26,208 bases of DNA, from positions 1-26,208 of the IMG/VR virus record IMGVR_UViG_3300042474_000309. One strand, written 5' to 3'. A model generated the notes under the pieces. That model saw nothing but the letters and a program-made list of their open reading frames with translations, had not been told where the DNA came from and ran no database searches. This DNA is from a virus. A program made the position numbers and the translations under genes. Below are positions 1-26,208 of this stretch, one piece after another (the first letter of the stretch is position 1; each line of letters begins with the position of its first letter).

Positions 1-1
1 A

Positions 2-571
2 CAACCATTAATTGACAAGTTAAGTCAAATTGATAAACCAATCCAAACTGAAGTTATGGGTATTGGTGGTAAGTTTGATGAGATTAGATACTCTATTTGG
101 GCTTCTAATGCTGTTATATGGGAAAGATTCAACCTTAATGATGATGCTATATTACCAGCAATCCAATCTTCGTTTATGTACATTAAGAAGAACGAATGTA
201 AGGAATACTTTGAGAAGCTTGAAGCTAATTACAAAGAAGGAATTGCCTTAGATAAGATTGTAACTTGGGGAGGGACTATACCAGATGAGCTATTTTATAG
301 TGCTACATTTGCACAAATGGGTATAGACCCAACAATAGATATTAAACCTATATTCTTTGGTAATTATTATGCTCCAGAAAGTTATACTGAATTAGGAGAA
401 AAATTTTATGTACTTTCGCTTTACGGAAATGGAATAGGTAGAAAAGAAACTAAGCAAAGATACATAGACTACTATGATAGGATTATGAGAGTATATTGTT
501 CTAACCAAGGCATAGCTCACGATTATAAAGTAGGTTATATAATGACAGATAAACACTTGAATTTCAAATGA
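2..571 (+). CDS. Hypothetical protein, 5'-truncated (possible sugar-modification gene)
   Basis: The reading frame is open from the left edge, so the N-terminus lies outside the window; the ATG at 56 is only an internal methionine. The visible 189 residues are soluble, rich in aromatic residues, and show no signal peptide or membrane segment. The sequence contains WGGTIPDELF and IFFGNYYAPE stretches that I do not recognise with certainty. It overlaps the following glycosyltransferase-like gene by 4 bp (ATGA), so the two are translationally coupled and probably work in the same pathway. A glycosyltransferase-like role is an inference from context only. Confidence 0.7.
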   Translation, partial: QPLIDKLSQIDKPIQTEVMGIGGKFDEIRYSIWASNAVIWERFNLNDDAILPAIQSSFMYIKKNECKEYFEKLEANYKEGIALDKIVTWGGTIPDELFYSATFAQMGIDPTIDIKPIFFGNYYAPESYTELGEKFYVLSLYGNGIGRKETKQRYIDYYDRIMRVYCSNQGIAHDYKVGYIMTDKHLNFK

Positions 572-1257
572 TTGCATTAACATCAATTTCTCCAAAACAT
601 ATAAACGAAGATATACAAGTAACAGCCATTAACTCTTGGGTTAATTTAGGCCTTAAAGTATATTCGTTTAACAACTCAAAAGAGATTGCTATTCTTAAAG
701 ATAACTACAAGAATGTAACTTTCATAGAAAGCATAAGTGGGGAGCATAAGTTTGGAAGACCTTTAATCTATTTAGATACTTTATTAGACTTTGCTAAGAC
801 CCAAGATGACACAGATATTTGTCTTATTAACTCCGATATTATCTTAAACGATAGTTGGACATTACTTCCAGAGGTTATTGAAAAGTTACCCAATAGAGCA
901 ACTATTGTAAAAAGGAGAGATTTCATTAATGACATAAATGATAACAAAGTATTTGAAAGTGGTATAGATGTATTCTTTATTCATAAAAATTACATAGATT
1001 TGATACCAAAGTCAGAGTTTGCTATTGGAGCTTGTTGGTGGGACTATCATGTTCCTTATTCACTTATGAAGGCTAATATTCCAGTAAAGTTTCTTAGAGA
1101 GCCATTTGCTTTCCATAGACTTCACAATACTCAATACTCTATGCAAGAGTGGGAAGCTTTAGGACACGAATTTAAACATTTGCACAATGTAAGAGCAAGA
1201 AGCATAATGCAACTAAACAATATAATTTACGCTCACATAATGGATAATGTTAAATGA
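568..1257 (+). CDS. Glycosyltransferase-like protein (GT-A-type)
   Basis: A 229-residue soluble protein. It opens with a beta-strand (MIALTSIS) followed by an INSWVNLG helix, as in nucleotide-sugar-binding Rossmann-like folds. Around residues 83-92 hydrophobic residues lead into INSDIIL, a position resembling the DxD metal-binding segment of GT-A glycosyltransferases, here reduced to NSD. An ACWWDYHVPY segment near residue 155 and a FAFHRLHN segment near 185 resemble acceptor-side and late conserved motifs of short phage and capsule glycosyltransferases. It is coupled by ATGA to the upstream gene and followed by a second glycosyltransferase-like gene. Donor and acceptor are unknown. It could modify virion proteins or host surface sugars. 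Confidence 0.6.
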   Translation: MIALTSISPKHINEDIQVTAINSWVNLGLKVYSFNNSKEIAILKDNYKNVTFIESISGEHKFGRPLIYLDTLLDFAKTQDDTDICLINSDIILNDSWTLLPEVIEKLPNRATIVKRRDFINDINDNKVFESGIDVFFIHKNYIDLIPKSEFAIGACWWDYHVPYSLMKANIPVKFLREPFAFHRLHNTQYSMQEWEALGHEFKHLHNVRARSIMQLNNIIYAHIMDNVK

Positions 1258-1276
1258 TAATACTAAATAATGTTAA

Positions 1277-1960
1277 ATGGTAATATTTATAAAGACTTGG
1301 AAGAACGACCTAAAATGGCTTAAATACTGTCTTAAATCAATAGAAAAGTATGGTAGTGGATTTGAAGTGTTAATTGTTGCAGATTGGGATTGCAAATCCG
1401 AGATTGAATCTTGGGGATTAACAAAAGAAGTTGTACATTATTGTAGGCCTAATTTTGATGGTTATTTATACCAACAATACATTAAGCTTAGGGCTTTTGA
1501 TTATACTGATTCAGAGTTCATTTTATTTATGGATTCTGATTGTATTTTTACAGAACCTACAAAGCCAGAGGATTTCTTTACTGATGGTAAACCAAATGTG
1601 TTAATGACACCTTACGAGGATATTCCAGAAGTAATGTTTTGGAAAGAAGCTACTGATAAAGCAACTGGATTAGATGTAAAATATGAGTTTATGCGTAGGA
1701 ATGGATTAGCTTACCATAGAAGCACTTTAGTTGGTTTATGGTTAAGTTATTCAGATAGGTTCTTAAATCAGCTTAAAAGAACCAGAAATAGGCAATTCAG
1801 CGAATTTAATATTATTGGTGCTTATGCTTTTGAATTTGAGAAAGAAAAGTATAATTTTGTCAATACCAGAGATTCTATTCCTAATCATCCAGTAAAGCAA
1901 TTCTGGAGCTGGAGTGGACTAACTGAACAAGATAAAGAACAACTAAACAAACATTTATGA
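1277..1960 (+). CDS. Glycosyltransferase-like protein with DSD motif (DUF6492-like)
   Basis: A 227-residue soluble protein. The N-terminus (VIFIKTWKNDLKWLKYCLKS) is the typical start of a short GT-A-like domain. Residues 81-90 read FILFMDSDCI, a textbook DxD motif (D86-S-D88) for metal and nucleotide-sugar binding. Downstream FMRRNGLAYH and NHPVKQFWSW segments recall the DUF6492-like family. The start is the ATG at 1277, 19 bp after the previous stop. It overlaps the FkbM-like gene by 4 bp. The gene probably transfers a sugar in the same pathway as its neighbours. The fold assignment is fairly secure, the substrate unknown. Confidence 0.65.
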   Translation: MVIFIKTWKNDLKWLKYCLKSIEKYGSGFEVLIVADWDCKSEIESWGLTKEVVHYCRPNFDGYLYQQYIKLRAFDYTDSEFILFMDSDCIFTEPTKPEDFFTDGKPNVLMTPYEDIPEVMFWKEATDKATGLDVKYEFMRRNGLAYHRSTLVGLWLSYSDRFLNQLKRTRNRQFSEFNIIGAYAFEFEKEKYNFVNTRDSIPNHPVKQFWSWSGLTEQDKEQLNKHL

Positions 1961-2622
1961 AAATCCTAAGAAACGATTTAGCCGTTTTAGAAAACGACAC
2001 TCACATTAGTAAATGGGTTGAGCAACACAATTCATTAATCCACAACAAATCATTAGCACAAGAGCTTAAATACTACCTTCGTAAAGATATGAGCATAGTA
2101 GAAATAGGTGCTTTCATAGGGGATAATACAGCTTTCCTAAAAGACTTAGGGAAATGGGTTATTTCTTTTGAACCTAATCCAGAAGCATTTGAATGCCTTG
2201 AGCATAACTCTCAATATTGGGATAATGTTACTTTAGCTAATTGTGCTATTGGCTCTAAAAAGGGCAAAGTAGATATTAACAGAAATGATAATGTAGGTGC
2301 AAGTGTATGTGTAGAAGGCTCTGAAATAGATGTTATAACACTTGATTCTCTTAAGTTAGATTCTTTGGATTTTATGATATTAGACTGCGAAGGCTGGGAA
2401 TTAGATGTCTTAGAAGGTGCTGTTGAAACCATAAAGAAATTTGAACCTTTGATGTTAATTGAAATAAACCGAGGAACTTTAGAGAAATTTGGGAAAAAAC
2501 CACAAGATATATTCGATTTTCTTAATAAATTAGGTTATTTTTGTAGGAACTTATATGCAAATCTCCGAATGGAAGGAGAACAGTATGATATTTTATGTTT
2601 TAAATCTAATTACAATGGCTAA
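1957..2622 (+). CDS. FkbM family SAM-dependent methyltransferase
   Basis: A 221-residue class I methyltransferase. Motif I is SIVEIGAFIGDNTAF (residues 46-60), giving the SAM-binding glycine loop. The acidic end of strand beta-2 is FEPNPEAFECL (71-81). The family-typical IDVITLDSL (124-132) and DFMILDCEGWELDVLEGA (138-155) follow. The DxEGxE-type motif is characteristic of FkbM enzymes, which O-methylate sugars and other small molecules. ATGA coupling to the upstream glycosyltransferase suggests it methylates a sugar made or attached by that set, possibly a decoration on the virion or the host surface. The next small gene starts inside its 3' end (8-bp overlap). Confidence 0.85.
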   Translation: MKILRNDLAVLENDTHISKWVEQHNSLIHNKSLAQELKYYLRKDMSIVEIGAFIGDNTAFLKDLGKWVISFEPNPEAFECLEHNSQYWDNVTLANCAIGSKKGKVDINRNDNVGASVCVEGSEIDVITLDSLKLDSLDFMILDCEGWELDVLEGAVETIKKFEPLMLIEINRGTLEKFGKKPQDIFDFLNKLGYFCRNLYANLRMEGEQYDILCFKSNYNG

Positions 2623-2752
2623 GAAAATAAAAAAACCTAAAACTAAAACTTATTTAGTTAGACCGAGTATCACTAATTGTCGTAAAGGTAAAGGATGTAT
2701 GAGTACATCTCACGAGGAAATGGTTTACAAAGGAAGTAAAATAGCAGCATAA
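2615..2752 (+). CDS. Small lysine-rich protein
   Basis: A 45-residue basic protein starting at the ATG at 2615 (MAKKIKKPKTKTYLVRPS), overlapping the end of the methyltransferase by 8 bp and ending 3 bp before the portal start. An upstream ATG at 2555 in the same frame lies deep inside the methyltransferase and is less likely. It has two cysteines (TNCRKGKGC) and no membrane segment. I do not recognise it. The compact overlaps on both sides argue that it is a real gene, and the basic character would suit nucleic-acid or capsid association, but that is inference. Confidence 0.6.
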   Translation: MAKKIKKPKTKTYLVRPSITNCRKGKGCMSTSHEEMVYKGSKIAA

Positions 2753-2755
2753 GCG

Positions 2756-4660
2756 ATGTACAGTATAGAAGAAATTGCAGCTAAGATTAAGCGTGTTTCT
2801 GCTCTTGCTATTGAAGCCGAGAGAGAACGCAAACAAAGAGCTTACAATAGTGATGTAGCTATGTTATTCGGTAGCGAATACATTGATGTACTTCCAGACT
2901 ATTTTGAAGGCTATGATGAATCAGTTGAAGATTATGAAGCTATTAGAGTTCATAGTGAGAAGAACTGTTTCCCAGCAAGATTGTTTGCAAAAAGAGCACC
3001 TAATCAAACTGAACAAGCAGCTCGTTGGATGCAAGATAACTATAAAAATGTTACGCAACCAGTATTCGTTGATTTCTTAAATACTGTACTTCGTGCAACA
3101 CACGACCAAAATTGGAGTATTCACTTTGGTTTAGATGCACCACAATACGAACAAGCTGGATTAACATTCCAAAAATATTTAGATAATGGTATTAGAGATT
3201 ATGGTTCATTAGAATCATTCTTTAAACAAGTGATGTTTGCATTGCAATTAAAAGATGCAATGGGAGTTATTGCTATCAGACCAGATTCTCTTGAAATGCT
3301 TGAAGATGAAAATGGTGGATATGTTTTAGATTCAAATAAACTTATTGAACCACAACCATATTATTTTACATCAAGACAAGTAGTTGGATTTGATACAAAT
3401 TGTTGTATTGTAGAATCAGAAAAAAAATCTATTGTAGAATATTACGGAAGCAAAAGAGAAAAAGGTAGAATCTATGAGTTTTATGATGACCAAAATATTT
3501 GGTTTTGTAAACAAGTAGGTAAATATGTAGATAATCAATTTGAGATTACTTTATTTTACAATCATGGTTGGGGTAAAGTCCCAGCTACTCGTTTAAGAGG
3601 TATTCCAGTAGTTTACGAAGGTAAAGTATTATGGCAATCTCCTTTCTTATTTGCTACTGACTTATTAGATTTAGTGGCACAAAATAGTGCTTACAAACAA
3701 GCAAGTATTGCTAAATGCGTATTCCCAGCTACAATTATGTTGGGAGATATTTGTGAGTTTGAAGAAAATGGAAATAGATGTAGCGATGGTATTATAGGAT
3801 TCAATGATGAAGATGGTAATTATCATTCTCACACTTGTTCTAATTGCCACGGTGTTGGTTTAGTTTCTCGTTTAGGCCCATTGGAAACAATGTTAATTAA
3901 GCCAGAAGTTAGAGGACAAAATGAAAGTGAATTGCGTTCTTCTCAAGAGCCATTAAAATATGTTTCTCCAGAAGTTCATACTTTACAATTCTTAGAGGAA
4001 TCTATTGATAAGACCGAGATTAAAGCTCGTAAGATTCTTCACTTGCAAACTTCAACCTCTGATATTAAGGGTTATGAGAATATGACTGCTACTGGAACTG
4101 TATTAGACAATAAAGCTGCATTTGCATTTATTATGCCTATTGCACATACTGCATTTGAAACATTTGAGTTTATCATTAATGCTATTGGATGGATGCGTTA
4201 CAAGGATGATTATGTAAAGCCTTCTATTGCATATCCACAAAGCTTTGATATTGGAACTGAAAGAGATATTTTAATGACTATCTCGGAAATGGTTAAGAAC
4301 CAAGTTCCAGCAGTATTGATTCACGCAGAGATATTCAGATACTTAAAATCAGTATTCTACACAGATGCTAAAACAACTGCTGTTTATGAATTAATGATTA
4401 ATACAGATAGGTTATTAGTTTTAAGTGGCGATGAGGTTATGTTAAGACAAGCTAAAGGTCTTGCAGAAAGATGGGAAGTTATCTTACACGATTCATTTAT
4501 GTCATTTGTAGACCAAATGATTGCTTTAGAACCAGATTTCTTAACTCAAGAATTTGAAGTTCAAAAGACTAAGATAGTTGATATGGCTAAATTGAAAGCT
4601 AATCAAATAACTGAAAGTAATAATGTTTCTGTACAAGGTATTGATTCAATGATTCAATAA
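2756..4660 (+). CDS. Portal protein
   Basis: A 634-residue protein in the portal position: just upstream of a MuF-like head protein, scaffold and capsid genes. Length suits a Bacteroidota phage portal, the dodecameric ring through which DNA is packaged. The central region (roughly 290-330) has the AATDLLDLVAQNSAYKQ-like helix before the Cys-containing insertion, and long helices near the C-terminus fit the crown or stem. A cysteine set C333-x8-C342-x18-C361-x2-C364, ending in CSNCHGVG, looks like a small zinc ribbon. The assignment rests on order, length and general resemblance, not on a single diagnostic motif. It shares its final A with the ATG of the next gene. Confidence 0.75.
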   Translation: MYSIEEIAAKIKRVSALAIEAERERKQRAYNSDVAMLFGSEYIDVLPDYFEGYDESVEDYEAIRVHSEKNCFPARLFAKRAPNQTEQAARWMQDNYKNVTQPVFVDFLNTVLRATHDQNWSIHFGLDAPQYEQAGLTFQKYLDNGIRDYGSLESFFKQVMFALQLKDAMGVIAIRPDSLEMLEDENGGYVLDSNKLIEPQPYYFTSRQVVGFDTNCCIVESEKKSIVEYYGSKREKGRIYEFYDDQNIWFCKQVGKYVDNQFEITLFYNHGWGKVPATRLRGIPVVYEGKVLWQSPFLFATDLLDLVAQNSAYKQASIAKCVFPATIMLGDICEFEENGNRCSDGIIGFNDEDGNYHSHTCSNCHGVGLVSRLGPLETMLIKPEVRGQNESELRSSQEPLKYVSPEVHTLQFLEESIDKTEIKARKILHLQTSTSDIKGYENMTATGTVLDNKAAFAFIMPIAHTAFETFEFIINAIGWMRYKDDYVKPSIAYPQSFDIGTERDILMTISEMVKNQVPAVLIHAEIFRYLKSVFYTDAKTTAVYELMINTDRLLVLSGDEVMLRQAKGLAERWEVILHDSFMSFVDQMIALEPDFLTQEFEVQKTKIVDMAKLKANQITESNNVSVQGIDSMIQ

Positions 4661-5583
4661 TGACTTTAGAAGAAATTATAAAGCTTAAATTATCAAGGTT
4701 AGATGATATTCCTACTGCATATACTAATGGTATAAAAGATACGCAGAAGGAAATTATGTTAGAGATGTTGGATTCTTTAGAACAACTAAAGAGGGATGAG
4801 AACGGAAACATAAAAAGAACTCAAGCTAACCTATCAATCATTGAGGATATTAATGATGACCTACAAAAGATATTTAAGGCTTCAGAGTACCTTTCTTTGA
4901 CTTCAGTATTCTTAAAAGAGTTTGATGAACAAGCAAAAATAACAGATGACTTCTTTAAGAAAGCATTTGGAGATTTTGAGGTATCTTCTTTTAATTTAAA
5001 GGCATTAGAGGTAAGCCGTAAACAAGCATTTGAATTAATGGCTGGACAAGCTTATTTAACTTCTAATCTATACAATCCAGTAAAGAATATCTTAACAGAT
5101 GCAGTAGTTGCTGGGGATGCCTACGGTAAGACAGTTAAAGCTATCAGCCAAGCCATACAAGGTGGTACAATCAACGGAAACAAGTTAGAGGGTAGATTAT
5201 ATCGTTATGCTAAACAAATGGCTTTTGACACCTTCGCAGTAGCTGACAGAGGATATACTAATAATATAGCTCAAGATTTAGATGTGGAATGGTATGCTTA
5301 TAGAGGTGGCCTTGTTGAAGATTCAAGACAATTCTGCATTACTCGTAACGGAAAATACTACCATAAGAAAGAAGTAGAAGCTTGGGGAGATTTAAAACAA
5401 TGGGATGGTAAAATTAGTGGAACTGATAGCAAGACAATATTTGTTTATGCTGGAGGTTATAGATGTAATCATTCCATACTTCCTAATGCCATATCTGCTA
5501 CACCAGTAGATGTTATTAAAAGGAACATTGAAAATGGTAATTTCACACCTACTAAAGCAGAGATAGAAATATTAGGATTGTAG
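4660..5583 (+). CDS. MuF-like minor head protein (SPP1 gp7-type)
   Basis: A 307-residue protein immediately after the portal (TAATG overlap). The C-terminal third carries the phage Mu F / SPP1 gp7 head-morphogenesis signature: DSRQFCITRNGKYYHKKE near residues 221-238, a conserved tryptophan (KQWDG), and a terminal GYRCNHSILP block with the Cys-x-His pair near 266-268. The N-terminal part is helical. Such proteins sit inside the procapsid and may be ejected with DNA. No toxin domain is fused. Its stop is TAG, the only TAG I found ending a gene in this window, and it overlaps the 3' end of the opposite-strand tRNA-like gene. Confidence 0.88.
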   Translation: MTLEEIIKLKLSRLDDIPTAYTNGIKDTQKEIMLEMLDSLEQLKRDENGNIKRTQANLSIIEDINDDLQKIFKASEYLSLTSVFLKEFDEQAKITDDFFKKAFGDFEVSSFNLKALEVSRKQAFELMAGQAYLTSNLYNPVKNILTDAVVAGDAYGKTVKAISQAIQGGTINGNKLEGRLYRYAKQMAFDTFAVADRGYTNNIAQDLDVEWYAYRGGLVEDSRQFCITRNGKYYHKKEVEAWGDLKQWDGKISGTDSKTIFVYAGGYRCNHSILPNAISATPVDVIKRNIENGNFTPTKAEIEILGL

Positions 5584-5705
5584 TTAGGATAGGATTTGAA
5601 CCTATATGGTAGGCTTATCTAGAAAGCCGTTTGAAGTACCTATTACAAAAGTCTTATAGCTATTAATGCTTTTGATTTTAGCGTTTACCGTTTCGCCACC
5701 TAACT
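5581..5705 (-). tRNA. tRNA-like gene with 51-nt insertion, identity unresolved
   Basis: Read on the minus strand, AGTTAGG at 5705-5699 pairs perfectly with CCTAACT at 5588-5582. A D-arm GCG/CGC with GG in the loop follows TG at positions 8-9. The T-arm is ATAGG-TTCAAAT-CCTAT, a perfect 5-bp stem with a canonical 7-nt loop. Next to it is a 5-bp/7-nt hairpin, GGCTT-TCTAGAT-AAGCC. Between D-arm and this hairpin lie 51 extra nucleotides (5629-5679), including a CAAAAG/CTTTTG stem (5674-5669 with 5651-5646). Removing them leaves a 74-nt class I cloverleaf. The loop would give anticodon TAG (Leu) but with C instead of U at position 33; shifted by one it reads CTA (amber suppressor). Alternatively the hairpin is a class II variable arm. 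The D-arm resembles tRNA-Leu. No CCA is encoded. Confidence 0.55.
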
Positions 5706-5720
5706 ATTTTTTATAAAGAT

Positions 5721-5921
5721 TTATTTAGGTCTTTTAAATTTAATTGAATTAAATAAATAAATAAGCAAAGCAAATGGGGTAATAATCATAGAAGCTAATA
5801 AATAAGCTATTAAATCTAATAAAGTATAATACTCTTTATTTTCTAATTGTCCCAGCTTCTTACTAATCCAATATACTCCATAAATTGTACTTGCAATCCA
5901 ATAGATAATTAATATTTCCAT
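5721..5921 (-). CDS. Small membrane protein, two predicted TM segments
   Basis: A 66-residue minus-strand protein. MEILIIYWIASTIYGVYWIS forms a first hydrophobic helix, a polar loop with KKLGQLENKE follows, and LIAYLLASMIITPFALLIYL forms a second, with a basic tail (KFKRPK). Topology looks like a hairpin in the inner membrane. It starts directly after the stop of the upstream minus-strand gene (TAA then ATG with no gap), so the two are co-transcribed. Function is unknown. Small membrane proteins in reversed cassettes are often superinfection-exclusion factors or antiholins, but nothing in the sequence proves that here. Confidence 0.6.
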   Translation of the reverse strand: MEILIIYWIASTIYGVYWISKKLGQLENKEYYTLLDLIAYLLASMIITPFALLIYLFNSIKFKRPK

Positions 5922-6113
5922 TTATAAAGATTTAAGTTCTTTAATTTCTCTGATTTCTTCTTTATGTACTCCATCAATCATCACAAAGATAACTGTACTT
6001 TGAATAATAAAGTTTACTTTGTTTAAATGCACATCGTGCTTCTTAGCGTAGAACTCTTTTAACTTATGAAGTGTTTGATACAATACTTCAATCTCTCTTT
6101 TCCTTACAATCAT
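5922..6113 (-). CDS. Hypothetical protein, minus-strand cassette
   Basis: A 63-residue protein, MIVRKREIEVLYQTLHKLKE at its start, helical N-terminal half, then KVNFIIQSTVIFVMIDG that looks like beta strands, and a charged C-terminus. No recognised domain. Its ATG shares an A with the stop codon of the upstream gene (TAATG), and its stop abuts the next start, so it sits in a three-gene operon read against the surrounding head genes. Probably cytoplasmic. Confidence 0.6.
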   Translation of the reverse strand: MIVRKREIEVLYQTLHKLKEFYAKKHDVHLNKVNFIIQSTVIFVMIDGVHKEEIREIKELKSL

Positions 6114-6274
6114 TATTTTCCTAATAAAAGTTTATTAACTGCTGTTTCAATACTAATCTTAACTCCACTTTCAGTTAGAGCCTTAGCTTGTCTTGCGTGG
6201 ATGATAGCCATCGCTTCTCCACAGAATTTAATTGTTGCTGTTATACAGTCTTTATTTTTGCGTTCCCTTGCCAT
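6113..6274 (-). CDS. Small basic protein, first gene of the minus-strand operon
   Basis: A 53-residue protein starting at the minus-strand ATG at 6274 and ending at TAA 6115-6113, overlapping the next ATG. The sequence begins MARERKNKDCITATIKFCGE. A beta-like ITATIKF stretch is followed by helices AMAIIHARQAKALTE and ETAVNKLLLGK, an arrangement reminiscent of short ribbon-helix-helix DNA-binding proteins, but the match is weak. Its position as leading gene of a divergently transcribed cassette would suit a regulator. It is about 50 nt downstream of a TAnnTTTG box on the same strand. Confidence 0.55.
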   Translation of the reverse strand: MARERKNKDCITATIKFCGEAMAIIHARQAKALTESGVKISIETAVNKLLLGK

Positions 6275-6326
6275 ATAGTAACATATAGTAATAAACTACA
6301 ATATTAGGTATAAATATTCACATTTC

Positions 6327-6334
6327 CAAACATA
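6327..6334 (-). promoter_or_regulatory. Minus-strand -7 promoter box (TATGTTTG)
   Basis: TATGTTTG on the minus strand matches the Bacteroidota TAnnTTTG box and lies 53 bp upstream of the 6274 start. No clear -33 TTTG is present. It faces away from the plus-strand box at 6341, making 6275-6366 a divergent promoter region. Confidence 0.4.
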
Positions 6335-6340
6335 TAGTCC

Positions 6341-6348
6341 TATATTTG
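6341..6348 (+). promoter_or_regulatory. Plus-strand -7 promoter box (TATATTTG)
   Basis: TATATTTG fits the consensus exactly. The expected transcript start near 6352-6354 gives a leader of about 13-15 nt before ATG 6367. The box overlaps the apparent TTG start at 6346, which argues that translation begins at 6367 instead. This would restart head-gene transcription after the reversed cassette. The -33 box is not obvious. Confidence 0.5.
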
Positions 6349-6366
6349 AAGAAAAAACAAATATTT

Positions 6367-6678
6367 ATGTCAGTAAGATGCCTAAATGAGAAGGGAACAG
6401 TAGTCTTTATCCCAGAAAAGCTCGTAGCAATGCCAGACTACATGAGGAGAAATAAACTTGTCGTAGATGAGATAAAACCTCAAGAACCATTAAAACCTTT
6501 ATCACAAGTTAATTTAGAGGTAGAAAAACCACAAGAAGTAGTAGATGATTCTCCAATCGTTGAAATAGAAGAAGAACTCACTAAAGAGGAATACTGGGCT
6601 ATTTTAGATGAAAAAGGAATTGAATACAAAAAAACTTACGGAATTAATAAACTTAAAGAATTAGCAAATGCCAATTAA
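6367..6678 (+). CDS. Hypothetical protein with C-terminal HeH/SAP-like motif
   Basis: A 103-residue protein; I choose ATG 6367 (MSVRCLNEKGTVVFIPEKLV) over the in-frame TTG at 6346 because that codon lies in the promoter box. The N-terminal 30 residues look like a small beta domain seen in phage head-completion proteins. The middle is a Pro/Glu-rich linker. The last 35 residues (EEYWAILDEKGIEYKKTYGI then NKLKELAN) form a helix-extension-helix of the HeH/LEM/SAP type, often nucleic-acid binding. It overlaps the scaffold gene by 11 bp. A role in head assembly is inferred from position. Confidence 0.65.
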   Translation: MSVRCLNEKGTVVFIPEKLVAMPDYMRRNKLVVDEIKPQEPLKPLSQVNLEVEKPQEVVDDSPIVEIEEELTKEEYWAILDEKGIEYKKTYGINKLKELANAN

Positions 6679-7528
6679 AGAAGAAGAATTAAAACAATTT
6701 GTGTCTGAATATTTAGACATCAATGTTGATTCAATCGAATCATTAGACAACTTAAAAGAAACATTTGGTTCATCATTCGCAAGAAAAGATGTTTACAAGT
6801 CAGAATTATCAAAAGACCCAAATTTCATTAATCCATTAATCGGTAAAAGATTAGGAACTATTGAAACAAAGATTAAACAAGCAGCTAAGGATAAATTATC
6901 TTTAGAGTTTGATGCTGGGGATTTTAAAGACAAATCTGTTGAAGATTTACTTGATTTAGTAACTGACAAAGCAAAAGGCAAGTTTGAAAAAGAGCTTGGA
7001 GATATGCGTTCAAAGGTAACTGGCGATTCAAGTGAAATTGAAACTAAATACCAAGAGCAATTAAAGTTACTTCGTGAAGAAGCTTCTAATTGGAGAACTC
7101 AAGCTACTAATGCAAACCAAGAGTTTGAATCATTCAAGACTGGCTTAGTAGTTAAAGAGAAACAACAAAAGCTAAACTCTAATTTAGAGAAAGCATTTAA
7201 CTCTGTTAAGTATGCTCCAGAAGCAGATGAGCTTCGTAAAGAAGGTTTTAAGACAAAGATTATGTCAGATGTAAAGTTTGATTTTGATGAAAATGATAAT
7301 TTTAGTATCTTTGACAAAGAAGGTAAGACTTTATTCCATCCTAACAAGGCTGGAGTTCAATACTCTCCAGAAGATTACTTGAGAGATAAAGCTATTGAAT
7401 ATAAGATTTACCAAATGAATCCAGATGGAGGCAGACAAACTAATCAGAGAGTGGTAACACAAGCTGAAAGTACTCCTACTGAAGGGCCAAGAGGAAGAAT
7501 GATACACCCATCGGCAGCTCAGTATTAA
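6668..7528 (+). CDS. Capsid scaffolding protein
   Basis: A 286-residue, highly charged, largely helical protein directly upstream of the major capsid gene, the usual scaffold position. Residues about 105-170 (EKELGDMRSKVTG to NANQEFESFKTG) have the Glu/Lys-rich heptad pattern of a coiled coil. The tail is disordered and ends RGRMIHPSAAQY. There are no cysteines. Scaffold proteins guide procapsid assembly and leave before packaging. There is no protease motif, so scaffold release would be by exit or by a host or other protease. Its stop codon lies within an 11-bp hairpin that begins the capsid leader. Confidence 0.75.
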   Translation: MPIKEEELKQFVSEYLDINVDSIESLDNLKETFGSSFARKDVYKSELSKDPNFINPLIGKRLGTIETKIKQAAKDKLSLEFDAGDFKDKSVEDLLDLVTDKAKGKFEKELGDMRSKVTGDSSEIETKYQEQLKLLREEASNWRTQATNANQEFESFKTGLVVKEKQQKLNSNLEKAFNSVKYAPEADELRKEGFKTKIMSDVKFDFDENDNFSIFDKEGKTLFHPNKAGVQYSPEDYLRDKAIEYKIYQMNPDGGRQTNQRVVTQAESTPTEGPRGRMIHPSAAQY

Positions 7529-7660
7529 CTGAGTTGCCCTTGTGGCAAAAAATACACATCGCAAGTGCGTGGATGCCTTATCCAATAATTAAGGAATAAG
7601 TGCCGAAAACTTACAAGGCAATAGGAAATATGTAAGTGCATTTATTTTATTTTAATTATT
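7513..7660 (+). promoter_or_regulatory. Structured leader before the capsid gene
   Basis: Coding stops at 7528, leaving 132 nt. An 11-bp hairpin (7513-7523 with 7528-7538, loop ATTA, one G-U) spans the scaffold stop codon. Its right arm TTGCC (7534-7538) can pair instead with GGCAA (7544-7548). CTTATCC (7577-7583) pairs with GGAATAAG (7593-7600, one bulged A), and CTTACA (7610-7615) with TGTAAG (7631-7636). GGCA and TGCC recur at alternating sites (7513, 7535, 7544, 7574, 7601, 7617), allowing several exclusive folds. No TAnnTTTG box is visible. It likely tunes capsid against scaffold output by attenuation, processing or stability, which is inference. Confidence 0.5.
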
Positions 7661-8710
7661 ATGTCGTATGTATTAGGACAATTAACAGCGTGTCCAACCA
7701 TTCAAAGAGAACTGACAGAGTATTTTATGACTTGTCCAGTTAATGAGTTTATGCCATTCTTCGAATTCGTAAACTCTCCAGTAAACAATATCGGCTTATC
7801 TCAAGAGGTAGCCCCAGGCGGTGGAAAGATTAGAAATGTAAGATTAACTTACACTCCTCGCCAATTAGAATCAGCAGTTACAGCTAACATTGCTAACCCT
7901 AAGTGTGATGTATCTAACTTCATTGGAGATAGATTTACAGATTACACATTAGATACAGATGAAAACCAAGGTATTGGTTTCTCAATGACTGCTCAAGAAT
8001 TAGAAGCAGCTTGTATTGCTAACGAAACATATTTTGTTCGTAGATTAGCAGATTTAGTTGATGCTTTAGACCGTAAATTAGCTACCGAGCATACTGCTGA
8101 CTTAGCTTCTTTAGTAGGTAACTGGGCTTCAAATGTAACTATGAACGCATCTAATGAGTTTGTAGTAAATACATTACAAGCTGGTTCAACTTTCATTGAC
8201 CCACAAACAACTGCAAAGATTGACTTTGCAATGCAAAAGACTGGTTATTGCAATGAATCAATGATTTTTGCTGGTTCTACTCTTGCAGAGTATTACAGAG
8301 CAACTTCATCTGCTGGATGTTGCACACAACAAGGTATTGATGTTGCGACTATCTTCAACCAATACGGTAAAGCGGTAGCTTATGACAGAAGAATCGAAGC
8401 GATTTTTGGAACAGATAAAGCTGTTGCAATTCAAGCTGGTTCATTAACTTTGTTAAGCTATACTCGTAGCCCTTGGAAAGAAGGTATGCCACTTCCTTAC
8501 CGTGATGCTGGTAACTACATTTCAACTGTAATTCGCTCTCCAAGAACTGGAATCCCTATGGATTTAACAGTTTCTGATAGCTGTGGTACAGTTTCGGTTT
8601 CACTTGTAGCAACTACAAAACTTGTTGGATTACCTTTGGACATTTATGCTCAAGGCGATTTCATGAGTGGTGTAAACTACATGGCGAAAATCAAAGTTAC
8701 AAATTCATAA
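7661..8710 (+). CDS. Major capsid protein
   Basis: A 349-residue protein after the scaffold and before a strong terminator. It begins MSYVLGQLTACPTIQRELTE, has an APGGGKIRNVRLTYTPR segment, and an ACIANETYFVRRLADLVDAL helix resembling the long spine helix of HK97-fold proteins, followed by a mixed region with several cysteines (GYCNES, AGCCTQQG, SDSCGT). Length and order fit a capsid protein. No catalytic motif or signal peptide is seen. Codon use is even and strong, as expected for the most abundant virion protein. A related encapsidating role is likely; the exact family is not recognised. Confidence 0.8.
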   Translation: MSYVLGQLTACPTIQRELTEYFMTCPVNEFMPFFEFVNSPVNNIGLSQEVAPGGGKIRNVRLTYTPRQLESAVTANIANPKCDVSNFIGDRFTDYTLDTDENQGIGFSMTAQELEAACIANETYFVRRLADLVDALDRKLATEHTADLASLVGNWASNVTMNASNEFVVNTLQAGSTFIDPQTTAKIDFAMQKTGYCNESMIFAGSTLAEYYRATSSAGCCTQQGIDVATIFNQYGKAVAYDRRIEAIFGTDKAVAIQAGSLTLLSYTRSPWKEGMPLPYRDAGNYISTVIRSPRTGIPMDLTVSDSCGTVSVSLVATTKLVGLPLDIYAQGDFMSGVNYMAKIKVTNS

Positions 8711-8722
8711 TTTTCATTCATT

Positions 8723-8758
8723 GGTGGGGGGCTAAAACCCCCTACCTTTATTTTTTTT
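8723..8758 (+). terminator. Rho-independent terminator after the capsid gene
   Basis: GGT-GGGGG (8723-8730) pairs with CCCCC-T-ACC (8738-8746, one bulged T) around the loop GCTAAAA, followed by a T-rich run to 8758. This is GC-rich against the AT-rich background. It lies between capsid and the next head gene, so it would reduce downstream transcription. Confidence 0.85.
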
Positions 8759-8761
8759 AAC

Positions 8762-9778
8762 ATGGCTTGTTTTGACAATCTTATAGGATTAAAAGGCTCT
8801 TGTACAGAGAGTGCATTACCATCTGATGGTTTATATTTAAACACACTTGGTATTAGCAGAGAATTTATAGAGGATATAATCAATGAAGATTATGCTGATG
8901 TAGATTCTTTTGTGTTAGATAAGATTTCTTTGGCTCAAGACCAAATTAAAAGTGATATTTACTCTAAGTTTACAGCTAAATTTAATGTAACATCAATTTT
9001 AGAATCTGTAAGGTTAGGACAATTTAACGAAACACCAACACTTGTTCCAGCTATTGCTGGTAGTTCAAAAGGTATTCAAATGAGAATTTGGAATGATACA
9101 ACTTTTGCTAAATGTTATGTTTCTACTGTACAAACTTTTTGGAATTATACTGGTAATGTAAATCTTCAAGTATATGACCTTACACAAGGTAAATTATTAG
9201 ATACTATTGTAGTGGCTTCGGTTGCTAACCAAATAGTACAAACTACAATCAATAAAGTTTACAAAAGCTCAAGCCAAGATTTAAACATTGTGTTTATTTA
9301 TGATGCTTCTTCTTTTCAATCTTATGCTTCAAGTTTCTTAAACTCTGGATGTGTAACTTGTAATAGAGGTGGTGCTTATATGCAGAATAAATATGTTTAC
9401 TCAACTGGTGTAACTTTTGAAAATGCTGACCCTAAAACACAAACATATTTGAATGGCGAAAGTGATACTGGTGGTATCTCTATTGTTTATTCTTTACAAT
9501 GCGACCACGAAGCTTGGATTTGCAGTAATGCTAACTTCTTTGTGAGTGCAATGTTATACAAAACTGCTTATTTGATTACTCAATATGCAGATTTAATGAG
9601 CAACACATTCTCAAGTTCTAATATTGACAGAGAGAGATTAAGGTCAAGAATGGAATATTACGAATTTGAATATAATAATAGATTAGAAGCTGGAGTTAAG
9701 AATTTAAAGATACCTACTTACGATGTATGTTTTTCTTGCAACAGACTAAGAATGAATAGAACCATACTCCCAAGTTGA
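8762..9778 (+). CDS. Putative virion structural protein with CxxC motifs
   Basis: A 338-residue protein starting 3 bp after the terminator T-run. It has an N-terminal helical part (residues 30-75), then beta-rich sequence (RLGQFNETPTLVPAIAG to VYDLTQGKLLDTIVV), a CVTCNRGG turn near 200, and a C-terminal CFSCNRLR near 325. The CxxC pairs may bind metal or form disulphides. Position after the capsid gene suggests a head-tail connector or head-decoration protein, but no family is recognised. It is coupled to the next small ORF or gene through its TGA. Confidence 0.6.
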   Translation: MACFDNLIGLKGSCTESALPSDGLYLNTLGISREFIEDIINEDYADVDSFVLDKISLAQDQIKSDIYSKFTAKFNVTSILESVRLGQFNETPTLVPAIAGSSKGIQMRIWNDTTFAKCYVSTVQTFWNYTGNVNLQVYDLTQGKLLDTIVVASVANQIVQTTINKVYKSSSQDLNIVFIYDASSFQSYASSFLNSGCVTCNRGGAYMQNKYVYSTGVTFENADPKTQTYLNGESDTGGISIVYSLQCDHEAWICSNANFFVSAMLYKTAYLITQYADLMSNTFSSSNIDRERLRSRMEYYEFEYNNRLEAGVKNLKIPTYDVCFSCNRLRMNRTILPS

Positions 9779-9888
9779 TTTATAGCGAGGTAGATGGCAT
9801 ATTTGAAACATTCTTCATTACAGACTTTTGGATTGAAGGAGATGAGTTTTATCAACAAACAGTAACGATTAAAATAATTTTAAACTGA
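9775..9888 (+). CDS. Possible 37-residue protein with TTG start
   Basis: The gap between two structural genes is filled by an ORF with no ATG. A TTG at 9775 overlaps the upstream stop (TTGA) and its own TGA overlaps the ATG of the next gene (TGATG). The peptide is acidic and aromatic (LIYSEVDGIFETFFITDFWI). Both overlaps match the coupling style of neighbouring genes, which argues for translation. The non-ATG start and small size keep the confidence low. Confidence 0.35.
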   Translation: MIYSEVDGIFETFFITDFWIEGDEFYQQTVTIKIILN

Positions 9889-10508
9889 TGACAGTAAAAG
9901 ACTATCAAAACCAACTAAGAAGGCAAATCACTACTTTAAAGTCTGATAAGATTATGAAGTTGGCTGTGTATTCTGTTAATCAAAAAAGGATTAAAAGGAT
10001 ATTTGAAGATGGTAAAACAAGTCTTGGTGTTAAGATTGGGGATTACAATAGTACAACCCCAGTTTACATTAGACCAGAAGATGCTCCTAAAGCAGTTAAG
10101 CTTCAAGGGAAACCAGAGCTTGTAAGAGGTAAAACTACTAAAACTCGAAGTGCTATTAAATTTGAGAGATTAGACAAAAACCCACAAACGGCTTATTATC
10201 CAAGTTATAAAGCTTTTAGAAAAGCTATGGGTAGAGAAACTGGCTTTGTGAATATACGACTTAACAATCGCTTACAGAGTGATTTAGCTAACTCTACTAT
10301 AAGTAAAGCTACAACTAATTTAGCAGATAATAAACCTATTAAGGTTGATAACCATAGATATATTGTTACTCTTAAAAACCAAGAGAACATAGATAAGATT
10401 CAGTTTTTAGAAAAGAAATATGGTAAGATAATTGACTTAACCAAAGTAGAAATTAGTTTTTACCACGATATATTAGAAAAAGAATTTAGATTAGCTTTAG
10501 CAAAATGA
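9888..10508 (+). CDS. Putative neck / head-tail completion protein
   Basis: A 206-residue basic protein starting MTVKDYQNQLRRQITTLKSD. The long N-terminal helix followed by a compact basic domain and a repeated Lys/Arg pattern recalls HK97 gp10-like or virion-morphogenesis completion proteins, which cap the connector and join the tail. The resemblance is general. Position between the capsid group and the fibre gene supports a neck function. It overlaps the next gene by 4 bp. Confidence 0.5.
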   Translation: MTVKDYQNQLRRQITTLKSDKIMKLAVYSVNQKRIKRIFEDGKTSLGVKIGDYNSTTPVYIRPEDAPKAVKLQGKPELVRGKTTKTRSAIKFERLDKNPQTAYYPSYKAFRKAMGRETGFVNIRLNNRLQSDLANSTISKATTNLADNKPIKVDNHRYIVTLKNQENIDKIQFLEKKYGKIIDLTKVEISFYHDILEKEFRLALAK

Positions 10509-11134
10509 TACAACAAGTAGTAAGATATATGCAAAATAAGCTGGATGCTGAAACTATCTTCCAAAGTAACTACGGTTTAACCGAGTTAATAGAAAGAGAT
10601 GGTAAGGTTTTCCCTTTATTTTATGAATCAAATGGCAAGTACAAAATGGACTTTCAGCCTAATAAATGGTTTGGAGCTTCTTATTTTAGAAAGAATGGAG
10701 ATATATCTTTCTCTACTGGCGATTTCCCTTCATTTAAGCCATGCGAAGTGCCAGTTACTATAACTATACCATTAACATTCATTGGGTCTATTAGAAAGGC
10801 TAAATTGAAGTGTGATGACAATTATGCTGGGGATGACTTAGCTTTTTATATTGCAAAAATATTTGAGGATATTAACGGCCTAAGAATAGAATTAAGTGCA
10901 AAAAGAGTTACCTTTGCAGTAGGAAAATATAGTACAGATTCACAATCAATCATAAACACAGAATTTAGAGGTGTTGATGTTGTTTTTAAGCCAGAATATG
11001 CGTATCTTTCAATGGAAATTGAGGTGCAAATTCAGACTACAAAAGAGTGTATGTTTAACTATTGTGGAGCATATATTATTGATGAGGATGCAGATTATTT
11101 AGTAGATTCAAGAAAAAACAGATTTAGAGCATAA
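10505..11134 (+). CDS. Hypothetical structural protein upstream of fibre
   Basis: A 209-residue protein starting MIQQVVRYMQNKLDAETIFQ. It is mostly beta (VPVTITIPLTFIGS, RIELSAKRVTFAVG, AYLSMEIEVQIQTT) and ends with EDADYLVDSRKNRFRA. No recognised family. The beta-rich make-up and its place between the neck candidate and the fibre suggest a tail-tube, adaptor or fibre-attachment protein. It is coupled to the upstream gene by ATGA and followed 4 bp later by the fibre gene. Confidence 0.55.
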   Translation: MIQQVVRYMQNKLDAETIFQSNYGLTELIERDGKVFPLFYESNGKYKMDFQPNKWFGASYFRKNGDISFSTGDFPSFKPCEVPVTITIPLTFIGSIRKAKLKCDDNYAGDDLAFYIAKIFEDINGLRIELSAKRVTFAVGKYSTDSQSIINTEFRGVDVVFKPEYAYLSMEIEVQIQTTKECMFNYCGAYIIDEDADYLVDSRKNRFRA

Positions 11135-11138
11135 AAAG

Positions 11139-14100
11139 ATGGCAGATGTAAGAATACAACAATACCCACTAAAACCAGTATTAGATGATAACGATTACTT
11201 TTTAATCGCTGATGCTGAAGATGTAGATGTTAATGGGTGGTTAAAATATAAAAAGGTTAAAGCAGAGGATTTACCTACTATCGTAAATACGGCAGAGGAT
11301 ATTACTATTGCTGGAATACAAGCAAAAATAGCTGCCAATGATTTAACACTTGCTAAATTTTATAGAATTACCGATTCTGCTTCTGGGAGGCCAGTATTAT
11401 TAGTTCAAGCTGTTTCTACTAACTCTGTTTCATATCAAGCTTTTGACCCAGTAAATCCACTTAATACGATAAATTACAATGTAATTTCAGATACAATCAG
11501 ATGGATTAAGAATGAAACTAACGCTCCACAAGATTATTTAGGTGGTACTGGTATTGTTAAATCAACTGCTGGTACTATTTCATATTTGACAGATAATAGT
11601 GCAAATTGGGATGTTGCTTTTAATGATTCAATTATATCTGCAAATGTTACTGGAACAACTACTAAAACATTAACATTAGTTCAACAAGATAGTAGTACAA
11701 TTACTGCATCTTGGTCTGATTTTGGAGGTTTATCAAGTGTTGGATTATCAATGCCTTCTGCTTTTACTGTTACAAATAGTCCTTTAACGGCTAATGGAAC
11801 TATTGCAGTTACTGGTGCTGGTCTTGCTTCTCAATATGTTAGAGGAGATGGTACTTTAGCTACTTTTCCTACTACAAATGGTGGAGGTTCTTCGGTAAGT
11901 TATTATTTTAATGGAGGTACTAATCAAGGAACAATAGGTGGAAACACTTATTATGAAATGAGCAAGACTGCTGTTATAGGGACTGGTGCTGATTTTAACA
12001 TTAATGCAAATGGCTATATTGCTCAATTTGTAACAGATGCTAACGACCCAGCTTTATTATCTATACCAGCTGGTAATTGGAACTTTGAAATGTGGTTTTC
12101 TGCAAGTTCTGGTGGTGGTACTCCAAGTTTTTATTTAGAATTATATAAATATGATGGCACTACGCTTACTTTAATTTCAAGTGGCTCTGCTGCTCCAGAA
12201 TCAATTACTAATGGTACTGCTATTGATTTATATACTACTGCTTTAGCTGTTCCTTTAACAGCATTAACTATAACTGATAGATTAGCTGTTAGAGTATTTG
12301 TGAATAATAGTAGTAGAACAATTACACTTCATACACAAAACGGACATTTATGCCAAGCAATAACAACATTTTCTACTGGATTAACAGCCTTAAATGGTTT
12401 AACTAATCAAGTTCAATATTTTGCAGTAGGAACAAGTGGAACTGATTTTAATATTTCAAGTGCAACAGATACGCATACTTTTAATTTACCTACTGCTTCG
12501 GCAGTAAATAGAGGTTTATTATCAAGTGCTGATTGGACTGCTTTTAATTCTGCAACAGTAAATGCTATAACTGGTACTTTATCTAATAATTATGTCCCAG
12601 TAGCAACTGGCACAAATACACTTACAAATTCACATATAACAGATAATGGAAGTATTATTAAAATTAATGATAATGCTACTGATAATGGTTTATTAATTAA
12701 TATTTCAACTGATGTTGCTTATTTAACAAATACTGGTTCAAATAATGGTTTTGTAGCTACTGGTTCGATTGTTAAAACAGTAAATGGTGCTTTAGACAGA
12801 GGTTTAAAATTAGATTTTGCAAATAATTATTTTATTTTAGAAAATAATAATAATTCACAAGGTATATCTTCTTCTGGATTTCAGACATTGTTAGGAGATT
12901 GGAATGATTCATATAATGGAACTAAGATATTTATAGATGAGGGAAACCAAATTATCAAAACAACAAATCAAGGTACAGATAAAGGTTTAAAATTAGATTT
13001 TAGTATTGACTATTATACTTTTGGAGCAGCAGATAATGGAGAAAACTCTGGATTGCTTGTAAATAATAATGGACAAACAGATATTGGAGATTATGTAGGA
13101 AATAATAATACTACATTCTTTAGGGTTGATGATTCTAATCAAAATATAAGTGCATATTTTAATGGAACACAAAGTGGTTTATTTTTAGATTTACCAAGTA
13201 ATCATTATTCTTTAGGAGATAATCTTAACAACTTTACAACTGTTGATGTATTTGATGCTACTAAAATTATTAGATTAAACTCTGAAAGAGTACAATATAT
13301 AGGTCAAACAAATGCAACTATTGCTGCATTTACTGGTAATGCTGCTGGTCAATTATTATTCAATTCAGATTCAAATAGTTTCCAATTCTATAACGGCTCT
13401 GCTTGGGTAGGCTTTGGTGGAACTGTTACTGGAACTGGTACAACTAATTATATGACTAAATGGAGTAGCACATCTGGTGTTACTGCAAGTACATTATTAT
13501 ATGATGGTGGTACTTTTATCGGAGTAAATAGAACTACAAGTGCTGGTTATTTATTTGATATTAATGGTACTTTTAGAACTGCAAATAGTACATACCTTGC
13601 AACAACTGCTGGTGGTGGTGTGGGTATTGGTTTAGTTTCTGTTGATTCATCTGCTCAATTACATATGAGTAGTACAACTAAAGGATTCTTGATGCCAAGA
13701 TTGACTACAACTCAAATGAACGCAATCGGAACTCCAGCAAATGGATTAATGATTTATAATACTACTCTTGCACAACTTCATGTTTACGCTGGTGGTGTTT
13801 GGACACCTTTAGCATCTGGGGGTGGTTCTGGAACTGTTACATCTATAACTGCTGGAACTGGTTTAAGTGGTGGAACAATTACAACAAGTGGAACTATCGC
13901 TTTAGCAAACACAGCAGTAGTGGCTGGTGCTTACACAAGTGCAAACATTACAGTTGATGCTCAAGGTAGAATTACGGCTGCTGCTAATGGTTCTGGTGGT
14001 GGATATAGTGCTATCACTCAATCAGTAGTAGGTAATAGAATTTTAATCAATGCTCCAACTGATGATACATCAAGTCATTTACAAGTAAATGGAGTAGCAA

Positions 14101-14981
14101 GAGCTGCAAGATTTATAACTAATAGTGGAAGTGTATATATTGACAATGTTCTTATTGGTAGAGATGCTGGTTTGAATTTTGGAACAGTAAATTATAGTAC
14201 AGCAGTTGGTTCTGGCTCACAAGAATTTAATACGAGTGGAAATCAAAATACTTCTGTTGGTTATCAATCATTAAGAAGCCTTACAACTGGTATTCAAAAT
14301 ACAGCAATAGGTTCGGATACACTAAAAGCATCTACAACATTAAGTTACAATGTAGCTGTTGGTTCTCTTGCTATGCAAAACCATACAAGTGGTTCAAATA
14401 ATACAGTTCTTGGTGTTTATGCTAAACAATCTGGAGCAAGTGGTTCAAGTAATTCTGTATTAGGTGCATATGCTTTTCAATATGGAACTGGAAACTCAAA
14501 TGTAGCTATTGGACAACAAGCTCTTGGAAACAACGCTGGAAATTCTGGTAATGATAATGTAGGAATTGGAGCATCAAGTTTATATAGAGTATCAACTGGT
14601 ATTAATAATATAGGGATAGGTTCACAAGCTGGTTATACTGGAACTAATGATTTAACAACTGGTTCAAACAATATTCTTATTGGATATAGATGTGATGTAG
14701 AATCTGCAACTGAATCAAATAGAACTTTTATAGGTAATAATTTAATTACTTCTACTTGGTTGGGGGGTTCATTATTGATTGGAACAAGAACTAATATTGC
14801 TTCTTCTGTCGCTACATTTACAAGTACAACAAAAGGTGTTTTGTTACCAAGAATGACTACGGCAGAGATTAATGCAATAGCAACTCCAGCAAATGGTTTA
14901 ATGGCTTATAATACAACTTTAAATAAATTGTGTATATTTGAAAACGGAACTTGGCAACAAGTAACAACAACAGCAATGTAA
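11139..14981 (+). CDS. Large tail fibre / receptor-binding protein
   Basis: A 1280-residue, Gly/Thr/Ser/Asn-rich protein of low charge, as in trimeric fibres. The N-terminal 60 residues (VRIQQYPLKPVLDDNDYFLI) resemble a conserved virion-anchoring domain. About residues 505-710 hold at least four diverged repeats with a GLKLDF-NNYFIL-type core. Two exact-length 47-residue copies of a Bacteroidota STTKGfLmPRlTTtqmNAI block lie at 845-891 and 1229-1275. Between them (about 1018-1187) run YadA-head-like units of the NTSVGYQSL type, predicted to form left-handed beta-rolls. No S74 peptidase tip is seen. It should recognise the host surface. It is the largest gene in the window. Confidence 0.85.
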   Translation: MADVRIQQYPLKPVLDDNDYFLIADAEDVDVNGWLKYKKVKAEDLPTIVNTAEDITIAGIQAKIAANDLTLAKFYRITDSASGRPVLLVQAVSTNSVSYQAFDPVNPLNTINYNVISDTIRWIKNETNAPQDYLGGTGIVKSTAGTISYLTDNSANWDVAFNDSIISANVTGTTTKTLTLVQQDSSTITASWSDFGGLSSVGLSMPSAFTVTNSPLTANGTIAVTGAGLASQYVRGDGTLATFPTTNGGGSSVSYYFNGGTNQGTIGGNTYYEMSKTAVIGTGADFNINANGYIAQFVTDANDPALLSIPAGNWNFEMWFSASSGGGTPSFYLELYKYDGTTLTLISSGSAAPESITNGTAIDLYTTALAVPLTALTITDRLAVRVFVNNSSRTITLHTQNGHLCQAITTFSTGLTALNGLTNQVQYFAVGTSGTDFNISSATDTHTFNLPTASAVNRGLLSSADWTAFNSATVNAITGTLSNNYVPVATGTNTLTNSHITDNGSIIKINDNATDNGLLINISTDVAYLTNTGSNNGFVATGSIVKTVNGALDRGLKLDFANNYFILENNNNSQGISSSGFQTLLGDWNDSYNGTKIFIDEGNQIIKTTNQGTDKGLKLDFSIDYYTFGAADNGENSGLLVNNNGQTDIGDYVGNNNTTFFRVDDSNQNISAYFNGTQSGLFLDLPSNHYSLGDNLNNFTTVDVFDATKIIRLNSERVQYIGQTNATIAAFTGNAAGQLLFNSDSNSFQFYNGSAWVGFGGTVTGTGTTNYMTKWSSTSGVTASTLLYDGGTFIGVNRTTSAGYLFDINGTFRTANSTYLATTAGGGVGIGLVSVDSSAQLHMSSTTKGFLMPRLTTTQMNAIGTPANGLMIYNTTLAQLHVYAGGVWTPLASGGGSGTVTSITAGTGLSGGTITTSGTIALANTAVVAGAYTSANITVDAQGRITAAANGSGGGYSAITQSVVGNRILINAPTDDTSSHLQVNGVARAARFITNSGSVYIDNVLIGRDAGLNFGTVNYSTAVGSGSQEFNTSGNQNTSVGYQSLRSLTTGIQNTAIGSDTLKASTTLSYNVAVGSLAMQNHTSGSNNTVLGVYAKQSGASGSSNSVLGAYAFQYGTGNSNVAIGQQALGNNAGNSGNDNVGIGASSLYRVSTGINNIGIGSQAGYTGTNDLTTGSNNILIGYRCDVESATESNRTFIGNNLITSTWLGGSLLIGTRTNIASSVATFTSTTKGVLLPRMTTAEINAIATPANGLMAYNTTLNKLCIFENGTWQQVTTTAM
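13671..13811 (+). repeat. Copy 1 of a 47-codon fibre block
   Basis: Encodes a 47-residue block starting STTKGFLMPRLTTTQMNAI and ending near VWTPL. It aligns without gaps to the block at 14823-14963, sharing STTKG, PR, TT, NAI, TPANGLM, YNTTL and a late Trp. Such blocks are common at the C-termini of Bacteroidota surface and fibre proteins, and here one copy is internal. Confidence 0.85.
14190..14695 (+). repeat. YadA-head-like repeat tract in the fibre
   Basis: Roughly nine imperfect units with an NTAIG or NVAVG core and a following S/A-L, such as NTSVGYQSL, NTAIGSDTL, NVAVGSLAM, NTVLGVYA, NVAIGQQAL, NVGIGASSL and NILIGYR. These fit beta-roll head repeats of trimeric adhesins. Confidence 0.8.
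14823..14963 (+). repeat. Copy 2 of the 47-codon fibre block
   Basis: Second copy of the block at 13671-13811 (STTKGVLLPRMTTAEINAI), ending close to the C-terminus of the fibre. Equal length and ungapped alignment indicate an ancient internal duplication flanking the beta-roll tract. Confidence 0.85.
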
Positions 14982-14983
14982 TT

Positions 14984-15142
14984 ATGACAAACGAGCAAAT
15001 ATATGGTATATTGGGACAAGGTCTTGATTTAGCCACAAAAAAAGGAGCATTTAACTTACAAGATGCTAAAATTATCGCTGATGCTTTAATTGAACTAAAA
15101 AAAGTATTAGATGTTAAAGAGCCAGAAATGGTTCAAGAATAA
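14984..15142 (+). CDS. Small helical protein after the fibre
   Basis: A 52-residue protein starting at ATG 14984 (MTNEQIYGILGQGLDLATKK), two nucleotides after the fibre stop. The upstream in-frame ATG at 14951 lies in fibre codons and is less likely. It is amphipathic and acidic at the end (KEPEMVQE), with no membrane helix. Proteins of this size between fibre and holin are common in Bacteroidota phages. Function unknown. A terminator follows. Confidence 0.6.
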   Translation: MTNEQIYGILGQGLDLATKKGAFNLQDAKIIADALIELKKVLDVKEPEMVQE

Positions 15143-15164
15143 GTAGTATAATACTATATTAAAG

Positions 15165-15196
15165 AGTGTCTTGGTTAATCGCTAAGGCACTTTTTT
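15165..15196 (+). terminator. Rho-independent terminator ending the structural operon
   Basis: AGTGTCTT (15165-15172) pairs with AAGGCACT (15184-15191, one G-U pair), closed by an 11-nt loop, then TTTTTT. It follows the fibre-linked small gene and is itself followed by the promoter box at 15199. Confidence 0.85.
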
Positions 15197-15198
15197 AT

Positions 15199-15206
15199 TA
15201 TATTTG
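15199..15206 (+). promoter_or_regulatory. -7 promoter box for the lysis genes (TATATTTG)
   Basis: TATATTTG starts two bases after the terminator T-run. Predicted start near 15210-15212 gives a leader of about 14-16 nt before the holin ATG at 15226. A TTG at 15171 is too far for a standard -33 box. The arrangement decouples lysis from structural transcription. Confidence 0.55.
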
Positions 15207-15225
15207 TATAAAAAAACATTATGTA

Positions 15226-15600
15226 ATGAAAAATTTTATCCTCAATAATCTATCTGCTATATACATTTATATTATAGTGTATTTTACCCCAGTATTCCCA
15301 GTCTTATTTGGACTTGGATTTTTAGTTTTAACTGACTTTGTAACTGGGATGTTAGCATCAAGAAAAAGAGGAGAAGTCATTTCATCACGAAAAATGCGAC
15401 CTACTGTTACTAAAGGCATAGGTTATATGGCAGCTATTTTAGTAGCTCACACATTCGAAAAGTCTTTTATGCCAGACTTAAATGCTTTAAAGATAGTAAG
15501 TGGTTTAATAGCTTTAATTGAGCTTAAATCGCTTGATGAGAATCTTAAAGATTTAACTGGAAAGAGTTTCTTTAAACAATTCTTTAAAGAAGGCAAATGA
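15226..15600 (+). CDS. Holin (phage_holin_4-like)
   Basis: A 124-residue membrane protein. I start at ATG 15226 (MKNFILNNLSAIYIYIIVYF), which lies just downstream of the promoter; the longer in-frame ORF starting at 15166 would begin inside the terminator. Hydrophobic segments are IYIYIIVYF, VLFGLGFLVLTDFVTGMLA and a later GYMAAILVAHTF. The DFVTGMLASRKRGEVISSRK stretch is characteristic of the TcdE/Cph1 type holin family. It overlaps the lysozyme gene by 4 bp, as expected for a lysis cassette in which the holin times release of the endolysin. Confidence 0.85.
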   Translation: MKNFILNNLSAIYIYIIVYFTPVFPVLFGLGFLVLTDFVTGMLASRKRGEVISSRKMRPTVTKGIGYMAAILVAHTFEKSFMPDLNALKIVSGLIALIELKSLDENLKDLTGKSFFKQFFKEGK

Positions 15601-16073
15601 AAATAAGTGATAACGGCATCAAGCTAATTGAGTTTTTTGAGGGATTAAGACTTAAACCATACCTATGTAGTGCAAAAGTACCAACTATTGGTATCGGAAC
15701 AACCATTTATCCTAATGGCAAAAAAGTAACAATTAAAGATGCTCCTATCACAAAGGAACAAGCATACGAATACCTTAGACACGATATATCTAAGTTTGAA
15801 AAAGACCTAAACTTTCTATTAGGCAAAACCATAGTCAATCAAAACCAATTTGATGCTTTATTATCCTTTGGGTATAATGTTGGAATGGATATAGATTCTG
15901 ACACTAAAGCAGAGGGTCTTGGAGATTCTACATTACTCAAAAAAGTAAAAATAAATCCAAATGACCAAACTATTAAAGCAGAATTTTTAAAGTGGAATAA
16001 GGCTGGTGGAGTGGTTGTAAATGGCCTAACAATTAGAAGAAACAAAGAAGCAGATTTGTATTTTAAAAAATAA
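15597..16073 (+). CDS. Endolysin, GH24 lysozyme
   Basis: A 158-residue muramidase. The start, KLIEFFEGLRLKPYL, holds the catalytic glutamate E15, followed by C24 and T30 (VPTIGIGTT). The E-x8-C-x5-T spacing matches the Glu/Cys/Thr form known from P1 and lambdoid 21 lysozymes, rather than Glu/Asp/Thr of T4. The FDALLSFGYNVG and LKWNKAGGVVVNGLTIRR blocks are family hallmarks. There is no signal peptide or SAR-like helix, so the enzyme is cytoplasmic until the holin opens the membrane. ATGA overlap with the holin. Confidence 0.93.
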   Translation: MKISDNGIKLIEFFEGLRLKPYLCSAKVPTIGIGTTIYPNGKKVTIKDAPITKEQAYEYLRHDISKFEKDLNFLLGKTIVNQNQFDALLSFGYNVGMDIDSDTKAEGLGDSTLLKKVKINPNDQTIKAEFLKWNKAGGVVVNGLTIRRNKEADLYFKK

Positions 16074-16101
16074 TCTCTAACTTGCAGAAAATTAAGGGAT
16101 T

Positions 16102-16242
16102 ATGCGTTACAAATCTAACGACCTAATTGTATGGAATGGAATTATCACTTATTACTCCATTATCAAGCCCCTATTGAGTTCCAGCGATTCAATAGACTTT
16201 GCACAGCACGAAGATATTTTACTTTATAACTCATTTGTATGA
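16102..16242 (+). CDS. Small hypothetical protein
   Basis: A 46-residue protein (MRYKSNDLIVWNGIITYYSI at its start) in the gap between lysozyme and phosphoesterase. Its TGA overlaps the next ATG by 4 bp (ATGA), the same coupling used throughout this phage, which is the main argument that it is real. It contains aromatic residues and one mildly hydrophobic stretch but no convincing membrane helix. No known family. Confidence 0.45.
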   Translation: MRYKSNDLIVWNGIITYYSIIKPLLSSSDSIDFAQHEDILLYNSFV

Positions 16243-17105
16243 ACGCAAACAGACCAAGACCAAGACTTAGCCTTACTGAATTAAATGTTAGGCAACAAAA
16301 ACAATTATGGGATAAAAAACTTTATTCTGTAATGATTTTCTCCGATGTACACGGATGGTTAGCCGACCTAAGAACATTAAGATGTATTAACAGCATCCTA
16401 AAAGACAATAAATTTGATGAAGTATGTATCAATGGAGATATTGTAGATATGCCATTTTTGTCTAAACATACCCAAAAACTATATATGGATGGCATTTTGA
16501 ACGGCTATACAGAGATTGGAGAGATTGATTATACGGTAGAACAAATTTTAAAGCCTTTAAGGTTAAGCACAGATGCAGAGATTCGCATTAGAACTGGAAA
16601 CCACGATGAAAGGATTACAAAGCCTAACTTATTGGGAGATAAGCAGTTAAAAAACTTAGCTATTCTTTACAATAACTTCCAGACTACTAAGCTTGAGGAA
16701 ATGCTTCAATTAGAGGCTTTAGGGATGATTTATGACCCTTCTGATGTATTTACCTACTTTGATATATTTGATATAACACACGGCCTTAAATTGGCTAAGA
16801 ACGCAGCAGAACAGAACATAAAGGATTATATGTCATCTGGCTCTACTGGCCACACCCATAGACTAAACTCTAAATACCTTACAAATAGGAAAGCTCCTTA
16901 TGTTTGGTTAGAATCTGGATGTACCAGATTAATCAATCAAGTGGAATATTTGCCTACTGGAGTGGTAGCAGACTGGCAAAATGGCTTTGTAACGGTGCAT
17001 TTCTGGGTAGATGGCGATAAAGTGCGTTTTTTTGCATCTCCACACATTATTATTGATGGAAGATGTTACTATAACGGAGTGGTTTACGACTTCAATAAAT
17101 CTTAA
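16239..17105 (+). CDS. Calcineurin-like metallophosphoesterase
   Basis: A 288-residue enzyme with the full metal-binding set: FSDVHGW (D and H, near residue 33), NGDIVDMP, GNHDER, DITHG and GHTHRL in the order expected for the family. These residues bind two metal ions and cleave phosphoesters. Substrate unknown: phage members act on DNA ends, nucleotides or protein phosphates. The final part (YYNGVVYDF) is beta-rich. It is coupled to the upstream small gene. Location between lysis genes and small late genes does not reveal its role. Confidence 0.9.
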   Translation: MNANRPRPRLSLTELNVRQQKQLWDKKLYSVMIFSDVHGWLADLRTLRCINSILKDNKFDEVCINGDIVDMPFLSKHTQKLYMDGILNGYTEIGEIDYTVEQILKPLRLSTDAEIRIRTGNHDERITKPNLLGDKQLKNLAILYNNFQTTKLEEMLQLEALGMIYDPSDVFTYFDIFDITHGLKLAKNAAEQNIKDYMSSGSTGHTHRLNSKYLTNRKAPYVWLESGCTRLINQVEYLPTGVVADWQNGFVTVHFWVDGDKVRFFASPHIIIDGRCYYNGVVYDFNKS

Positions 17106-17125
17106 AATCTTCGTATTTTTATGTT

Positions 17126-17347
17126 ATGGCTGATAACATAGAAAACATAGATGATATTGAGGAAGTAACTGATGACCAAACTCTCGCAGAAATAGATTTA
17201 TTTTGGGGGATGTTTAAAGATACAGAGGAGATGTCTTTTACTTTTTATAATTCACAATTTAAAGTAGATTTGCAAATGCAATTAATGCGAATGATTAAAA
17301 CACGATTGAATTTTTTAGATTATGACCAAGAGGATGAAACTAATTGA
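17126..17347 (+). CDS. Acidic hypothetical protein
   Basis: A 73-residue strongly acidic protein (MADNIENIDDIEEVTDDQTL at its start) with one possible amphipathic helix (QFKVDLQMQLMRMIKTRLNF). No recognised family. It overlaps the next small coiled-coil ORF by 14 bp. Short acidic phage proteins sometimes act as DNA mimics or inhibitors, but nothing specific supports that here. Confidence 0.6.
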   Translation: MADNIENIDDIEEVTDDQTLAEIDLFWGMFKDTEEMSFTFYNSQFKVDLQMQLMRMIKTRLNFLDYDQEDETN

Positions 17348-17459
17348 AAGACTACAAGAACTATATTCAGAAATAGAATTACTTAAAAGAGAAATAATAA
17401 AAGAAACTAACTTAGAAAAACAAAAAGAAAAACAGAATGAAAAGTATCGAAGAAATTAA
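17334..17459 (+). CDS. Small coiled-coil protein
   Basis: A 41-residue ORF from ATG 17334 (MKLIERLQELYSEIELLKRE) to TAA 17459, too short for most gene callers. It is almost all Leu/Ile/Glu/Lys and should form a single coiled-coil helix. It overlaps the genes on both sides (14 bp and 23 bp), filling what would otherwise be an 89-bp gap. Low sequence complexity keeps confidence moderate. Confidence 0.4.
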   Translation: MKLIERLQELYSEIELLKREIIKETNLEKQKEKQNEKYRRN

Positions 17460-17775
17460 CCGACTTGAAAATTGTGAATGTGATGTTACTTGCCATAATT
17501 GCACAGAAAAATACAGACCTCATACAGAAGAAGCTAAAGTCCCATTAACTGGCGAACAGATAGCTGATGCAGTATTAAAGCCAAATTATTATAAAGCACA
17601 AATTAAAGGGGTTGAAATAGATGTTTATGATATATCTGATGCCTACAATTTAAACAACTATAAGTTTAATGCACTTAAATACATTTTGAGGGCTGGGAAA
17701 AAAGATTCTTTAATACAAGACTTAAAAAAAGCTATTAGGTGTTTAGAAAGAAACATTGAAAAAGAAATGTTGTAA
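17437..17775 (+). CDS. DUF3310 family protein (phage nucleotide-kinase-like)
   Basis: A 112-residue protein. The last 65 residues, KPNYYKAQIKGVEIDVYDIS then NLNNYKFNALKYILRAGKKD and LKKAIRCLERNIEKE, match the DUF3310 signature (NYY, NALKYI-RAGKK, LKKA-LER). The N-terminal part holds CECDVTCHNC, a possible metal site not usual for the domain. DUF3310 proteins are widespread in phages and are sometimes annotated as nucleotide kinases, a label without solid proof. It begins 23 bp before the upstream ORF ends. Confidence 0.85.
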   Translation: MKSIEEINRLENCECDVTCHNCTEKYRPHTEEAKVPLTGEQIADAVLKPNYYKAQIKGVEIDVYDISDAYNLNNYKFNALKYILRAGKKDSLIQDLKKAIRCLERNIEKEML

Positions 17776-17799
17776 TTTCAACATAAAATCATACCTTTG
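17770..17799 (+). promoter_or_regulatory. Promoter with -33 TTG and -7 TACCTTTG
   Basis: TTG at 17770-17772 is followed after 19 bp by TACCTTTG at 17792-17799, the classic Bacteroidota layout. The start would fall near 17803-17805, leaving only a few bases before ATG 17807, a nearly leaderless message. It would drive the small gene at 17807 and the spanin. Confidence 0.7.
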
Positions 17800-17806
17800 T
17801 CGCCCT

Positions 17807-17968
17807 ATGACAGAAGAACAAGAATTAATATCGTTAAAGAAAGAGATTGAGCAATTAAAAGAAATTGTTAAAAACAGAGAAAAAAGATATGAAGAAATTT
17901 ATAATGTATTTATTACTAATGGTAGTAGTTTTACTACTTTACTCTTGCAAGACCAAGACTGTTGTTAA
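17807..17968 (+). CDS. Small coiled-coil protein overlapping the spanin
   Basis: A 53-residue ORF from ATG 17807 (MTEEQELISLKKEIEQLKEI); the ATG at 17756 upstream lies before the promoter and is rejected. An N-terminal coiled coil is followed by a Thr/Leu tail ending DQDCC. About half of it overlaps the spanin gene in another frame. It is the first gene downstream of the promoter at 17770. Function unknown; it could modulate spanin translation. Confidence 0.5.
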   Translation: MTEEQELISLKKEIEQLKEIVKNREKRYEEIYNVFITNGSSFTTLLLQDQDCC

Positions 17969-18308
17969 GGTTGAAAAAGAAGTAGTTACCGAGATTAAAG
18001 AGGTAGTTAATACAGTTTATACCGATACTGGAAAGATAATTACAAAGACAGAATATATCTACGAGGTTAAGTATGATACTATCAATAAAACCTATTATTC
18101 TGTAATTACTAAGGTACTTGAGAATAAGAACGAAAATAAGGCGATTTCAGCCAATAAGAAGGAAGATAGGGTAGTTGTACAAAAAGCAAAAGAAAGTTCA
18201 AAGGAGGTCATTAAAAAGGCTTCATTTAGCGATATGGTATCTAATTGGGTTATAGTCCTTGTTTTAGGGTTTGTTGGATATTTATTAATAAGAAAGTATA
18301 TATTATAA
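17889..18308 (+). CDS. Unimolecular spanin (u-spanin)-like lipoprotein
   Basis: A 139-residue protein. I start at ATG 17889 because MKKFIMYLLLMVVVLLLYSC is a lipoprotein signal ending in a lipobox cysteine C20 (LYSC; Tyr at -2 is unusual). The ORF opens at 17865 but that adds only charged residues. The middle region (about 25-105) is charged with beta-like and coiled-coil-like stretches. A C-terminal hydrophobic helix (NWVIVLVLGFVGYLLIRKYI) ends the protein. Outer-membrane lipid anchor plus inner-membrane helix in one chain is the u-spanin layout of phage T1 gp11, which fuses the two membranes at the end of lysis. It sits about 1.8 kb from holin and endolysin. Confidence 0.75.
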   Translation: MKKFIMYLLLMVVVLLLYSCKTKTVVKVEKEVVTEIKEVVNTVYTDTGKIITKTEYIYEVKYDTINKTYYSVITKVLENKNENKAISANKKEDRVVVQKAKESSKEVIKKASFSDMVSNWVIVLVLGFVGYLLIRKYIL

Positions 18309-18318
18309 AAAAAGTTTA

Positions 18319-18326
18319 TACCTTTG
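18319..18326 (+). promoter_or_regulatory. -7 promoter box (TACCTTTG)
   Basis: TACCTTTG fits TAnnTTTG and lies 10 bp after the spanin stop. No -33 box at the normal distance. It would make an RNA of about 65 nt ending at the terminator at 18369. The alternative is that the terminator simply ends the spanin message. Confidence 0.4.
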
Positions 18327-18368
18327 CATTGTTTTAAGTTTTTAAGGTAAATAGTTTTGGTTTAGGGA

Positions 18369-18395
18369 AGCTCCACTTTATGTGGGGCTTTTTTT
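18369..18395 (+). terminator. Rho-independent terminator
   Basis: AGCTCCAC (18369-18376) pairs with GTGGGGCT (18382-18389), one G-U pair, loop TTTAT, then a run of T. The promoter box TATATTTG begins two bases after the T-run. Confidence 0.9.
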
Positions 18396-18396
18396 G

Positions 18397-18404
18397 TATA
18401 TTTG
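18397..18404 (+). promoter_or_regulatory. -7 promoter box (TATATTTG) for RNA at 18409
   Basis: Exact TAnnTTTG match. The predicted start 4-6 bases downstream falls at 18408-18410, exactly where the first stem arm (GAGGG) of the downstream RNA begins. No recognisable -33 box. Confidence 0.55.
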
Positions 18405-18408
18405 CATT

Positions 18409-18553
18409 GAGGGTCATATAGTAAATTTAAGCCAATTATATACACATTGCACTTAAAAAGTATTAAAGAGGTAGTGTATAATCTCCTCCCTCGCTTTACA
18501 TTAGCAATAATGTAAATTAAAACAACCCTTGAGCAATCTTGGGTTGTTTTTTT
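18409..18553 (+). ncRNA. Candidate structured small RNA (about 145 nt)
   Basis: No credible ORF. The predicted 5' end GAGGG (18409-18413) pairs with CCCTC (18488-18492). Nested inside, TATACAC (18439-18445) pairs with GTGTATA (18474-18480). Next comes a perfect 7-bp hairpin TTACATT/AATGTAA (18496-18502 with 18509-18515), and then the terminator stem (18519-18528 with 18541-18550). A promoter, nested stems and a terminator in about 160 bp make a small RNA gene likely. Target or ligand unknown. It does not look like tmRNA or tRNA. Confidence 0.6.
18519..18553 (+). terminator. Rho-independent terminator of the 18409 RNA
   Basis: AAAACAACCC pairs with GGGTTGTTTT (10 bp) around a 12-nt loop, followed by T to 18553. 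The next promoter box begins at 18555. Confidence 0.85.
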
Positions 18554-18554
18554 G

Positions 18555-18562
18555 TATATTTG
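18555..18562 (+). promoter_or_regulatory. -7 promoter box (TATATTTG) for the 18581 gene
   Basis: Exact match one base after the preceding terminator. Predicted start near 18566-18568 gives a leader of about 13-15 nt before ATG 18581. Confidence 0.55.
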
Positions 18563-18580
18563 TATATAAAATTTAAAGAT

Positions 18581-18757
18581 ATGCTAAGAAAAGCAAAAGG
18601 AGCATCAAAGAAAGCTGTACAATCAGCTATTTCCTATAACATTAAAGATTTAATGAAAGACAATAAAAAGTCTGGTAAAGCAAGAGGTGCTGGTGGAAAA
18701 GTAAGGCCAATGAATCAAATTTTGGCTATTGCTATCTCAAAAGCTAAAGGAAAATAA
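18581..18757 (+). CDS. Small basic protein, DUF6496-like
   Basis: A 58-residue Lys-rich protein starting at ATG 18581 (MLRKAKGASKKAVQSAISYN). The ORF continues upstream to 18539 but that stretch lies in the terminator and promoter. The end, MNQILAIAISKAKGK, resembles DUF6496-type phage proteins in which a QAVAIALSKAGK-like helix ends the chain. It has its own promoter box and stands alone between two candidate RNA genes. Its basic nature suggests nucleic-acid binding, and it could bind the neighbouring RNAs, which is speculation. Confidence 0.65.
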   Translation: MLRKAKGASKKAVQSAISYNIKDLMKDNKKSGKARGAGGKVRPMNQILAIAISKAKGK

Positions 18758-18766
18758 AAAATATAG

Positions 18767-18800
18767 TTTGCATTTAATATCAAAATTATTGCTATTTTTG
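18767..18800 (+). promoter_or_regulatory. Promoter TTTG / TATTTTTG for RNA at 18805
   Basis: TATTTTTG at 18793-18800 fits the -7 box; TTTG at 18767-18770 is 22 bp upstream, slightly longer than usual. Start expected near 18804-18806. Confidence 0.5.
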
Positions 18801-18804
18801 CATA

Positions 18805-18996
18805 TAAAATTGTAACAACTAACTAAAAATATTACGGTGGGTGCAACTCGGTTTACGGCTTATTGCACATAGCTTCCTACCTTGTTGCTTCAGCAATGAA
18901 ATAGTGCAGACCCATTGTAGTCTAAGTTCCAGCTCGTTGCCAACAACTTGTTGTCGCTTAGTATCCCCCGAAGAGTAAAATCTTAGGGGGTTTTTT
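18805..18996 (+). ncRNA. Candidate structured small RNA (about 190 nt)
   Basis: A non-coding stretch with higher GC than its surroundings and dense pairing. GGTGGG (18836-18841) pairs with CCTACC (18876-18881) and continues inward with TGCAA/TTGCA (18842-18846 with 18863-18867). TTGC-TTCA-GCAA follows (18885-18896). CTAAG (18922-18926) pairs with CTTAG (18957-18961) around a CAACA/TGTTG hairpin (18941-18953). The RNA ends in a strong terminator. An alternative fold pairs TGGGT (18838) with ACCCA (18910). Together with the promoter this is a good independent RNA gene. A 6S-like or other regulatory class cannot be assigned by eye. Confidence 0.65.
18965..18996 (+). terminator. Rho-independent terminator of the 18805 RNA
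   Basis: CCCCC (18965-18969) pairs with GGGGG (18986-18990), with an inner AAGA/TCTT stem and loop GTAAAA, then TTTTTT. Very strong for this AT-rich genome. Confidence 0.92.
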
Positions 18997-19007
18997 GTTT
19001 AAATAAG

Positions 19008-19027
19008 TTTTGTACGCTTTTTTGTAC
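19008..19027 (+). repeat. Direct repeat TTTTGTAC, possible operator
   Basis: TTTTGTAC occurs at 19008-19015 and 19020-19027, 12 bp start to start, about one helical turn. It lies 30 bp upstream of the -33 box of the promoter at 19057, where an activator could bind. The unit includes the palindrome GTAC. Only two copies, so chance is possible. Confidence 0.35.
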
Positions 19028-19056
19028 ATACATAGAAACATACTTTTATAAAAAAG

Positions 19057-19087
19057 TTTGCATATATAAAAAACATTATTACCTTTG
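19057..19087 (+). promoter_or_regulatory. Consensus promoter TTTG-N19-TACCTTTG
   Basis: TTTG at 19057-19060 and TACCTTTG at 19080-19087 with exactly 19 bp between: the best match to the Bacteroidota consensus in the window. Start expected near 19091-19093. Confidence 0.8.
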
Positions 19088-19090
19088 CAG

Positions 19091-19193
19091 TATCAAAGAG
19101 TATTTGTTCGGACAAGCAGATACCCTTTCGAAGGGAAAAGAGAGAAAGAAATAAAATTGGAGTTAAGGTGTCCGACTTAGCTCCTTTTTTTTT
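19091..19193 (+). ncRNA. Attenuator/riboswitch-like RNA with terminator
   Basis: GTATC (19090-19094) pairs with GATAC (19119-19123), enclosing a TTGT-TCGG-ACAA tetraloop hairpin (19104-19115). CCCTT-TCG-AAGGG (19123-19135) follows. An A-rich linker leads to a terminator: GGAGTTAAG (19159-19167) with CTTAGCTCC (19176-19184), one G-U pair, then nine T. The terminator loop contains TGTCCGA (19169-19175), fully complementary to TCGGACA (19108-19114) in the upstream hairpin, giving a 7-bp pseudoknot or alternative pairing. Promoter, aptamer-sized fold and terminator are the parts of a transcription attenuator; it could equally be a free small RNA. Confidence 0.6.
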
Positions 19194-19529
19194 GACATTT
19201 TTTGAGGTCTTTAAAGGGTTGAATCCTCGGTAGCTATACGAATCTACCAAAATGAACGGCCAAGTTTAACTAAATTAGAGCTTTTGCAGAAAGAAACTGT
19301 AAAAGAAAATATCAAATGTTTAAAGAGTGTGCAATGCTAAAGGGAGCAACACACGACAATAAAAAAGATTACAAACATTTGCCTTCGGATTAAGGATATT
19401 TAGAATAAGCATTGAATTAGCATCGTTAAATAAAAGCTAAGGACATTTAATAAATCGGTCATCTGCGATGATTAATAGAGATTTATTGGATATAACCCTA
19501 CTATGGAATTAACTTAAAAAACAAATAAA
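19194..19529 (+). other. Non-coding stretch with further hairpins
   Basis: No credible ORF over 336 bp and no exact TAnnTTTG box. Hairpins seen: GGTAG/CTACC (19229-19233 with 19244-19248); GTGTG plus TGCT paired with AGCA plus CACAC (19327-19354); and AATAAATC/GATTTATT (19449-19456 with 19480-19487) enclosing TCATC-TGC-GATGA (19459-19471). It would be the long 5' leader of the small gene at 19530 if transcription reads through the terminator at 19159-19193. Confidence 0.45.
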
Positions 19530-19625
19530 ATGGAAGATTTAAAAGAACACCAGTATTGGATTGACAAACAAGAAGATTTAGCAAGTGATTGCGAAAATAA
19601 TGATATTGAACAATGCGAAGATTAA
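19530..19625 (+). CDS. Acidic 31-residue protein
   Basis: ATG 19530 to TAA 19625, beginning MEDLKEHQYWIDKQEDLASD and ending NDIEQCED. It is very acidic and presumably soluble. It overlaps the next small membrane-protein ORF by 13 bp, in the style of real genes here, and is preceded by an AAATAAA-type spacer common before Bacteroidota starts. Unknown function. Confidence 0.4.
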   Translation: MEDLKEHQYWIDKQEDLASDCENNDIEQCED

Positions 19626-19744
19626 CTTTATTAGAGTTATGCCTTATTTATGCTTTAAATATAGCTTTGATTATATTTGTAATTAAGATGATAATTAACG
19701 GATTTCTCTATGTATTAAGGTTTTATAATTTAGAATCATTCTAA
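19613..19744 (+). CDS. Small single-pass membrane protein
   Basis: A 43-residue ORF from ATG 19613, starting MRRLTLLELCLIYALNIALI, with one long hydrophobic helix (LIYALNIALIIFVIKMIING) after two arginines, then a short basic/aromatic tail. Topology inside-in with a transmembrane helix is likely. Location next to the early promoter suggests an early gene. Unknown function. Confidence 0.4.
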   Translation: MRRLTLLELCLIYALNIALIIFVIKMIINGFLYVLRFYNLESF

Positions 19745-19758
19745 ATTGCAAATAGTTC

Positions 19759-19789
19759 TTGACAGATGTTAAAATAAACCACACCTTTG
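19759..19789 (+). promoter_or_regulatory. Early-module promoter (TTG / CACCTTTG)
   Basis: TTG at 19759-19761, then 20 bp to CACCTTTG (19782-19789), a one-base variant of TAnnTTTG. Start near 19793-19795, leader about 16-18 nt to ATG 19811. It should drive the recombination and replication genes. Confidence 0.6.
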
Positions 19790-19810
19790 TCCTACCAAAA
19801 CAAAACGAAA

Positions 19811-20116
19811 ATGATAAAACTTAAACAACCACAAATTTTAGATGTTCAAGTGAACAACTTTAATTTCCAAGAGGAGTATCTCGTTTCTTATACAGATGGA
19901 GATATTATCTACCACCACGACTTTTTAGTTGCCGACCTTATTAAATGGGTTTGTAACAATCACTTAGTAGGCTATGGTGGAATGGTAGCATTAGAAATTA
20001 AATCTTCTAATCCTAATCAGAAAGAACCTATTATTGTTAGAGAGCCTTTGCAGACTTTCATTGAAGCAAACTACAAAGGTATTATTCAAAACCTATTAAC
20101 TCAAGCAAGTTTATGA
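19811..20116 (+). CDS. Hypothetical early protein
   Basis: A 101-residue protein from ATG 19811 (MIKLKQPQILDVQVNNFNFQ). The in-frame TTG at 19787 is inside the promoter box and rejected. The sequence looks beta-rich at first (EEYLVSYTDGDIIYHHDFLV) with helices later (IEANYKGIIQNLLTQAS). No family recognised. It overlaps the next gene by 4 bp and leads the ERF operon, so an accessory role in recombination is plausible. Confidence 0.65.
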   Translation: MIKLKQPQILDVQVNNFNFQEEYLVSYTDGDIIYHHDFLVADLIKWVCNNHLVGYGGMVALEIKSSNPNQKEPIIVREPLQTFIEANYKGIIQNLLTQASL

Positions 20117-20331
20117 TTATCACTTATAAAAACCATTTAGATGAGCAAGGCTTACCTAAAGTGCGAGAAGTTTTAGTCCAATCAAGTGTTGGAGTTCCTC
20201 CAGAGGAGTTAGGAATACAATTACATCAATGGGCATTATCAATTAGATGCCAATTAAATTTAGTTCATAAGAAACTATACAAATTAGAAAAAGAAACAAA
20301 CTATTTATTATTTAACCCAAAAACAAAATGA
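20113..20331 (+). CDS. Hypothetical early protein
   Basis: A 72-residue protein, MIITYKNHLDEQGLPKVREV at its start, with helices around EELGIQLHQWALSIRCQLNL and a charged C-terminus. No domain recognised. ATGA overlaps on both sides place it firmly in the operon between the 101-residue protein and the ERF gene. Confidence 0.65.
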   Translation: MIITYKNHLDEQGLPKVREVLVQSSVGVPPEELGIQLHQWALSIRCQLNLVHKKLYKLEKETNYLLFNPKTK

Positions 20332-20972
20332 AAGAGCTAATCGCAATCCAATCAGAGCTTAAAGCTCCAAAGAATTTAACAAATAACTTTGGTGGTTACA
20401 AATATCGTTCAGCAGAAGATATTTTAGAAGCATTAAAACCTTTATTAAAGAAATACAACTGCTATTTAACTCTATCTGATGAGTTAGTTAATATCGGAGA
20501 TAGATATTACATTAAAGCTACTGCTACTATTTATTCAGAGAAGCAACAAGTAAGTGTAACAGCTTATGCAAGAGAAGAAGAAAACAAGAAAGGTATGGAT
20601 GGTTCGCAGATAAGTGGAGCGTCAAGCTCATACTCACGGAAGTATTCGCTTAATGGGCTTTTTCTTATAGAAGATACAAAAGATAGTGATGCTACTAATA
20701 CTCACGATAAAGAAACTCAAGCTACTTATGTTCATGGTAGTAAATCAACTGGAGGTAATTCAATAGCTCATTTTACAAATCTTCAAAATAGTGTATCGGC
20801 TATTGCTGATAATGAAGTAACTCAAGTAAAGAAGAAGCCAGTATTACTTTTAAATACAGAAAACTTTGGTAACTGCCGTAAAGCTTACTTAAAAGATAAG
20901 TCTAACTTAGCAAAGATTTGCGAGAAGTACGAAGTAAGTAATGAAGTTCACTTTGCCTTAACTCAAGAATAA
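20328..20972 (+). CDS. erf: ERF family single-strand annealing protein
   Basis: A 214-residue protein with the ERF signature: GGYKYRSAEDILEALKPLLK (residues about 22-41), a variable beta part, and DGSQISGASSSYSRKYSLNG near 87-106 followed by LFLIEDTKDSD. ERF proteins coat single-stranded DNA and anneal homologous strands, replacing RecA in phage recombination and circularisation. The last 100 residues are a flexible linker and a small C-terminal region with a conserved helix. It is followed by an exonuclease gene (1-bp overlap) and an SSB-like gene, the usual partners. Confidence 0.92.
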   Translation: MKELIAIQSELKAPKNLTNNFGGYKYRSAEDILEALKPLLKKYNCYLTLSDELVNIGDRYYIKATATIYSEKQQVSVTAYAREEENKKGMDGSQISGASSSYSRKYSLNGLFLIEDTKDSDATNTHDKETQATYVHGSKSTGGNSIAHFTNLQNSVSAIADNEVTQVKKKPVLLLNTENFGNCRKAYLKDKSNLAKICEKYEVSNEVHFALTQE

Positions 20973-21595
20973 TGGATAAGTTTAAGATAAGACCAAGTTC
21001 AATGGGCAAAATTATGGGAAAGCTTGACAAAAATGGAGAGCTTCCTAAAACTTGCACCACATACCTAAAAGAGTGGTATGCTGATAGCTACGAAGAAATA
21101 AGTTCTAAGTATATGACTAAGGGCATATTAATGGAAGATAAAGCTATTGACTTTATGGCCGAGCAGTTAGGTTATGGCTTAGCAGAAAAGAACATTAACA
21201 TTTACTCTAATGAGTGGTGTGTTGGTACTCCAGATGTTATCCAAGATAATACGGTTATAGACATCAAGTGTTCTTGGAGCAAGAAAACATTGCACGATGC
21301 AATAGAGCTTAACAAAGACTACGAAAACCAGCTCCGTGCTTATATGTGGGTTTTAGATGGCCAAGTAGATACAGCTATTTTGTTCTACGCTTTAATGAAC
21401 ACTCCAGCAGATGCAAACTACGGAGTTGAGGTAAGCTATGAGCATTTACCATCAAACGAAAGATGGTTAGCATTTGGATTCGCAAGAGATTTAGAAATCG
21501 AAGAACAAATGAAAGAGAGAGTGGAGTTATGTAGAGAGTGGTTGAAGGAATACGATGCTGAAGTAAAAAAAAAATTAGGTAAAATAAATAAATAA
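20972..21595 (+). CDS. PD-(D/E)XK exonuclease (YqaJ-like)
   Basis: A 207-residue nuclease with E55 in KGILMED, the metal site TPDVI (D88), and IDIKCSW, where D97-x-K99 is the DXK signature. This order matches lambda-exonuclease / YqaJ recombinases that chew back double-stranded ends to supply single strands to ERF. The N-terminal RPSSMGKIMG segment is typical of the phage family. The C-terminal part is helical (LEIEEQMKERVELCREWLKE). Start overlaps the ERF stop (TAATGG), so both are made together. Confidence 0.85.
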   Translation: MDKFKIRPSSMGKIMGKLDKNGELPKTCTTYLKEWYADSYEEISSKYMTKGILMEDKAIDFMAEQLGYGLAEKNINIYSNEWCVGTPDVIQDNTVIDIKCSWSKKTLHDAIELNKDYENQLRAYMWVLDGQVDTAILFYALMNTPADANYGVEVSYEHLPSNERWLAFGFARDLEIEEQMKERVELCREWLKEYDAEVKKKLGKINK

Positions 21596-21599
21596 CAAA

Positions 21600-21848
21600 G
21601 TGGATAACAAGAAAAACTATGTAGGAAGTGGTAAGACCAAGAGCCTACAATTCGGAGAAGTACAAGAGTTAAGTTTAAACATTGAGCAACTTAACAAGTT
21701 ACCAAGAAGTGCAAAAGGTTACATTCGTGTAACAGTTTCAAAAAGGAGAGAAGCAGACCAATTTGGTAATGACTTATCCGTAGTAGAAAACACTTATGTG
21801 CCTAAGACAAGGCCAACGGATGCTAACGAGGATGCTTTGCCATTCTAA
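21600..21848 (+). CDS. Small SSB-like protein (GTG start)
   Basis: An 82-residue protein read from GTG at 21600; no in-frame ATG precedes the conserved-looking part, so GTG is likely. The sequence is KNYVGSGKTKSLQFG, a helix-like LNIEQLNKL and beta strands GYIRVTVSKRRE, ending in an acidic tail with DANEDALPF. That tail matches the protein-interaction tip of bacterial SSB proteins (DDDIPF-type). The length is about half of a usual SSB, so it may be a minimal OB-fold or a different ssDNA-associated protein. It follows the exonuclease by 4 bp. Confidence 0.55.
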   Translation: MDNKKNYVGSGKTKSLQFGEVQELSLNIEQLNKLPRSAKGYIRVTVSKRREADQFGNDLSVVENTYVPKTRPTDANEDALPF

Positions 21849-21992
21849 ACATTGAATGAAATGCTCTACCAATCGTTCTTTTTGCATAAGGTCATGTTTT
21901 TTTATATAACAAAAAAGTAGAAGGGGTTTTACTTGACCTAATATAAGTTGTGGTAGGCTTATATTTTAATTTAAACTATTTATCTTAAAACA
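21849..21992 (+). promoter_or_regulatory. Structured intergenic region before the wHTH gene
   Basis: A 144-bp gap. ATATAAG/CTTATAT (21941-21947 with 21958-21964) is a perfect 7-bp hairpin whose loop holds GGTAG, complementary to CTACC at 21866-21870. AGGTCA (21889-21894) pairs with TGACCT (21934-21939), and AAGTA with TACTT inside it. There is no clear -7 box. It may be an attenuator or processing site. Confidence 0.4.
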
Positions 21993-22193
21993 ATGAAACA
22001 AAAAACACAATTACAAATGGTTAAAGAGCATTTAGAGGCTCACAAATCAATTACAAGCTGGGAAGCTATACAAACATATCATATTACAAGATTAGCTCAC
22101 TATATCCTTTGTTTAAGGAAAGATGGATTAACCATCCAGAGTGAGCAAGTTAAAAGTGAGGGCAAATGGTGGGTTAAATATAACTTATGCTAA
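21993..22193 (+). CDS. Winged helix-turn-helix protein (HTH_39-like)
   Basis: A 66-residue protein. Pattern QMVKEHLEAHKSITSWEAIQ then TYHITRLAHYILCLRKDGLT and IQSEQVKSEGKWWVKYNL corresponds to a compact winged-helix: H1, a SITSWEAI turn, recognition helix TRLAHYILCLRK, and a beta wing. Such small proteins are common in phages of Bacteroidota and other hosts, and are likely DNA-binding regulators. It overlaps the DnaA-like gene by 7 bp and follows a structured leader, so it could regulate the replication operon. Confidence 0.8.
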   Translation: MKQKTQLQMVKEHLEAHKSITSWEAIQTYHITRLAHYILCLRKDGLTIQSEQVKSEGKWWVKYNLC

Positions 22194-22624
22194 CGATAGA
22201 AAGATTGTTTCTGGATTTAGGCTTAGAGCTTGATACAGAAGTTATGGAGAAGGTTGATAAGGGGTATATTATTGTACCAAAAGGAGTAAAGTTTAATAGA
22301 AAAGATGTAATTATAGATGTTTTTAATAAGATAGCTTTATTACATGGCATAGAGCCAGAGCATATATTTGGTAGAAGAAGATTTGCAAAGTATGTAAAGC
22401 CTAAACAAGAAGCTATATTTGTATTAACTGAACTTGGTTATGGAGTGGTAGAAATCTCAAGAGTATTAAAGTGCGACCACGCAACAGTAATTTACCATAG
22501 AGAAACCATACAAGGATTTACCGAGATTGATTCTTATTATAAGAATAAGCTTGAAAAGAAATACAGAGATTTATTAAGAGGAGAAACAGTTTTTCCATTA
22601 GAAACTTTAGCCCAAGCGTTATGA
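22187..22624 (+). CDS. DnaA domain IV-like DNA-binding protein
   Basis: A 145-residue protein without an AAA+ domain. The C-terminal half has YVKPKQEAIFVLTELGYGVV then EISRVLKCDHATVIYHRETI, closely like DnaA domain IV (xxRxxxxxLxxxxxxxSLxxIGxxFGRDHTTVxxxxR) with the DHATV signature that reads the DnaA box. It might therefore bind the phage origin and either replace or recruit host DnaA. Residues 1-60 are not recognised. It is coupled by overlap to the genes on both sides, so its levels are matched to the winged-helix protein. Confidence 0.75.
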   Translation: MLTIERLFLDLGLELDTEVMEKVDKGYIIVPKGVKFNRKDVIIDVFNKIALLHGIEPEHIFGRRRFAKYVKPKQEAIFVLTELGYGVVEISRVLKCDHATVIYHRETIQGFTEIDSYYKNKLEKKYRDLLRGETVFPLETLAQAL

Positions 22625-22785
22625 TAGATAAAAGAAATGAGCTTATAGAAAAGCAAAAAGAAATTATAGCAACCTATGAAAGGTTAGTAATGTTGCAAAC
22701 AGAAAAAGAAAAAGTTATGCAGAGATTAATAGATAACTTATCAATGCAATTAAATTTAACCCATTTGTTAAATGACATCAAATGA
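22621..22785 (+). CDS. Small coiled-coil protein
   Basis: A 54-residue ORF from ATG 22621 to TGA 22785; it starts inside the previous stop (ATGA) and shares ATGA with the next gene. Sequence opens MIDKRNELIEKQKEIIATYE and is a near-continuous amphipathic coiled coil with Met/Leu/Ile at heptad positions. Both overlaps make it very likely to be expressed. Unknown function; perhaps an oligomerising adaptor for the neighbouring initiator-like proteins. Confidence 0.55.
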   Translation: MIDKRNELIEKQKEIIATYERLVMLQTEKEKVMQRLIDNLSMQLNLTHLLNDIK

Positions 22786-23162
22786 GAAAGGAAGAAAGAG
22801 TACAAGCCATAGCATTAAATATATGCTACGAGTACAATCTAAGCATAGAAGTGATAGAATTATTCTTACAACTGGTAACGATGCCTAAATGGATAAGTAA
22901 GCCAGAAACAGCAATAAGACTATCAATTAAGAAACTTGCAGAGTTTCAACCACCATATCAAAAAGTATTAATTGAAAGTGCAATCTCTGGGAATTATCAA
23001 GGTTTAATATTCTCGGATTCAAAACAAAAAGAAATAACTTACTTAAAATCAATTTCAAATGAGCCAGTTAGTAAAATATCAAGACTTAAAAGAATTATCG
23101 GTAGCGAAGATAATAGAGAGCAATACTCTACCAATAGCCTTATTGAAGAAAGAGGATGCTAA
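22782..23162 (+). CDS. Hypothetical replication-module protein
   Basis: A 126-residue protein, beginning MRKEERVQAIALNICYEYNL. Residues about 64-80 (FQPPYQKVLIESAISGNYQG) recall C-terminal segments of phage helicase-loader/replisome proteins, where a YQG-type motif follows an ESAI helix, but the match is partial. The final 40 residues are charged. It overlaps the next gene by 104 bp in another frame, so part of this DNA encodes two proteins if the upstream start of the next gene is used. Confidence 0.6.
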   Translation: MRKEERVQAIALNICYEYNLSIEVIELFLQLVTMPKWISKPETAIRLSIKKLAEFQPPYQKVLIESAISGNYQGLIFSDSKQKEITYLKSISNEPVSKISRLKRIIGSEDNREQYSTNSLIEERGC

Positions 23163-23718
23163 AAGCCTACAAATAAACCTTTCAGCTTTTATGATTGAGT
23201 TTAGTTCTATTTACAAGATAGATGATTCAAAGAACTTAACTGATGAGGAAATTAAGACTTGTGTAAACATTCTACTAACAGACTATTACTGGTTAAAGTA
23301 TGAAGATTTTGCAATGTTTTTAAAGAATGCCAGAATGGGAAAGTATGGTAAGATTTATGGCAGTTTTGATACACCTACATTCTTCCAGATGCTAACACAA
23401 TATTGCGATGAAAGAGTAGAGGTAAGCAAGGAGATTAATAGAGTAGCAATGGAGAAGGAATCAAGAACTCCTATAAGTCCAGAAACTCAAGCTTTGATTG
23501 ATGACTTTAAAAAGCAGTTGCAAGAGAAGAAAGTTAAGCGTATGAACCTTAGTGATGAGATACCAGAGATGCGTGAGCAACAAAAACAAATGAACAAGTA
23601 CATTGCAGAGTTTAAAAAGAAAGTTGGCCATTGTTCTGGCTTCTTAGAAGTAAACGGAAAGATGCTTGGGATTAACGAATACTTAGAATTAAGATACAAT
23701 GAAGAAAAAGAGCTGTAA
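23059..23718 (+). CDS. Hypothetical protein, DUF6633-like
   Basis: A 219-residue protein. The central WLKYEDFAMFLKNARMGKYG then YGSFDTPTFFQMLTQYCDER region (about residues 76-115) is a compact block I associate with Bacteroidota phage proteins (DUF6633-like). A coiled-coil stretch with KKQLQEKKVKRMNLSDEI follows. The start at 23059 lies 104 bp inside the previous gene; an in-frame ATG near 23191 would give a shorter protein starting MIEFSS. The end overlaps the NinG gene by 20 bp. Role in replication is inferred from its neighbours. Confidence 0.65.
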   Translation: MSQLVKYQDLKELSVAKIIESNTLPIALLKKEDAKSLQINLSAFMIEFSSIYKIDDSKNLTDEEIKTCVNILLTDYYWLKYEDFAMFLKNARMGKYGKIYGSFDTPTFFQMLTQYCDERVEVSKEINRVAMEKESRTPISPETQALIDDFKKQLQEKKVKRMNLSDEIPEMREQQKQMNKYIAEFKKKVGHCSGFLEVNGKMLGINEYLELRYNEEKEL

Positions 23719-24211
23719 AAGATGTTTAAAAGAGAAGCCAATCTTTGCAAAGGGATTGTGTAAGTCTTGCGACATCATAGAGAATCCACAAAAGTATCTT
23801 ATAGGTAAGAAGCCTAACAAGGAAAAGAAACCAAAACAAAAGACTGAAACAATAACATCTTTAAAGAAGAAGCTTGATACAGAGTTTAGCACTTATTCAA
23901 GAAAGTTTTATTCTGATTCTGATGGTAACACAGAGTGCTATACTTGTGGTAAGAAAGGAACGGTAAAAACAATGCAATGTGGCCATTTTCATAGTAGAAA
24001 ACATTTATCAGTTAGATGGGATTTAGATAATGTGAGAAACCAATGTGCTGGGTGTAATGTTTTTAAGCACGGTAATTACATTGTATATACAATGAAGCTT
24101 TATAATGAGATAGGGCCATTTGAATTTATGGCTTTAGAGCAAAAAAAGAACAAAGAATTTAAAGTTACCAAAGATTGGTTATTAGAAAAAATTAAAGAAT
24201 TTAGTCAATGA
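23699..24211 (+). CDS. ninG: NinG/Rap recombination protein
   Basis: A 170-residue protein with two zinc-type motifs at the N-terminus (CKRC and CKSC, residues about 6-24) and a central HNH-like nuclease block: CYTCGKKG, TMQCGHFHSR, HLSVRWDLDN, and NQCAGCNVFKHG. This is the NinG/Rap family fingerprint. Lambda Rap resolves Holliday junctions and assists recombination. Its presence near ERF and exonuclease completes a phage recombination set. It starts 20 bp before the upstream stop and overlaps the next gene by 4 bp. Confidence 0.93.
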   Translation: MKKKSCKRCLKEKPIFAKGLCKSCDIIENPQKYLIGKKPNKEKKPKQKTETITSLKKKLDTEFSTYSRKFYSDSDGNTECYTCGKKGTVKTMQCGHFHSRKHLSVRWDLDNVRNQCAGCNVFKHGNYIVYTMKLYNEIGPFEFMALEQKKNKEFKVTKDWLLEKIKEFSQ

Positions 24212-24648
24212 ACATAGAATATAACTGCTATAAAGAAAAAGGAAAGCTAATAGTAAAGAATAGAGATTTACTAAATGCAGAGATTGATACCTTACAAGAA
24301 GGGATTGATTATGTTTTATGTATCAAGAAGAAGAAAAAGATGCGTTCTAACGGACAAAATAGATATTACTGGGCAATCGTAGTACCTAATGTATTACTTG
24401 GCCTTAGAGATGCTGGATTTAATGAAATTCGCACAAAGGAAGATGCTCACGATATTATCAAAGTAAAGTTTTTAAGGTATGACATCCAGAACATAATGGG
24501 AGAGCATATAGAAAGCTTTAAGAGTACAAGTGAGCTAAGCACCCAAGAGTTTACAGATTTCATAGCAGAGGTACAGATATGGGGAGCAGAGTTCCTTAAT
24601 ATATCTATACCAAGCCCTAACGATGATTTAGAAATAGAATTTATTTAA
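24208..24648 (+). CDS. NinB-like recombination protein
   Basis: A 146-residue protein. KKKKMRSNGQNRYYWAIVVP near residue 40-59 resembles the NinB/Orf signature RxxxQNxxYW; later STSELSTQEFTDFIAEVQIW and IPSPND match the usual end of the family. In lambda, NinB (Orf) loads recombinases onto SSB-coated DNA. ATGA coupling to ninG supports that role. The match to the family is clear in outline but not perfect, so I leave the symbol blank. Confidence 0.65.
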   Translation: MNIEYNCYKEKGKLIVKNRDLLNAEIDTLQEGIDYVLCIKKKKKMRSNGQNRYYWAIVVPNVLLGLRDAGFNEIRTKEDAHDIIKVKFLRYDIQNIMGEHIESFKSTSELSTQEFTDFIAEVQIWGAEFLNISIPSPNDDLEIEFI

Positions 24649-24652
24649 GATT

Positions 24653-25309
24653 ATGAGAATATTAATAGCTTGTGAAGAAAGTCAATCAATAACAAAAGAA
24701 TTTAGAGCTTTAGGGCATGAAGCATTTAGTTGTGATTTACTACCGTGTAGTGGTGGCCATCCAGAATGGCATTACCAAGAAAGTGTATTTGATATAATTG
24801 ATAAAGGTTGGGATATGATGATTGCACATCCTCCTTGTACATTCTTATCAGTAAGTGGTGCAAGGCATTTGTATAACAAAGATAAAACACCTAATTTAGA
24901 AAGATACAAAAACCAAGCAGAAGCCTTAGAGTTTGTGCAAAAATTAATGGATGCACCTATTGATAGAATAGTTATTGAAAACCCAGTTAGTGTTATTAGT
25001 AGTAAAATAAGAAAACCAGAGCAGATTATTCAACCTTGGATGTTTGGAGATGAAGCTACAAAGACTACTTGCTTATGGCTTAAAAATGTTCCTAAGTTAA
25101 TTCCTACAAAAATTGTAGGTAAAGGAGAAAGAACTGTATTTAAAAGTGGTAAATCGCATCCTAAATGGTATGCAGATGCACTCGCTAATGCAAAAACTCC
25201 AGCAGAAAGAAGAACATTAAGAAGTAAAACATTTAAAGGTATTGCTGAAGCTATGGCTACACAATGGGGTAAAGAAGAATTTGTTAAACAAACTATACTG
25301 GATTTATAA
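24653..25309 (+). CDS. Cytosine-C5 methyltransferase-like protein
   Basis: A 218-residue protein. It starts MRILIACEESQSITKEFRAL (SAM site), then the Pro-Pro-Cys loop HPPCTFLSVSGAR at residues 59-71, and IENPVSVISSKI near 107 (ENP/V motif IV-VI). These are the catalytic hallmarks of DNA C5-methyltransferases. It is shorter than typical enzymes and I see no clear target-recognition domain, so the substrate could differ. The TTCLWLKNVPKLIPT segment is typical of small phage versions. It starts 4 bp after the NinB-like stop and shares an A with the next gene. Confidence 0.75.
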   Translation: MRILIACEESQSITKEFRALGHEAFSCDLLPCSGGHPEWHYQESVFDIIDKGWDMMIAHPPCTFLSVSGARHLYNKDKTPNLERYKNQAEALEFVQKLMDAPIDRIVIENPVSVISSKIRKPEQIIQPWMFGDEATKTTCLWLKNVPKLIPTKIVGKGERTVFKSGKSHPKWYADALANAKTPAERRTLRSKTFKGIAEAMATQWGKEEFVKQTILDL

Positions 25310-25509
25310 TGATAAACTTTTATGAAGTAATTATAAGAGTAAATGGTTTTATTACGAGTACAAGAATAATAGCCAAAGAAAACCCTACTATACTCGAATA
25401 CGAAAATAGGGTAAAGGATTCTTATTACGGAGGAAGGAAGAACTGGAGGCTAAAAGATAAGTTTGACATTAAAGAATTTATAATAATTAAACAAAATTTA
25501 GGATTATGA
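25309..25509 (+). CDS. Small hypothetical protein
   Basis: A 66-residue protein (MINFYEVIIRVNGFITSTRI at its start) with a beta-rich first half and a basic, aromatic second half (YYGGRKNWRLKDKFDIKEF). No family known to me. It overlaps both neighbours (1 bp and 4 bp), firmly in the operon after the methyltransferase-like gene. Confidence 0.6.
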   Translation: MINFYEVIIRVNGFITSTRIIAKENPTILEYENRVKDSYYGGRKNWRLKDKFDIKEFIIIKQNLGL

Positions 25510-25877
25510 CAATTATATTTTTAATACTTGCAGCTATTTGCAATGCAGTTATGGATGTACTATCAACAAGGTACTATGTTTCCATATTTGGAAACTTTAA
25601 GAACAAACAATTCTGGGACTGGAACATCAGTTGGAGAAACAAATGGCAATGGGGCGAAAAAGCCAATGGAGAGAAGTTCTTTCTATCAAGCTCTATGCTA
25701 TCATTTATGACCGATGGGTGGCATTTAGCTAAGGCTTTAATGATAGTGTTCATTTCATCAGCGATAGTCTGTTACAAGCCCTTATTTGGCTTAATAGACC
25801 TAATCTTATTTAATTGTATCTGGGGGATAACCTTTGAATTGTTTTATAGTAAGCTATTGATTAAAAAAATAGAGTAA
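25506..25877 (+). CDS. Membrane protein with Trp-rich domain
   Basis: A 123-residue protein. Segment one (TIIFLILAAICNAVMDVLST) is a hydrophobic helix, residues about 35-52 carry several Trp residues (FWDWNISWRNKWQWG), and two more helices follow (ALMIVFISSAIVCY, then PLFGLIDLILFNCIWGITFE). It looks like a three-helix inner-membrane protein with a polar aromatic region. Such proteins recur in Bacteroidota phages with unknown roles. A new promoter box follows it at 25885. Confidence 0.7.
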   Translation: MTIIFLILAAICNAVMDVLSTRYYVSIFGNFKNKQFWDWNISWRNKWQWGEKANGEKFFLSSSMLSFMTDGWHLAKALMIVFISSAIVCYKPLFGLIDLILFNCIWGITFELFYSKLLIKKIE

Positions 25878-25884
25878 AAATTGC

Positions 25885-25892
25885 TATATTTG
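25885..25892 (+). promoter_or_regulatory. -7 promoter box (TATATTTG), possibly leaderless
   Basis: Exact TAnnTTTG. The start 4-6 bases further would fall at 25896-25898, the A of ATG 25896 or just inside it, implying leaderless or near-leaderless translation. No -33 box at the correct spacing; a TTG at 25857 is 25 bp away. Confidence 0.45.
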
Positions 25893-25895
25893 GGT

Positions 25896-26009
25896 ATGGC
25901 AAAAGCAGTATCAAAAGCAATTAAAGTAAACTTCGGTAAAAGAAAAGGTGGCAAGGCTTCCAAGGCGAAGAATAAGCAACCTAAAAAATATAATAGACAA
26001 GGAAGATAA
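25896..26009 (+). CDS. Small highly basic protein
   Basis: A 37-residue Lys/Arg/Gly-rich protein starting MAKAVSKAIKVNFGKRKGGK and ending YNRQGR, next to the promoter box at 25885. No hydrophobic stretch. Its TAA overlaps the ATG of the next gene (TAATG). Its KAVSKAIK start resembles the small basic protein at 18581. Likely nucleic-acid binding, by composition only. Confidence 0.55.
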   Translation: MAKAVSKAIKVNFGKRKGGKASKAKNKQPKKYNRQGR

Positions 26010-26208
26010 TGGCTAAACAAGTTAATAAATCTACTCTAAAGTGTAATGTTCCTAAGAAAACACCATCACATCCTACAAAATCTCACATTGTAAAGGCTTG
26101 TGATAACGGTCTGGAGAAGATTATTAGGTTTGGCCAACAAGGTGTAAGTGGTTCTCCATTCAAAAAAGGAGAATCAGAAGAAGATAAAAAACGCAGAGCA
26201 GCTTTTAG
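26009..26208 (+). CDS. Basic virion-associated-like protein, 3'-truncated
   Basis: The frame stays open to the right edge (66 codons seen). It opens MAKQVNKSTLKCNVPKKTPS, then HPTKSHIVKACDNG and IIRFGQQGVSGSPFKKGESE. The TPSHPTKSH and IIRFGQQGV pattern followed by a charged KRRAAF tail recalls small phage head-associated proteins whose C-terminus reads FKARHAKNI. The rest lies beyond the window, so the family cannot be confirmed. It follows its small basic neighbour by overlap and may lead toward a packaging/terminase operon. Confidence 0.55.
   Translation, partial: MAKQVNKSTLKCNVPKKTPSHPTKSHIVKACDNGLEKIIRFGQQGVSGSPFKKGESEEDKKRRAAF

Follow-up and report, generated by a model that had tools for sequence, protein, structure and literature searches.

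The window analysed here is the entire 26,208-base IMG/VR record IMGVR_UViG_3300042474_000309. It derives from a tailed phage and carries recognisable genes for portal, endolysin, Erf-type annealing protein, exonuclease and NinG. The locus of interest holds the following features.

19057..19087, + strand: promoter of the Bacteroidota type, with TTTG (-33) at 19057-19060 and TACCTTTG (-7) at 19080-19087
19100..19123, + strand: 5' hairpin HP1, 24 nt, with stem GTATTTG/CAGATAC and 10-nt loop TTCGGACAAG
19108..19114, + strand: kissing segment 1, TCGGACA, in the HP1 loop (from sequence and covariation)
19124..19134, + strand: HP2, a small, weak but conserved hairpin, CCTTTCGAAGG
19159..19193, + strand: intrinsic terminator, with stem GGAGTTAAG/CTTAGCTCC, loop GTGTCCGA and nine T
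19169..19175, + strand: kissing segment 2, TGTCCGA, in the terminator loop (from sequence and covariation)
19204..19500, + strand: element B, a conserved non-coding stretch of ~290 nt and putative structured RNA, directly behind the terminator
19530..19625, + strand: microgene 1, 31 aa, MEDLKEHQYWIDKQEDLASDCENNDIEQCED, kept in seven of eight records
19613..19744, + strand: microgene 2, with a hydrophobic product of 43 aa, retained in each of the eight records, among them the more distant L083

To our knowledge, RNA-level control in Bacteroidota phages is little described, and their hosts use unusual promoters. The promoter that an earlier note on this DNA had placed at 19057 lies where it was claimed and matches the Bacteroidota -33/-7 consensus TTTG/TAHHTTTG, from which transcription starts 4-5 nt past the -7 element (PMC6847099). 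The transcription start is expected at about 19092-19093. A sigma-70 scan of the window listed no promoter at 19057, as the Bacteroidota type escapes that scan. The promoter is nearly invariant across eight records, and by blastn its region resembles regions that hold promoters in crAss-like phages and microviruses. This likeness, together with the promoters themselves, points to a member of the Bacteroidota as the host.

The predicted leader RNA is ~100 nt long, ends at 19193 and has a fold z-score of -2.66; a purine-rich linker separates HP2 from the terminator. The complementarity noticed earlier between TCGGACA and TGTCCGA is perfect and correctly located, and it covaries in relatives. Both 7-mers sit in hairpin loops, the second entirely inside the 8-nt loop of the terminator. 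No second target of the HP1 loop turned up in the phage: outside the two kissing sites, the 26,208-base record has no TCGGACA. Run without a promoter requirement, our detector returned exactly one site in the window, this same pair; among 150 random windows of equal dinucleotide make-up, 3 also yielded a site. The bare 7-nt match is thus weak evidence, unremarkable as chance complementarity at an ordinary terminator, and it is the compensatory changes in relatives that decide.

Seven further IMG/VR records of this RNA (type I) were collected by neighbouring-gene and pattern searches. They bring the loop haplotypes to five, four besides that of the window, with both sides changed and the pairing kept. 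The loop pairs are as follows.

TCGGACA/TGTCCGA: window and L086
CCGACA/TGTCGG: L002
TCCGAACA/TGTTCGGA: L082, L083 and L091
CGACACA/TGTGTCG, with differing flanking letters: L085 and L094

The kiss spans 6-8 bp, and five of the eight kissing pairs occur as more than one Watson-Crick type. Of the 40 cells given by these haplotypes, 35 are Watson-Crick, a value equalled by only 2 of 120 partner permutations. An alignment of six type I records places two-sided changes at three kissing pairs and one stem pair, with a covariation score that exceeds all 500 shuffles and is lost on sliding the partners. The type I stems hardly vary while the loops do; in HP1 the closing pair covaries (G-C or A-U) and the remaining stem pairs are invariant.

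A second family (type II) occupies the corresponding place in more distant phages, where it was found by a scan for architecture and not for sequence; pattern scans then widened its range. Its HP1 loop reads AAG followed by 7 nt, and its kiss sequences (GTCGAGAG, GTAGAGAG, GTTGACAG, GTAGACAG, GTCGTAAG and GTAGTGAG) are each perfectly complementary to their own terminator loop. In the six haplotypes tested all 48 cells are Watson-Crick, and only one of 720 permutations, the true one, reaches that value; one of the widening patterns fixes letters at some kiss positions, so that conservation there is partly imposed. One shuffled-partner control was contaminated by homologues and was left out. A promoter-anchored scan of 2.7 Mb gave 19 distinct hits, 18 of them judged convincing, against none in a reversed/complemented control, which also alters the frequency of the -7 motif. 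The excluded hit (L175, 3991) was judged from its sequence to fall within the primase-like reading frame. Further families comprise a second site in L195 (GCTCTGAC), L026 (GTGGAGG), L025 (GGTGCAT) and L056/L069/L079/L081 (CTACGAAC). The shared architecture consists of a Bacteroidota -7 element, a 5' hairpin, a distance of 37-59 nt from one paired segment to the other and a terminator with a complementary loop; the middle part of the leader is not conserved. We tabulated 23 leaders of 90-111 nt with 21 distinct kiss sequences and kiss duplexes of -7.8 to -15.8 kcal/mol. Many of the records are fragments, the hosts assigned to the uncultured ones are putative, and sequence counts do not equal independent events. 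The contig L195 carries two kissing leaders, at ~1541-1633 and ~3494-3589, of different families and with different kiss sequences. The type I covariance model gave weak matches only, both against 50 more-distant ERF phage records (E 0.1-0.4) and against metallophosphatase loci. The exact pattern had six hits in bacterial and archaeal genomes (Marinicaulis, Thermaerobacter, Thermococcus, Nitrososphaeria, Peribacillus and Fictibacillus), judged to be chance from the organisms alone.

The same architecture is present in cultured phages.

Flavobacterium phage 11b, 33629-33718: kiss CGGGCAGG
Flavobacterium phage FCL-2, 37483-37582: kiss CATCCAC
Flavobacterium phage morran9-1 (L316): kiss GTGAGAAG
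hattifnatt9-1, relative of the morran9-1 leader: kiss GTGAGACG
mumin6-3, relative of the morran9-1 leader: kiss GTGGAACG
F. columnare phage V175, relative of the morran9-1 leader: kiss GTAGAGAG
Cellulophaga phage phi10:1: GTACGAC/GTCGTAC
Cellulophaga phage phi18:3: CTTCTGAC/GTCAGAAG

The leaders of mumin6-3, phi10:1 and phi18:3 were read by eye, their -7 element or hairpin being beyond the limits of the detector. A blastn search started from the leader region of morran9-1 returned 127 phage records, and many of these align to only a part of that region. Flavobacterium phage 6H and Bacteroides phage B40-8 gave no kissing leader with this detector. A longer complementary pair in Riemerella phage RAP44 is a different thing, and a 6-nt candidate in Croceibacter phage P2559S was not counted. 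In morran9-1 the annotated hypothetical gp42 (HWC92_gp42, L316 2492-2635) overlaps the kissing leader and is probably no gene; the same genome has a DUF805b RNA (RF02914, 52 bits) at 1173-1207, shortly upstream of a ParB-like gene. Complementary hairpin loops with compensatory changes make a real kissing-loop interaction a well-supported reading of these sequences. Chance complementarity retains a negligible probability, given that two families show compensatory changes and that the design recurs in cultured phages; on the sequences compared, it is refuted already by the covariation.

The position of the RNA relative to genes provides insights on its role. At 14 listed sites, which include related phages (such as L165/L177/L195/morran9-1 and L128/L174/L132) and thus represent fewer independent cases, an open reading frame of at least 48 codons starts 0-45 nt past the terminator, and the gaps are all free of -7 elements. 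Each of these sites shows the order expected of a transcription attenuator: a promoter, a terminator and then a gene that reads the same way, no further promoter intervening. Given this arrangement the RNAs look like leaders, and the downstream genes would be reached only through the terminator, from the leader promoter or from upstream. Leader position is thus well supported by the sequences. A ~100-aa protein of no assigned function follows in L128, L174 and L132, where the gene is kept with the leader. In L165 and L195 a small protein is followed by a helicase or replication gene; morran9-1 encodes the same small protein with a primase/helicase two genes on, and annotation order gives a small protein and then a helicase/replication gene in mumin6-3 and phi18:3 too. 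Judged by its start sequence, the downstream gene is kept with the leader in L165/L177/L195/morran9-1. A GIY-YIG homing endonuclease lies behind a leader in L195, a T5orf172/MUG113 protein in L025 and a weak NucS_C match, below the Pfam cut-off, in L026; the remaining downstream genes have no family match.

A free-standing phage small RNA is a possible, if somewhat unlikely, alternative. The terminated ~100-nt molecule would then be the product, its end hairpins locked together to protect the ends or to present a surface to a host protein, and the genes behind it would be transcribed from upstream or little expressed. Promoter and terminator are both strong, and neither the window nor L086 has a sizeable ORF directly behind the terminator. 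The architecture is conserved while the downstream content varies between phages, and the unconserved middle part suggests that the closed shape may be what counts. Against this stand the ORFs at most 45 nt past the terminator with no promoter between at the 14 listed sites, the retention of the same gene with the leader in several phages and the lack of a conserved single-stranded region for pairing with targets.

As the downstream genes appear reachable only past the terminator, we consider the best explanation, with moderate confidence, to be that the RNA is a 5' leader and a transcription attenuator that relies on a kissing loop. The transcript would begin at about 19092, and its first ~30 nt would fold into HP1. 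About 35 nt later the terminator would form, and its loop would pair with the HP1 loop. Most transcripts would probably stop at 19193, giving an RNA of ~100 nt. Those that read through would copy element B and the microgenes in the window, and in other phages would reach a replication operon, a homing-type endonuclease or another gene. By holding the terminator loop before RNA polymerase has left the terminator, the kiss may set or switch the share of read-through. That regulation occurs, its direction and any signal to which it responds are inferred.

The predicted folding bears on the timing of the kiss. The 7-mer lies wholly in the terminator loop, so that kiss and terminator stem are compatible at equilibrium and any effect on termination would be kinetic. 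When the nascent RNA ends just past the terminator loop, that loop is paired with the HP1 loop sequence in the predicted minimum-energy structure of 20 of the 23 leaders; the window is one of the three exceptions. In the full transcript this pairing is predicted to be displaced in 21 of 23. These predictions model the pairing as a nested helix that opens HP1 and not as a true kissing complex. Such pairing before the 3' arm of the terminator exists argues that the kiss can form when termination is decided. We looked in the 23 leaders for an antiterminator that would exclude the terminator and found none that is conserved; only for L169 and L304 is the minimum-energy fold of the full-length RNA an extended long-range helix. 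Attenuators that lack a mutually exclusive antiterminator exist. Three points weigh against the attenuator. The window and its closest relatives have no sizeable ORF directly behind it, the kiss, which can coexist with the terminator stem, might do no more than stabilise the RNA, and close downstream ORFs are also expected in compact phage genomes.

These results revise the earlier proposal of a possible riboswitch or attenuator. The riboswitch part is not upheld, because no aptamer is present beyond the 24-nt hairpin and there is no Rfam match. Control of downstream sequence by a leader or attenuator gains support from the covariation and from the genes behind the terminator in other phages. 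The loop pairing that had been offered as a pseudoknot or a block of the terminator stands through covariation; a block by simple exclusion does not, with the 7-mer contained in the 8-nt loop.

The loops might also pair between molecules, the leader RNA of one phage genome binding the nascent leaders of another copy, with copy-dependent shut-off or same-kiss immunity as the outcome, as for P4 CI and P1 c4 or plasmid incompatibility RNAs. Type I loops do differ between phages with ~90% identical surroundings and nearly invariant stems, many cross-pairs between haplotypes have weaker pairing energies than self-pairs, and the two leaders of L195 differ in kiss sequence. We nonetheless regard pairing in trans as decidedly improbable, as a cis partner at 37-59 nt should normally outcompete it; moreover, L085, L094 and L002 still cross-pair well, and the kiss GTAGAGAG is shared by the unrelated phages L169 and V175. 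A more specific form of the attenuator, which we put forward as a speculation and think unlikely to hold as a whole, is a self-contained Bacteroidota-phage module that needs no ligand or protein. HP1 would capture the emerging terminator loop and set read-through, and the loop pairs would diversify in register like incompatibility determinants, thereby avoiding cross-reaction between phages or between two loci of one phage.

Comparison with known systems was made first through Rfam 15, which at gathering and at permissive thresholds gave nothing on the leader of the window; weak matches only were obtained for 18380-19830 at E up to 5, and the leaders of other phages gave no match at E up to 0.5. 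The only hit in the window is tRNA-like and lies elsewhere (5581-5705, - strand, 38 bits over 125 nt); it is not called by ARAGORN. A metabolite riboswitch would be recognised by a conserved aptamer, and none is present: the linker is preceded by the 24-nt hairpin, whose sequence is unconserved across families. In the corrinoid (cobalamin) riboswitches a kissing loop between L5 and L13 promotes or prevents the terminator depending on the platform, as in P. megaterium metE and A. halodurans cobT (PMC10653944). This is the closest experimental precedent; there too, a loop in the 5' part of the leader pairs with the loop of a hairpin that belongs to the expression platform. The phage leaders differ in having no ligand aptamer and an HP1 of only 24 nt, in that the partner is the terminator loop itself, in more kissing pairs (7-8 in most), in the phage genes behind them and in the lack of an Rfam match.

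The P4 CI and P1/P7 c4 antisense RNAs are small, derive from phage leaders and control premature termination through complementary segments. The c4 RNA is Rfam RF01695, listed in PMC2864571. The RNA described here is likewise small, leader-derived and built on complementary segments, but it has no Rfam match, and its complementarity joins a hairpin loop to the terminator loop of the same short leader. Type III toxin-antitoxin loci (toxIN) have the order promoter, structured RNA, terminator and gene, the gene being expressed through a leaky terminator. The kissing leaders share this order; however, inspection finds a single unit in place of tandem repeats, and in Pfam and PHROGs scans the downstream genes are not ToxN-like (GIY-YIG, T5orf172, weak NucS_C or no family). 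The packaging RNA (pRNA) of phi29 is a phage RNA with two complementary, covarying loops, as is the kissing leader, which in contrast lies away from the genome end and directly before genes, possesses an intrinsic terminator and has no Rfam match. No description of such an RNA was found in the open-access full text searched. The leaders apparently represent a widespread, undescribed type of built-in gene control in Bacteroidota phages. The module is recognised by architecture and not by sequence, and hence would be overlooked by homology searches. It is present directly before replication and endonuclease genes, in contigs of uncultured phages as well as in Flavobacterium and Cellulophaga phages in culture. 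The loop pairs are ready material for swaps that address how a tertiary contact with the terminator loop affects termination; they are possibly also orthogonal expression parts for Bacteroidota.

Downstream of the leader, 340 nt had been described as free of genes. There is indeed no sizeable ORF at once, but the stretch is not empty, since ~19204-19500 is the conserved and covarying element B. This element is present in four records: the window (19204-19500), L086 (~8085-8390), L169/L130 (~3690-4010 in L169) and L199/L132 (~930-1260 in L199). It sits behind a kissing leader either directly (window, L086 and L169) or after one gene. Eleven of 52 predicted pairs are changed on both sides, and no Rfam model matches; with four sequences in two close pairs, the structure is tentative. 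In L002, L082, L083, L085, L091 and L094 its place directly behind the leader is taken by ~330 nt, which hold an open frame, KHNLTDFNKWTKRGESHLYYQYVGQTFKSCDWAVKHLPSKSQAITDSYLRS, with no start codon and then a hairpin, perhaps a gene remnant. The microgenes at 19530 and 19613, also named in the earlier note, are real reading frames kept in relatives.

Other elements lie nearby. A second cassette of promoter, RNA and terminator (~18767-18998, fold z-score -3.25) is located between a DUF6496-like gene and the kissing leader; it is absent from relatives and has no match in the phage collection. At 18407-18547 the window has an insertion of ~140 nt relative to its relatives, which ends in a terminator-like hairpin (AACAACCC...GGGTTGTT) with a T run and has no match among the loci compared. 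Finally, the palindrome AGAATCATTCT (window 19732-19742; L004 ~4127-4149) lies within a stretch of 23-27 nt that is present twice in relatives. The gene at 19811 is preceded by a promoter-like site, and the stretch, a likely operator, lies upstream of that site.
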